Shown in pieces: positions 1-64,000 of a stretch of DNA of 64,000 nt. The DNA is from Xanthomonas cassavae CFBP 4642 (GTDB lineage: Bacteria; Pseudomonadota; Gammaproteobacteria; Xanthomonadales; Xanthomonadaceae). The stretch spans positions 2,650,992 through 2,714,991 of the forward strand of contig NZ_CM002139.1 of the NCBI RefSeq assembly GCF_000454545.1. The letters run 5' to 3'. A program made the position numbers and the translations under genes. The stretch's first letter is position 1; every line of letters begins with the position of its first letter. The notes under the pieces were generated by a model. That model did no database searches and was not told the DNA's origin. It saw nothing but the letters and a program-made list of their open reading frames with translations.

Positions 1-677
1 CCGTCGCCGGTGCAGGTATGGGCGGAAGTGGCGCTGAAGTAGGCACGGCCGTAACCGCCGGTGGCCAGCACCACGCCGTGGGCGCGGAACAGGTGCAGCG
101 AGCCTTCGGCCATGTCCAGCGCGAGCACGCCACGGCAGACACCCTCTTCGTCGAAGACCAGGTCGAGCGCGAAATACTCGATCATGAAACGCGCGTTGTG
201 CGCCAGCGACTGCTGGTACAGCGTGTGCAGCATGGCGTGGCCGGTGCGGTCGGCCGCGGCGCAGGTGCGCTGCGCGGACGGGCCTTCACCGTACTTGGTG
301 GTCATGCCGCCGAACGGGCGCTGGTAGATCTTGCCCTCTTCGGTGCGCGAGAACGGCACGCCGTAGTGTTCGAGTTCGATGATCGCCGGGATCGCTTCGC
401 GGCACATGTACTCGATGGCGTCCTGGTCGCCCAACCAGTCCGATCCCTTGATGGTGTCGTAGAAGTGGTAGCGCCAGTCGTCCTCGCCCATATTGCCGAG
501 CGCGGCGGAAATACCGCCCTGCGCGGCCACGGTGTGCGAACGGGTCGGGAAAACCTTGGTCAGGCAGACCGTCTGCAGCCCCTTCTGGGCCAGGCCGAAG
601 GTCGCGCGCAGGCCAGCCCCGCCGGCTCCCACCACGACCATGTCGTACTTGTGTTCAGTAATCTTGTAAGCGGACAT
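1..677 (-). CDS. sdhA: Succinate dehydrogenase flavoprotein subunit, N-terminal part (runs off the left edge)
   Basis: Reverse-strand reading from the ATG at 675-677 gives the first ~225 residues of the FAD subunit of complex II, which oxidises succinate to fumarate at the inner membrane. Visible are the dinucleotide-binding VVGAGGAGL near residues 15-23 and [11 protein letters not shown], whose His48 corresponds to the histidine that carries covalent FAD in the family. The substrate-side [14 protein letters not shown] segment is also present. The rest of the gene lies left of position 1. It is read in the same direction as sdhC and sdhD, 34 bases after sdhD, so it belongs to one operon. No disruption is seen in the visible part. 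Confidence 0.97.
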
Positions 678-711
678 CTAATCTGGATTCCTGTTCTGTG
701 CGCCCGATGAC

Positions 712-1098
712 TCAGGCACCGCCCAGCGCGATGCGCGCCACTGCGAAAATGCTGACGATCGCGCCAAGCGCGGCGATGAACTTCACCGTCGTCTGCAGCG
801 CTAATGCCAGCAGCGAATTGTGGATGTAGTCCTCAAGCACAACCTGCAGGCCAAGCTGCGCATGCCAGAACATTGCCACCAGGAAACCCACCAGTAGGAC
901 GGCGTTCCAGGGCTTGGACACGGCCGCAACCGCAGTCGGGTAATCAGAACCGAGCAGACTCAGCACGAACACCACGAACCAGATGGCCAGAACCACCAGC
1001 GCCGTGGCGGTCAGGCGCTGCAGCACGAAATGCTCTGTACCGGTCTTGGCGGCGCCCAGGCCGCGCACGGTCTTCAGCGGGGTACGGTAACGGCTCAT
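712..1098 (-). CDS. sdhD: Succinate dehydrogenase membrane anchor subunit SdhD
   Basis: 128 residues with three predicted membrane helices, around residues 30-50, 65-85 and 100-122, the normal plan for this anchor. WHAQLGLQVVLEDYIH in the second helix contains the histidine expected to contribute to haem b ligation and the Asp-Tyr pair of the quinone site. With SdhC it anchors SdhAB in the membrane and passes electrons to ubiquinone. Its start overlaps the stop of sdhC by 4 bases (ATGA), which suggests translational coupling. sdhA follows. Confidence 0.93.
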   Translation of the reverse strand: MSRYRTPLKTVRGLGAAKTGTEHFVLQRLTATALVVLAIWFVVFVLSLLGSDYPTAVAAVSKPWNAVLLVGFLVAMFWHAQLGLQVVLEDYIHNSLLALALQTTVKFIAALGAIVSIFAVARIALGGA

Positions 1099-1487
1099 GC
1101 GGCGGCTCCGGTCAAGACATAGGCCCAGATCGCGGCGGTGATGACCAGGCTGGCGATCACCGAGGTCCAGCTGCTACGCACGAAGGCGGGGATGCTGAAG
1201 CCGTGGCCGAAGTCCTGCACGATATGGCGGATACCGTTGGACAGGTGATAGGCAAACGCCCAGGACCATGCAAACAGGAACAGCTGGCCGTACCAGGCGC
1301 CAAGATGCTGGGTGAAGCACGACCAATGGTCCTGCCCGAGCATCAACACCAGCAGGGAGACGGCAATGACCAGCGCCCCTCCGGAAAGAATGACGCCGGT
1401 GGCTCGATGAAGGATCGAGGTCGCCATCTGAATCTGCCAGCGATACACCTGCAGATGTGGGGAAGTGGGACGTTCGCGGATCGCCAT
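1095..1487 (-). CDS. sdhC: Succinate dehydrogenase cytochrome b556 subunit SdhC
   Basis: 130 residues with an N-terminal amphipathic stretch and three hydrophobic helices. The family signature is present: RPTSPHLQVY near the start, SILHRATG (the Ser and Arg of the quinone site) around residues 24-31, and the haem-ligand histidine in HLSNGIRHIVQDFG. It forms the haem- and quinone-binding membrane domain of complex II together with SdhD. It overlaps sdhD by 4 bases. A small assembly-factor gene precedes it in the same direction. Confidence 0.95.
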   Translation of the reverse strand: MAIRERPTSPHLQVYRWQIQMATSILHRATGVILSGGALVIAVSLLVLMLGQDHWSCFTQHLGAWYGQLFLFAWSWAFAYHLSNGIRHIVQDFGHGFSIPAFVRSSWTSVIASLVITAAIWAYVLTGAAA

Positions 1488-1543
1488 TCGCTGGGCTCGT
1501 TTTCTCGGCTGGGCGGCACTAGGCCGCTGTGGCTAAAAGCTGC

Positions 1544-1714
1544 TCAAAAATCGATGCAGCGTCCATTTTTTTCCCAGTCGCCATAGCGCGTTGGCTCGGG
1601 GCCGTCGCGCCCACCGATCTCTTTGGGCAGGGGCCGCTTCTCGGGAATGTGCTCCTGAGAGGAAGGCTGCGTCTCGGAATCCTGCGATGGCGTGGGGGTT
1701 GGATGGCCTATCAT
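1544..1714 (-). CDS. SdhAF4-type succinate dehydrogenase assembly factor (DUF1674)
   Basis: This short frame of 56 residues starts at the ATG at 1712-1714. Its C-terminal half, EIGGRDGPEPTRYGDWEKNG followed by RCIDF, is the hallmark of the DUF1674/SdhAF4 family. In eukaryotes SdhAF4 binds the flavinylated SdhA subunit and promotes its assembly with SdhB. The N-terminal half is a polar, Pro/Ser/Gln-rich tail, as is common in the family. It lies 56 bases upstream of sdhC in the same direction, as the likely first gene of the sdh operon, which fits the function. The assignment rests on the C-terminal motif and the context. Confidence 0.85.
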   Translation of the reverse strand: MIGHPTPTPSQDSETQPSSQEHIPEKRPLPKEIGGRDGPEPTRYGDWEKNGRCIDF

Positions 1715-1753
1715 AGTGGTCTCACAACGTTGCGATTTTAGTCCTCCCCTTCC

Positions 1754-2626
1754 GTGGCTGACAACCTGAATCTTATTCCGCAGGGGTTTGGCTCCCTGCA
1801 CGACATGCAATACGTCCGCTTGATCGGGACGGATGCAGTGGCGTTCGCGCATGCGCAATTTGCCAACGACGTGCAGGCGCTGGCGATCGGGCGGTGGCAA
1901 TGGAATGCGTGGTTGACGGCGAAAGGGCGCGTCATCGCGATCTTCGCACTCCTGCGTGAGGACGACATGCACCTGCTGATGCTGCTGCCCGATGGCAACG
2001 CGGCCGAGATCGCCGCGCAGTTGGGGCGTTTCGTGTTCCGGCGCAAGCTGAAGCTCGCGCTTGCCACGCCCGCAGCCTACGCCGGCTTCCAGGCGCCACG
2101 GCAGGCGCAGGGCGCGCAGGCCGCCATCACCGCGCAGCACATCGAACTGGATCTCGGTAGCAGCGCCCTGCCCCGCACGCTGTTGCTGCTGGCGGGCGAT
2201 GCATTGGCTGCGTCTATCGATTTACCCGGCATCGACGCCCAATGGCGATGCGCCGATCTGCAATTGGGCCTGGCGCGCCTGCCGGAGGCACAGCGTGAGC
2301 AGTGGACGCCGCAGCAACTGGCGCTCGACCGCCTGCAGGCCTTCAGCGTCAAGAAGGGCTGCTACCCAGGCCAGGAAATCGTGGCGCGCACGCATTTCCT
2401 CGGCAAGGCCAAGCGCGCAGTGCGACTGCTCGACACCGACATCGCCGTCGCGCCGGGCGATGCGATCAGCCTGGATGGCGCCGAGGTGGGCACCGTGGTC
2501 AGCGCCGCTGGCACATTGGCCCTGGCGGTGCTGCCGCTGGAACTGGCGGTCGGCGATGGCGCGGCACTGAAGGCTGGGGACGCCCCTGCCCGATTGCTGC
2601 AGATGACGCCCGGCCTGACCCGCTGA
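1754..2626 (+). CDS. ygfZ: YgfZ/GcvT-like folate-binding iron-sulfur cluster repair protein
   Basis: 290 residues from a GTG at 1754; the next in-frame ATG is 17 codons later. The diagnostic YgfZ motif KKGCYPGQE lies around residues 201-209, with the conserved cysteine, followed by VARTHFLGKAKR. YgfZ is a folate-dependent factor needed for maintenance of some iron-sulfur enzymes. It is transcribed away from the sdh operon, whose SdhB subunit carries iron-sulfur clusters. The start region lies about 40 bases from the SdhAF4-type gene, so the two promoters must be close or overlapping. Confidence 0.9.
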   Translation: MADNLNLIPQGFGSLHDMQYVRLIGTDAVAFAHAQFANDVQALAIGRWQWNAWLTAKGRVIAIFALLREDDMHLLMLLPDGNAAEIAAQLGRFVFRRKLKLALATPAAYAGFQAPRQAQGAQAAITAQHIELDLGSSALPRTLLLLAGDALAASIDLPGIDAQWRCADLQLGLARLPEAQREQWTPQQLALDRLQAFSVKKGCYPGQEIVARTHFLGKAKRAVRLLDTDIAVAPGDAISLDGAEVGTVVSAAGTLALAVLPLELAVGDGAALKAGDAPARLLQMTPGLTR

Positions 2627-2806
2627 GCTGAGCTGCTGCGACACCTGCTGAGCCCGACCCGCTGAGCCCGGGCCACGAGTTCTCGAACGGCGGCGATGGC
2701 AATCGACACGCCCGGGCCTGCATGGCGCAGCCGTCGCTGCGCCGCGACGGTGCGAACCGGCGTCGTTCCGCCGCCGGCGCCGAGATGCCGGCGGCGTGAG
2801 CCGTTC

Positions 2807-3901
2807 TCAGGCAGTCGCGTCTGTCAGGCGCTCGCCAGTGGCTGGGTCGAAGAAATGCAACACATCGCTGCGCAGCGCCAGGCGCAACGGCTCGCCCACC
2901 GCCGGCAAGGCCTGCGGCGCGACGCGGATCACCAGCGGCTGCCCACCGCGATCCAGGTTGAGGAAGATCTCGTTACCCACCGGCTCGACGACCTCGACGC
3001 GCGCCTCGAAACCCAGCACCGGATCGCTGGACGGCTGCAGATGCTCCGGGCGCACGCCGACGATCACGTCCCGGCCGAACCAGCGACGATCCACCTGCGC
3101 AGCACCCAGCGGCACGCGCCAGCCATCGGCCATCACCAGATGCAGGCCGTCCTGCTCATCCAGCCGGCCCTGCAGCACGTTCATTGCCGGGCTGCCCAGG
3201 AAACCGGCCACGAACAGGTTGGCCGGGCGGTCGTACAGCGCCATCGGGCTATCGATCTGTTGGATCACGCCATCCTTGAGCACCACGATGCGCTGGCCCA
3301 GCGTCATCGCTTCGACCTGATCGTGGGTGACGTAGATCATGGTGGTGCCGAGCTTGCGGTGCAGCTGTGCGATCTCGGTGCGCACGCTGTGGCGCAGCTT
3401 GGCGTCCAGGTTCGACAACGGCTCGTCGAGCAGGAACACCGACGATTCGCGCACCATCGCCCGCCCCAGCGCCACGCGCTGGCGCTGGCCGCCGGACATC
3501 GCCTTGGGCAGCTTGTCCAGCATCGGGGTCAGGCCGAGCAGCTCGGCGGCGTTGTTGACCCGCTCGGCGATCACCTGCTTGGGATGGCCACGCAGCTTGA
3601 GCCCGAAGGCCAGATTCTCTGCCACCGTCATGTGCGGATACAGCGCATAGCTCTGGAACACCATGGCGATGTCGCGATCCTTCGGCGCCACGTCGTTGAC
3701 CACGCGCTCGCCGATCTTCAGCGTGCCGGCGCTGATGTCTTCAAGGCCGGCGATCATGCGCAACAGGGTCGATTTGCCGCAGCCGGACGGCCCGACCAGC
3801 ACCATCAACTCGCCGTCGGCGACCTCGAAGCTCGCACCCTGCACTGCCACCTGGCCGTTTTCATAGACTTTGCGGACACCTTCCAACTGCACTTTCGCCA
3901 T
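2807..3901 (-). CDS. ugpC: ABC transporter ATP-binding protein, MalK/UgpC (CUT1 sugar importer) type
   Basis: 364 residues. The N-terminal ABC domain has Walker A GPSGCGKST near residue 37, Q-loop VFQSYALYPH, signature MSGGQRQRVALGRAMVR, Walker B VFLLDEPLSNLD and the H-loop in IYVTHDQ. A C-terminal TOBE/regulatory domain (about residue 235 on, with VGVRPEHL) marks it as the MalK/UgpC/MsmX class that energises oligosaccharide or glycerol-phosphate import. No permease or binding-protein gene is next to it, so it may serve importers encoded elsewhere, as MsmX does in Bacillus. The exact substrate cannot be read from the sequence. It is divergent from zwf. Confidence 0.9.
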   Translation of the reverse strand: MAKVQLEGVRKVYENGQVAVQGASFEVADGELMVLVGPSGCGKSTLLRMIAGLEDISAGTLKIGERVVNDVAPKDRDIAMVFQSYALYPHMTVAENLAFGLKLRGHPKQVIAERVNNAAELLGLTPMLDKLPKAMSGGQRQRVALGRAMVRESSVFLLDEPLSNLDAKLRHSVRTEIAQLHRKLGTTMIYVTHDQVEAMTLGQRIVVLKDGVIQQIDSPMALYDRPANLFVAGFLGSPAMNVLQGRLDEQDGLHLVMADGWRVPLGAAQVDRRWFGRDVIVGVRPEHLQPSSDPVLGFEARVEVVEPVGNEIFLNLDRGGQPLVIRVAPQALPAVGEPLRLALRSDVLHFFDPATGERLTDATA

Positions 3902-3986
3902 CGTTCGGCCTCAACTGTGTATGCGCCCTGCCCTCGGCCCTCCCGATGGCAATGACGACCGACCCATCTGCACGGAATGTTCCTGC

Positions 3987-4027
3987 AAACGAATGCATTG
4001 GTTTATTCTGACATGTAATCGTTTTCA
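3987..4027. promoter_or_regulatory. Two palindromes, one a LacI/GalR-type operator, between ugpC and zwf
   Basis: TGTAATCGTTTTCA at 4014-4027 matches the LacI/GalR-family half-site layout TGnAAnCGnTTnCA at every fixed position. Just upstream, 3987-4004 is a second near-perfect inverted repeat, AAACGAATG-CATTGGTTT, with one mismatch. Both lie in the ~390-bp region between the divergent ATPase gene and the Entner-Doudoroff operon, the usual position for a sugar-responsive repressor. The regulator itself is not in the window. The binding claim is inference from the consensus. Confidence 0.55.
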
Positions 4028-4294
4028 CATGGCAACATCGATCTCGGGAGGAATCATGCCGCAACCGACCCACGCTGCTGTTTCACGCAGCGTCAGCTGC
4101 CTTGCAGAGCCAATCATTCCGCCACGCGGGGGCAGCTATACCGCCGATGCGCTAACCGCTGACCGTCAGTTGCTGCAACAATCGGGGATTGGGCGTCAGC
4201 GTCCATCCCCCACTGCGCGCACGCAAGTGCGGTGCAGGAACAGACGTACCGACCGCCGGCACACCGGCGCCTTTCCGCCAAGCCGCTGATAACG

Positions 4295-5752
4295 ATGTCC
4301 CCAGAATCCGAAACGCGATCCATGCACAACACCCTGATCCTGTTCGGCGCCACCGGCGATCTTGCCCAGCGCTATCTCTTTCCTTCCCTGCTGCGACTGT
4401 TCATCGATGGCCTGCTGCCGGAAGACTTCCGCGTGCGTGCGCTGGCGTTGTCGCCGCACGACACCGATGCGTTCCGCGAGGTGCTGCGCCCACGCCTGAC
4501 CGAAGCGCTGCCGATCGCCACACCCGAGCAGATCCAGGCGCTGCTGCAGCGGATCGATTACCGCTCGGTGGACCTGCGCAATGCCGAGTCGGTGGCCGAT
4601 GCGGTCCGTGAGCTGGCAAGCCGCCGCATCGTCAGCTACCTGGCGATACCGCCGGACCTGTACATCAGCACCTGCCAGGGCCTGGCCCTGGGGGGCGCCC
4701 TGGCCGCGCCGCACCGGCTGATGCTGGAAAAGCCGATCGGCCACGACTCGGACAGCGCCCGCGAGATCCTGCAGTCGATCGGCGCCTTGATCGACGAGGA
4801 CCGTGTGTTCCGCCTGGACCATTACCTGGGCAAGGCGGCGGTCCAGAACCTGGTGGCGCTGCGCTTCGGCAATACCCTGCTGGAGGCGGTCTGGAACCGC
4901 ACCTATATCGAATCGGTGCAGATCCTGGTGGCCGAAAGCGAAGGCGTGGACGGGCGCGATGCCTACTACGCCCGCTCCGGCGCGCTGCGCGACATGGTGC
5001 AGAGCCATATCCTGCAGCTGCTGTGCCTGGTGGCGATGGAGCCGCCAGCCTCGCTGGAGGCCGACCGTATCCGCGACGAGAAGGTCAAGGTGTTGCGTGC
5101 ACTGCGCCCGATGACCGCCGAACATGCCGCACATGACAGCGTGCGCGGCCGCTACACCGCCGGCACCATCAATGGCCAGCCCGCGCAGGCCTACCACCCG
5201 CCGGAAGGCAGCGACGTGGAAACCTTCGTCGCGGTGACCGCGCATATCGACAACTGGCGCTGGGCCGGGGTGCCGTTCCATCTGTGCACTGGCAAGCGTC
5301 TGGCCGAGCGCTCCACCCGCATCGTGGTGACGCTCAAGCCGGTGACGCATTGGCTGTTCGAGCGGCCCGACCGGCAGAATGCGGTGCCCAACCGCCTCAC
5401 CTTCCAGCTGCAGCCGCAGGAAAACATCGAGCTGGGCCTGATGAGCAGCCTGGCCGGACCGGAATGGGGCGCGATCGAACTGCAGCCGCTGGAACTGGAG
5501 CTGTCGGTGCCCACCGGCCTGCACCGCCGCATCGCCTATGAGCGCCTGTTCGTGGATGCCTTCAACGGCAACCCGGCGCTGTTCGTGCGCGACGACGAGG
5601 TCAAGGCCGCCTGGGCCTGGATCGACAGCGTCAGCGATGCCTGGGCCGCGGCGCAACTTCCGCTGCAGCCCTACCCGGCCGGCAGCTGGGGCCCGGACAC
5701 CGCTGCCCCGTTCCTGCCCCCCGCCACCGACGCACAGGGAAACAACGCATGA
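4295..5752 (+). CDS. zwf: Glucose-6-phosphate 1-dehydrogenase
   Basis: Oxidises glucose-6-phosphate to 6-phosphogluconolactone, the entry step of the Entner-Doudoroff and pentose phosphate routes. Visible are the NADP-binding LFGATGDLAQRYLFPSL at the N terminus, LEKPIGHD, and the catalytic-site signature FRLDHYLGKAAVQN with its essential histidine. I chose the ATG at 4295 (485 residues); an in-frame ATG at 4322 would remove nine residues and is equally plausible, since neither has a strong Shine-Dalgarno. The stop overlaps the glk start (ATGA), so zwf heads a coupled zwf-glk-pgl operon with edd and eda following. Confidence 0.95.
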   Translation: MSPESETRSMHNTLILFGATGDLAQRYLFPSLLRLFIDGLLPEDFRVRALALSPHDTDAFREVLRPRLTEALPIATPEQIQALLQRIDYRSVDLRNAESVADAVRELASRRIVSYLAIPPDLYISTCQGLALGGALAAPHRLMLEKPIGHDSDSAREILQSIGALIDEDRVFRLDHYLGKAAVQNLVALRFGNTLLEAVWNRTYIESVQILVAESEGVDGRDAYYARSGALRDMVQSHILQLLCLVAMEPPASLEADRIRDEKVKVLRALRPMTAEHAAHDSVRGRYTAGTINGQPAQAYHPPEGSDVETFVAVTAHIDNWRWAGVPFHLCTGKRLAERSTRIVVTLKPVTHWLFERPDRQNAVPNRLTFQLQPQENIELGLMSSLAGPEWGAIELQPLELELSVPTGLHRRIAYERLFVDAFNGNPALFVRDDEVKAAWAWIDSVSDAWAAAQLPLQPYPAGSWGPDTAAPFLPPATDAQGNNA

Positions 5753-6756
5753 CCGCTCCTTCCAAGCCGGTGCTGGTTGCCGATATCGGCGGAACCAATG
5801 CGCGCTTCGCGCTGGCCGACATCGACGCCTCGGTACCGTTGCTGGATGACACCTCGCGCGAATTTGCGGTGGTGGAGTTCGCCTCGCTCGGTGAAGCGGC
5901 CCGGTACTACCTCGACCAGATCGGCGTACAGGCCACCAAGGGCGTGTTCGCGGTGGCCGGGCGGGTGGATGGCGACGAAGCGCGCATCACCAACCATCCG
6001 TGGGTGATCTCGCGCACGCGCACCGCCAGCATGCTCGGTTTCAGCACCCTGCACCTGATCAACGACTTTGCCGCGCAGGCCATGGCGATCAGCCTGCTGC
6101 GTCCGCAGGACGTGGTGCAGGTGGGCGGGGCCAGCTGGCGGCCGGCGCCGATCGATCAGCCGCGCAACTACGGCGTGATCGGCCCGGGCACCGGGCTGGG
6201 CGTGGGCGGCCTGATCATCCGCAACGGGCGCTGTTTTCCGCTGGAAACCGAAGGCGGCCACGTCAGCTTTCCGCCGGGCACGCCGGAGGAGATCCGCGTG
6301 CTGGAAATCCTTTCCGAGCAATTCGGCCGGGTCTCCAACGAGCGGCTGATCTGCGGCCCGGGCCTGGTCAACATCCACCGTGCGCTGAGCGAGATTGCCG
6401 GGGTCGATCCGGGTCCGCTGGAGCCCAAGGACATCACCGCGCGCGCAGCCGCCGGCGACCCGCGCTCGGCACGTACCATCGACCTGTTTTGCGCCATCTT
6501 CGGTGCGATCGCCGGCGACATGGTGCTGATGCAGGGCGCGTGGGACGGCGTCTTCCTCACTGGCGGGCTGGTGCCCAAGGTGCTGGATTCGCTGCAGCAC
6601 TCCGGCTTTCGCCAGCGCTTCGAGCACAAGGGCCGGTTCTCCGCGATCATGTCGAAGGTGCCCTCGCTGGCCGTCATGCACCCGCATGCCGGTCTGCTGG
6701 GCGCCGCAGCGTATGCCGTGGATGCCGAACGGCAGCATCCGGGAGAACAGCGATGA
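5749..6756 (+). CDS. glk: Glucokinase (Glk family)
   Basis: 335 residues of the bacterial Glk family. The phosphate-binding DIGGTNARFAL sits at the N terminus, with LINDFAAQAMAI, the GPGTGLGVGGL adenosine motif near residue 145, ETEGGHVSFPP, and FLTGGLVPKVL near the C terminus. It phosphorylates intracellular glucose to glucose-6-phosphate, feeding the preceding zwf product. It overlaps zwf and pgl by 4 bases each, so all three are likely translated in a coupled way. Confidence 0.95.
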   Translation: MTAPSKPVLVADIGGTNARFALADIDASVPLLDDTSREFAVVEFASLGEAARYYLDQIGVQATKGVFAVAGRVDGDEARITNHPWVISRTRTASMLGFSTLHLINDFAAQAMAISLLRPQDVVQVGGASWRPAPIDQPRNYGVIGPGTGLGVGGLIIRNGRCFPLETEGGHVSFPPGTPEEIRVLEILSEQFGRVSNERLICGPGLVNIHRALSEIAGVDPGPLEPKDITARAAAGDPRSARTIDLFCAIFGAIAGDMVLMQGAWDGVFLTGGLVPKVLDSLQHSGFRQRFEHKGRFSAIMSKVPSLAVMHPHAGLLGAAAYAVDAERQHPGEQR

Positions 6757-7472
6757 GCCTGCACGAGGACCCGCGCATCACCCTGGTGCGTTACGACGAC
6801 CCGGCCGAATGGACCGAGGCGGTGGCCAGCGAAATGGCCGACCTGCTGGAACAGGAAATCTCGCGTCGCGGGCAGGCACGCATGCTGCTCTCCGGCGGGA
6901 CCACGCCTGCCCCGGTCTACGAATCGCTGGCACATCGTCCGCTGGACTGGTCGCGGGTCGAAGTGGGCCTGGTGGATGAGCGCTGGCTTTCGCCGCAGGA
7001 TCAGGACAGCAACGCCTGGCTGGTGAATCACAGCTTCCTGACCCACGCGCCGGCGGCGACCTTCATCCCGCTGGTTCGCCCGGGCAAGCAGCTTCCCGAA
7101 TGCGTGCACACCGCGAACCTGCAGGCCACCCATGCCGAGCCGGCCTGCCTGGCAGTGCTGGGCATGGGCGGCGATGGCCATACCGCCTCGCTGTTCCCCG
7201 GCTCGACCGAGCTGCCGAAAGCGCTCGCCAGCCCGCAGCCGTACGCGTCGCTGGATGCCACCGGTTGTCCGGGCGCCAATCAATGGCCGCTGCGCATCAC
7301 CCTGACCCCGGCCGGGCTGGCACCGATCCCCAGCCGCCTGTTGTTGCTGCGCGGCAAGCAGAAGCTCGACGTCCTGACGGCGGCGCTGGCCGGCGATGAC
7401 ATCAGCCAGTACCCGATCCGCGTGGCCTTGCAGCAGCCCGGCCCCAGACTGCGTGTGCACTGGTTTGCCTGA
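6753..7472 (+). CDS. pgl: 6-phosphogluconolactonase
   Basis: 239 residues from the ATG at 6753, which overlaps the glk stop. The SugarP isomerase fold is marked by LLSGGTTPAPVYESL near residue 50, VDERW, and the family signature LGMGGDGHTASLFPG around residue 137. It hydrolyses 6-phosphogluconolactone to 6-phosphogluconate between Zwf and Edd. A 196-bp gap to edd follows. That gap contains an imperfect GC-rich stem (about 7512-7549) without a T run, so read-through into edd is likely. Confidence 0.94.
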   Translation: MSLHEDPRITLVRYDDPAEWTEAVASEMADLLEQEISRRGQARMLLSGGTTPAPVYESLAHRPLDWSRVEVGLVDERWLSPQDQDSNAWLVNHSFLTHAPAATFIPLVRPGKQLPECVHTANLQATHAEPACLAVLGMGGDGHTASLFPGSTELPKALASPQPYASLDATGCPGANQWPLRITLTPAGLAPIPSRLLLLRGKQKLDVLTAALAGDDISQYPIRVALQQPGPRLRVHWFA

Positions 7473-7668
7473 TACGCGGCGCGCTTGCACGCGACGGCAT
7501 GCACGCGATGGCGCGCTCCTGCAGCAGCCAGCACGCTGCAGGGCGCGCGCAGGATTGTCGATAGGCGCATGCCGCTTCGGTGACCCCATGCCCGTTCCAG
7601 CCGCCGCGCAGACATGCAGAACTCCACGCCCACGCACCACATCCCCCGTTTCTCATAGCCGGTAGCCA

Positions 7669-9585
7669 ATGAGCCTGCATCCGAACATCCAAGCTGTCAC
7701 CGACCGCATCCGCAAGCGCAGCGCGCTTTCGCGCGCGGCCTATCTGGCCGGCATCGATGCCGCCCTGCGTGAGGGTCCGTTCCGTAGCCGATTGAGCTGC
7801 GGCAATCTCGCGCATGGCTTCGCGGCCTCCGAGCCCACCGACAAATCGCGCCTGCGCGGCGCGGCCACGCCCAACCTGGGCATCATCACCGCCTACAACG
7901 ACATGCTGTCGGCGCACCAGCCGTTCGAGCATTACCCGCAGCTGATCCGCGACACCGCGCGTGCGCTCGGCGCCACCGCGCAGGTGGCCGGCGGCGTGCC
8001 GGCGATGTGCGATGGCGTGACCCAGGGCCGCGCCGGCATGGAGTTGTCGCTGTTCTCGCGCGACAACATCGCCCAGGCCGCCGCGATCGGCCTGAGCCAC
8101 GACATGTTCGACAGCGTGGTGTACCTGGGCGTGTGCGACAAGATCGTGCCGGGCCTGCTGATCGGCGCGCTGGCATTCGGGCACCTGCCGGCGATCTTCA
8201 TGCCGGCCGGCCCGATGACGCCCGGCATTCCGAACAAGCAAAAAGCCGAAGTGCGCGAGCGCTACGCCGCCGGAGAAGCCACCCGCGCCGAGCTGCTGGA
8301 AGCGGAGTCTTCGTCGTACCACTCGCCCGGCACCTGCACCTTCTACGGCACCGCCAACTCCAACCAGGTACTACTCGAAGCGATGGGCGTGCAGCTGCCC
8401 GGTGCCTCGTTCGTCAACCCGGAACTGCCGTTGCGCGCTGCGCTCACCCGCGAGGGCACCGCGCGTGCGCTGGCGATCTCGGCACTGGGCCAGGATTTCC
8501 GCCCGTTCGGCCGCCTGATCGACGAGCGCGCCATCGTCAACGCGGTGGTCGCGCTGATGGCCACCGGCGGCTCGACCAACCACACCATCCACTGGATTGC
8601 CGTGGCCCGTGCGGCCGGCATCGTGCTGACCTGGGACGACATGGACCTGATCTCGCAGACCGTACCGCTGTTGACCCGCGTCTACCCGAACGGCGAAGCC
8701 GACGTGAACCGCTTCCAGGCCGCTGGCGGAACCGCGTTCGTGTTCCGCGAGTTGATGGATGCCGGCTACATGCACGACGACCTGCCCACCGTGGTCGAGG
8801 GCGGCATGCGCGCCTACGTCAACGAGCCGCGCCTGCAGGACGGCAAGGTCACCTACGTGCCCGGCATTGCGACCACCGCCGACGACAGCGTCGCGCGCCC
8901 GGCCAGCGATGCGTTCGAAGCGCAGGGTGGCCTGCGCCTGTTGCGCGGCAACCTGGGCCGTTCGCTGATCAAGCTGTCGGCGGTCAAGCCGAAGCACCGC
9001 AGCATCGAAGCGCCGGCGGTGGTGATCGACACCCCGCAGGTGCTCAACAAGCTGCATGCCGCCGGCGTGCTGCCGCACGATTTCGTGGTGGTGCTGCGCT
9101 ACCAGGGCCCGCGGGCAAACGGCATGCCGGAACTGCATTCGATGGCGCCGTTGCTGGGCCTGCTGCAGAACCAGGGCCGGCGTGTGGCGCTGGTCACCGA
9201 CGGCCGCCTGTCCGGTGCGTCGGGCAAGTTCCCGGCCGCCATCCACCTGACCCCCGAAGCCGCGCGCGGCGGCCCGATCGGCCGTGTGCGCGAAGGCGAC
9301 ATCGTGCGCCTGGATGGCGAGGCCGGCACGCTGGAAGTGCTGGTATCGGCCGAGGAATGGGCCTCGCGCGAGGTGGCGCCGAACACCGCGGTGGCCGGCA
9401 ACGACCTGGGCCGCAACCTGTTCGGCATCAACCGCCAGGTCGTCGGCCCCGCCGACCAGGGCGCGATCTCCATTTCCTGCGGCCCGACCCATCCGGACGG
9501 CGCGCTGTGGAGTTACGACGCCGAATACGAACTGGGCGCCGACGCCGCTGCCGCCGCTGCGCCGCACGAGTCCAAGGACGCCTGA
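7669..9585 (+). CDS. edd: Phosphogluconate dehydratase
   Basis: 638 residues, full length for the IlvD/Edd family. Edd converts 6-phosphogluconate to 2-keto-3-deoxy-6-phosphogluconate. Iron-sulfur cluster ligand regions are visible: GVPAMCDGVTQG, VYLGVCDKIVPG and SPGTCTFYGTANSNQ. The C-terminal VTDGRLSGASGKFPAAIHL is the typical substrate-side signature. It lies upstream of eda with a 51-bp gap that contains a short GC hairpin at 9601-9618. Confidence 0.96.
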   Translation: MSLHPNIQAVTDRIRKRSALSRAAYLAGIDAALREGPFRSRLSCGNLAHGFAASEPTDKSRLRGAATPNLGIITAYNDMLSAHQPFEHYPQLIRDTARALGATAQVAGGVPAMCDGVTQGRAGMELSLFSRDNIAQAAAIGLSHDMFDSVVYLGVCDKIVPGLLIGALAFGHLPAIFMPAGPMTPGIPNKQKAEVRERYAAGEATRAELLEAESSSYHSPGTCTFYGTANSNQVLLEAMGVQLPGASFVNPELPLRAALTREGTARALAISALGQDFRPFGRLIDERAIVNAVVALMATGGSTNHTIHWIAVARAAGIVLTWDDMDLISQTVPLLTRVYPNGEADVNRFQAAGGTAFVFRELMDAGYMHDDLPTVVEGGMRAYVNEPRLQDGKVTYVPGIATTADDSVARPASDAFEAQGGLRLLRGNLGRSLIKLSAVKPKHRSIEAPAVVIDTPQVLNKLHAAGVLPHDFVVVLRYQGPRANGMPELHSMAPLLGLLQNQGRRVALVTDGRLSGASGKFPAAIHLTPEAARGGPIGRVREGDIVRLDGEAGTLEVLVSAEEWASREVAPNTAVAGNDLGRNLFGINRQVVGPADQGAISISCGPTHPDGALWSYDAEYELGADAAAAAAPHESKDA

Positions 9586-9636
9586 CCCCTTCCCTCTGCG
9601 CGGCCGCTACGGCGGCCGCCGTCCAATGGAGTTGCA

Positions 9637-10296
9637 ATGACGATTGCCCAGACCCAGAACACCGCCGAACAGCTGCTGCGCGACGCCGGCATCCTGCCGG
9701 TGGTCACCGTCGATACGCTGGACCAGGCACGCCGCGTCGCCGACGCGCTGCTGGAAGGCGGCCTGCCCGCCATCGAGCTGACCTTGCGCACGCCGGTGGC
9801 GATCGATGCGCTGTCCATGCTCAAGCGCGAACTGCCCAACATCGTGATCGGTGCGGGCACCGTGCTGAGCGAACTGCAGCTGCGTCAATCGGTGGACGCC
9901 GGTGCGGACTTCCTGGTGACCCCGGGCACGCCGGCCCCGCTCGCACGCCTGCTGGCCGATGCGCCGATCCCGGCGGTGCCCGGCGCCGCCACGCCGACCG
10001 AATTGCTGACACTGATGGGTTTGGGTTTCCACGTGTGCAAGCTGTTCCCGGCCACCGCCGTGGGCGGTCTGCAGATGCTCAAGGGCCTGGCCGGTCCGTT
10101 GTCCGAGCTCAAGCTCTGCCCCACCGGCGGCATCAGCGAAGCCAACGCCGCCGAGTTCCTGTCGCAGCCGAATGTGGTCTGCATTGGCGGGTCGTGGATG
10201 GTGCCCAAGGATTGGCTGGCCCAGGGCCAGTGGGACAAGGTCAAGGAAAGCTCGGCCAAGGCGGCGGCGATCGTGCGGCAGGTGCGGGCGGGTTGA
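9637..10296 (+). CDS. eda: 2-dehydro-3-deoxy-phosphogluconate (KDPG) aldolase
   Basis: 219 residues of the KDPG/KHG aldolase family. Catalytic residues are in place: Glu47 and Arg51 in AIELTLRT, the GAGTVL phosphate segment, FLVTPGTPAPL, and the Schiff-base Lys135 in HVCKLFPAT. It splits KDPG into pyruvate and glyceraldehyde-3-phosphate, completing the pathway started by zwf. GGAG lies a few bases before the ATG. It is the last gene of the run. Confidence 0.96.
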   Translation: MTIAQTQNTAEQLLRDAGILPVVTVDTLDQARRVADALLEGGLPAIELTLRTPVAIDALSMLKRELPNIVIGAGTVLSELQLRQSVDAGADFLVTPGTPAPLARLLADAPIPAVPGAATPTELLTLMGLGFHVCKLFPATAVGGLQMLKGLAGPLSELKLCPTGGISEANAAEFLSQPNVVCIGGSWMVPKDWLAQGQWDKVKESSAKAAAIVRQVRAG

Positions 10297-10777
10297 TTGG
10301 CTGGGCGCCATCTCCGGCAGGTTGATCGTTGGATGGCTTCGAATCAGCACGTCGATACAGATGTGCTGATTCGCTAAAAACGGCATTGGAGATCGGGTGA
10401 TGCTGGACGACGGCGATCACTGCCGCGTTCGCTCGTAAGCCGGAGAGAAAATCTTTCCAAGCATCCTTGGGCACGCAGCTTTTCTGCTCGAGGCATGGCG
10501 ATCGCATACCGATCTGCTCGAAGCTATGGCGACAACATACCGAGGCGGTAGCGTGGCCGGGGATTGGCGGAGAGCGGCACTCAGGATGTGCCGCAACGGC
10601 AAGTCAGGCAGGATGTCTGCCGAGCCGAAGAGCCGATCCCCGGCCGCGCTGTCGCCCCTTACCGGAGCCGCTGATTGGCGGTCAGGTGCTTTGGTCGTCG
10701 TACGAGCCGAAGGAAGGAACCGTACCCTCACCCCAACCCCTCTCCCGGGGGGAGAGGGGCTTAACGCCTTACCTCGT
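10297..10777. other. 481-bp gap between convergent eda and the RND operon, with a perfect GC hairpin
   Basis: I see no gene here. The notable element is a perfect 10-bp stem, CCCCTCTCCC at 10737-10746 and its complement at 10750-10759, separated by GGG. It sits just past the end of the leftward RND operon and past eda. It could slow transcription from both sides, but there is no T run, so it is not a classical terminator. Similar pyrimidine-purine hairpins recur between genes in xanthomonads as far as I recall, so a dispersed repeat is also possible. Confidence 0.5.
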
Positions 10778-13700
10778 TCACGACTCCAACGCAGCGTTCG
10801 TAGGCAGTGCCTTCGGCACACCGCGCGCACGTCGCACCAGCGCTGCGGCGCCGCTGCTCATGTCATCGAGAATCGCGTAGATGGTGGGCAGGAACAGCAG
10901 GCTCACGATGGTCGAAAACGCCAACCCGCCCGCGATTGCGCGTGCCATCGGGAAGTACGGCGGGCCGTCGCTGAACATCGTGGTGCTGGTCAGCGAGATC
11001 GGCACCATTGCCAGGATTGCGGTGCCCATCGTCATCATGATCGGCCGCAAACGTTCGCGTGAGCCTTCGACCAATGCCTGCGTGCGCCCCATGCCGCGGC
11101 GGCGCAGATTGTTGATGTGCTCGATCATCACGATGCCGTTGTTCACGACCACGCCCATCAGCACCAGGATGCCGATGAAGGACATGATGCCGAACGAGGT
11201 GCCGGTGATCCAGAACAGCCAGAACACGCCGAAGATCGAAAACAGCACGCCGCTCATGATGGCTGCCGGGAACAGTAGCGATTCGAACACTGCCGCCATC
11301 ACCACGTAGATCATCACCAGCGCGATCACCAGGTTGAACACCATCTGGCCCATCGCCTCGCCATCGTTCTGGTAGTCGCCGCCGTCGAAGGTATAGCTGT
11401 AACCCGCCGGGAAACTCATCGCCTTGAGCGGCTTCTCCATCGCCGCGCGCGCTTCGGGCATGGTGACTTTTTCGGCCAGATTGGCCTTGATGGTCAGCGT
11501 GGTCTGGCGGTTGGTGCGCCCGATCTGGGTGGCGGCCGGGCGAATCTGCACGTCCACCAGGCTCAGCAACGGCACGCCGCGACCATCCTTGGTGCGCACG
11601 GTGAAGCCGGCCAGGTCTTCGGGCTTGCTTTGCTCGGCGCCGGCAAAACGCACCCACACCGGCACTTCATTATCGCCACGGCGGAACTCGCGCAACGGCG
11701 TACCGCGCAGCGCCAGGCCCACGAAACTGGCCACCTGCTCGGCACTGAAACCGAACGCAGCGGCACGTTCGCGATCGACGCGGATTGCCAGTTCGCTGGT
11801 GCGGTCGCCGCTGTCCACGTGTACGTCGCGCAGTTCCTTGCGTTGCGCCAGCAGGGGAACGACCTCATCGGCCAGCGCCTTGAGCGCCTCGGTGGAGTCG
11901 CCGACCAACTGCACCTGTACGCCCTGGCTGCCGTTTCCACCATCGCCCTGATTGCCGATGCTGTAGTCGGCGCGCGCAGAGCGCGGCAGCTCCTTGCGAA
12001 TTTTCTCCAGCAGCGGCGGCAGATCCTTCACCTTGCCCGCGTCGAAGGTCACCACCGTATTGCTGCCTTCCACCTCGCTGAACCACGAATAGATCTGGGT
12101 GATGTGGTACTTGGCGCGATTGGCTTCGAGGTAATTTTCCACATGGCCGATCTCTTCGCCCAGCTGCTCGCGGGTATAGGAGCCTTTCCACTGGTACTGG
12201 ATGAAGGCCTCGTTACCTCCATCGCCGCCGAACATGTCGACCTTGGTCAGCTTCATCGGCACCAGGCTGATGGCGCTGACCAGGATGATGCCGGTCACGC
12301 TCCAGCCACGGTGCGCCAACGTCCATGCCAGCACCTTGGCGTAACGGCGCTGCAGCCGCGCGATCACACCGCGCTCGGACGTCACCATCGGCGGCGTCTT
12401 CATGCGTGCCGACAACATCGGAATCAGGCTGATCGCCACCAGCCACGACGCCAGCAACGACACCGAAATGGTGATCGCAATCTGTGCCATGAAAATGCTG
12501 ATGTTGTTGGTTTCGCCGAATAAATTCGGCACGAACACGATGCAATGGCACAGGGTGCCGGCGCTGAGCGCGATCGCCACGCTGCGCGTGCCCAGCAAGG
12601 CCGCCAGCTGCGGCTGACCCGGCATGCGCTCGCGTTCCTGGTAGATGCTTTCCACCACCACCACCGCGTTGTCCACCAGCATGCCGACCGCCAGCAGCAA
12701 GCCCATCATGGTCAGGATATTGAGCGTGACCCCGACGAAGTACATGAAGCCCAAGGTGATCGCAAAGCAGATCGGGATCGCCAACGTCACCATCAACGTT
12801 GATGGCCAATGCCGCAGGAAGAAGAACAACACCGTGATCGAGAGCAACAGGCCCACCGCGCCAGCTTCGGCCAGCTCGGCCAGCGACGAGGTCACCGCCT
12901 TGCCCTGGTTGTCGATCACCTTGACCTGCACATCGCGCATCGCCGGCTGGGCGCGGATGTCTTCGACCTCTTTCAAGGCGGCCTTGGACACTTCCACCAG
13001 ATTGGCGCTGCGCTCCTTGTAGACATCCAGACCGATCGCCGGGCGCCCATCCAGACGGCGCCCGTAATTCATACGCGTCGGCTTGAGCCGCACCTCGGCG
13101 ATGTCGCCCAGCCGCACGCCTTTGGCATTGAGCACCAGCTCGCGTAATTCCTGCAGGTCGCGCAGTTCACCGATCGGCTGCACACGGATGCGCTGCCCGT
13201 TGTCGTCGATCTGGCCGGCAGACACCGAGAAATTGAGCTTGCTCAAGCGCTCGCTCAAGTCGTTGAGGCTGAGGTCGTGCGCGGTGAGCCGGTCGGGCGC
13301 AATCGCAATCTCGACCTCGTTCGGCGGTGCGCCGGAGATCTCCACCTTGGCCACGCCGGGAATACGCTCGATGCGCCGCTTGAACTCGCGGTCGAGCATG
13401 TCATAGGCGCCGGTCAGATCGGTCTGACTCGCCAGGCGCACCTTGAGCACCGGCTCGTCGCTGCTGGACCATTTGAAGACATGGAAACGCTGCAGATCCT
13501 CAGGAAAGTCGTCACGCACCGCGTCCAGCCGCTCGCGTGCATCGGAGGCGGCAATGGCGATATCGCGGTCCCAGTCGGAGAACTCGATGAAGATATTCGC
13601 GCCGTCGGCGGTGGCGGTCGAGCGCATGCGCTTAATGCCGGTCATGGTCGCCAGCGCTTCTTCGGCCGGCCGCACCAGGTTGCGTTCCACCTCGTCCGGC

Positions 13701-13860
13701 GTAGAGCCGGTGTACGGCAATTGCACGAACAGGAATGGCGCGGAAATATCCGGCAGCGCCTCCAATGGCAGCCGGAACGCCGCAATTAGGCCCACCACCA
13801 CCAGCGACACGAAGCACATGACGGTGGTGACCGGGCGACGGATGCTGAAGGCGGCAACGC

Positions 13861-13864
<4 letters not shown>
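10778..13864 (-). CDS. RND efflux transporter, HAE1/AcrB-like (second pump of the operon)
   Basis: 1028 residues with the RND plan of 12 membrane helices and two large periplasmic loops. The N terminus RRPVTTVMCF, the PDISAPFLFVQLPYTG region, and the helix-4 segment GMLVDNAVVVVESI with the proton-relay aspartate are all visible. The C-terminal half has GVVVNNGIVMIEH and RLRPIMMT. It probably exports drugs or lipophilic compounds by proton antiport. Its ATG overlaps the stop of the preceding RND gene (13861-13864). With the shared adaptor upstream, the arrangement resembles mdtABC. No outer-membrane channel gene is adjacent, so a TolC-type partner must be elsewhere. Confidence 0.92.
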
Positions 13865-17363
<3,499 letters not shown>

Positions 17364-17367
<4 letters not shown>

Positions 17368-18497
17368 GCGTGCGTCTCGTCATGCGCGGGTACCGAGGCC
17401 TTGGCCGCTACCGGCTTGCGATCGGGCTGGCCGATCACCTGCACAGCGGTGCCGTCGCGCAGCGCCACCTTGCCGGCTGTCACCACCTGGTCGCCTTCCT
17501 TCAGGCCCTGGCGGACCTCCAGCCACGGTCCTTCCGCATAGCCCAGCTTCACCGGCACCCGGCTGGCCTTGCCATCGCGCACCACGAACACGGCCGGCTC
17601 GCCATCGTCCAGCAAGGCCAGGCGCGGAATCACCAGGGCATCCTTGCGCTGGTCGTAATCGATGCGGATGCGCCCGAACATGCCCGGCTGCAGCGACTCG
17701 GCGCCCTTACCGAAAGCGCACACCACCCGGAACGTGCCGCTGCCCGAATCCACCACCGGCGCAATCCGGTCCACCTTGCCCACGAACTGCTGGCCGGGCA
17801 ACGCATCGGCCAGCAAGGTCACCGGCTGTCCGGATTTGAGTGTCGCCAGTTCACGCTCGGGAACGTTGAGCGTGGCCTCCAGCTGCGAGTCGTCGACGAT
17901 GCGGAAGATCGGCGTGTTGATCTGCACGAAGTTGCCGGTCTTGATCGAGCGCGAGGCGATCACGCCGGAAATCGGCGCCTGCACCGTAGAGTAGGACAGC
18001 TCCAGCGACGCCAGCCGATGCTGCGCACGGCTGTTTTCCACGTCGAACTTGAGCTGGTCGACATCGGCTGCGCTCACCAGCTGCTGCCCCACTAGTTGTG
18101 TCGCACGGCGGTAGCTGTTTTCCAGCTTGCGCAACTGCGCTTCGCTCTGCGCCACGGCCAGGTGCGCACGGTCCGGGTCCAGCCGCACCAGCGCCTGTCC
18201 GGCCGAGACCTTCTGGCCTTCTTCCACCATCACCGCCAGTGCCACGCCGGAGGTCTTGGCCACCACTTGCGCTTCCGCACGCGGCTCCAGTGCAGCGGTA
18301 CCGGTATAGCTGGCGGCCACTGCGCGGCGCGCGGCCTTGGCCGTTTCCACCGGCACGGCGTCCACGGCCTTCTTTTCTTCTGCTGCCTTGGCCTCGCCAT
18401 CGCCGGCCTTGCAACCTCCCAACAACAGGCTGGTGGTGATCAACAGCGCCGCGGCGCAGGTTCCGCTGCGGCGGGGCAAGAGGGAGAGTGGCGACAT
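17364..18497 (-). CDS. RND efflux periplasmic adaptor (membrane fusion) lipoprotein
   Basis: 377 residues. A lipoprotein signal ends in LLLGGC (Cys29), followed by an acidic/alanine linker and the adaptor core. That core has a lipoyl half-motif (AKTSGVALAVMVEEGQKV), a short coiled-coil hairpin around residues 110-160, the second lipoyl half (VQAPISGVIASRSIKTGNFV) and a beta-barrel with the membrane-proximal C terminus. It would link the two following RND pumps to an outer-membrane channel. It is the first gene of the leftward operon and is divergent from the cytochrome c genes. Confidence 0.93.
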
Positions 18498-18701
18498 CGT
18501 CGTGTCCTAGTGGATGCGTGAACAGGTGTTGTAGGCAAGTAAACCACCCAGATACGCATGTCGCCAATGCGCCAAAGGTCATGGTCTGTTCAACTTCGCG
18601 TATTCACCCCGTTTGCGCCACGCCAATTCGCAGGCATACTCGGTCCGGTTCCGGCACGCCCCCACGTGCGGACGCTCAATCAGTCTTCCGGATACGAAAC
18701 C

Positions 18702-19112
18702 ATGCGCCCGCAGCCGCTCGCCGCTTGTCTCGCTCTGGTCGTCTTCCTGCCGTTTGGGGGCGCATCAGCGACACCGTCAGTCACGCCGGCAACACCGGCC
18801 ACGCCGACGCCTGCCACTACGGCAGCACCCGCCACTGCCGCAGCGGCGCCCGCCGCCCCGACCGGCAATCCAGCTAATGGCCGCCTGCTCGCCTATACCT
18901 GCCAGGGCTGTCACGGCGTGACCGGCTACAAGAACGCCTACCCCAGTTATCGCGTTCCCAAGATCGGGGGCCAGTCCAGCCAGTATCTGACCCAGGCGCT
19001 GACCGAATACCGCCAGGGCAAGCGCAAGCATCCGACCATGCAGGCGCAGGCGCAGAGTTTCTCCGAGCAGGACATCGCCGACATCTCCGCCTTCCTGTCC
19101 ACTCTCAAATAA
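18702..19112 (+). CDS. Secreted class I cytochrome c (c4/c5-like)
   Basis: 136 residues from the ATG at 18702. A signal peptide (cleavage after GGASA, about residue 23) is followed by a Pro/Ala/Thr-rich linker and one cytochrome c domain. The haem site is CQGCH near residue 66 and the likely axial methionine is in HPTMQAQ. The spacing of KIGGQSSQYL and DIADISAFLS is typical of cytochrome c4 halves. It probably carries electrons in the periplasm. A second, lipid-anchored cytochrome follows after 8 bases, suggesting a two-gene unit acting together. Confidence 0.88.
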   Translation: MRPQPLAACLALVVFLPFGGASATPSVTPATPATPTPATTAAPATAAAAPAAPTGNPANGRLLAYTCQGCHGVTGYKNAYPSYRVPKIGGQSSQYLTQALTEYRQGKRKHPTMQAQAQSFSEQDIADISAFLSTLK

Positions 19113-19120
19113 GCGCCCAC

Positions 19121-19582
19121 ATGCCGAACGCCCTGCACGCTCCGCGTCTAGCCATCGTCCTGGTCGCTGCCCTTACGTTGGCGGCCTGCTCCCAATCCCA
19201 GGTCGAATCTCCCGATCATTCCGCCGGCGATGCCGGTCATGCCAGCGGCGAACACGGTTCCAGCTCCTCGGCCGGGTTGCCCACCGGCCGTGCAGAGGCC
19301 GGCGACAAGCTTGCGCATGCCAAGGGCAAGGCCACCGGCCAGAGTTGCGTGGACTGCCACGGCGCAGACGGCAATGCACCGATCGACCCCAGCTATCCCA
19401 AGCTCGGTGGGCAGTACGGCGACTATCTTGCGCATGCGCTGCAGGCCTATCGCAGCGGTGATCGCCAGCACCCGTTGATGACTGCGCAGGCCACTGCGCT
19501 CAGCGATCAGGATATTGCCGATCTCGCCGCCTACTTCGGTGCGCGGCAGACGCAGCTGCGCGACCTGCATGGCGTCAAATAA
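19121..19582 (+). CDS. Cytochrome c lipoprotein
   Basis: 153 residues. A lipobox LAAC (Cys23) marks it as lipid anchored. A His/Ser/Gly-rich linker of about 40 residues follows, then a class I cytochrome c domain with CVDCH near residue 76, LGGQYGDYLAHALQAY and HPLMTAQ with the likely axial methionine. It is a paralogue of the preceding secreted cytochrome and would act on the membrane side of the same electron path. The two genes are only 8 bases apart. Confidence 0.88.
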   Translation: MPNALHAPRLAIVLVAALTLAACSQSQVESPDHSAGDAGHASGEHGSSSSAGLPTGRAEAGDKLAHAKGKATGQSCVDCHGADGNAPIDPSYPKLGGQYGDYLAHALQAYRSGDRQHPLMTAQATALSDQDIADLAAYFGARQTQLRDLHGVK

Positions 19583-19635
19583 CGCGCATGCTCGATGCGG
19601 GCGCGTGCGCTGTCTCAATCGGAATGAAAAAGCGC

Positions 19636-19664
19636 TTGCGCGAAAATTAACAGGCCGCTATCAT
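19636..19664 (+). promoter_or_regulatory. Sigma-70 type promoter of the first tRNA-Ala/tRNA-Glu pair
   Basis: TTGCGC at 19636-19641 and TATCAT at 19659-19664 are separated by 17 bases. The tRNA begins 18 bases after the -10, the right distance for a stable-RNA promoter. Confidence 0.65.
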
Positions 19665-19681
19665 TTCGTTCTCAGTTTCGT

Positions 19682-19757
19682 GGGGCCATAGCTCAGCTGG
19701 GAGAGCGCCTGCATGGCATGCAGGAGGTCGGCGGTTCGATCCCGCCTGGCTCCACCA
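19682..19757 (+). tRNA. tRNA-Ala (anticodon GGC)
   Basis: A 76-nt cloverleaf with a 7-bp acceptor stem GGGGCCA/TGGCTCC, anticodon loop ATGGCAT giving GGC, the T-loop TTCGATC and an encoded CCA end. It is first of a two-tRNA unit with tRNA-Glu and is repeated almost exactly at 20419. Confidence 0.97.
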
Positions 19758-19804
19758 TCTCAGACATTAGGCCGTCTGAAATGACAACTCGGGTTTTGAT
19801 CTGC

Positions 19805-19880
19805 GTCCCCATCGTCTAGAGGCCTAGGACACCACCCTTTCACGGTGGACACCGGGGTTCGAATCCCCGTGGGGACGCCA
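19805..19880 (+). tRNA. tRNA-Glu (anticodon TTC)
   Basis: A 76-nt cloverleaf with acceptor stem GTCCCCA/TGGGGAC, anticodon stem CCACC/GGTGG around loop CTTTCAC (anticodon TTC), T-loop TTCGAAT and an encoded CCA end. It is 47 bases after tRNA-Ala and followed at once by a terminator. An identical copy is at 20542. Confidence 0.97.
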
Positions 19881-19887
19881 ATCATCC

Positions 19888-19914
19888 AAAGCCCCGGCAC
19901 CGCTGGGGCTTTTT
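19888..19914 (+). terminator. Rho-independent terminator after the first tRNA pair
   Basis: AAAGCCCC and GGGGCTTTTT arms flank a short GC loop, followed by a T run at 19910-19914. It ends the tRNA-Ala/tRNA-Glu transcript. Confidence 0.85.
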
Positions 19915-19920
19915 CATGCG

Positions 19921-20370
19921 TCGAAAAAGTTTCTCCCGCCCGCAAAGAAGCGCGCGCATCAATGCGTGAAGACAACCCGGCTGGCTCGCCTCATCAAGGC
20001 GCAAGATCAACGGTCGCCAGGCAGCACGTCACCGACATCACTACCAAGCGCCCGGCGTCCGCAGCGCACCGCGCTTGCAACGACGCCATCGATCGAAGCA
20101 GCTTTGCATCGGATCTCCCCCCCCCCTGTGCTGCGAGCGAGATGGCACGCAACACCATCGCGATAGCACAGACGCAGATTGCACCGACCTGCAGCAAGGC
20201 CGACGGCGCAGCGATGACAGCCCGCCACCGATGCACAGCTGCGATGGCCTCGCATGTGACTACCGTGACGATGCGATCGGCGCGCCGAGGCAAGGCGAGC
20301 GAAAAACGCACACTCATGAGCACCGGTTGCACCGCAGCCGCGTCCACAGCAAATTTTTTTCGAAGACCAC
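19921..20370. other. Spacer between the two tRNA pairs, no gene recognised
   Basis: About 450 bases without a convincing gene. It includes a run of ten cytosines at 20117-20126. A leftward open frame (19994 to about 20317) would give a ~107-residue protein with one hydrophobic segment and would contain the C run. I cannot tell whether it is real. Confidence 0.4.
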
Positions 20371-20399
20371 TTCCCAAAGACGATTTAGGTCGCTATGAT
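20371..20399 (+). promoter_or_regulatory. Promoter of the second tRNA pair
   Basis: TTCCCA at 20371-20376 and TATGAT at 20394-20399 are 17 bases apart, and the tRNA starts 20 bases after the -10. The -35 differs from that of the first copy, so the duplicated unit does not include an identical promoter. Confidence 0.55.
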
Positions 20400-20418
20400 T
20401 GCCGGCTCGCAGCAACGC

Positions 20419-20494
20419 GGGGCCATAGCTCAGCTGGGAGAGCGCCTGCATGGCATGCAGGAGGTCGGCGGTTCGATCCCGCCTGGCTCCACCA
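20419..20494 (+). tRNA. tRNA-Ala (anticodon GGC), second copy
   Basis: Identical in sequence to the copy at 19682, with encoded CCA. The spacer to the next tRNA is nearly the same length as in the first pair and shares a long central block. Confidence 0.97.
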
Positions 20495-20541
20495 CTTCAG
20501 ACATTAGGCCGTCTGGATTGGACAACGAGGTTTTGATACGC

Positions 20542-20617
20542 GTCCCCATCGTCTAGAGGCCTAGGACACCACCCTTTCACGGTGGACACCGGGGTTCGAA
20601 TCCCCGTGGGGACGCCA
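20542..20617 (+). tRNA. tRNA-Glu (anticodon TTC), second copy
   Basis: Identical to the copy at 19805, with encoded CCA. It again follows tRNA-Ala in the same unit and is followed by a terminator. Confidence 0.97.
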
Positions 20618-20624
20618 ATCATCT

Positions 20625-20653
20625 TGAAGCCCCGGCACTGCCGGGGCTTTTTT
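20625..20653 (+). terminator. Rho-independent terminator after the second tRNA pair
   Basis: AAGCCCCGGCA and TGCCGGGGCTT arms form a strong stem followed by a T run at about 20648-20653. Confidence 0.88.
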
Positions 20654-20794
20654 ATCCACGCCTCTCAAGCATCCTGCTTGGGCGTTGCAGTTGTCGCGCA
20701 AAGCACATGCATCGAATGCATGGCGTGTCGGCAAGCCCGATCGCAGGCAGCTGCGGTCGGGCATGCAAGCCACCTGCGTAGACGGCCTAAGTCG

Positions 20795-20971
20795 TTACGC
20801 GTGTCCGTCATCCAGCGCCTTGCGACCTTCGTGCGTCAGGTCGATATCGCCATCCTCGGCCTGTGCGGCATAGCCGGCGCGCACTGCCCAATTGGCCTGT
20901 TCGTCCGTTACAGGTTGAGTGTCGTGGATAGCACGCAGAATGCGCAGTTGCCGCGAAGCATCGAAGTCCAT
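20795..20971 (-). CDS. Small hypothetical protein, 58 residues
   Basis: A leftward frame from the ATG at 20969-20971 gives an acidic, well-mixed sequence (MDFDASRQLRILRAIHDTQ, then VTDEQANWAVRAGYA and LTHEGRKALDDG) with the look of a winged-helix-like fragment rather than a random frame. A GTG three codons earlier is an alternative start. No clear Shine-Dalgarno is visible. It stands alone between the tRNA units. I do not recognise a family; the call rests on composition and helix-like periodicity only. Confidence 0.5.
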   Translation of the reverse strand: MDFDASRQLRILRAIHDTQPVTDEQANWAVRAGYAAQAEDGDIDLTHEGRKALDDGHA

Positions 20972-21204
20972 GGTGAGCACCGGCTTGAAGGAAGACCATC
21001 AAGGTACGCACCGGCCGTGATGACTGCGTGCCTGCAGCGTCGTCCGACACACGCGCGACCTGGATACGCAAGCGCTGCTGCTGTGGTTGCGTCCTGATAC
21101 TCAAGCAATGCGTTGGCCGCGCCTGCTGCGTCATCTGCGCATGCGCAGCCCCCCCTACGAGATCGAGCGCGTGACACGCGCCGGAGAGCAAAGCGCAATC
21201 AAAG

Positions 21205-21238
21205 CAAAAAGCCCCTCCGGTGGTGCCGGAAGGGCTTT
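21205..21238 (-). terminator. Terminator after tRNA-Leu
   Basis: Read leftward, AAAGCCCTTCCGG and CCGGAGGGGCTTTTT form a stem with a short loop and a T run. It lies 19 bases past the tRNA-Leu end. Confidence 0.85.
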
Positions 21239-21256
21239 CGCTGGTACAGCTGTCTC

Positions 21257-21343
21257 TGGTGCCGAAGGTGGGACTCGAACCCACACGCTTTTAAGGGCGG
21301 CGGATTTTGAGTCCGCTGCGTCTACCGATTCCGCCACTTCGGC
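21257..21343 (-). tRNA. tRNA-Leu (anticodon CAA)
   Basis: An 87-nt leftward cloverleaf with the long variable arm expected for leucine. The acceptor is GCCGAAG/CTTCGGC, the anticodon stem GCGGA/TCCGC encloses loop CTCAAAA (anticodon CAA), and the CCA end is encoded. It reads TTG codons. Confidence 0.96.
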
Positions 21344-21481
21344 GTGGCCGTGCAGTATAGCCGCTCGCGAATGAAACGAACAGTGTTGTTATGCGCCTGA
21401 CGAATTCAGGTGCAAGCGGCGTCGGCAGCGCTGCGGCTGGGCGGGCTCGATATACTGGCCGACTCGGTGAAGGAGTAAGTA

Positions 21482-21862
21482 ATGTCGGTGTTGCGTGGAG
21501 TTCGGGTACTCGTGGTCGAAAACGATGACATGAATGCCATCCTGCTCGAATTGCAGCTCTCCCACATTGGTGCGGCTGTGGTCGGGCCGGTCGGGCAAGT
21601 GCAGGATGCGCTGCAGCTGATCCAGGCCGATGCGCCGGACATTGCGGTGCTGGACTATCGCCTTGGCAACGGGGAGACCAGCGAACCGGTGGCGCGCCTG
21701 CTGGCCGAGCGTGGCATCCCGTTCGTCCTGGCCACAGGTGTGGCCACTGGCAGCATCCCGGCCGGCTTCGAACGCGGCGTGATCCTGACCAAGCCGTATC
21801 TGTCCGAAGAACTGATCAACGCCTTGTCGCGCGCGCGGCAGTTGAGCGGCGCCGACAGTTGA
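21482..21862 (+). CDS. Single-domain response regulator (receiver only)
   Basis: 126 residues, one CheY-like receiver. The acidic pocket is VVENDD at residues 10-15, the phosphoacceptor is in VLDYRLGNG (about Asp59), the conserved Thr/Ser position is in LATG and the conserved lysine is in LTKPY. No output domain follows. It lies about 110 bases before a large hybrid histidine kinase in the same direction and may be its phosphorelay partner or a regulator of its signal. TATACT-like and AAGGAG elements lie just upstream of the ATG. Confidence 0.9.
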   Translation: MSVLRGVRVLVVENDDMNAILLELQLSHIGAAVVGPVGQVQDALQLIQADAPDIAVLDYRLGNGETSEPVARLLAERGIPFVLATGVATGSIPAGFERGVILTKPYLSEELINALSRARQLSGADS

Positions 21863-21971
21863 GCTCGCGGGCCGGGGCCCTGCTGCCGCCCTGCCGGGAA
21901 GGCCGCTGCGGTTGCCAGCGGATGCGTTGTCACTAGAATCAGGCATCGCAAAACCACGGGCGGGTTGCTGG

Positions 21972-24900
21972 ATGGATAGTGCCGTGTCGCCGTTTGCGGG
22001 CCTGTTACCGGAGATCAGCGAAACTGCAAGCTTGCTGCTGGCGTCCACCTGTGCCAGCGATCCGCTGTTGCGCGGCAGTGCGGCGTTGCGCACCACGCTG
22101 TCGGTCTGCCTGCATGCACGCCATCCGATGTTGCTGACCTGGGGCGATCACGCGTGCTGTATCTACAACGATGCCTGCATTGCCAGCCTGGGCGCGCGCC
22201 ATCCGGCTGCGTTCGGAAAGCCGCTCAGCGCGCTGACAACCAACGACCTGCCAGGCGGTGCGCCTGGCGGTGTGCAGCGATCGACATGGTCGAGCAGCCC
22301 GGTACTGGAGGACGGCCGGCAGGTCGGCACGCTGTATGTGGCCAGCGGGTCTGTCGCCGATAGCGAACTCCCCCGCTGCACCGCTGCGGCGCCAGCAGCA
22401 GCATCGGCGCTCGACCAATCGCCGGCGTTCATGGCGGTGCTGCGTGGGCCGGACTACGTCATCGAAAGCGTCAATCAACGTTTCCACGACCTTGTCGGCG
22501 AGCGACCGTTGCTGGGCCGGGCACTACTGGATGCCATGCCGGAAATTGCCGACCAGGGCTATCTCGGCCTGCTCGACGAGGTGCGCCGCAGCGGGCGGCC
22601 TTTCATCGGCGAGTCGATGACCGCCTATCTGCAGCGCTCACCCGGCAGCGCGCTGGATGAAACCTTCGTCGACTTCCTCTATCAACCGATGCGCGACAGC
22701 GACGGCCGGATCGATGCGATCCTGGGGAATGGCTTTGATGTCACCGCGCAGCGGCGCAACGAGAGCCGCGACAGCTTCCTGCTGATGCTCGAAGACGCCT
22801 TGCAGAATGTCTCCGAGCCGCGCCAGATCATCGATACCAGCGTACGTCTGTTGGGCGAGCATCTGCAGGCCAACCGGTGCGCCTTCGGGCTGGCCGCCGC
22901 CGACGGCAGCACCATGCATGTCATCAGCGACCATGTGCAGGACATGCCCAGCCTGCAAGGCGACTTCCCGCTGGAAGCGGCGCAAGGCCTGCGCGATGCG
23001 CTGCTGGACAATCGCCCGTGGTTCACCACCGATGCAAGGGCGCCAGGCGCGCCGGATTACGTGGCCGAGCAGTACCGCCGCTCGGGCCTGCGCGCATCGC
23101 TGGCGATTCCGCTGCACAAGCACGGCCATCTGGTGGCGGCCATCGGCGTGCACCAGCGCGCACCGCGGCGCTGGCTGTCCACCGAGATCGAGCTGGTGCG
23201 GCTGGTGGCGGCTCGCTGCTGGGAGTCGATGCAACGGGCAAAGGCGCAACAGCAGTTGGCCGCCAACGAAGCGCGCCTGCGGCGCCTGGCCGATACGCTG
23301 CCGCAGATCGTCTTCATGGCCGGCGCGGATGGCCGGCCACACTATTTCAACCGGCGCTGGTACGAATACACCGGCCTGGACCCGGCCGACAACCAGGACG
23401 CGGCCTGGCAGCGCGCCCATACCGATGCGGGATTGCAGTTGTCGGGCGAAGCCTGGGCCACGGCCTTGCTGCGTGAGCACGCTTACGAGCTGGAATGCGA
23501 GCTGCTGCGTCACGACGGGCAGGCGCGCTGGCATCTGACCCGCGCGCTGCCGGTGCGCGGCGAGGATGGCGGCATTGCCGAGTGGATCGGCACCTATACC
23601 GATATCCATGATCGCCGCATGTTCGAGCACCAACTGCGCGAGAGCGAAATCCGCTTCCGCGCGCTGTGCGAGACGGTGCCGGCGATGATCTGGATGGCCG
23701 ATGCGCACGGCGCCTGCGTGTACTGGAATCCACGCTGGTACCACTTCACCGGCCAGGGCGAGGACCAGGCGCTGGACCAGGGCTGGTGGAACGTGATGCA
23801 CCCGGACGATGCCGGGCGCGTACGGCTGGCCTTCGAACAGGCGCTGGAGCGGCGTGGCGAATTCCTGGCCGAATACCGCGTGCGCCGCCACGACGGCCAG
23901 TACCGCTGGTGTATCGACACCGCCTCGCCGCATTTCGCCAGCGATGGGCGCTTTCTCGGGCATATCGGCTCGCTCACCGACATCTCCGAACGCAAGCACA
24001 TCGAAGATACCACTGCCTCCGACCGCGCGATCCTGAGCCTGATCACCACCGGCGCACCGCTGCCGGTGGTGCTGGACGCGATTGCACTGAGCGTGGAAGC
24101 GCGCGGGGAGATTCCCCTGTACTGCTCGGTGATGGTGCTGGATGCGATTCGCCATACCCTGAGCTTCGGGTCGACGCCGCATTTTCCGCTGGAGCATCAC
24201 GGCCAGTTCGAGCCGGTGCCGATCACATCGGACGGCCCACCCTGCGCACGCGCCGCGCATATCGGGCAGCAAATCATCTGCACCGACATCCAGGCCGAGC
24301 CGAGCTTCAGTCGTCATCATGCGGTATCGGCGGCACTGGGCATCGTGGCGTGCTGCGTGACGCCGATCCTGGCCAGCACTGGCCAGGTGCTGGGCACGCT
24401 CAACATCTATTACGACCGCATCCACCTGCCCTCGCTGCGCGAACAGGCGATGGCCCGCTCCGCATCGCATCTGGCCGGGATCGTGATCGAGCGGACCCGC
24501 GTCGATGCCAAGCTCAAGCTATCGCTGCAGGCGGAAACCGCCGCGCGCAACCAGGCCGAGCATGCCAGCCGGGTCAAGGATGAATTCCTGGCCACGCTCA
24601 GCCACGAATTGCGTACGCCACTCAATGCCATCCTGGGTTGGTCGCGGCTGATGCAGTCGCCGACCTTCGAGCCGGACACGCTGGGCAAGGGCCTGGTGAT
24701 CATCGAGCGTAGCGCGCGTGCGCAGACGCAGATCATCGACGACCTGCTGGACATGAGCGCCATCCTGTCCGGCAAGATCCGCCTGCAGGCCGACCACTTC
24801 GACATCGCCGGCCTGGCCCGCAGCGCGGTGGACTTGATGCAGCCGGCTGCGCTGGCCCGCACCATCGCGCTGGAACTGGATGCGCCCATCGGCAGCGAGC

Positions 24901-25730
24901 TCTGGTTCTTCGGCGATGCCGGACGCCTGCAGCAGGTGCTGACCAATCTGCTCAGCAACGCACTCAAGTTCACTGCCCCGGGCGGCGCTGTGCGGGTGGG
25001 TCTGGATGTGGAAGATGGACGCCTGCGGCTCTGCGTGCAGGACACCGGCATCGGTATCGCAGCGGAGTTCCTGCCGCATGTGTTCGACCGGTTCCGGCAG
25101 GCCGATGCCGGCACGACGCGCCGCGTTGGCGGCCTGGGGCTGGGCCTGTCGATCTCGCGCCAGCTGGTGGACCTGCACGGCGGCAGCCTGGGCGCGTCCA
25201 GCGCTGGCGAGGGCCGCGGATCGCTGTTCACCATCGTGCTGCCGTTTCAGCATGGCGTCAGCGGCCTGCGCCCGCCATCGGCCGACCCGGATCGGGTGGG
25301 CCCGCTCCCGGCCGACTGCCGCGGGCGCCTGGACCATGTGCGCGTGCTGCTGGTCGACGACGATCAGGATTCGCGCGAGGCGGTGATGCAGTTCCTGATG
25401 CTGGCCGGTGCGCAGGTACAGGCCGCCGGCTCGGTGGATGCGGCCGAGCAGTGCCTGGCCGAGGCTCCCTTCGACGTGCTGGTCAGCGACATCGCGATGC
25501 CGGTGCGCGATGGCTACGACCTGATCCGCACCGTGCGTGCCGGTGGCGGCGAGCTGCCGCGGCATATCCCGGCGATCGCGCTGACGGCCTACGTGCGCGA
25601 GGAAGACCGCGATCGCGCGGTGGTGGCCGGCTTCGATGCGCACATGGGCAAACCGGTGGAGCCGCCCGGCCTGGTCGACCTGATCGAACGCCTGGTGGTA
25701 CCGACGCGCGCGGTGCAGGGAGCGGCGTGA
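21972..25730 (+). CDS. Hybrid sensor histidine kinase with PAS and GAF sensor domains and a C-terminal receiver
   Basis: 1252 residues from the ATG at 21972; the frame extends upstream only to a TTG at 21912. Order: two N-terminal PAS-like segments, a GAF domain (about residues 280-425), two PAS domains each ending in a DIxxR-like PAC edge (about 435-690), and a second GAF (about 700-845). The kinase core then has the H-box LSHELRTPLNAILGW (phosphoacceptor near residue 878), N-box LTNLLSNALKF, DTGIGI and GLGLGLSI. The final receiver has LLVDDDQDS and the phosphoacceptor in LVSDIAMPVRDG. There are no membrane helices, so it senses in the cytoplasm. The ligands are unknown. Confidence 0.9.
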   Translation: MDSAVSPFAGLLPEISETASLLLASTCASDPLLRGSAALRTTLSVCLHARHPMLLTWGDHACCIYNDACIASLGARHPAAFGKPLSALTTNDLPGGAPGGVQRSTWSSSPVLEDGRQVGTLYVASGSVADSELPRCTAAAPAAASALDQSPAFMAVLRGPDYVIESVNQRFHDLVGERPLLGRALLDAMPEIADQGYLGLLDEVRRSGRPFIGESMTAYLQRSPGSALDETFVDFLYQPMRDSDGRIDAILGNGFDVTAQRRNESRDSFLLMLEDALQNVSEPRQIIDTSVRLLGEHLQANRCAFGLAAADGSTMHVISDHVQDMPSLQGDFPLEAAQGLRDALLDNRPWFTTDARAPGAPDYVAEQYRRSGLRASLAIPLHKHGHLVAAIGVHQRAPRRWLSTEIELVRLVAARCWESMQRAKAQQQLAANEARLRRLADTLPQIVFMAGADGRPHYFNRRWYEYTGLDPADNQDAAWQRAHTDAGLQLSGEAWATALLREHAYELECELLRHDGQARWHLTRALPVRGEDGGIAEWIGTYTDIHDRRMFEHQLRESEIRFRALCETVPAMIWMADAHGACVYWNPRWYHFTGQGEDQALDQGWWNVMHPDDAGRVRLAFEQALERRGEFLAEYRVRRHDGQYRWCIDTASPHFASDGRFLGHIGSLTDISERKHIEDTTASDRAILSLITTGAPLPVVLDAIALSVEARGEIPLYCSVMVLDAIRHTLSFGSTPHFPLEHHGQFEPVPITSDGPPCARAAHIGQQIICTDIQAEPSFSRHHAVSAALGIVACCVTPILASTGQVLGTLNIYYDRIHLPSLREQAMARSASHLAGIVIERTRVDAKLKLSLQAETAARNQAEHASRVKDEFLATLSHELRTPLNAILGWSRLMQSPTFEPDTLGKGLVIIERSARAQTQIIDDLLDMSAILSGKIRLQADHFDIAGLARSAVDLMQPAALARTIALELDAPIGSELWFFGDAGRLQQVLTNLLSNALKFTAPGGAVRVGLDVEDGRLRLCVQDTGIGIAAEFLPHVFDRFRQADAGTTRRVGGLGLGLSISRQLVDLHGGSLGASSAGEGRGSLFTIVLPFQHGVSGLRPPSADPDRVGPLPADCRGRLDHVRVLLVDDDQDSREAVMQFLMLAGAQVQAAGSVDAAEQCLAEAPFDVLVSDIAMPVRDGYDLIRTVRAGGGELPRHIPAIALTAYVREEDRDRAVVAGFDAHMGKPVEPPGLVDLIERLVVPTRAVQGAA

Positions 25731-26297
25731 GACCGCCCGACAGCGGCTGCTAAAAAAAGGAGCAGGAGGAATGCCAACGACCCGCTCGCACATGCAGAAT
25801 TTCTTGCAGAAGCGCACGGTCCGATATTCCGGCACGCGTCAAATGCCGCCCGACTGCATTCCAGGCTGCATCTGCACAACGCGGTTTGAGTCGCAGCGTC
25901 GCCTGCTGGATGCAGTCAAACGCTCAGGTGGTCGAGGGCGCGGCGCCCTCATCGCTTGCGGGATACGCTGTGAATCCCTCCATGGAGGCTCCGTGGCGGC
26001 ATCCATGCCGCCACAGGGTCCCGCAAGCGACGAGGACACCGCACCAGCGAGTTGGCTGGTTGCGTTATTGAAAGCCATGCGCAGTGAATATCTCGACTGG
26101 TCATTGCCCGCCCACCGCGCGAGACCCTGAACGGTATGGATCCCGCATAAGCGCCTACAAGGACGTCCTTGCGGCGCGTGCCGCAATGGTGGGGGGCAAG
26201 GGCTCTGCGGTCACGTTGCAGATCAGCTGCTCTACACCTGATCTGCAACATTGCTGCCCAATCACTTCAGGCCAGTCGCCACGCAAGGCAGCATGAC
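25731..26297. repeat. Gap with nested palindromes (25935-26030), possibly a dispersed intergenic repeat
   Basis: No convincing gene lies between the kinase and tex. At 25935-26030 there is a nested inverted structure: an outer 12-bp arm pair TCGCTTGCGGGA (25952-25963) and its exact complement (26019-26030), an inner palindrome CCTCCATGGAGG around 25978-25989, and a second, GTGGCGGCATCCATGCCGCC, ending near 26014. The outer repeat is preceded by the palindrome AGGGCGCGGCGCCCT. The layout resembles a REP/BIME-like or miniature element rather than a single terminator. I recall similar elements in other xanthomonad intergenic regions but cannot check. Confidence 0.55.
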
Positions 26298-28664
<2,367 letters not shown>

Positions 28665-28768
28665 GACGGGGCGGCGTGAACCGCTTCACTGAAAAAAAAG
28701 CATTTTCGCAGCGCGCGCCCACAACGCAAACCCGTTGACAGCGCTGCGGTAAACCAGTGCCGCCGCGC

Positions 28769-28996
28769 TCAGCTGGCGCGGTGGGCGTAATGGCTGGCGG
28801 CGCGTTCGACCAGGATGCTCTCGTGCAGCGATTCCAGCGCCATCACCCGCACCTTGCCCATGTCCTTCAGGGGCACCATGCGCTCCACATACACTTCCGG
28901 GCCAGCATCGGTCATCGCACGCGACTTGCTGAACCCGTAAGGCACAACGCCTTTGTCGCCATCTTTGCTGCCACCGACGTACAGGACAATCGACAT
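28769..28996 (-). CDS. Small conserved-looking hypothetical protein, 75 residues
   Basis: The leftward frame starts at the ATG at 28994-28996, preceded by AAGAAGGTG at good Shine-Dalgarno distance, which decides the start over upstream ATGs. The sequence begins MSIVLYVGGSKDGDKGVVPYG and continues with a VYVERMVPLKDMGKVRVMAL segment. It looks like a compact beta-rich protein without a signal peptide or membrane helix. I do not recognise a family. It lies downstream of nothing obvious and upstream of tex, with about 100 bases between. Confidence 0.65.
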   Translation of the reverse strand: MSIVLYVGGSKDGDKGVVPYGFSKSRAMTDAGPEVYVERMVPLKDMGKVRVMALESLHESILVERAASHYAHRAS

Positions 28997-29231
28997 ACCA
29001 CACCTTCTTTGTTGCAGTTGCTGCATTAGGGACGCGAGCATACCCAGCGCGTCGTGAGGAGCTTTTCCACGCACGTTAACGCCGGCTGTTTGCGGTTTGG
29101 TGACGGCGCCAACGTCGGCCTCGCCTCACCGCCGCTTCACCATGCGTGGCCGTCCGGGTCCCTCACCCCTGTTCCCATCGCCCCGCCCGATAGGCAGCTA
29201 CCGCCGGAATGGCTGAACCGCTGTAGGCGGC

Positions 29232-29693
29232 TCAACACCGCACGCAAGGCCACCACGGCCACCAGCCGTAGCCGTGCAACGCGTAGGCATCGGCTGCCCG
29301 CTCCAGCGGGTTGCGCACGTGGATGCCGCCACACAGCAGATACACCGGCAAAAACAGCGGACCAAGCAGCATGTACTGATAGACGTGGGCGCGCTCGTGA
29401 TCACCCAGGCGTACCGGCGGATGCGTGCAGCGGCCGGCCGCATGTGCGTAGGTAGCGCATCGCAGGTCCAGCGACTGGCCCTTGATCAGGATCACGTTGC
29501 CGAATGTCATCGCCCCACCCGGCCCCCACGGCCAGGCATCGAAGACGACGGCCAGCTCCTGCCGGGACCAGCGCGGGCGTGCGCCAACGCAGCTTCCAAG
29601 CGCACCGATCGCCAGGCCCAGCGCGGTATTGGGCAGCGTCCACAGCGCGCCCAGGGCCAGCAGCGCAGCCGACCCATGCCGCAACCGGGTCAA
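29232..29693 (-). CDS. Putative membrane protein with an HExxH motif, coupled to pspC
   Basis: 153 residues if translation starts at a TTG at 29691-29693 that overlaps the pspC stop as TTGA, a pattern seen in translational coupling. Two hydrophobic segments (about residues 10-32 and 108-125) flank a soluble stretch. At about residue 99 there is DHERAHVYQ, an HExxH zinc-metalloprotease-like signature, and further on a conserved-looking NPLERAADAYALHGYG. A metal-dependent hydrolase is possible, but the protein is short and I do not recognise a peptidase family. The function is unassigned. Confidence 0.6.
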   Translation of the reverse strand: MTRLRHGSAALLALGALWTLPNTALGLAIGALGSCVGARPRWSRQELAVVFDAWPWGPGGAMTFGNVILIKGQSLDLRCATYAHAAGRCTHPPVRLGDHERAHVYQYMLLGPLFLPVYLLCGGIHVRNPLERAADAYALHGYGWWPWWPCVRC

Positions 29694-29887
29694 TCCGCCT
29701 GGTTGGGAATCAGCAGCCACAGGATCAGGTAGACCAGGATGCCGGGAAACGCGGCCGAGGCGATCGACACGATCACGAACAACACGCGCAGCAGCGTGGA
29801 GCTCCAACCGAAGCGACGTGCGATACCGCCGACCACGCCGGCGATCATGCGATCGTTGAGGGAACGGGAGAGTGCGGTGGTGGCCAT
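29690..29887 (-). CDS. PspC-domain small membrane protein
   Basis: 65 residues matching the PspC domain: DRMIAGVVGGIARRFGWSS at the N terminus, then one long hydrophobic helix (about residues 33-60) ending in LILWLLIPN. PspC proteins take part in envelope stress responses, although lone PspC-domain proteins like this one may have other roles. It overlaps the following HExxH membrane protein gene, so the two are likely co-expressed. No pspA or pspB is nearby. Confidence 0.85.
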   Translation of the reverse strand: MATTALSRSLNDRMIAGVVGGIARRFGWSSTLLRVLFVIVSIASAAFPGILVYLILWLLIPNQAD

Positions 29888-29990
29888 GGGCAGGCTCCTC
29901 GAAACGTGACGGCCAGTCTAGAAAGCCGGACGACAGCACACCGTGACGGGCGCCGGCACACTGCAATGCCGGGCATTGCCTTCCCAGATA

Positions 29991-31067
29991 TCAGGCGGTT
30001 CCGTCTCGGTCCTGCAGCCAGCGATGGATCGCCACCGGTACCTCGCGCTGCGCACGTCCGGAGACGTAGATCCCGATATGGCCGCCGCGAAAACTCAGCT
30101 CGCTGTAATCGGCACTGCCCACCAAGCCGCGCAGGGCACGCGAGGCATCCGGCGGAACGAGGTGGTCGTGTTCGGCGTAGATATTCAGCACCGGCATGTC
30201 GACATCCTGCAGGTCGACCGCCTGCCCGCCGATGCGCACCTGCCCGGTGACCAACCCGTTGCGCTGGTAGAACAGGGTGACGAATTCGCGGAATGCCTCG
30301 CCTGCCAGATCGGGCGAATCGAAGATCCACTTTTCCATGCGCAGGAAATCTTCCAACGCCTGCTTGTCGTCGAGGATGTCGAGCAGGCCGACATACTTCT
30401 GCAGGTTGAGACGAAACGGCTTGAGCATCAGGTAGCTGGCGTTCATCAGGTCCGCCGGCACGTTGCCCATGGTGTCCACGAACAGATCCACATCGACCAT
30501 GCGCGCCCAGTTGGACAGCATGTTGTCGGGGGTGTGGAAATCCACCGGCGTGACCATGGTGATCAGGTTGCGCACCTTGTGCCGCTGCAGCGCGGCGTAG
30601 CACAGCGAGAAAGTGCCGCCCTGGCAGATGCCGAGCACGTCCACCGCGTCCACCCCGGCGTGCTCGCGCAAATGATCCACCGCGCCGTCGATGTAGCGCA
30701 GCAGATAGTCTTCCAGGGTCAGATAGCGCTCGGAGCGGTCCGGGTAGCCCCAGTCCAGCACGTAAACATCCTGGCCATGGCTCAACAAGCCCTTGACCAG
30801 CGAGCGATCGGCCTGCAGGTCGACCATGTACGGGCGATTGACTAGCGCGTACACGATCAGCAGCGGTGTCCGGGCAACCGGCGCCTGGTCGCCGACGAAG
30901 CGATACAGCACCACCTTGCCATCGCGCCAGATTTCCTCGCGCTCGGTGACGCCGTAATCGACATCCTCCACGCCGGGCAGCAGCTTGAGGCCTTCGCGCA
31001 ACTTGCGCTGCAGCGATAGCGTCTCCTGCATCAGGTCTTCGGCACTGAATCCCAGCGGCCCTTTCAT
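29991..31067 (-). CDS. phaC: Class III poly(3-hydroxyalkanoate) synthase catalytic subunit
   Basis: 358 residues, the class III length. The lipase-like box is GICQGG with the nucleophile Cys148, and the rest of the triad is Asp301 in YAEHDHLVPP and His330 in FRGGHIGIYVSG. This agrees with the Cys149/Asp302/His331 arrangement known for class III synthases. It polymerises 3-hydroxyacyl-CoA into storage polyester together with PhaE, whose gene it overlaps by 4 bases. The nearby SDR gene of the 3-hydroxybutyrate dehydrogenase type is consistent with PHB metabolism. Confidence 0.95.
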   Translation of the reverse strand: MKGPLGFSAEDLMQETLSLQRKLREGLKLLPGVEDVDYGVTEREEIWRDGKVVLYRFVGDQAPVARTPLLIVYALVNRPYMVDLQADRSLVKGLLSHGQDVYVLDWGYPDRSERYLTLEDYLLRYIDGAVDHLREHAGVDAVDVLGICQGGTFSLCYAALQRHKVRNLITMVTPVDFHTPDNMLSNWARMVDVDLFVDTMGNVPADLMNASYLMLKPFRLNLQKYVGLLDILDDKQALEDFLRMEKWIFDSPDLAGEAFREFVTLFYQRNGLVTGQVRIGGQAVDLQDVDMPVLNIYAEHDHLVPPDASRALRGLVGSADYSELSFRGGHIGIYVSGRAQREVPVAIHRWLQDRDGTA

Positions 31068-32194
31068 GAGGTGGCTCCACGCGGTTTACCGGCGGCGGGT
31101 TTGCCTGTGGTCTTGCCGGCGTCACCCCTGGAGCCCGGCTTGCCCGCTGCAGTTTTTTTGACCGGCTTCGCGGCGGCGGCCGGCTTGCGCGCCGTCCCTG
31201 CGACAGCTGCCGCCTTGCGCCGCGGCGATGCCGCCACCGGATCGGCTTCGGGCGCCTCGGGCGTCCCCGCCTTGCCCGATGCGGTGGTCGCGCTGCGCAG
31301 CATCCGCCGTACCGCCCGCTCCAGTTCGGCGATGCGGCGATGTGCGGCATCCATTTCCGAACGTGTGGGCATGCCGAAGCGTTCGCTGAGCTGCTCCACC
31401 TCTTCCTGCAGTGCGGCGCGCAGACGCATATGCGCATTGGCAAAACCGCCGTAGACCTCGCGGAACTGGTCCGACAGCGCGATGTCGGCGTAGGACTCTT
31501 CGGCCGCCTCGATCCACAGATCGAACAGGGCGCGTGCGCTGGTCAACTGGCTGCCGCTGCTTTCGTGTTCGCCGAGCTTGCTGGTAAAGCGACCGAAGGC
31601 CTGTTCGATTGCCGCCTTCAGCTGTTCGCCATAGGCATGCGACTGGGCCTGGAACTCCTGTTGCGCACGCGCCAGCTTCTGCAGGTGTGCCTGGTGATTG
31701 CGGTTCAGCCCGAATGCGGGCATGTCCAGCCAGGGCGCATTTTCCTCGCGCCACTTGCCCAGCGTCTGCGCCGCTTCCTGCAGCCAGGGGTCGGAACCGC
31801 CCGGGCTGCCGCCGCGCAGCGAGCCCAGCGTCCATTGCATCAGTTGCTCGCCCTGCCCTTGCACGGCACGCCGCCAGGCATCGGAGACTTCATTGGCCGA
31901 AGTGTCGCGTCCGGCGAACTGGGCGGCCACCTGCTGCATGGTGCCGAACCAGTCGCCGGCCTGGGTACGGAAGCGATCGATGGCGTCCTGCGCCTGCGGT
32001 GCGGCCTGGGTGGGCAACAGCTGCGACCACCAGTCCACCGCCTTACGCCAGTCCTGCGGGGCATCGCCGCCTGCCGGCGGCGGTTGGGCAGCGGCGCCGG
32101 CCTGGCCGTGACGCATGGCATCTCCCCAAGCCGCCCAGTACTGGCGCGCCTTGTCCTGAAAGTTGCCATTGTCCGAACCGCTGCTCGCCATCAT
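31064..32194 (-). CDS. phaE: Class III PHA synthase partner subunit PhaE
   Basis: 376 residues. The N-terminal two thirds are helical and Trp/Gln-rich, with the PhaE-like segment FGMPTRSEMDAAHRRIAELERAVR (written here as a description; key residues are the FGMPTR and a heptad-like helix near 270-300). The last ~70 residues form a Lys/Ala/Pro-rich low-complexity tail. PhaE is required for PhaC activity in class III systems. It lies directly upstream of phaC with a 4-base overlap. MMASSGSDNG is the chosen start; the second methionine is also possible. Confidence 0.9.
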   Translation of the reverse strand: MMASSGSDNGNFQDKARQYWAAWGDAMRHGQAGAAAQPPPAGGDAPQDWRKAVDWWSQLLPTQAAPQAQDAIDRFRTQAGDWFGTMQQVAAQFAGRDTSANEVSDAWRRAVQGQGEQLMQWTLGSLRGGSPGGSDPWLQEAAQTLGKWREENAPWLDMPAFGLNRNHQAHLQKLARAQQEFQAQSHAYGEQLKAAIEQAFGRFTSKLGEHESSGSQLTSARALFDLWIEAAEESYADIALSDQFREVYGGFANAHMRLRAALQEEVEQLSERFGMPTRSEMDAAHRRIAELERAVRRMLRSATTASGKAGTPEAPEADPVAASPRRKAAAVAGTARKPAAAAKPVKKTAAGKPGSRGDAGKTTGKPAAGKPRGATS

Positions 32195-32249
32195 CCCCTC
32201 GCATATGTGTCCACCCGGCCATCCTACCGCGTGTACCGGGCGTTGCCGC

Positions 32250-32864
32250 TCAGGGTTTGGGGATCCGCAGCGTCTTGCTGATCATCAGCGAGCCGGAGAC
32301 CGCAAACAGCAGCACCAACGGATGGAACTGCCAGGGGCCCAGCTGCCACTGCCCCCACCACAGAGCCTCGCCGACGCGGCCGGTGCTGGCGGCCACCGCC
32401 AGCAGGATCACCAGCACCAGGCTGGTGGGAATCGGCGTGCCTTCGAAATACGGCACCTTGTCGGCCTCGCCAGCGATTTCTTCGGCGGTCACGTTGTAGC
32501 GCGCCAGCCGGCTCACCCCGCAGCAGACGAAATAGCTGAGCACCAGCCAGTCCCAGCCACCGCGCATGCCGCAGGCATAACCGAGCGCAGCCGGCGCGAC
32601 GCCGAACGAGATCACGTCTGCCAGCGAGTCCAGCTCGCGCCCCAGCGTGGACGAGGCCTTGCGCCAGCGTGCCACGTGCCCGTCCAGCGCATCGAACACG
32701 AAGGCCAGCGGAATCAACGCCATGCCCAGCAGCAGGTCGCCGCGGTGACCTTCCTGCAGGAAGCGCATCGCCGCGAAGACCGCCCCGGTGCCGCAGAAGG
32801 CGTTGGCCAGGGTGAACCAGTCTGCGAGTTGGAAATCGCGCAGCATCGAAAAATGGCGTTTCAT
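32250..32864 (-). CDS. pssA: CDP-diacylglycerol--serine O-phosphatidyltransferase
   Basis: 204 residues from the ATG at 32862-32864; an in-frame ATG at about 32910 would add 16 basic residues. The CDP-alcohol phosphatidyltransferase signature DG(x)2AR(x)8G(x)3D(x)3D is complete in DALDGHVARWRK...LGRELDSLAD near residue 60. Six or so hydrophobic segments follow. It makes phosphatidylserine, the precursor of phosphatidylethanolamine, in the inner membrane. The dehydrogenase gene starts in the opposite direction about 140 bases away. Confidence 0.92.
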   Translation of the reverse strand: MKRHFSMLRDFQLADWFTLANAFCGTGAVFAAMRFLQEGHRGDLLLGMALIPLAFVFDALDGHVARWRKASSTLGRELDSLADVISFGVAPAALGYACGMRGGWDWLVLSYFVCCGVSRLARYNVTAEEIAGEADKVPYFEGTPIPTSLVLVILLAVAASTGRVGEALWWGQWQLGPWQFHPLVLLFAVSGSLMISKTLRIPKP

Positions 32865-33003
32865 GCGGAGCCTGAAGAAAGCGAGGCGCAAAGGGTAACG
32901 CGCGCGCGTCATGCAGGCGACCGTTGCGCCGTACTCCGCTAGGCTGGCGATCAGCGTGGCCGCTTGCGGCCGCGCACGCTCTCCCGACTTCCGAGGACAC
33001 CCG

Positions 33004-33762
33004 ATGCGCAGCATCCTGATCACTGGCGCCGGCAGCGGCATCGGCGCCGGCATCGCCGCCCACCTTGCCCGCGACGGCCACCATCTGCTGATCAGCGATC
33101 TGGACCTGGCCGCCGCCGAACAGATCGCGCAGCAGCTGCGCCAGGCGGGCGGCTCGGCCGAGGCACTGACGCTGGACGTGAGCGATGAAGACAGCATTGC
33201 CGATGCACTGGCCACCGCATCGCGCTCCCCGCAGGTGCTGGTGAACAACGCCGGCCTGCAACAGGTGGCTGCGCTGGAAGAGTTTCCGATGCAGCGCTGG
33301 GCAGTGCTGGTGGATGTGATGCTCACCGGCGCCGCACGCCTGAGCCGCGCGGTGTTGCCTGGCATGCGCGCGGCCGGCTACGGGCGCATCGTCAATATCG
33401 GCAGCATCCACTCGCTCGTCGCCAGCCCCTACAAGAGCGCCTATGTCGCTGCCAAGCATGGCCTGGTCGGCCTGGCCAAGGCGATCGCACTGGAAACCGC
33501 CGACTGCGACATCACCGTCAACACCCTATGCCCCAGCTATGTGCGCACGCCGCTGGTGGAGCGCCAGATCGCCGACCAGGCCCGCACACGTGGCATCGCC
33601 GAAGCGGCGGTGATCGGCGATGTGATGCTCAGGCCGATGCCCAAGGGCGCCTTCATCGAGTACGACGAGCTGGCTGGCACGGTAGCTTTTTTGATGACGC
33701 CTGCAGCGCGCAACATCACCGGGCAATCCATTGCCATCGATGGCGGCTGGACTGCGCAATAA
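33004..33762 (+). CDS. Short-chain dehydrogenase, 3-hydroxybutyrate dehydrogenase type
   Basis: 252 residues from the ATG at 33004. SDR signatures: NAD-binding TGAGSGIGAG at residues 7-16, NNAG near 82, catalytic Ser in NIGSIHS and YxxxK in YVAAKHG. The TLCPSYVRTPLVERQI segment is characteristic of 3-hydroxybutyrate dehydrogenases. That enzyme interconverts 3-hydroxybutyrate and acetoacetate. The neighbouring PHA synthase genes support this substrate, but other SDR substrates cannot be ruled out. A perfect palindrome begins at the stop codon. Confidence 0.85.
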   Translation: MRSILITGAGSGIGAGIAAHLARDGHHLLISDLDLAAAEQIAQQLRQAGGSAEALTLDVSDEDSIADALATASRSPQVLVNNAGLQQVAALEEFPMQRWAVLVDVMLTGAARLSRAVLPGMRAAGYGRIVNIGSIHSLVASPYKSAYVAAKHGLVGLAKAIALETADCDITVNTLCPSYVRTPLVERQIADQARTRGIAEAAVIGDVMLRPMPKGAFIEYDELAGTVAFLMTPAARNITGQSIAIDGGWTAQ

Positions 33763-33792
33763 TCGCACTGGTGAAATTTTCACCAGTGCGAT
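33762..33792. terminator. Perfect 31-bp palindrome at the end of the SDR gene
   Basis: Two exact 15-base arms, ATCGCACTGGTGAAA and its complement, surround one T. The left arm begins at the last base of the stop codon. It probably acts as a transcript-end hairpin between the convergent SDR and Nudix genes, although there is no T run after it. Confidence 0.6.
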
Positions 33793-33985
33793 CGACGGCG
33801 TTGCAGCGCAAGGGCTGTCATGGGTTGTCCACAGACTTGCGCAGCGTCCATCCACAGGCGATGTGGAAAACTGTGCGACGCGTCCCAGGCGACTCCCAGC
33901 CGCTGGCCGGCACGTTGGCGGTGACGATGCGACACGGCATCAGGTTCGCCGCTCGCGCGCAGCGCGCTGGCGAACACATTCCCAC

Positions 33986-34474
33986 TCAGACGCGCGAATA
34001 ACTCCAAGACTGCATGCGCCCGTCGCGATACGGCATCACGCCATGGAACGGCCGCGGGTCGCCGTCGAATACCAGCGGCAGGAAGTTGCGGTCGCCCTCC
34101 CACATCGGCACCTGGTCCATCTGCGCGATGGAAATCCACTCCAGCGTGCCTTCCCGATTGGACGCCTGCGGGATGCCGTCGAAACTGCGGATCAGGAACA
34201 CGAATCCCAGCCAGTCCTCGCCCTGCTTGCCGAACCCGGGCCAGCTGATGGTGCCGCGCAATTGCATGTCGCCGCACTCCACACCGGCTTCTTCGCGGAT
34301 CTCGCGGCGCATGCAGGCCAGCACGTCCTCCTCCGGCTCCACCTTGCCCCCAAGCCCGTTGTACTTGCCCAGGTGCTGATCGCCCGGACGCGCATTGCGG
34401 TGGATCATCAGCACCTGCGTGCCGTCCGGCGACAGCAGGTAGCCCAGGGTGGCGACAATCGGGGTATAGGGCAT
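33986..34474 (-). CDS. Nudix hydrolase, MutT/8-oxo-dGTP diphosphatase-like
   Basis: 162 residues with a complete Nudix box starting GGKVEPEEDVLACMRREI and ending REEAGV, around residues 42-64, holding the metal-binding glutamates. The N terminus (ATLGYLLSPDG, VLMIHRN) and the C-terminal GVMPYRDGRMQSWSYSRV resemble the MutT-type 8-oxo-dGTP or nucleotide-sanitising group. The substrate is not certain from motifs. It is convergent with the SDR gene and followed upstream by a DUF1249 gene read in the same direction. Confidence 0.88.
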   Translation of the reverse strand: MPYTPIVATLGYLLSPDGTQVLMIHRNARPGDQHLGKYNGLGGKVEPEEDVLACMRREIREEAGVECGDMQLRGTISWPGFGKQGEDWLGFVFLIRSFDGIPQASNREGTLEWISIAQMDQVPMWEGDRNFLPLVFDGDPRPFHGVMPYRDGRMQSWSYSRV

Positions 34475-34685
34475 GGCACAGGATCTGACACGAAGCGCAT
34501 CAGTATGACCGATGCCATGGCCTGAACGCAGCAGAGGTCACTACGCGCAACTCGCCTTGATCGGACGGCATCCTGGGCAGCGGTCGGACGCCATCCTGCC
34601 TTGTATCTCCCAGATCAGTGTCGCGACAAGCCGGCCGCAATTGTTGCGCCCGCTACATCATCCAGACGCAATCCAGCGATCGACC

Positions 34686-35195
34686 TTAGCCGGCAGCGGC
34701 CTGCGCGCCCGGCCTTGGCGGCGCGACGTACTCGGAATCCAGCCGCAAGGTGGCCACCCCATGGCCGCGCTCGGCCAGGTAGTCCAGCCACTTGCCCAGG
34801 AAGGTGTTCATGCGCATACGATGGCTGATCAGCTCGGCCGGTGGCGGGAACATGCCCATCACGTCCTGCCAGCGACGGCCCACATAGCAATGCGTGGTCT
34901 CCGCCTGCCGGGCATCACGGTACAGGCGCACATACGCCGAGGGATCCGGCTCGCCGGTGACCGGGTCGCACAGGTCGTAGGTCAGCCGCAGCTCGACGGT
35001 GTAGCGGTGGCATTCGATGACGTCCAGGCGCAGGTCCAGGCCATCGCCGATCGACGAGACATACGATCCCGGTGCCAGATCGCCCGGGGCGAACAGGCGG
35101 GTCAGATGCTGGAAGTTCTCTGCATACAGGCCCATCAGCCAGCCGAACCGGCTCAGGCGGGGAATGATGTCGAGTTTGCTCAATGTCTGGGCCAT
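34686..35195 (-). CDS. DUF1249 (YqiB-like) protein
   Basis: 169 residues. It contains the conserved layout of YqiB: LMGLYAENFQHLTRLF near the N terminus, IECHRYTVELRLTYDL, DPSAYVRLYRDARQAE and then LGKWLDYLAERGH. No signal peptide or membrane helix. In enterobacteria the yqiB gene lies beside a Nudix (ADP-sugar diphosphatase) gene, and here too a Nudix gene follows in the same direction. The biochemical role is unknown. Confidence 0.82.
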   Translation of the reverse strand: MAQTLSKLDIIPRLSRFGWLMGLYAENFQHLTRLFAPGDLAPGSYVSSIGDGLDLRLDVIECHRYTVELRLTYDLCDPVTGEPDPSAYVRLYRDARQAETTHCYVGRRWQDVMGMFPPPAELISHRMRMNTFLGKWLDYLAERGHGVATLRLDSEYVAPPRPGAQAAAG

Positions 35196-35396
35196 GCACC
35201 GATCCTACACGCTGCGCTGCCGCGCGGGCAGCATTGACGAGGGCCCGACGACAGGCCTACCTTGGCGGGAGCATTGCCCCGCCCGCTTGACTCACCCGGG
35301 TTGCCGGCAAGCCGTCCGATCAATCGCGGCAGCATCCGGAGTGCGAACGCGCCGATCGCCTGCCCAATCCCGCATCCCGTCCCACCAATCCCGGCC

Positions 35397-36218
35397 TCAA
35401 AACATCTCGCGCTGCAGCCCCAGCGTAGAGAGCACCTTGCTGGAGATTTCCTCGATCGAGGTGTTGGTGGTACTGAGCGAGGGGATGCGCTCCATCTGGA
35501 ACATGCGCTCGGCGAGCGCCACCTCACGCCGGCAGGTCTCGGCCGCGCTGTAACGCGAATTGGCGCGACGCTCCTGACGGATCTGCTGCAGACGTTCCGG
35601 GTCGATGGTCAGGCCGAACAGCTTGCTGCGGTAATTGCGCAGGCGCGGCGGCAGCTGTTCGTTCTCCAGGTCTTCATCGGTCAGCGGATAGTTGGCGGCG
35701 CGGATGCCGTAATGCAAGGCCAGATAGATGCAGGTCGGCGTCTTGCCGGCGCGCGACACCGCCACCAGAATCACGTCGGCCTCGTCGTAATTGAGCGCGA
35801 TCCCATCGTCGTGGCTCAGCGCGAAGTTCATCGCGTTGATGCGCCGGTGATAGGTTTCGAAATCCACCATGCCGTGCGCGCGCCCCACGCGCGAATGCCG
35901 TGGCGCATTGAGCTCGCGCTCCAGCGGCTCGATGAAGGGCGCGAACACGTCCAGCATCAGCGCACCGCTTTCGGCCAGGATCATGCTCAATTGTGGATCC
36001 ACGCACGAATTGACGACCACCGGGCGCACCTGATAGCGCTCGCCGGCGGCGCGCACCCGCATCGCGGCATGGCGCGCTTTTTCTGCATCGTCAATGAACG
36101 ACATACGGTCGGTGACGAAGTTGAATCCGCTGAACTGGGTGAGCAGGCTATGCCCAATCGTTTCAGCGGTGATACCGGTTCCATCGGAGACGTAGAACAC
36201 CGGCCGGATTGTTGACAT
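35397..36218 (-). CDS. ppsR: Phosphoenolpyruvate synthase regulatory protein (bifunctional kinase/phosphorylase, DUF299)
   Basis: 273 residues from the ATG at 36216-36218, chosen because AAAGAGGTGG precedes it; an ATG three codons earlier also exists. The P-loop-like [14 protein letters not shown] near residue 150 and the NYPLTDED segment are family signatures, and the N terminus [15 protein letters not shown] is typical. PpsR uses ADP to inactivate PEP synthase by threonine phosphorylation and reactivates it by phosphorolysis. It is divergent from ppsA, its target, with 142 bases between. Confidence 0.94.
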
Positions 36219-36360
36219 CAAGACCACCTCTTTGAACTGGTGTTCAAAAGTTACGGGTTCATGCTTGTGCAGATTCCGCTGTGCACTGCATCATAGAGGC
36301 TTCTTCCTACGGACGCGGCCATCCAGCCCGCTCGGGCGATGGCCATACGGAGCATCGCGC

Positions 36361-38753
<2,393 letters not shown>

Positions 38754-38754
<1 letters not shown>

Positions 38755-39719
38755 TGGGAGTGTTGGGTGTAGTGATGGCGGCCGCTGCGGGAGCAGCGGC
38801 TGCAAAGCCTGCAGCGCGGGCAACGGTAGACCCGGCGTTCAACTGGGCCACCATTCCGTGGGCCCAATACGCGTTGAACTGGGGCGTCGCGTTGCTGATT
38901 GTCGTGGTCGGCATGTGGCTGGCTAAGCAGCTTAGTCAGTGGTTGCATCGTGCGCTGACGCGGGCACGCGTCGAAACCACACTGACCAATTTCCTGCGCA
39001 ACGTGGTGTATGCATTGTTGCTGGTACTGGTCTTCGTCAGCGCATTGAGCCAGATCGGCGTGCCCCCCACCTCGTTGATCGCGGTCTTGGGTGCGGCCGG
39101 CCTGGCGGTCGGCCTGGCGTTGAAGGACTCGCTATCCAACATCGCCGCCGGGGTCATGCTGATCGTGTTGCGGCCGATGCGCGATGGCGACCATGTGGTC
39201 ATCGCCGGGCAGGAAGGCGTTGTGGACGAGATCCGGATCTTCCAGACCCGGCTGCGTGCCTTCGACGAACGCATGATCACCCTGCCCAACAGCACCATCA
39301 CCACCGCCCCCATCATCAACTACAGCACCTTGCCCAACCGCCGGCTGGAAGTCACGGTGGGCGTGGGCTATGACGATGACCTGAAGAAGGCTCAGCAGTT
39401 GTTGCTGCAGATCGCCAAGGACAACCCCAATATCCTGGAATCGCCCGCACCGTTCGTGCAGGTCACCAACCTGGGCGAGAGCACGGTCGATCTGATGTTG
39501 TTTGCCTATGCCACCAACGGCAACTTCGGCGCGGCCAAGAGCAGCACGCTGGAGCAGATCCGCAATCAGTTGCTGGAGAACGGGCTCAATATTCCGTATC
39601 CGCAGCGCGATCTGCACGTGTATCACCACGACGCCGACGGCAAGCCGATCTCCGATCTGCTGCTCAAGGGCATCGCCGACGATGGCGATGTCAGCAAGGG
39701 GCCACCGCTGGCGCGCTAA
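38754..39719 (+). CDS. Small-conductance mechanosensitive channel, MscS family
   Basis: 321 residues from the ATG at 38754, which overlaps the ppsA stop by one base (TGATG), so translation is probably coupled. Three membrane helices precede the pore helix, whose glycine/alanine-rich sequence LGAAGLAVGLALKDSLSNIAAG matches the MscS TM3 type. It is followed by the beta domain with RPMRDGDHVVIAG and LPNSTI. It would release solutes on osmotic downshock. The N terminus has an Ala-rich stretch. A terminator lies 20 bases past the stop. Confidence 0.92.
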
Positions 39720-39740
39720 GCTGGACTCGCTGAAAAAATA

Positions 39741-39770
39741 AAAGGCCGCATCGAAGGATGCGGCCTTTTT
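39741..39770. terminator. Bidirectional terminator between mscS and orn
   Basis: AAAGGCCGCATCGAAGGATGCGGCCTTTTT has a 9-bp stem with an A run on one side and a T run on the other, so it can end ppsA-mscS from the left and orn from the right. Confidence 0.88.
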
Positions 39771-39894
39771 CATCGCCAACCGTGCTTCCGTCGCAAATAT
39801 CAGGTCGGCGCCCTGCCGGGAGGTTTGCGGAGGACTGCGCGCGGCACTCGCCCGCCAGGGATCACACCCAGTGGTCGTCCGCCACTTTCAACAC

Positions 39895-40479
39895 TCAGCC
39901 TTCCACACCGGCGGCGGTATCGCCGCCCAGCGCACCCATGAACTGCCGGTAGTGGCGCAGTTCGGCAATGGAGTCGCGCACATCGCTCAGCGCGGTGTGC
40001 GCCGAACTCTTGGCGAACGTATTGGCCACGGTCGGCGCCCAACGCCGCGCCAATTCTTTGATGGTGGACACATCCAGGTTGCGATAATGGAAGTAACGCT
40101 CCAGGCGCGACATCTGGCGGTGCAGGAAGCGGCGATCCTGGCAGATCGAGTTGCCGCACATCGGCGAGGCGCCGGCACGGATCCATTCGCTCAAGAACGC
40201 CACCGTCTGCGCCTCGGCCTGTGCGTGGGTGACCTGACTGTCCAGCACGCGCTGCCACAGGCCCGAACGGCGATGCTGGTTGCGGTTCCACTCGTCCATT
40301 GCTTCCAGCGTTTCCGGCGGATGGGCGATGGCCAGTTCCGGCCCTTCGGCAAGCACATTCAACTGCGCATCGGTCACGATGGTGGCGATCTCGATGATCG
40401 AATCCTGGTCGGTGTCCAGGCCGGTCATTTCCAGATCGATCCAGATCAGTCGGTCGTTGCCTGCGAGGGTGTCTGCCAT
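39895..40479 (-). CDS. orn: Oligoribonuclease
   Basis: 194 residues, a DEDDh 3'-5' exoribonuclease. Asp15 and Glu17 are in WIDLEMTGL, the second aspartate is in [11 protein letters not shown] and the final His/Asp are in [11 protein letters not shown]. It degrades short RNAs and the pGpG made from cyclic di-GMP, which makes it relevant to c-di-GMP signalling in this group. It is the last of three leftward genes (mntR, tadA, orn). Confidence 0.96.
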
Positions 40480-40551
40480 ATCGCCGTCCTGTGGATGGCC
40501 GTCGCCGGCCGGGTGCTGGAAAGGGCGCGCATCATACCGCGCCCATGTGGC

Positions 40552-41070
40552 TCACGGCAGCAGCGGCGGCTTGCCGCGCTTTGCCCGAAAGTAATTGGTC
40601 AGCCGCAGGCTCGCCTCGGCCGCAAGAACTCCGCCGGCCACCTGCACGCGGTGGTTGTGGCGCGGGTCGGCCAGCAGGTCGAACACGCTGCCGCAGGCAC
40701 CGGTCTTCGGGTCGCTGGCGGCAAACACCACCCGCGCGATACGCGCATGGATCATCGCCATGGCGCACATCGCGCACGGCTCCAGGGTGACGTACAGCGT
40801 GCAGCCGAGCAGGCGGTGATTGGCTAGCCGGCGTCCGGCTTGGCGCATCGCCACGATCTCGGCATGCGCGCTGGGGTCGTGGCTGGCGATGTTGAAGTTC
40901 CAGCCCTCGCCCAGCACTTGGCCCTGCGCATCGATCAGTACCGCACCGACCGGGATCTCGTCGTAGTCGCGCTCGGCGCGTGCAGCCAGCTGCAGAGCGT
41001 GCTGCATCCACTGCCGGTCCAGCAGCAGCTGCGGCGCGTCGTCGATGCTGCACCCGGGCGACACGCTCAC
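40552..41070 (-). CDS. tadA: tRNA adenosine(34) deaminase
   Basis: 172 residues of the cytidine/deoxycytidylate deaminase fold. The zinc and catalytic residues are in SAHAEIVAM (His69, Glu71) and PCAMC (Cys99, Cys102). TadA converts A34 to inosine in tRNA-Arg. Its start overlaps the mntR stop by 4 bases. The N terminus is about 15 residues longer than in E. coli if the annotated ATG is used; an internal Met at residue 22 is an alternative. Confidence 0.93.
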
Positions 41071-41534
41071 GCCGCACTGCCGCCCTGGCGATCCAGGAAC
41101 GCGGCGAAGGCAGCCACCGTGGCCTCGCTGACATGGTGCTCGATGCCTTCGGCATCGCGACGCGCGGTGGCCTCGTCGATGCCCAGGGCAAGCAGGAAGC
41201 GCTCGACGATCTGATGGCGCTGCCGGCTGGAGGCAGCCAGCGCTTCGCCGGCCGGGGTCAGGAACACGCCGCGATACGGGCGCTGCACCACCCAGCCATC
41301 ACGCACCAGCCGCTTGAGCATCTTGGCCACCGTGGGCTGAGCCACCCCCAGACGCGCGGCGATATCGACCTGGCGTGCCTCGCCGCCGTCGACCAGCAGA
41401 TCGGAGATCAGCTCCACATAGTCCTCGACCAGCTCGGCGCGGCGCGCTTCGCGCACCTGGCGGAAGCTTTCCATATGCACCTGCGCATCGATCAGGGACG
41501 GCGTGGCCGCCTCCAGCTTTTCGCTCTTGCCCAC
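41067..41534 (-). CDS. mntR: Manganese-responsive transcriptional repressor MntR (DtxR family)
   Basis: 155 residues. The N-terminal winged helix has [19 protein letters not shown] as the recognition region, and the metal-binding part includes GIEHHVSE near the C terminus plus His/Glu residues in the middle helix. It senses Mn(II) and represses uptake. It is divergent from mntH, with a palindrome matching the MntR box between the two. It overlaps tadA by 4 bases. Confidence 0.92.
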
Positions 41535-41630
41535 CCTTGCCCTCGTGATTGCGTCCGGAATTGGTGCCGGGATGCGTAGTGTGAGGCACGCGACCGATCA
41601 ATAGGATTGAATTTGCCAATGCTCAACAGC

Positions 41631-41644
41631 ATAGCAAGTGCTAT
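41631..41644. promoter_or_regulatory. Candidate MntR box upstream of mntH
   Basis: ATAGCAAGTGCTAT is an inverted repeat (ATAGCA and TGCTAT) centred 40 bases before the mntH ATG. It strongly resembles the E. coli MntR box core, ATAGC-(N4)-GCTAT. It is followed directly by a TATCAT sequence that could be the mntH -10, so repressor binding would block transcription. Binding is inferred, not tested. Confidence 0.6.
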
Positions 41645-41677
41645 ATCATACGACCAACCCACCGTCTCCGTTCCCGC

Positions 41678-43012
41678 ATGTCCGCCGACAAGCTCGCTGC
41701 TGCTCCTTCGCCTGCCCCTTTGACCGGCGGCCTTGGCGATCACCACGCCAGCATCGCCGTGCCTGGCAAGGGCCACTGGTGGTTCCGCCTGCTGGCGTTT
41801 CTGGGTCCGGGCTACATGGTGTCGGTGGGCTACATGGATCCGGGCAACTGGGCCACCGACCTGGCTGGAGGTTCGCAGTTCGGCTACCTGCTGCTATCGG
41901 TGATCCTGCTCTCCAACCTCATGGCGATCGTGCTGCAGAGCCTGTCGGCACGGCTGGGCATCGCCACCGGGCTGGACCTGGCGCAGGCCTGCCGGACGTG
42001 CTACCCGCGTGCGGTAAACCTGGCGCTGTGGGGGTTGTGCGAGCTGGCGATCATCGCCTGCGACCTGGCCGAGGTGATCGGCACCGCAATCGCGCTGAAA
42101 CTGTTGTTCGGCATTCCGCTGACGCTGGGCGCGATCATCACCGCGGTGGATGTGGTGCTGGTGTTGTTGCTGATGAACCGTGGCTTCCGCGCCCTGGAAG
42201 CATTCGTGATGGCCTTGCTGCTGATCATCTTCGTGTGCTTCGGCATCCAGATCGCGCTGGCCGCGCCGCCGATTGCGGCAGTGCTGGGCGGTTTCATTCC
42301 GCGTGCGCAAGTCGTTACCGACCCGCAGGCGCTGTATCTGGCGATCGGCATCATCGGCGCGACGGTGATGCCGCATAACCTGTATCTGCACTCCTCGATC
42401 GTGCAGACGCGTGCCTACCCGCGCACCGACACGGGGCGCTGCTCGGCCTTGCGCTGGGCGGTCACCGACAGCACGGTGGCGCTGATGTTCGCGTTGTTCA
42501 TCAACGCCTCCATCCTGATCCTGGCAGCGGCGGTGTTCCATGCGCAGGGGCGCACCGACGTGCAGGAGATTGAGCAGGCGCATGCCCTGCTCGCGCCGAT
42601 GCTGGGCGTGGGCCTGGCCTCGACCTTGTTCGCGGTCGCCCTGCTCGCCTCCGGCGTCAATTCCACCGTGACCGCGACGCTGGCCGGGCAGATCGTGATG
42701 GAAGGCTTCCTGCAATTGCGGTTGGCGCCGTGGCTGCGCCGCCTGTTCACCCGCGGCATCGCCATCGTGCCGGTGGTGGCGGTCACCTGGCTGTATGGCG
42801 AAGCCGGTACGGCGCGGCTCTTGGTGCTGAGCCAGGTGGTGTTGTCGATGCAATTGCCGTTTGCGGTGATCCCGCTGGTGCGCTTCGTGTCCGACCGCCA
42901 ACTGATGGGTGCGCTGGTGGCGCCGGCCTGGTTGGTACGCACCGCCTGGGGGATTGCGTTGGTGATCGTGGCGTTGAACCTCAAGCTGCTATGGGACACC
43001 GCGCTGCACTAG
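41678..43012 (+). CDS. mntH: Manganese/divalent metal transporter, NRAMP family
   Basis: 444 residues with eleven predicted helices. The metal-binding DPGNWATD motif in helix 1 ([11 protein letters not shown]) and the helix 6 MPHNLYLHS motif are intact. It takes up Mn(II) with proton cotransport and supports oxidative-stress resistance. It is divergent from mntR, its probable repressor. The N-terminal ~35 residues are a soluble Ala/Pro-rich extension. Confidence 0.94.
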
Positions 43013-43425
43013 GAGCGACTGACAGAACGTAGCGAGCAGTCCTCAGGCGGGTGCGGACGGCGCGGAGAAACCGGAGTGTACGAGTGGTACATGCCGCATC
43101 GAGCACCGGCCGCGCCCCGCCTGGCGGTGAGCGCAGTAGTTTTGTTAGCCGCTCCAAGCGTTGCTGGCAGTGGTGAGATGCTTTACGCCGCAAGATGCAG
43201 AGGCCGGCGATCGATGGCATCCAGCCCGCCGTTGCCCTCGGCCTGCGCCCGGTGTCTGCACATGACTGCGGCCGATCGATCAAGCCATGGCGGCTTTGGC
43301 AATCGACCTGATCCACACCACGGCGGTTAAACGGCGCAGAGCGCACGCAGATGCAATCTGCATCGCCACTGCAAGCGCTCTGCTGCCGGCATGCACCGGC
43401 GTGTCCCTGGCCTGCGTCGCTACTG
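43013..43425. other. 413-bp unassigned stretch before the truncated hydrolase
   Basis: I find no gene, tRNA or clear hairpin. It occupies the place where the 5' third of the following hydrolase gene should be, so it may be the result of a recombination or insertion that removed that end. Confidence 0.4.
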
Positions 43426-44016
43426 GCGGCAGTGATCGACGCGCTGGACCTCAAGGACGCGATCCTGGTCGGCCATTCCACCGGCGGCGGCGAGGTGGCG
43501 CATTACGTGGGCCGTCACGGCAGCAAGCGCGTGGCCAAGGTAGTGCTGGTGGGCGCGGTGCCGCCGCAGATGGTCAAGAGCCCGACCAATCCGGGCGGCC
43601 TGCCGATGAGCGTGTTCGACGGCATCCGCGAGGGCGTGGCCAAGGACCGGTCGCAGTTCTACCAGGACCTGACCACACCCTTCTTCGGCGCCAACCGTGA
43701 TGGCCACAAGGTCACCCAGGGCATGCGCGATGCGTTCTGGCTGCAGGGCATGCTGGGCGGCCACAAGGGACAGTACGACTGCATCAAGGAATTCTCCGAA
43801 GTCGATTACACCCCCGACCTGAAGAAGATCGATGTGCCGGCGCTGGTGGTGCATGGCGACGACGACCAGATCGTGCCGATCGGTGCGTCGGCCAAGCTGT
43901 CGTCCAAGATCGTCAAGAATGCCGAACTGAAGATCTATGCCGGCGCGCCGCATGGGCTGACCATCACGCACGCCGATCAGTTCAACAAGGATCTGCTGGC
44001 CTTTGCTAAGGCCTGA
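43426..44016 (+). pseudogene. 5'-truncated alpha/beta hydrolase (non-haem chloroperoxidase type)
   Basis: Family-like sequence begins abruptly at [20 protein letters not shown] and continues to the normal end of an alpha/beta hydrolase. It includes the nucleophile Ser in GHSTGG, the acid in [12 protein letters not shown] and the histidine in [12 protein letters not shown]. Only ~195 residues remain of a family that usually has ~275. Missing are the first strands with the oxyanion-hole HGWP-type region and the cap entry. An upstream ATG at 43351 gives an open frame, but those residues do not look like this family. An alternative is a short functional protein with a novel N terminus, which I consider less likely. 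Confidence 0.7.
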
Positions 44017-44040
44017 TTGTTGCAACAAGGCAACACGCCG

Positions 44041-44071
44041 GGCCGGCTCGCGAGAGCCGGCCTGTGTTTTT
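44041..44071 (+). terminator. Terminator after the truncated hydrolase
   Basis: GGCCGGCTCGCGAGAGCCGGCC forms a 9-bp stem with a tetraloop-like turn, followed by TGTGTTTTT. Confidence 0.75.
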
Positions 44072-44636
44072 GGTCGGTGGAGTCCGCCAAAGGCCAGACC
44101 AGGCGTTCGACTCACGTGCGACAGATGCCGCGTGCATGCCCTGCGCCGCGAATGGGCGTGCGCGACCGTACCCACGCGGTGACCCGTCGCACTGCGCCGC
44201 GGGATCCTGTCGCTGGAGACCTGAGCGGCCGGCGCACGCGCCGGGCGACTGCTGGAAGCAATCGACCTTGTCTCGGTGCAGCGCATGCCCTGACCGGAGC
44301 GCAGCGTGGTTAGTCCAGGGCAATGCGGCAGTACGTCGACGCACAGGTGCATCCACCCCATCGCCCGCCTCTGCTACCTCCCGGGTCGTACACGCGTGGC
44401 GCGCGCGCACCGGGCCGGCAACTTTGCAACGCGGTCGACCATTCTTGAACGCAAGGCGCGCGGCGCGATCGACCTGCACTCTCAAATGGATCGGCTTGAG
44501 CTATCGTATGCACCGCCAGCGGCATGGGGGCCGCTTCAGCATCCTTGATGACAGCCGATAAGGGCTACGTCCAACCGCTGCACAGGGCTGCGGCGGCAAT
44601 CGATTCAATCATTTAAACGCGTTCAGGGGAATTGCG
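44072..44636. other. 565-bp upstream region of the Cache-HAMP gene, with a sigma-28-like -10 element
   Basis: No gene is evident. At 44554-44561 the sequence GCCGATAA is an exact match to the FliA (sigma-28) -10 element. The matching -35 position reads TTCA rather than TAAA, so the promoter assignment is weak. AGGGGA at 44625-44630 is a good Shine-Dalgarno for the following ATG. Confidence 0.35.
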
Positions 44637-45764
44637 ATGCTTCGTCACTCTTTGCGGGTGCGCCTGCTGTTGCCGGTGCTGGCCTTGGTGCTGGTCGTGG
44701 TGGTGGCACTGACGGTCATTCTGGCCATTACCGAAGCGAACCGGGTCAAGGTCGAAACCGGCGACTCGATCGAGCGCCAGTCGGTGTCGTTGCAGACCTT
44801 GTTCGCAGTCACCCGCTCGATGATGCTGGACCGCGTCAATTCCTCCATGCGCCAACTGCGCAAGGAGGCCAACGCGCAGGGCGCGCCTAGCCTGGGCAAC
44901 GAGATCCGGGTGGCCGACCGCAACGCCAACGACCTGCTGCTGGGCCAGCGCGGGCAGGCCAACGTCTTCACCATGCTCGACGACGTGACCGCCATCCACG
45001 AAGGCACCGCCACGCTGTTCTCGCGTACCGGCGAGGACTTCGTGCGCATCTCCACCAACGTCAAGAAAGAAGACGGCAGCCGCGCCATCGGTACCCTGCT
45101 CGATCCCAACGGCCAGGCTGCAGCCAAGCTGCGTAACGGCGAAAGCTTCTACGGCGTGGTCGACATCCTGGGCAACCCGTACGTCACCGGCTACGAGCCG
45201 ATCTTCGCCGGCAGCGACAAGCGCGTGATCGGCGCATGGTATGTGGGCTACAAGGCCGACACCCAGGCGCTGGAAAACGTGGTCAGCAGCCGTCGCGTGC
45301 TCGAATCCGGCTTCATTGCCGTGTTCGACAGCAAGAACAAGCTGCGCTTCCAGTCCACCACCGGCGCCACCACCGACACCGCCACCATCGAGCGGATCGT
45401 CAAGGACAGCCCGGACGACTGGGTGGTGACCAAGCAGGAAGTGCCTGATTGGGGCTTCACGCTGGTGTCCGCGTACCCCAAGAGCGACGTCAACGGCGTG
45501 ATCGTGCGGCAGTCGCTGTGGATCGCCGGCATCGGCCTGCTGGTGTGCGCGCTGCTGCTCGGCCTGCAGTGGGCGCTGATCTGGAGCCGCGTGTTGCGCC
45601 CGATCCAGCATCTGACCACCGTGGCCGAAGAACTCAGCCTGGGCAAGTGGAACCACACGATCGAAGAGGTCAACCTCAAGGATGAAATTGGTACGCTGGC
45701 GCGCGCCATCTCCCGCCTGTCCAACAGCGTCCGGTTGGCCATGGAGCGTCTCAGCAAACGCTGA
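44637..45764 (+). CDS. Membrane sensor with Cache domain and HAMP, no output domain
   Basis: 375 residues. One N-terminal membrane helix (about residues 8-30) and a second near 298-320 enclose a ~260-residue periplasmic region. It looks like a Cache_3/Cache_2 fusion, as in methyl-accepting chemotaxis proteins: VFTMLDDVTAIHEGTATLFSRTG with FVRISTNVKK, then YVTGYEPIFAG and GAWYVGYKAD. A HAMP domain follows (VLRPIQHLTTVAEELSLGKW). It stops about 55 residues after helix 2, so the methylated coiled coil and kinase-control tip are absent. It probably passes its signal to a partner. The DUF4388-like gene 44 bases downstream is the obvious candidate. Confidence 0.85.
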   Translation: MLRHSLRVRLLLPVLALVLVVVVALTVILAITEANRVKVETGDSIERQSVSLQTLFAVTRSMMLDRVNSSMRQLRKEANAQGAPSLGNEIRVADRNANDLLLGQRGQANVFTMLDDVTAIHEGTATLFSRTGEDFVRISTNVKKEDGSRAIGTLLDPNGQAAAKLRNGESFYGVVDILGNPYVTGYEPIFAGSDKRVIGAWYVGYKADTQALENVVSSRRVLESGFIAVFDSKNKLRFQSTTGATTDTATIERIVKDSPDDWVVTKQEVPDWGFTLVSAYPKSDVNGVIVRQSLWIAGIGLLVCALLLGLQWALIWSRVLRPIQHLTTVAEELSLGKWNHTIEEVNLKDEIGTLARAISRLSNSVRLAMERLSKR

Positions 45765-45808
45765 GCCGTTCCATTCGATTTCGCACCAAATGATGCAAGG
45801 AAGACGCC

Positions 45809-46432
45809 ATGTCCAATGAATTTCGTCCGCTGATCGAGGTCCTGCGCGAGCTCAGGGCGCTGGCATTGAAGAAGGCGTCCGGCTTTCTGTTTGTCGTCAC
45901 CGAAGAAAACCACTCCTGCATCGTCCGCCTCAATGCCGGGCAGATCGAAGAAGTGGTGTTCCGCATGCTGCGCAATGATGAGGCGGTGCAACGCCTCACC
46001 ATGGTCGGCGCCGCGAAGGCCCGCTTCCAGGTCGACCCTGGCGCCGGCCTGGGCAAGCCCTCGCTGTTGAGCGACGACTCGCGTCAGTGGTTGATGGGCG
46101 GCTTCGAACAGGACCTGGGCGGCGCGCCGTCCCCGGTCCGCGCGCCGGTTGCGCCCGCACCTGTTCCGGCGCCGGTGCCGGCGGCATCACCTGCACCTGC
46201 ACCGTCAGCCAATGGCGGAAGCGGCGCGCCGGACGAGCGCGTTCGCGACGCCCTGGAAAAGGTCGCGCTGAACTATCTCGGCCCCATCGCCGGCATGCTC
46301 TGCGACGAAGCCTGGGAAGCCTCCAGCGACATCGAGCAGGTCATCGGCCAACTGAGCGCCAACCTGGCCACGCCGCAGGAAGGGCAGCGCTTCACGACTG
46401 ATGCGCGCGCCGCGCTGGCCAAACTGCGCTGA
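45809..46432 (+). CDS. Cytoplasmic protein with a DUF4388/PATAN-like N-terminal region and a C-terminal DUF8082-like domain
   Basis: 207 residues in three parts. The N-terminal ~100 residues (LRELRALALKKASGFLFVV, then RLNAGQIEEVVFRM) look like the DUF4388 type of small partner domain. An Ala/Pro-rich linker (about 108-140, with repeated AP and PVPA units) follows. The C-terminal helical domain (RVRDALEKVALNYLGPIAG onward) resembles a domain common in signalling proteins with FrzS- or Che-like partners. There are no membrane helices. It is probably co-transcribed with the Cache-HAMP sensor and could be its effector. The family names are from recall and the function is unknown. Confidence 0.65.
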   Translation: MSNEFRPLIEVLRELRALALKKASGFLFVVTEENHSCIVRLNAGQIEEVVFRMLRNDEAVQRLTMVGAAKARFQVDPGAGLGKPSLLSDDSRQWLMGGFEQDLGGAPSPVRAPVAPAPVPAPVPAASPAPAPSANGGSGAPDERVRDALEKVALNYLGPIAGMLCDEAWEASSDIEQVIGQLSANLATPQEGQRFTTDARAALAKLR

Positions 46433-46572
46433 CGCAGCGATGCCTCACGGCAGGATGCACAACCACACAGCGCGGCAGGGCTGACCAGACATCGCAGCCG
46501 ACGCCTCGACCAGTCTGCTCACTCAGGCTGGGCGTCGCCGCGCTTCGATGCTCGCCGCGGCGACGTGGATCC

Positions 46573-46936
46573 GATCAGGGCGCGGCCGCACACGGAAAGG
46601 CTTGCGCCAAGGCGTCGACTACACGCGTTGCTGCGCCTTGGTGCAGGCGCTCGGCCGGCAGATCGCGTTGAGTAGGTGTAGACCCGATCGACCAGCTCGT
46701 GCGCAAGCACCCGCCCGGCCCCGCACCAACGCACACCGCTGGCGATATCGGCACCCCCTTCGGTGTAGGCGCGCGCGCATGCTCGAAAGCTGCCGCCGTG
46801 CCTGCTCTGGGTGCGCCGGATCGCCCTGCCAGCCCTCCATCGCCTGCACCAACTCCGCCACGCTGAGGATCCAGGTGCGTCCTAGATCGGGCGGAACCGC
46901 CCATGCACCCGGCATTACAGCACACGACAACAACGC
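46573..46936 (-). pseudogene. Degraded small exported protein gene
   Basis: Joining three leftward reading frames gives one protein-like sequence. It starts with a signal-peptide-like LAALLSCAVMPGAWA and VPPDLGRTWILSVAELVQAM in the first frame. After a GC-repeat run (about 46771-46780) it continues in another frame as RAYTEGGADIASGVRWCGAG and LAHELVDRVYTY. It then returns to the first frame and ends in a third as VDALAQAFPCAAAP. A stop codon lies before the signal region in frame. I read this as a gene broken by several frameshifts. The family is not recognised. Confidence 0.4.
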
Positions 46937-47160
46937 GGCCAGCGTTCGGCAATGAAGTCAGGCGGCAATCGAACGCATACGCAGTCTCTCAGACGATCGG
47001 TGTAGCGCACAGATGCGCAGCCTACCGCGCCAGCATTCGCCCCCATCCTAGTGCGGTCGGTCCAGCCGCGATGGCGCGCGGACCGGGATTTCAGTAGTTG
47101 GGGCTACGAGCCGGGCACGTTTGGCGCTAGTCTTGCAGTCCATATCGCCCAGCCTGTGAG

Positions 47161-48705
47161 ATGACCCTCCCAGCAGCCATCCAAGCCGATCTGTTTCGCC
47201 ACGTCAGTGCGGAAAAGGCGGCGCTGTACCGTTGCATCATGGGGTGCTTCGCTGCTGCCAAGCGGCAGTTCCGGCTGCATCTTCGCCCCGATGAGGTTTT
47301 GGAGGATGCAGACTGGTCAAAACTGCCCAGCCAAGCCATGCCTCGGATGGAAGAAGTCCAGACGGCGCTGGCGCAACTGGCGGACTGGGGCAACCTCGAA
47401 TCCCAGCCAGACACCGCCCGCGTCGCCAGCATCAACGACTTCTACCGCGCGCGTTTCGTCTATCGACTCTCGCTGGGCGGCGAGGCAGTGGAGGCCGCGC
47501 TGGCAACCTTCAGCCGCACGCTACGCCGACGTGCCGAGCTGCAGAGCGTCGCGCTCGAGGACATCGCGCTGCGTTTGAAGGCATTGCTGACCCTGGCCGA
47601 TGCTGCCGAACCAGATGCCGTCAAGGTGCACGAGACCCTGCGCGACCTAGTGCGCGTGTTCGAGAGCCTGGCCGACAACGCGCAGGCCTTCATGGCAGGC
47701 GTCGGCCGTGGAATCGAACTGCAACACGCCGATGCCGCAGCGATACTCGCCTACAAGAAGCGGCTGATCGACTACCTGGAACGCTTCATCGGCGATCTGG
47801 TCGCCCGCTCCGGCGGCATTGCCCAGCACATCCTCATGCTGCAGTCGTGCATCGACACGCTGCTATGGCTGGCCGCTCAGCGCCAGGCCCGCGACAGCGC
47901 GCCGGGCGACGAAACGGAACAACGCGATGCGGTCACGCGCGGCTGGCACGCCTGGCGCGAACGCTGGACGGGGCTGCGCCGCTGGTTCCTGGCCACTGGC
48001 CACGCACCCGCGCAGTCCGAGTTGCTGCGCGCCAAGGCACGTGCGGCCATCCCGCAGTTGCTGTCGGCCGTGGCCACGATCAACGAGCGCCGCAGCGGAC
48101 GCAGTGACCGCTCTGCGGATTTTCGAATGCTTGCCGGTTGGTTCGCCGCCTGCGAGGACGATGACCAGGCCCACCGACTGGCACGCGCAGCGTTCGCGCT
48201 CAACCCGGCCCGACACTTCGCGCTGACCCCTGAGCTGGCGTCCGGCGCGCAGGACCTGCCCGCCAGCACGCCCTGGGCCGAGGCGCCGCCGCTGCGCGTC
48301 CACCCGCGCCTGCGCCAATACGGCCAGGCATCGCCACGCGGCGCATTGCCACGCGTGCAGACGCGCGAGGCCGAGCGGCAATTGCTGGCCGCCCGGCTGC
48401 ACGAGGAACATGCGCAAATCGAAGCCGCTCGCCAGCGCCTGGCCAATGGTCGCAGTACGTGCCTGTCCGAGGTCGACACACTCGATCCCCAGGCCTTTAC
48501 GCTCTTCCTCGGACTGCTGAGCGAAGCGCTGACCGCGCAATCTTCGCCCGACGCCGAGGTGGACGTGCCCAGCGGCGATGGCCTGCTGCGCATCCGCCTG
48601 CAGCCGCTGGCTGCGGGCAGCCGAGCCACCATCCACACCGCCACCGGTGCATTCAGCGGCCGCGACCACCTGATCACCATCACTCGCACGGACGCAGCAC
48701 CATGA
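47161..48705 (+). CDS. jetA: Wadjet system protein JetA, DUF2397 (TIGR02677) type
   Basis: 514 residues, mostly helical. The N terminus LFRHVSAEKAALYRCIMGCF and the LADWGNLESQPDTARVASINDFYRAR-type region (key residues LADWGNL and FYRARFVYRLS) match the DUF2397 family, the kleisin-like subunit of this Wadjet type. It would bridge the JetC ATPase heads in an SMC-like complex that extrudes and cuts closed circular plasmid DNA. It is first of four genes, and its stop overlaps the jetB start (ATGA). Only a weak Shine-Dalgarno precedes the ATG. Family assignment from recall of the signature, not a search. Confidence 0.85.
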   Translation: MTLPAAIQADLFRHVSAEKAALYRCIMGCFAAAKRQFRLHLRPDEVLEDADWSKLPSQAMPRMEEVQTALAQLADWGNLESQPDTARVASINDFYRARFVYRLSLGGEAVEAALATFSRTLRRRAELQSVALEDIALRLKALLTLADAAEPDAVKVHETLRDLVRVFESLADNAQAFMAGVGRGIELQHADAAAILAYKKRLIDYLERFIGDLVARSGGIAQHILMLQSCIDTLLWLAAQRQARDSAPGDETEQRDAVTRGWHAWRERWTGLRRWFLATGHAPAQSELLRAKARAAIPQLLSAVATINERRSGRSDRSADFRMLAGWFAACEDDDQAHRLARAAFALNPARHFALTPELASGAQDLPASTPWAEAPPLRVHPRLRQYGQASPRGALPRVQTREAERQLLAARLHEEHAQIEAARQRLANGRSTCLSEVDTLDPQAFTLFLGLLSEALTAQSSPDAEVDVPSGDGLLRIRLQPLAAGSRATIHTATGAFSGRDHLITITRTDAAP

Positions 48706-49964
48706 GCTCCGGCGACAACCGCGCCAACAGCCACAGCATCGGTCGCGAGCAGACCCGCCGCCGCGACGACGAACGCAGCCAGGCGCTGCGCGCGCTGCTC
48801 ATGGCACCGTTGATGACCCCCACACACCAGGACTTTGCCGCCGTGCGCCGGCATGCCGACGAACTACGCGCCTGGTTCGCACGCGAAACCGGCTGGACGC
48901 TGCACATCGAACGCGACTGCGCACGCCTGTACAAGCGGCCGGCCGACCTGGGCGACGCCAGCCGCGGCCTGCCCGGCTACGAACGCAGGCGCTATGTGCT
49001 GCTCTGCCTGGCCTGCGCGGTGCTCGAACGCGCCGACCCGCAGATCACCCTGCGCGTGCTGGGCGAGCGGCTGCTGGCGCTGGCCGCCGACCCCGCACTG
49101 GAATCGCGCGGATTTCGTTTTACCCTTGGCGCCGCGCATGAGCGCCGCGAACTGGTCGCCGTCTGCCGCAGCCTGCTGGAGCTTGGCGTGCTGCAGCGTG
49201 TTGCCGGCGACGAAGAAGGCTACGTGCGCAACAGCGGCGATGCAGCCGAGGGCGCAGATGCCCTGTACGACGTGCGCCGCCGAGTACTGGCCGGCGTACT
49301 TGCCGCAGTCCGCGGGCCATCCACCTGGCCCGCCGAGCAGGCTCCCGTGGACCTGGACGCACGCCTGGCATCACTGGTCAGCGAGCACCAGCCCGACAGC
49401 GAAGAAGGCCGTCGCACGGCCCTGCGCCACCACCTCGCGCGCCGCCTGCTGGACGACCCGGTGGTCTATCTGGACACCCTGGACCCCGAATTGCGCGCCT
49501 ACTTCGTCAATCAGCGCGGCGCGATGGCCAGCCGCCTGTGCGAGGCTGCCGGCCTGGTCGCCGAGCAGCGTGCTGAAGGGCTGGCCCTGGCAGACCAGGA
49601 CGGCGAGCTGACCGATATTGCCATGCCCGCCGAAGGCACCGAAGCCCATGCCACCCTGCTGGTCGCCGAGTTCCTCTCGCGGCCGCGCGCGTTCACCGAA
49701 ACAATCCACCACGACGATGTCGTCGCCTTTCTCGCCATCGCCCGTGAAGCGCACGGCAGCTACTGGCGCAAATCGGCGCGTGAGCCCGGTGCCGAACGCG
49801 AGCTCGCCAGCCTGGCGTTGGAGCGCCTGCAGAAACTGCAGCTGGTCGCATGCACCCAGACCCACGTCCGCCCCCTGCCCGCGCTGGCCCGCTTCGCACT
49901 CGGCGCAGCCGACATCCGCCAGTCGATCCCATCCACAGCCAGGCATCCCTCCCTGTTCGAATGA
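48702..49964 (+). CDS. jetB: Wadjet system protein JetB, DUF2398 (TIGR02678) type
   Basis: 420 residues from the ATG at 48702. The family look is clear: RRRDDERSQALRALLMAPLM near the N terminus, HIERDCARLYKRP, GYERRRYVLLCLACAVLERA, and later YLDTLDPELRAYFVNQRG. It matches the DUF2398 subunit, the KITE-like winged-helix partner of the Wadjet SMC complex. It overlaps jetA by 4 bases upstream and jetC by 4 bases downstream, so the three subunits are probably made in fixed proportion. Confidence 0.85.
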   Translation: MSSGDNRANSHSIGREQTRRRDDERSQALRALLMAPLMTPTHQDFAAVRRHADELRAWFARETGWTLHIERDCARLYKRPADLGDASRGLPGYERRRYVLLCLACAVLERADPQITLRVLGERLLALAADPALESRGFRFTLGAAHERRELVAVCRSLLELGVLQRVAGDEEGYVRNSGDAAEGADALYDVRRRVLAGVLAAVRGPSTWPAEQAPVDLDARLASLVSEHQPDSEEGRRTALRHHLARRLLDDPVVYLDTLDPELRAYFVNQRGAMASRLCEAAGLVAEQRAEGLALADQDGELTDIAMPAEGTEAHATLLVAEFLSRPRAFTETIHHDDVVAFLAIAREAHGSYWRKSAREPGAERELASLALERLQKLQLVACTQTHVRPLPALARFALGAADIRQSIPSTARHPSLFE

Positions 49965-52900
49965 CCGACGCACTCTGCCCACCCCTGCCCACTCCGACCC
50001 GCGCCCGCTGGCAGCCGCTGCGCCTGGGCTTGGTCGAATTGTTCCACTACGACAGCGAGGAGTTCTGGTTCCGCGACGGCCACCTGCTACTGCGCGGCAA
50101 TAACGGCACGGGCAAATCCAAGGTGCTTTCGCTGACCCTGCCCTTCCTGTTCGACGCCCAGCTCAAATCCTCGCGCATCGAACCCGATGGCGACGCCAGC
50201 AAGAAAATGGCCTGGAACCTGCTGCTGGGGCGCCACGACCGCCGCATGGGCTACGCCTGGCTGGAGCTGGGCCGGGTCGGTGCCGACGGCCAGCTCCATT
50301 ACCTCACCCTGGGCTGCGGGCTGCTTGCCGTGGCAGCACGCGCCCAGGTGGACAACTGGTTCTTCGTGCTTGAGCAACAGCGCATCGGTCGGGACCTGTG
50401 GTTGATGAGCCCCTCACGTGTGGTCCTCACGCGCGAACGACTGCGCGAGGCGCTGCAGGAGCATGGGCAGGTGTTCGACACCGCGACCGCCTACCGGCGT
50501 GCGGTCGACGAGCGCTTGTTCCACCTCGGGCTACAGCGCTATGCCGCGCTGATGGACACGCTGATCCAGCTCCGCCAGCCGCAGCTCTCCAAGAAACCGG
50601 ATGAAGCCAACCTCTCCAATGCCCTCACCGAGGCGCTGCCACCGATCTCCGTCGAGCTGTTGACCGACGTCGCCGACGCCTTGAACCAGCTCGAGGAATA
50701 CCGCCGCGAGCTGGAGGAATACGAAGCATTGGAGCGTGCCGTCGGCCAGTTCAATCAGCGTTATCAGCGCTACGCCGCCACCCAGGCCCGGCGCCGTGCG
50801 CGCAGCCTGCGCAGCGCGCAGACCGGCTTCGACAACGCCAGCCGCGACCTCAGCGACGGCCGTCTCACCCTGGAGACCGCGCACACCGCCGAAACCGGCG
50901 CCAGGCAAGCGCAACAACGCGCAGAAGAAGCCTTGGCGAGCCATCGCGTCCGGCACGACGAGTTGCAGAACGATCCGGCCATGACCGATGCCAAGGCCCT
51001 GGACAAGGCGGCAGCCGACGCCGAACGCCAGCGCAGCGAAGCGCACGCCGCCTGCACTGAACGCCGACACCGCCAAACCCGTCTCGAGCAGGAACAGCAG
51101 GCCACACGGCAGCGCGCCCAACGCGCCGACGACGCGAGCCGCACACTGACCGACGCACGCACTCAGGCCCGCGAGGCAGCCCAGGCAGCCGGGCTAGCGT
51201 CCGACTACGGCACCAGCCTGCTGGCCGAAGGCCAGGCGGCCGCCCTGACCCCAGCAGCGGTGACCTCTGCGCAACAGGATCTGCGCAACACCGCTGCCGC
51301 CCGCCGCGAACAGCTCGCCCATCTGCAGCGCCGGTGCGACGAAGCCGAGCAGGCTGCTCGCGCCCGTGCGCACGCGCAGGACCTGCGCGACGAGCGCGCC
51401 GCCGAGGCCGAGGACGCTGCCACCCGCCGCCAAGAGGCCGACACCGCCGTCGAACACCAAGGCCGGCAGTTGTTCGATGCCTGGCACTCCCACCTGGATG
51501 CTGCGCGTCAGCTGCGGGTGCCTGACAGCGGTGACGTCCTCGACGCGTTGGCCGCATGGACTGCAAGTCTGCATGGCGACAATCCCGCGCGCACTGCCCT
51601 GCACCGGGCTCAGCAGGCCGCCAGCCTGCTGCTGGCCCAGCGCCAGGCCGCGTTGCAGACCGAAAGGCACGCCTTGGGCCAGGAACAAGCCGCATTGCAA
51701 ACGGAGCGAATACGCCTGCAATCCGGTGAAGATGCCCTGCCCGTGCCGCCGGCATGGCGCGCGCCAGACGCACGCGACGGCCGGGCCGGGGCACCGCTGT
51801 GGCAACTGGTCGAGTTCGCCCCGACCGTGCCGGCCGACCAGCAGGCCGGTCTCGAAGCCGCGCTACAGGCCTCAGGCATGCTCGACGCCTGGGTCACGCC
51901 CGACGGACAGTTGCAGGACTGCGGCGGCGCGCCACTGCCGCACGATGCCCAATGGCTCGGCCGGCCGGCGCGCCTGGATTCGTTGGCCGCGTGGCTGCGG
52001 CCGGCAGCCTCGATCGACGCCACGCTGCCGGTCGCGCCTGTCGTCGTGCAACGCTTGCTCGAAGGTGTCGCCAGCGGCGAGCAGGACGACCCAAATGCCG
52101 AAGCCTGGATCGGTCCCGGCGGCCGTTTCCGGCTAGGCGCACTGGCGGGCGCCTGGCATAAGCCTCGCGCCGAATTCGTCGGCTACGCGGCGCGTGCAGC
52201 CGCCCGGGTCCGCCGCTTGAGCGAGATCGCTCAGCGACTGCTGGAACTCGACCAAGCGCAGTCGTTGTTGCAGGCCAGCGTCGCGCAACTCGCGGCCGAC
52301 CAGCACCAGGCCACCAGCGAGTGGCAGTCGGCCCCTGCCGACGACGCACTGCGCGCGACGCACCTGCAAGCCAGCATGTGCGTCCGCGAGTTCGACGCGG
52401 CCAGGCTGCGCCTGGACCAGACCGAACATGCCTTGCGCCGCGCCATCCAGCACTGGGAGACGGCCAACCAGACCCTGGAGCAGGACGCCCGCGATCTCGC
52501 CCTGCCGCCGGAGCGCGAGGCCTTGCACGTCATCGGCCACATGCTGCTCGCCTTCGGCGATCGGCTGCATGCGCTGACGAGTGCCGCGCGCGCCTGCCAT
52601 GACACGCTGGCCGAACAGCAGCAGCAGATCGAACGCGAACGGCAGGCCCAGACCGATGCAGAACACGCAGCCGAGCGGGCGGTCGAACGCGAACTGCTTG
52701 CCGAAGAGGCCCGCATCCGCCTGCAGACCTTGCGCGAATCGGTCGGTGCCAGGGTCGAGGAGATACAGCAGCGTATCGCCCACGCCCGGCAAGCCGTCGC
52801 CCATGCGGATTCGGAACTCAGAACGAGCAACGAAGCGCTTCGCCTGGCAGGCGAAGCCCGCGCCCGGGCCGAGCAGAAGGTCGAGACGGCCAACACCATC

Positions 52901-54088
52901 CTGGGCGAACGCATCGCAGCGCGCCAGCAGGCCATCGAGCAATGGCAGGGGTTCGCCGCCACCGGCCTGCTTGAGATCGCACTTCCGGCTGCCGAACTAC
53001 CGCCGCAGACCTCGGCATGGACCATCGAGCCGGCCCTGGCCCTGGCTCGGCGCGCCGAGCAGGCACTGCTGCAGATCAACGACGATGACGATGCCTGGAA
53101 TCGCGTGCAGAACCAGGTGTCGCAGGACTACACCGAACTTGGCCGGGCGCTGGCCGCGCTGAGCCACCGTGCCCAGGCCGAAACCAGCGATTTCGGCCTG
53201 ATCGTCAGCATCGTTTATCAAAACCGGCCCGAACGTCCCGACCAACTGGGCACGCGCCTGGCCGGCGAAATCGCCCAACGCCGGGAACTGCTGACCGCCG
53301 GCGAGCGTCAGGTACTGGAAAACCACCTGCAAGCCGAGATCGCCAGTGCTATCCATAAGCTGCTGCACGAGGCCGAGCAGCAGCTGGTGGCGATCAACCA
53401 GGAGCTGAGCAAGCGCCCGACCTCTACCGGCGTGCGTTTCCGCCTGGTGTGGGAAACCCTGCCGGAGAGCGGCGATGGCGGCGCCCCGGTCGGCCTCAAG
53501 GCGGCCCGTCAGCGCCTGCTCAACACCAGCACCGATCTGTGGAGCGTCGAGGACCGTCGCGTCGTCGGCGAAATGCTGCAACAGCGCATTGCCGCCGAAC
53601 GCAGCCGTGCCGATGCCGACCAGGGCGGCAGCCTGCACGAACAACTGGCGCGCGCGCTCGACTATCGCCGCTGGCACCGCTTCCGCGTGCAGCGCTGGGA
53701 TGGGCAATGGCGTCCGCTGTCCGGTCCAGCCTCCAGCGGCGAGCGCGCCCTTGGCCTGACGGTCCCCCTGTTCGCCGCCGTCTCCAGTTACTACTCACAG
53801 GCCGGCCACGCGCATGCGCCGCGATTGGTCCTGCTTGACGAAGTCTTCGCCGGCATCGATGACGCTGCGCGCCATCACTGCTGGGCGCTGATCCGCGAGT
53901 TCGACCTCGACTTCGTCGTCACCAGCGAACGCGAATGGGCCTGCTCGGCCGAATTGCCGGGGGTGGCGATCGCCCAGTTGCAGCGCCATGAAGGCATCGA
54001 CGCCGTGCATGTCTCGCGCTGGATGTGGGATGGTCGCGCCAAGCGCCAGGAGCCCGACCCCGACCGCCGCTTCCCGCCAGCTGCCTGA
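49961..54088 (+). CDS. jetC: Wadjet system SMC-like ATPase JetC (TIGR02680 type)
   Basis: 1375 residues from the ATG at 49961. Walker A GNNGTGKS is at residues 46-53. Two long Ala/Gln/Arg/Glu-rich coiled-coil arms (roughly 290-480 and 750-1000) flank a hinge-like middle region (about 600-740). The C-terminal head has an ABC signature SSGERALGL near residue 1259, Walker B LVLLDEVFAGID with the catalytic Glu1294, and FVVTSEREW. It is the DNA-translocating motor of the Wadjet complex. All ATPase motifs are intact, so the locus looks functional. Confidence 0.9.
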   Translation: MTDALCPPLPTPTRARWQPLRLGLVELFHYDSEEFWFRDGHLLLRGNNGTGKSKVLSLTLPFLFDAQLKSSRIEPDGDASKKMAWNLLLGRHDRRMGYAWLELGRVGADGQLHYLTLGCGLLAVAARAQVDNWFFVLEQQRIGRDLWLMSPSRVVLTRERLREALQEHGQVFDTATAYRRAVDERLFHLGLQRYAALMDTLIQLRQPQLSKKPDEANLSNALTEALPPISVELLTDVADALNQLEEYRRELEEYEALERAVGQFNQRYQRYAATQARRRARSLRSAQTGFDNASRDLSDGRLTLETAHTAETGARQAQQRAEEALASHRVRHDELQNDPAMTDAKALDKAAADAERQRSEAHAACTERRHRQTRLEQEQQATRQRAQRADDASRTLTDARTQAREAAQAAGLASDYGTSLLAEGQAAALTPAAVTSAQQDLRNTAAARREQLAHLQRRCDEAEQAARARAHAQDLRDERAAEAEDAATRRQEADTAVEHQGRQLFDAWHSHLDAARQLRVPDSGDVLDALAAWTASLHGDNPARTALHRAQQAASLLLAQRQAALQTERHALGQEQAALQTERIRLQSGEDALPVPPAWRAPDARDGRAGAPLWQLVEFAPTVPADQQAGLEAALQASGMLDAWVTPDGQLQDCGGAPLPHDAQWLGRPARLDSLAAWLRPAASIDATLPVAPVVVQRLLEGVASGEQDDPNAEAWIGPGGRFRLGALAGAWHKPRAEFVGYAARAAARVRRLSEIAQRLLELDQAQSLLQASVAQLAADQHQATSEWQSAPADDALRATHLQASMCVREFDAARLRLDQTEHALRRAIQHWETANQTLEQDARDLALPPEREALHVIGHMLLAFGDRLHALTSAARACHDTLAEQQQQIERERQAQTDAEHAAERAVERELLAEEARIRLQTLRESVGARVEEIQQRIAHARQAVAHADSELRTSNEALRLAGEARARAEQKVETANTILGERIAARQQAIEQWQGFAATGLLEIALPAAELPPQTSAWTIEPALALARRAEQALLQINDDDDAWNRVQNQVSQDYTELGRALAALSHRAQAETSDFGLIVSIVYQNRPERPDQLGTRLAGEIAQRRELLTAGERQVLENHLQAEIASAIHKLLHEAEQQLVAINQELSKRPTSTGVRFRLVWETLPESGDGGAPVGLKAARQRLLNTSTDLWSVEDRRVVGEMLQQRIAAERSRADADQGGSLHEQLARALDYRRWHRFRVQRWDGQWRPLSGPASSGERALGLTVPLFAAVSSYYSQAGHAHAPRLVLLDEVFAGIDDAARHHCWALIREFDLDFVVTSEREWACSAELPGVAIAQLQRHEGIDAVHVSRWMWDGRAKRQEPDPDRRFPPAA

Positions 54089-54113
54089 GCTGCGCTGCTT
54101 GAGTTTGAATCGC

Positions 54114-55415
54114 ATGTCCGCCGACACCGCACCGCCAACCGATCCGCTTGACCCGCGCCTGCAACGCCTGCTGGGCGGCGACGCCCTCGCCCCCCTGCGC
54201 CAGCGGCTGCGCCGGCATTTCGAACGCATCGGCGTCGATGCCACCGCATCGACGCTGCGCTTGAACGACCTCGATCCCGCCGCACATCACGCACTGTGCC
54301 GAATGACTGGCAGACCCACACGGCCGGCGCGCTCGATGACCCTGGACATCGGCCAGTTGGATTCTGCACTGCGCGCAGCCGGCGTCGCCAACTCCCTGCG
54401 CACGGCACTGGAACGTCTGGACGGCCCCATCGTCGACAAGACGCAGCTGCGCCTGGAACTTCAGGCCCGCTGGGCTGGCGTGATCGACTCGGCGGCTGCG
54501 TGCCCACTGCTGCAACATTGGTTGAACACGCCCTCGGCCCTAGCCGTGGTCAAGCGCCTGAGTCGTGAACCGCAACGGGTCGGGCCATTGTTGAACGCCG
54601 CCGACGCTGTGCTGCGCACGCTGCCAGCGCAGGGGCAGCCGCGCTCGCAACTGGCGGCCAGCCTGCTCGGCGATGCGCATGCCCTCGACGCCGGGCGAGC
54701 GGTGGCCACCCTCGTGCTGGCCGCATGGCGGCATCACGAACAGCAGCGCGCAACCAACCATGAGGCCGGCGAAGATCCCGACGATGGCCCACACAGGGCC
54801 GGCACGGACGAGCGTCAACGCGACATCTGGGCGCGCGCAGGCGTTCTGGTGAACGAGTTGGCCCGGCCTGCGCTCTTTCTCAATCTGCCAGTTGCCACCT
54901 GCGGTTCGCGGCCGGTGTCTGCGGGCGAGCCGTCGTATCTCTCGCTGCGGCAGTTGCTTCGAACCCGTCAGGCCTGGTCGGTGGCCGATCGCGTCGTGCA
55001 TGTCTGCGAGAACCCCAACGTTCTTGCCATCGCAGCCGACCGCTTGGGCCCGCGATGCGCACCGCTGGTCTGCACGGACGGCATGCCATCGGCCGCGCAA
55101 CGCATCCTGCTCGATCAACTGCAAGCTGCCGGCGCAACGCTGCGCTATCACGGAGACTTCGATTGGCCTGGTATCGTCATCGCCAATTTCGTGATCCGCA
55201 CCTGGAAGGCGACGCCGTGGCGAATGAGTACCCAAGACTATGCAGCAGCCGCCGATTCCGCCGCACACGTGCGGCATGGACTTGGCGCCACACCTGTCAA
55301 TGCCGACTGGGATCGGCATCTTGCATCTGCCATGCAGAACCGTGGCATTGCCATCGCAGAGGAAGCGGTGGCAATCACGTTGCTTGAGGATCTGTGTGTT
55401 CCGGATTCGGCATAA
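54114..55415 (+). CDS. jetD: Wadjet system nuclease JetD, DUF2399 (TIGR02679) type, Toprim-like
   Basis: 433 residues from the ATG at 54114, 25 bases after jetC. The C-terminal DUF2399 domain is a Toprim-type nuclease: the catalytic glutamate is in VCENPNV (Glu299) and the metal-binding Asp-x-Asp is in HGDFDWPGI (Asp348, Asp350), with PWRM and DY motifs after it. Between lies a helical arm region. JetD makes the double-strand break once JetABC has reeled in a closed circle. No inactivating change is visible. Confidence 0.88.
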   Translation: MSADTAPPTDPLDPRLQRLLGGDALAPLRQRLRRHFERIGVDATASTLRLNDLDPAAHHALCRMTGRPTRPARSMTLDIGQLDSALRAAGVANSLRTALERLDGPIVDKTQLRLELQARWAGVIDSAAACPLLQHWLNTPSALAVVKRLSREPQRVGPLLNAADAVLRTLPAQGQPRSQLAASLLGDAHALDAGRAVATLVLAAWRHHEQQRATNHEAGEDPDDGPHRAGTDERQRDIWARAGVLVNELARPALFLNLPVATCGSRPVSAGEPSYLSLRQLLRTRQAWSVADRVVHVCENPNVLAIAADRLGPRCAPLVCTDGMPSAAQRILLDQLQAAGATLRYHGDFDWPGIVIANFVIRTWKATPWRMSTQDYAAAADSAAHVRHGLGATPVNADWDRHLASAMQNRGIAIAEEAVAITLLEDLCVPDSA

Positions 55416-55532
55416 AACTGACGGCGTCAACCGCCGCAGCTGCGCTTCACCGATGACCGACGCCACAGCGCGACCGCAGGCACCTGCTCCCTGCTCACGC
55501 ATTGAACAAGAACAGCGGGTCTGGATCCGACC

Positions 55533-55769
55533 TTGAAGCGTTTACCGACCGGTCCGCCGGCATCCGGTTTTGCGAGTGCTTACAACGCGGCTACCGACCT
55601 GTCTGACGAAGCGATGCGCGCACGCTGGCTGGAGAACCCGTACTGGCGGTTGTTCACTGGTGAGGTGGTGTTCCGGACGCGCCTGCCCTGCGACGCCAGC
55701 GCGTTGACGTGCTGGAACCAGCACGTGGGCAACGCCGGGCTGGACGAGTTGCTGGCGCACGCGATTTAA
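55533..55769 (+). pseudogene. IS5-type transposase fragment (N-terminal domain only)
   Basis: This 78-residue open stretch contains LSDEAMRARWLENPYWRLFTGE and RLPCDASALTCWNQHVGNAG, followed by DELLAHAI and a stop. It matches the N-terminal DUF772-like domain of IS5-family transposases such as the Xanthomonas IS1478 type, which continue for another 350 residues with the DDE core. None of that follows here. I read it as a relic of an insertion next to the Wadjet locus. Family name from recall. Confidence 0.7.
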
Positions 55770-56067
55770 TGCCGCGCACGCGATGCAGGCCGGTGTGGAG
55801 CGCGAGCTGGATGCGGTGCAGGACAGCGTGGGCGAGCGCATCGGTATCTGGCTGCAGCGCCCCGCCAACTGTATATGTAGCGCCCGAAGACCAAATACAG
55901 GCTCTATGCGTCGTACGCCTCGCAGATGGCATGCATCGGCGAAGCCGGGCGCGGGGTCATTCCCACTCGATTGTAAACGAATAGATAAAATACTTTATAA
56001 ACAACACCTTGCAAATAAAATCAGAACCAGTGCCATGAAAAATGCCATGACCAGATTATGAGGTTGA
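55770..56067. other. 298-bp gap, AT-rich near its right end
   Basis: No gene. From about 55975 to 56060 the sequence is much more AT-rich than its surroundings (ATAAAATACTTTATAAACAA and similar). As it lies just past a recombinase gene it could hold a recombination (res or attachment) site, but I see no defined repeat that proves it. Confidence 0.3.
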
Positions 56068-56280
56068 CTACGGCTTGCGCCGTCGGCGTTCAAGCTCCTG
56101 GTCGGCGAACTCGCCCGGCTGCAATGCTAGCTCGGCATCGGTCATGCGCTCCAGCACGTCGTGTAGGCGAATGGTGCAGAGCATGGGCGGCAGCTCAAAC
56201 TCGTAGCCGCCGGTGATCATTTCGGCCGCGATTTCCTCGGTGATGAAAAACGGCTCGGCGTCCTGATACGGCTTCGTCAT
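56068..56280 (-). CDS. Small acidic protein co-transcribed with the recombinase
   Basis: 70 residues, leftward, beginning MTKPYQDAEPFFITEEIAAE and ending in a basic ELERRRRKP. Its ATG at 56278-56280 overlaps the recombinase stop. Codon use and the helical/acidic pattern suggest a real protein. I do not recognise the family. Small genes of this kind often follow plasmid or transposon resolvases. Confidence 0.6.
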   Translation of the reverse strand: MTKPYQDAEPFFITEEIAAEMITGGYEFELPPMLCTIRLHDVLERMTDAELALQPGEFADQELERRRRKP

Positions 56281-57032
56281 ACCCTGTCCTCCTGGCGTTC
56301 ATCCTGGCCGACAGCGGCCAGGGCGTCGGCTTCCGTCAATGCATCCTCCACAAACGCGCCGCGCTGCTTCGCTTCGGCCTGGCTGACTTCGGCCCATATC
56401 CGTTTCACCTGGGCCGGGCTGCACCCGGCCAGCTCGGCGGTCTTGCTGATGCTGTGGCCGGACTTGCGCAGCGCGACAACCTGGGCGCGGCGCTTCGGGT
56501 CAGCGCGGCGGCCCTTGTAGCGCCCGGCCTCGCGGGCCAGCTTGATGCCTTGGCGCTGCCGCTCGCGCCTGTCCTCGTAGTCGTCGCGGGCCATCTGTAG
56601 AGCCAACTTCAAAAGCATATCCTGGACGGATTCCAGGACGATCTTGGCGACGCCGTGGGCCTTGGCTGCCAGGTAGGATAGATTGACTACGCCAGGGACA
56701 GCCAGGCGCGCACCATTGGCTCGGATCGACGCCACCAGGCGCTCGGCCTCTGGCAACGGTAAGCGGCTAATGCGGTCGATCGTCTCGGCAATGACCACCT
56801 CGCCCGGTTGCAGGTCGGCCACCATGCGCAACAACTCGGGCCGGTCGGCACGTGCGCCGCTGGCCTTCTCGCGGTAGACGTCGGCGACGTAGTACCCGGT
56901 GGCCTTCTGAGCCGTGATGATCCCTTCCTGGCGTTAAAGGTCTTGCGCTTCGGTGCTGACGCGCAGATAGACACGCGCCACAAGTGGCGCGGCCGCCGGT
57001 TTCGTCCTGCTCATGCTGGCTTGCATGTCCAT
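56277..57032 (-). pseudogene. Serine recombinase (resolvase family) gene interrupted by an in-frame TAA
   Basis: Leftward from ATGs at 57030-57032, 57024-57026 or 57012-57014 the frame reads ARVYLRVSTEAQDL, the resolvase N terminus with the catalytic serine. It then hits TAA at 56934-56936, and in the same frame continues RQEGIITAQKATGYY and YREKASGARADRPELLRMVA. It goes on to IDRISRLPLPEAERLV and a C-terminal helix-turn-helix (KSGHSISKTAELAGCSPAQV). No frameshift is needed: a single base change (for example GAA to TAA) explains it. An internal ATG at 56832-56834 could give a C-terminal fragment without the catalytic serine. A sequencing error is also possible. Confidence 0.75.
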
Positions 57033-57046
57033 ACAAAATTTTGTAT
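57031..57046. promoter_or_regulatory. Perfect 16-bp palindrome in the divergent promoter region of the recombinase and the PRTase operon
   Basis: ATACAAAATTTTGTAT is exactly self-complementary. It overlaps the first possible start codon of the recombinase and lies 62 bases before the PRTase ATG, so a dimeric regulator bound here could control both directions. It may be the target of the SLOG-HTH protein encoded downstream, or of the recombinase. Confidence 0.6.
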
Positions 57047-57108
57047 AGTTCATAAAGGCTTCTTGGCCCTGCTCGGGCGAAAGCCCATACGCCAAGGAAG
57101 CCCGCTCA

Positions 57109-57699
57109 ATGGAAGTCCAGGTTAGGAAAATCGAAGGTAGTTGGGATGCGGGCTATGCCCTGCACAAACACACTCTTTCAAGCGTCCACCTTGGGGTGGA
57201 CGAGTGGGGCCATGATCGCTTTGACACTACTCGGTCGGAACCCGGCGAAGCGCTCTATCAACTCAAGTACCGGAGTGACTGGAGCCAGGTCGATTCGTTG
57301 GCCGCGCAGGTCCGAGACACGCTGCTGCCCCTTTTCGGCAAAATCGGGCTGATTGTCCCCATGCCAGCCTCAACCGTGCGCACCAAGCAACCTGTAAACG
57401 AGCTGGCTAATGCGCTCGGCCGACTGACCGATATTCCGGTGTTTCACGAAATGATCGTCAAAGCTCCGGCCCAGGCCGGCAGTCCGGCGCTCAAAAACCT
57501 CCACACCAGGGCAGAGAAAGACGCAGCTCTGGCCGGCCGGATCACCGTCAACGAGTGCATCACGAACCAAGGCCGCTGGAACGCTTTGTTGCTCGATGAT
57601 CTGTTCGACACGGGAGCGACGATGAATGCCGTGTGCCAGGCCCTACGCACCTATCAAAAGATCAACCATATCTATGCCGCCACGATTACTTGGAAATAG
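57109..57699 (+). CDS. ComF-like phosphoribosyltransferase
   Basis: 196 residues. The type I PRTase fold is marked by the PRPP loop LLLDDLFDTGATMNAVCQAL near residue 160 (two acids, then DTGAT) and an upstream IGLIVPMPASTVRTKQPVNE segment, as in ComF proteins. KNLHTRAEKD in the middle is also ComF-like. The N-terminal ~60 residues form a beta-rich region without the zinc cysteines of classic ComF. AGGAAG lies just upstream of the ATG. It is followed after 3 bases by the SLOG-HTH gene, so they form one operon. The base or substrate is unknown. Confidence 0.82.
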   Translation: MEVQVRKIEGSWDAGYALHKHTLSSVHLGVDEWGHDRFDTTRSEPGEALYQLKYRSDWSQVDSLAAQVRDTLLPLFGKIGLIVPMPASTVRTKQPVNELANALGRLTDIPVFHEMIVKAPAQAGSPALKNLHTRAEKDAALAGRITVNECITNQGRWNALLLDDLFDTGATMNAVCQALRTYQKINHIYAATITWK

Positions 57700-57702
57700 A
57701 TC

Positions 57703-58563
57703 ATGAAAACCGTGTTCATTGCTGGATCGATATCCATCAGTCGCCTGCATGAGAAGGTGCGAGAGCGGATCAACAATATTGTCTCGCAGGATCTCAACGT
57801 TGTTGTGGGTGATGCCGATGGCGCGGATACCTCCATTCAGGAGTGTTTGCAGGCCTATCACGCCAGCAAGGTCACGGTCTATTGCACGGGCGAAGCGCCG
57901 CGCAACAACGTCGCGGATTGGCCCGTGCATCACGTCCAGTCTCAGGCCAGAGCTGGTACGCGGGCCTTCTTCACAGCGAAAGACGTAGAGATGGCCAAGA
58001 ACAGCGATTTTGGTCTGATGGTCTGGGATTGCAAAAGCACTGGCACACTCAGCAACGTTATCGAGCTGCTGAAGGCAAAGAAAAAATCTGTCGTGTTCGT
58101 CAACAAGAACAAGGATTTCGTGACCATCGGCGACAAGTCCGGCCTCGATCATCTATTGCATTTCATGTCGGAGCACGCACGCGCCAAGGCCGAGGAAAAG
58201 ATTGGCCTGTCGACGAAGATTACAGCACTGAGCCAGGAGAGCTTTACGCTCGATGCACCGGCAACAGAAGCGCCCAAGGACCTACTCGACGCGGCGGCCG
58301 ATCCTACCGTGACAGAGACTGTCGCCAGCACGGCCGAAACCGAGAGCGTGAAGCTGCGTGCCGTGCTGATGTCGGCGCTCGCGGACCATATCGCGCGGAC
58401 CCATTTAAGCCAATCGCAAGCGGCCAAGGTATTCGGAGTAACACAACCGCGCGTGTCCGACCTGCTGCGTGGTAAGACCAATTTGTTCGGCCTGGATACC
58501 CTCATCAATATGGCTGCCGCTGCTGGTCTGCGCGTGGAAATGCGGGTGCTGGAATCGGCGTGA
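57703..58563 (+). CDS. SLOG-domain protein fused to an XRE-type helix-turn-helix
   Basis: 286 residues in two parts. Residues 1-150 form a Rossmann-like SLOG domain: KTVFIAGSISISRL, the loop VVGDADGADTSIQE near residue 35, then DFGLMVWDCKSTGTLSNVIE and KSVVFVNKNK. SLOG domains bind or process nucleotide-derived ligands in several conflict systems. After a polar Ala/Glu/Thr linker (about 165-210), residues 215-286 form a HigA/HTH_37-type DNA-binding domain (LSQSQAAKVFGVTQPRVSDL, then RGKTNLFGLDTL). A sensor joined directly to a repressor is the simplest reading. The palindrome upstream is a possible operator. Confidence 0.75.
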   Translation: MKTVFIAGSISISRLHEKVRERINNIVSQDLNVVVGDADGADTSIQECLQAYHASKVTVYCTGEAPRNNVADWPVHHVQSQARAGTRAFFTAKDVEMAKNSDFGLMVWDCKSTGTLSNVIELLKAKKKSVVFVNKNKDFVTIGDKSGLDHLLHFMSEHARAKAEEKIGLSTKITALSQESFTLDAPATEAPKDLLDAAADPTVTETVASTAETESVKLRAVLMSALADHIARTHLSQSQAAKVFGVTQPRVSDLLRGKTNLFGLDTLINMAAAAGLRVEMRVLESA

Positions 58564-58599
58564 ATGTTCAGAAAACCACCGTTTGATGAACACCAAAGA

Positions 58600-58803
58600 A
58601 TGAGCATGAACAAGAACGACTCTGCGGAAGCTCCGCTGATTCCGAACGAAACGACGATCCAAGCGATGAAGGACGCTCGCGCTGGCCGCGTTTCTGGACA
58701 CTTTGCCACTGTCTCTGAACTTATGGCCGAACTGAACGCGGACGACGAGCACGACCGCCAGGCTGACGCAGCACGTTCCAAGGCAATACAAGGGATCAAG
58801 TAA
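58600..58803 (+). CDS. RelB/DinJ-like antitoxin without a visible toxin
   Basis: About 67 residues from the ATG at 58600; ATGs at 58564 and 58606 are alternatives and none has a strong Shine-Dalgarno. The central PLIPNETTIQAMKDARAG and FATVSELMAELNADDE pattern is typical of RelB-type antitoxins of RelE/YafQ pairs. After the stop no RelE-like frame is found in any phase, so the toxin partner is missing or destroyed. It follows the SLOG-HTH gene by about 36 bases and may be transcribed with it. Confidence 0.65.
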   Translation: MSMNKNDSAEAPLIPNETTIQAMKDARAGRVSGHFATVSELMAELNADDEHDRQADAARSKAIQGIK

Positions 58804-59003
58804 GAAGCGCTGGCCACCATCGCCAAAAACGGCGATACGAGATCCACGCCAAGGGGAAGGTACAGGGCGGCCGTCATCGTTCGAACTGTCGATGCTCAAG
58901 CACGCCGGCGCGCATCGTCGAAAACTGCGATGCAGGCCCGAAAACGACAAGGGCGGCAACTGGCCACCCTTGCTGTTCCTGGTGGAGCCTACGCGGCGAG
59001 TGA

Positions 59004-59343
59004 CTACGGCACCGCATCCAGGGCCTGGCGGAAATCGTCCCGCGTGGCTCTCCGCACGAAAGTGCAGATCACGCTCGATTGGCAGACCCAGCCGTCCACG
59101 CACCAAAGCCAGTTCGGCCAAGCTGACCCAACCCAGCTCAGGCATTCCCAGGCCCAGGTCGCAAAGCCCGAATGCATGGTCGTGGTTGTCAGGATCGATC
59201 TCAGTTGGCAGCCAGGTTGCGCCAGCGTCGGGCGTGAACAGTTTGATCGCAGGAGGCGGATCGACGTCCGGGGTTTCGATGGACTCCTGGCCGTTGGCCA
59301 GCAGCAGCGAGCGCTGCTCGTCTGTGATGAATGGGTAGTTCAT
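59004..59343 (-). CDS. DUF2958 family protein, 3' end probably frameshifted
   Basis: Leftward from the ATG at 59341-59343 the sequence MNYPFITDEQRSLLLANGQE, then VKLF-like IKLFTPDAGATWLPTEID and AFGLCDLGLGMPELGWVSLA, is plainly DUF2958, a small protein common on integrative elements. After ERDLHFRA the frame runs on for more than 200 residues to 58405, opposite the antitoxin gene, without family-like sequence. A one-step shift near 59060 would instead give a stop at 59004-59006 and a normal ~113-residue protein. I therefore place the end there. The function is unknown. Confidence 0.55.
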
Positions 59344-59720
59344 GCTGAACTCCTGAAGGATGCCGGGCGAAACTGCCCAGCACTTCCGGGTCACGGCGCA
59401 ACGCAAACCGTCAGGGGTCCACGACGGCCTCAGGCCGCAAGCGTGCAAGCACGCGCCGCCCTTGACCGCGAGCACGCCGTGGCACGATAGGGGAACAGCA
59501 AGCCGCTCTTACTCCGCCGCTTCATTAGGCCAGAGGCGTCATGGGATCAAGGCCGGATGGCCGCGACTCGACATGAAGCACGGAGCGCAGCCTGCAAGTT
59601 TGGCGGTGAACCACCGGGACGCCGTAATATTTCTACTCGAAACAGAAAAATCCCCGCAGGCAGCGCAGCTAGACGAGGGAACTTCTGGGCGACAAAGACG
59701 ACGACTACGGGAGGAAGCGC
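59344..59720. other. 377-bp gap before the RloC-like gene
   Basis: I see no gene. GGGAGGAAG ending about 6 bases before the ATG at 59721 is a strong Shine-Dalgarno for the RloC-like gene. No other element stands out. Confidence 0.4.
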
Positions 59721-62357
59721 ATGTCAATATTGCAGGAGATACTGAACTGGACCAAAGGGTTGCCCGAATGGCAGAGCGATGCCGTGGCACGTTTGCTTGC
59801 CAAGCAGACACTCGCGATGGAAGACCAGAATGATCTGCTCGCGCTACTCAAGGCGGCATATGGCATTCCGGATCCCAAAGACCGTAAGTCCAAGCCACTA
59901 ACCGCCGAACAGATTCCCGCCCCGGTTCAAGTGACGACCCACGTTGAGCTACGGGCCATCAAGAACATGCGGCACGTCAACGCGATTGCCGAGAACCAAC
60001 ATCTACCCATCAGCGCCTCGGGCATGACCGTCATCTACGGTGATAACGGGTCAGGAAAATCGGGCTACTCCCGCGTTCTCAAACGCGCATGCCGTGCGCG
60101 CGATCAGTCGGAGGCCATTCATCCGAACGCCAACTTGCCTGCGAGCAAGGTAGGAACTCCGGAAGCCACTTTCGAGATCGCTGTCGACGGGGTTGCGCAG
60201 GACGCACACTGGCAACACGGCAAGGCGGCCCCTGCAGCGCTGTCGTCGTTTGCGATTTTCGACTCGCGTTGCGCTCGTGCCTACCTCGATAGTGAAGACG
60301 ATTTTTCGTATGTACCCTACGGACTCGATGTATTCGAAGGCTTGGCTAAAGTCTGCAAGCAGTTGAAGACGGCGATCGAGACCGAGTACGCTCAATCTGC
60401 CGCTGATCTTTCCGCCTTTGCTCCCCTGCAGGGAGACACGCTCGTCGGCAAACTGATCGCGTCGCTTTCCGCCAAGACAACTCAGGTCCAGATTGATGCG
60501 CTCGCGACTTTGATTCCGGAGGAACTTGCCCAGCATGCGTCCCTGGACAAGAGCCTGAAGGAGAACAACCCGAAGGAGAAAGCTGCGCAATTGCGATTGC
60601 GCGCCCGCCGTGTCGCAGCCATTGCGACGAATGCGGCCAGCAAAAGCGCCCAAGTGGATCAAGCTGTCGTCGCCAAACTGAAGGCTCTGGCAGACAGCTA
60701 TCGCACGGCGCAAGCTGCAGCCGCCCTCGCGGCGAAGCACTTCAAGGAAGGCGAAAACATGCTGCCAGGCACCGGCGGCGAGACATGGCGTGAACTTTTT
60801 GAGGCGGCGCGCAAGTTTGCCATCGAATCCCACCCTGATAAAACGTTTCCCGAATTGGGGGCAGACGCGCCCTGCCCTCTCTGTCAGCAAGCGCTCGCCG
60901 AAGGTGCTGACCGCTTACTGCGCTTCGAAGCCTTCATTCAACAGGAGGCGGAAAAAACCTCCCAGGCGCGTCGCGCGGCCCTGTCCGCCGAATACAAGCC
61001 ATTCGCTGCACAGGTTCTCACGCTGAATCTAGACGACGTGACGCATGGAGAAATCGAGGCCCTGGACCCGCAGTTGGCAGCCGATACCAAGGCATTCGAG
61101 CCGCTCCTGACCGCTCGCCAGGAAGCCATCAAAGCGGCAGTGGTCTCGCACCAGTGGGATGGCATCAACCAACCCTTGTTCAATCCAGCCGAACGGCTGC
61201 AGGCTTTGGCGAGCAAGCTGAATGCCGAAGTGGAGACCTTGGAGAAAGCCTCAGACGAAAAGGCCCGTGCAGCCCTACAGGAACAGTTCCTGGAACTGGA
61301 CGCGCGGGTACGACTGAGTCAAGTCAAGGATGCTGTCACCACAGCAGTCAATCGACTCGCCCACCAAGCCAAGCTCACGAAATGCCTGTCTGCCGTTAGG
61401 ACCAACGCCATTTCCTTGAAGGCATCGGAGTTGGCGGAAAAGGTCGTGTCGAAGAAACTGGCCGAATCGCTGAACCGCGAATTCAAGGCGCTCGGTGTCG
61501 GCACGCTGCGCGTTTCGCTGCAAAGCCGGTCGGATCGGGGCAAGGCCCTGCACAAGCTCAAGCTGGAACTGCAGCAAAGCCGCAGTCCAGGGGACATCTT
61601 GAGCGAAGGTGAGCAACGTGCAATCGCGGTCGGTTCTTTCCTTGCCGAGGTTGGCTTAAGCGGAGGCAAAGGCGGCATCGTATTTGATGATCCCGTATCG
61701 TCACTCGATCATCGTCGGCGCGAACGTGTGGCAAAGCGCTTGGCCGCCGAGGCAGCACAGCGGCAGGTCGTCGTATTTACCCACGACGTCTATTTCCTGT
61801 GCCTGCTCGTCGAAGAAGCGAAGTTGGCCGGTGTTCCCATCGCTACCCAAAGCCTGACCCGCCGCGCAGAAGGTTTCGGGGTTGCGGACCCGGATCTTCC
61901 ATTTGAGGGGAAAACGGCAAGTAAGCGAATCAATGCTCTGAAAGCGCAACACCAAGGCATTGAAAAGCTTTACAAGGATGGCGAAGAGCAAGAGCACAAG
62001 CGGCAAACCATTGATGCCTACTTTCGCTTGCGCATGGCGTGGGAGCGCGCCGTAGAGGAGGTGTTGTTACACCAAGTCATCCTTCGTTTCCGAAAAGGCG
62101 TCGAGACTCAGCGACTGGCTGGCGTAATAGTCGAAGATGACGACTACGCGCGCGTAACCGCAGGCATGACAAAGTGCTCCAACTATGCGCACGACAAAGC
62201 GCTCATGGGCGGCGTGGCCGTCCCCGAACCCAATGAACTGCTCGTCGACATCATGGCGCTGGAAACTTGGCGCGGACAAGTTGAGGCGCGTAATGTGAGT
62301 ACGGCGAAGAAACGCAAGGCCGGACCGGCCGTCGCGCCACCTACCGCAGCACCATAG
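59721..62357 (+). CDS. RloC-like AAA ATPase with zinc hook and anticodon-nuclease-like C terminus
   Basis: 878 residues. The Walker A GDNGSGKS is at residues 107-114, followed by the AAA_13-type segment FAIFDSRCARAYLDSED. Two coiled-coil stretches (about 210-340 and 395-600) flank a zinc-hook CPLC (Cys385, Cys388). The ABC signature LSEGEQRAIAVGSF, Walker B GGIVFDDPVSSLD and FTHD follow. The C-terminal helical region has Arg771 and Glu775 in RMAWE and His824 in SNYAHD. This recalls the Arg-Glu-His triad of PrrC/RloC anticodon nucleases, although the Glu-His spacing is longer than in PrrC. If correct it would cleave tRNA on phage or DNA-damage signals. No restriction-modification genes are adjacent. 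Confidence 0.75.
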   Translation: MSILQEILNWTKGLPEWQSDAVARLLAKQTLAMEDQNDLLALLKAAYGIPDPKDRKSKPLTAEQIPAPVQVTTHVELRAIKNMRHVNAIAENQHLPISASGMTVIYGDNGSGKSGYSRVLKRACRARDQSEAIHPNANLPASKVGTPEATFEIAVDGVAQDAHWQHGKAAPAALSSFAIFDSRCARAYLDSEDDFSYVPYGLDVFEGLAKVCKQLKTAIETEYAQSAADLSAFAPLQGDTLVGKLIASLSAKTTQVQIDALATLIPEELAQHASLDKSLKENNPKEKAAQLRLRARRVAAIATNAASKSAQVDQAVVAKLKALADSYRTAQAAAALAAKHFKEGENMLPGTGGETWRELFEAARKFAIESHPDKTFPELGADAPCPLCQQALAEGADRLLRFEAFIQQEAEKTSQARRAALSAEYKPFAAQVLTLNLDDVTHGEIEALDPQLAADTKAFEPLLTARQEAIKAAVVSHQWDGINQPLFNPAERLQALASKLNAEVETLEKASDEKARAALQEQFLELDARVRLSQVKDAVTTAVNRLAHQAKLTKCLSAVRTNAISLKASELAEKVVSKKLAESLNREFKALGVGTLRVSLQSRSDRGKALHKLKLELQQSRSPGDILSEGEQRAIAVGSFLAEVGLSGGKGGIVFDDPVSSLDHRRRERVAKRLAAEAAQRQVVVFTHDVYFLCLLVEEAKLAGVPIATQSLTRRAEGFGVADPDLPFEGKTASKRINALKAQHQGIEKLYKDGEEQEHKRQTIDAYFRLRMAWERAVEEVLLHQVILRFRKGVETQRLAGVIVEDDDYARVTAGMTKCSNYAHDKALMGGVAVPEPNELLVDIMALETWRGQVEARNVSTAKKRKAGPAVAPPTAAP

Positions 62358-62422
62358 GCGGCTCAAGGTTCTCTCAGCACGCTGCGGACACTGAGCCTGT
62401 CAGAAATTTTTTGCCCGAGTCA

Positions 62423-63891
62423 TCACACTTCGCCCTCATCGATATCGTCGAAGATGCTTCGCGTGCCGTGCTTTTCCTCAGAGGGCTCAATGGCTCCAAG
62501 AGTCCGAGGACTTCTCTTCGGTTCGGGCGTCTTGGTTTCGGCGATCCATTCATTTGCGAGATCCATCTCGCGCTCAATGAGCTTGACTGCATCTGCATCT
62601 CCGCTGAATCGCATCTTGAGGGTGTTGAACGATTCGAGAATATCTTGCATATGCTCATCCGGAGGGTCGGAGGAATGGTTGCTTTGCACCTCTAGCCGCA
62701 GTTCTGGCAACTTCGGCAGTAGGTCCGCGCGCGTGGTTTCCACAAGATCATCAAATTCTTCTTCTGTGAAGACACTGCGCACACCGGCATCTTTCAAGGC
62801 GTATGTGTCCTCACCCGCAATCGCATAGTTGCTAACGTTCTCGACGAACTGTCTTCGGTTCTCCTCGGGAAGGAGCCCGAACTCATGCAGGCGTACCGCG
62901 AGATCAACCTCAGGTACAGCGCTAAGGCTCAACCCTGGCTTGGACACACGCTCCAAGGTTTCCGCTGACTGCTCAAGGAACAACGCCAAGAACTCTTTGG
63001 AACAACGACTGGCGAGAAACCGGTGGAGTGTCCATCTCGCCCCCCACGAAGACATCCACTCCACTTTGTACATATCGCTGGCTGAGAACTCCAGCAGGCG
63101 CGCAATCATCATCGGGAAGAGCGACTTCGGAACAACAACCGCCTTTTCAAAGCCGACGTTGCCGCATGTGACCTGGGATGTCAGATTCTCCGTGGAGCTT
63201 CCACTCAAGAAAATGCCGAGCAAATCAGGACTGAAAGCCAGGGTCGCAGCATACGCATCGCCGATGGTCGGGTGCTTGAAACGCCACACCGGTTGGTCGT
63301 CAACCTGGACATTGGTCACAAGACTGCCGCTGAGCGCATCGAGTGCGGTGATGCAAGCTCCCAGTGTGCTGCCAAGCCGCTCCAGTGCTTGCGTTTCGGT
63401 GCCCTGTAAGGTGACAGGGCTTTCGAGGTGATCTTTCCTCATGTAGATCAAGCCGAGCGCGGCCTTGCTGTTTGCATCCAACCCCTGGATCACTTCAAGC
63501 AGAAGCTGCTCGCGCTTTTCCACGAATTTTCCAAGATGGTATTCACCGACATAGAGGTCCTTGGTGAACAGCGGATCCGCGATGCGCCGTGCCGTCTCTG
63601 GAATGAAGCGCGGATGTACTGCCATGCCTTCCAAGTGCGGTTTGATATCAGCCCGAAACGCGGTGGGCTGCTTTCCGAGTTTCAGATGGTTGTACAAAAT
63701 CTGTTGTCTTTCTAAGGTCGATAGGTCATGAACATCGATCACTACCTGGCTTTCGCCGAGCAGCGGGAACGCACTTTCCTTGAGGTCATGACGCGCACGG
63801 TTGTATATGTAATTCCGTGAGGTCATGACGATCTTGACCCCGTGACGCAACATCGCCCTCACCTGTGCCAGTGAATGGTTCCAGCCCTGCA
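62423..63891 (-). pseudogene. STAND-type NTPase (nSTAND3-like), 5' part missing at the window edge
   Basis: About 490 residues remain. The first family-like sequence is WNHSLAQVRAMLRHGVKIVM followed by TSRNYIY, the sensor-1-type region of nSTAND3 ATPases. Then comes VVIDVHDLSTLERQQILYNH, a winged-helix part (FIPETARRIADPLF) and a long helical C-terminal arm. The Walker A and B motifs, and any N-terminal effector such as the nuclease domains often found in this class, would lie to the right and are absent. The residues before the Trp do not look like the family. I place the break at the putative IS end at 63892. The stop is at 62423-62425. Confidence 0.65.
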
Positions 63892-64000
63892 CTAGGGATG
63901 GTCTGATCAACGCAGCCGGAAAACGAAACACGCCACATCCGCCGCGCTGAGGGCGCTCAAACCCCCGGTTTTTTGCCGTTTTCGGCACGTTTTCGGGGTA
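63892..64000. mobile_element. Probable end of an insertion sequence running off the right edge
   Basis: CTAGGGATGGTCTGATCAAC at 63892-63911 looks like a terminal inverted repeat of an IS5-type element, and it marks the exact place where the STAND gene sequence stops making sense. The remaining bases to 64000 are GC-rich with a repeated GTTTTCGG motif and have no gene. The identification is by resemblance only. The other end lies outside the window. Confidence 0.45.

Follow-up and report, generated by a model that had tools for sequence, protein, structure and literature searches.

Pairs of a phosphoribosyltransferase (PRTase) and a DprA-like protein of the SLOG fold are already known: published descriptions (in parts of PMC9122126, PMC4670107 and PMC12593503) treat ShosTA, PsyrTA and RqlHI as anti-phage or toxin-antitoxin systems. 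The combination of DprA and PRTase is reported to protect against T7 and lambda (in part of PMC9122126). According to the passages of PMC12593503 that cite Pu et al. 2025, ShosT is a PRTase and pyrophosphatase that disturbs purine metabolism and damages DNA, ShosA binds DNA, and T7 Gp0.7 triggers ShosTA. For RqlHI, excerpts of PMC4670107 state that RqlI co-precipitates with RqlH only when the PRTase domain is present, that the toxicity of RqlH is removed by mutation of the PRPP loop and that the PRTase domain by itself is non-toxic.

The gene pair studied here lies in a stretch of 64,000 nucleotides from Xanthomonas cassavae CFBP 4642, referred to as the window, which contains the following features:

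47161-48705, + strand: JetA of a type II Wadjet system (PADLOC E 7.9e-200), upstream of the pair
49850-54088, + strand: JetC of a type II Wadjet system (PADLOC E 0), upstream of the pair
53988-55415, + strand: JetD of a type II Wadjet system (PADLOC E 2.1e-139), upstream of the pair
56277-57014, - strand: divergent serine resolvase frame, broken close to its beginning by an in-frame stop; it neighbours the module but does not belong to it
57021-57049, + strand: weak promoter-like TTGCAT-17-TATAGT (8/12 consensus letters), overlapping the putative operator
57031-57046, no strand: putative operator, the perfect 16-bp palindrome ATACAAAATTTTGTAT, proposed from its co-occurrence with the HTH fusion and with HigB-HTH_37 genes
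57109-57699, + strand: ComF-like PRTase, 196 aa, proposed toxin/effector
57586-57621, + strand: PRPP-binding loop LLLDDLFDTGAT, PRTase residues 160-171
57703-58563, + strand: SLOG (DprA-like) plus HTH_37 protein, 286 aa, proposed antitoxin and autorepressor
57703-58197, + strand: SLOG domain, about residues 1-165, from the predicted structure and conserved motifs
58327-58548, + strand: HTH_37 (HigA-type XRE) domain, residues 209-282 (PF13744, E 3.3e-20)
59721-62357, + strand: PDC-S06 candidate defence ATPase (E 7.1e-221), downstream of the pair
62423-64000, - strand: nSTAND3 protein truncated by the edge of the window, downstream of the pair

The earlier note had described a PRTase with an intact PRPP loop, followed after 3 bases by a SLOG domain fused to an XRE-type HTH, within a defence island and next to a palindrome, and each of these elements was recovered, with both genes on the same strand. 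The pair lies in a predicted defence island beside the Wadjet system, in which the ORF in the place of JetB (48835-49611) gave no PADLOC match at 1e-5. The Pfam match of the PRTase was PF00156, weak and below the cut-off (E 0.0029), and PADLOC matched it to the C-terminal PRTase part of PsyrT (E 2.3e-7) and to ShosT (E 3.9e-4). HTH_37 was the sole Pfam assignment in the SLOG-HTH protein, and its only PADLOC match was a weak one to a homing endonuclease over the HTH region (E 9.6e-4). In the predicted structure of this protein (mean pLDDT 89.0) a confidently modelled SLOG domain is joined through a flexible linker to the HTH domain; its N-terminal half is predicted to adopt the SLOG fold, with matches to MoCo-carrier, YpsA, DprA, LOG and ShosA. 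A read-through model of the pair reached a pTM of 0.59 and did not yield a usable interface. The VIA-align rows fall largely on residues 1-196 in the SLOG model and on residues 42-375 in the read-through model, so the absence of a family from the list of structure matches does not count against it.

To find relatives, the contigs of 84,980 genomes were scanned with a 12-row PRTase alignment as query, which gave 342 relatives, the best 80 of which were kept; the scan of viral contigs with the PRTase yielded 22 further loci. These 102 loci (best 80 of 342 plus 22 viral) are called scan loci below. At E <= 1e-3, relatives numbered 599 for the PRTase and 1578 for the SLOG-HTH protein, some of the latter possibly found through the HTH alone. 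A search for adjacent pairs had been suggested in the earlier note: a SLOG gene lies directly downstream of the PRTase on the same strand in 102/102 scan loci, with a spacing of -4 to 10 bp in 100/102. In L071 and L088 the PRTase frame is broken into two pieces, the last of which still abuts the SLOG gene. D163, D164 and G169 of the PRPP loop are invariant in all 100 scan loci whose PRTase frame is unbroken. Approached in reverse from the SLOG protein, a PRTase adjoins in 23 of 25 viral-contig loci, the two misses being L179, which begins at the contig edge, and L202, a partial match (40% identical). As their viral sets overlap, the two scans are not independent samples. The pairing of PRTase and SLOG is near-obligate.

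The fused HTH_37 domain is carried by 19 of the 102 scan loci, and the pair is kept in the other 83, where the SLOG domain stands alone or has a short tail, except in L026 with its different C-terminal extension. This extension (L026, 10593-11891) is long, about 270 aa, and has a weak DUF5677 match. The plasmid loci L003 (Agrobacterium) and L010 (Xanthomonas) carry another antitoxin domain, the 'addiction module antidote' PF21716/TIGR02684. Together with L001, L006, L007 and the window, the 19 scan loci form an HTH-fused set of 23. A tree built from PRTase plus SLOG, midpoint-rooted for drawing only, places these 23 rows within one supported 25-row set, which includes the non-HTH loci L026 and L028 and lies among SLOG-only rows. 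The simplest reading would be a single gain of HTH_37 followed by losses.

Like ShosTA, the module is an adjacent pair of a PRTase and a protein of DprA/SLOG fold in all scan loci, and the models of both halves match the solved structures of ShosT and ShosA (8zvc/8zvd and 8zva). The SLOG domain also resembles ShosA in sequence (BLASTP E 4e-4, 20% identity over 147 aa; hhalign probability 70.8, E 3.8e-5), although the match starts at ShosA residue 130, so that the N-terminal part of ShosA is missing, and the window protein adds HTH_37. In contrast, the PRTase gave no BLASTP match to ShosT and an hhalign probability of only 5.6, in line with the modest PADLOC value given above. Moreover, the PRTase gene comes first in the window and in 102/102 scan loci, whereas ShosA comes first in L119. 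The ShosT model matched 289 of 299 genomes at the loose limit and is therefore unspecific; L119 was the only clear ShosTA. Because of the lack of PRTase sequence similarity to ShosT and the reversed gene order, the pair was not filed as a member of ShosTA proper.

With RqlHI and PsyrTA the pair shares the first position of the known or proposed toxin gene, and by the PADLOC match its PRTase may be related to the PRTase part of PsyrT. However, the window PRTase is a single-domain protein of 196 aa without a RecQ-like helicase, and its partner adds the HTH fusion. In two loci used for the PsyrTA-type comparison, L140 and L147, the gene downstream scores weakly as SLOG (E 0.0022 and 0.0084). The PRTase family profile, on the other hand, prefers ComF-like PRTases, scoring stand-alone ComF-like proteins at up to 56 bits, PsyrT at up to 35 and ShosT at 8. 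ComF has an N-terminal cysteine Zn-finger. The PRTases of this family differ in lacking it, with no Cys in the first 60 residues of 93 of 111 sequences and one CxxC among the 111; the window PRTase scores 19.6 bits with NCBIfam comF against a cut-off of 233.55 and is of a mobile, SLOG-paired type.

The putative ligand motifs of the SLOG domain, GDAxGxD, R67, N69, K93-D94 and S112-x-G-T-L-x-N118, are invariant in 102/102 loci (best 80 of 342 plus 22 viral). LOG enzymes carry a catalytic Glu in the motif PGGxGTxxE. By eye, Asn118 occupies the position of this Glu in all scan loci, so ligand binding is likelier than hydrolysis and a LOG-like phosphoribohydrolase is disfavoured. The protein also differs from LOG, YpsA and MoCo-carrier SLOG proteins in its operon with a PRTase.

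The palindrome at 57031-57046 is unique in the window at up to 2 mismatches (0.00 expected from shuffles) and lies between and over the elements of the promoter-like TTGCAT-17-TATAGT, where a promoter scanner with a stricter rule reported none at 57021-57049. The operator of V. cholerae HigA2 is described as placed likewise, beginning behind the -35 element and reaching over the -10 element (in part of PMC11006873). Exact matches to ATACAARATTTTGTAT amount to one site in the 5.27-Mb genome, which argues against a wider regulon. With at most 2 mismatches, ATACAARATTTTGTAT was found 54-84 bp before the PRTase gene in 21 of the 23 HTH-fused loci, the exceptions being L024 (3 mismatches) and L027 (4 mismatches), against 0 of 87 loci without a fused antitoxin domain that have at least 100 bp of upstream sequence (best 4 mismatches). 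It was likewise found in neither of the two antidote-fused loci, which have another palindrome of their own. Pairwise identity across 15 deduplicated loci was 93% inside the palindrome and 31% over 30 bp of flank to its left and right. The putative operator co-varies with the fused DNA-binding domain.

Among stand-alone proteins, the nearest kin of the HTH_37 domain are 70-77% identical to it, and those examined are antitoxins encoded directly behind RelE/ParE-family toxin genes, as in the HigBA (Gp49-HTH_37) modules; the toxin in L113 matches PF05973 (E 3.2e-29). The profile also matched HigA and HipB structures (E 0.0011 and 0.011). The identical 16 bp (0 mismatches) lie 25 bp before the toxin genes in L113 and L114, and 2 mismatches separate the site in L116; in L115, whose HTH_37 gene is more distant (50% identical), the palindrome is absent. 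Among 398 genomes the exact pattern occurred in 6 places and the reversed pattern in 1. The six are the window, L168 with another copy of the pair, L170 and L171 with HigB-type/HTH_37 modules (the toxin similarity in L170 being spread over two overlapping frames) and positions 1501-1516 of both L169 and L172, which have no PRTase pair and no HTH_37 module close by. The 20-bp form CTATACAAAATTTTGTATAG had no match in viral contigs. The pair and HigBA share a putative operator at the promoter and the first position of the known or proposed toxin gene, and they differ in that the partner is a PRTase, not a HigB/Gp49 RNase of RelE/ParE fold, and that a SLOG domain precedes the HTH. The self-regulation proposed in the earlier note through this palindrome is supported computationally.

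A resolvase nearby is a further likeness to HigBA, as described for Tn3-family modules (in part of PMC7157771). A Tn3 unit as such appears unlikely: the window is without a Tn3 transposase, the nearest lies about 77 kb from the pair, and one was present anywhere in only 3 of 12 relatives' genomes or records. Among the 20 matches listed, plasmid DNA similar to the resolvase region (56277-57020; 86.8%) matches no further than 57020, immediately before the promoter-like hexamer begins. Of 72,556 plasmids, 1868 covered at least 80% of this query. A recombinase-family gene occurs in the inspected stretch of 5 of 9 hand-picked plasmid loci (L006-L010).

The PRTase-SLOG pair is mobile, and its distribution is patchy. 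It was detected in 2 of 149 genomes of the host family (the second at 30% identity) and in 1 of 6 of the host genus. Of 5426 E. coli genomes 64 had it, and in 54 of these the match spanned 80% or more of the query. Plasmid records with the pair numbered 61 of 72,556, 38 of them conjugative, and it occurs in chromosomes and prophage-like contigs as well; the PRTase had no match in the named phage collection. In E. coli W5-6 (L001) it lies beside ABC-three-component genes and plasmid transfer and replication genes integrated in the chromosome. Between Altericroceibacterium (L011:5437-16969) and Methylopila (L020:5433-16970), a stretch of 11.5 kb that includes a MerR-helicase ORF and an LmuA-like gene is 96.3% identical and is apparently a recently moved element.

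Neighbours of the 102 scan loci were scanned as 154 ORFs (80 of 98 possible upstream and 74 of 96 downstream). Among the 25 commonest families listed, the nearest neighbours included at least 8 phage integrases, at least 8 MerR-helicases and at least 6 Bro-N proteins. Defence families listed at E <= 1e-20 were reverse transcriptases, HamB, LmuA and PDC-S06 (2 each) and BrxHI, SduA and a CBASS 4TM effector (1 each). A control set of 116 ORFs, taken from 20 regions chosen arbitrarily in single-contig genomes, had matches to 12 PADLOC families, including mad3 (2), two PDC candidates, RtcR, dGTPase, IetA and one reverse transcriptase. Enrichment of defence genes near the pair is likely, although random controls also give some PADLOC matches.

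We consider the pair to be probably a mobile toxin-antitoxin-type module, likely to act through abortive infection, with the PRTase as toxin, the SLOG protein as antitoxin and HTH_37 as an autorepressor that looks borrowed from another toxin-antitoxin family. That the PRTase is toxic, that its partner neutralises it, that something triggers the module, that it defends against phages and that the HTH binds the operator are inferences. As for ShosT and RqlH, the free PRTase would use PRPP through its DD...G loop and disturb nucleotide pools or DNA, and, as for RqlI and ShosA, the SLOG protein would bind the PRTase and restrain it. In the clade of the window, HTH_37 would bind 57031-57046 between and over the promoter elements and repress the operon. 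Since the SLOG-HTH protein would both restrain the PRTase and repress the operon, its loss or titration would free the toxin and also turn the operon on. The fused antitoxin domains and the putatively shared operator support this reading independently of the analogy with ShosTA and RqlHI. Against the toxin stand the lack of PRTase sequence similarity to ShosT, the gene order opposite to that of ShosTA, the higher scores of ComF-like PRTases than of PsyrT and ShosT, the non-toxic PRTase domain of RqlH, and E. coli W5-6, which retains a second intact PRTase although its SLOG gene has decayed; this is odd for a toxin, unless it is unexpressed or cross-neutralised. Against the operator stand the two of six exact sites near neither gene type, the two of 23 HTH loci without a good operator and the negative result of the promoter scanner.

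The earlier note had instead read the pair as a nucleotide sensor, and a toxin with a DNA-binding antitoxin fits better. A signalling pair, in which the SLOG domain binds the PRTase product, releasing the HTH from the operator, with gene control or a further effector as output in place of direct toxicity, nevertheless draws on the invariant ligand motifs and Asn118, and non-catalytic nucleotide sensing is possible for SLOG domains (in part of PMC9503650). We think it improbable, since 83 of the 102 scan loci keep the pair without HTH_37, their neighbours include no constant third effector gene and the genome holds one exact operator-like site. A further reading is more novel but also rather unlikely: the SLOG-HTH protein may be a ligand-gated bifunctional antitoxin that clamps the PRTase and binds its nucleotide product or a phage-altered nucleotide, releasing the HigA-type domain from the HigBA-type operator. 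As HigBA modules have that operator too, the transcription of two unrelated toxin systems within a cell would then be cross-wired.

ComF and DprA are both natural-transformation proteins, and the pair might for this reason be a mobile competence-like one that protects or processes incoming single-stranded plasmid DNA during conjugation. We regard this as quite improbable: the ComF Zn-finger cysteines are missing, antitoxin-type DNA-binding domains and a putative autoregulatory operator would be unexpected, and the pair is also found in prophage-like contigs and chromosomes. A housekeeping operon of the ordinary kind, for ComF or nucleotide salvage and with a repressor, has in its favour that source records call the PRTase 'ComF family protein' or 'amidophosphoribosyltransferase'. 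The rarity of the pair in the host family and in E. coli, its presence on plasmids and in prophage-like contigs and the near-identical element shared by Altericroceibacterium and Methylopila speak against this operon, which is hardly credible and was rejected for the patchy mobile distribution and the pairing.

The earlier note had known of no described system with this layout. The pairing of PRTase and DprA-like protein proved to be known; the open-licence literature searched gave no description of the exact fused layout, of the sequence family with its SLOG-only and HTH-fused forms or of the operator sharing, which is not proof of their absence from print. Among the validated E. coli systems that a 2026 paper (PMC13092281) lists in its DefensePredictor figure are a PRTase and an HTH, which may belong to this family. 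If the toxin-antitoxin reading is true, a compact, widely mobile family, in which the PADLOC 2023 annotation recognises the PRTase alone, and weakly, joins the few PRTase/DprA-like toxin-antitoxin systems. It would also illustrate clearly that the DNA-binding domain of an antitoxin can stand, together with the same operator, before a different toxin, and HigBA and the PRTase-SLOG module are predicted to be cross-regulated. As the variants (SLOG alone, with HTH_37, with an antidote domain) separate neutralisation from autoregulation, the antitoxin role of the SLOG domain is directly testable.

Some minor observations were made beside the pair and its relatives. Right after the SLOG-HTH stop, a 79-aa ORF (58564-58803, + strand) has a weak match to phrog_2737 (E 0.0035) and none in Pfam; our impression only is that it resembles an orphan RelB-type antitoxin tail. 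The second intact PRTase of E. coli W5-6 lies just upstream of the intact pair (L001:10862-11876) and, by eye, belongs to an L003/L010-like subfamily; it is accompanied by the decayed remnant of a SLOG gene. Elsewhere in the window, a tRNA-Ala(ggc)-tRNA-Glu(ttc) pair occurs twice in tandem at 19682-20617 on the + strand.
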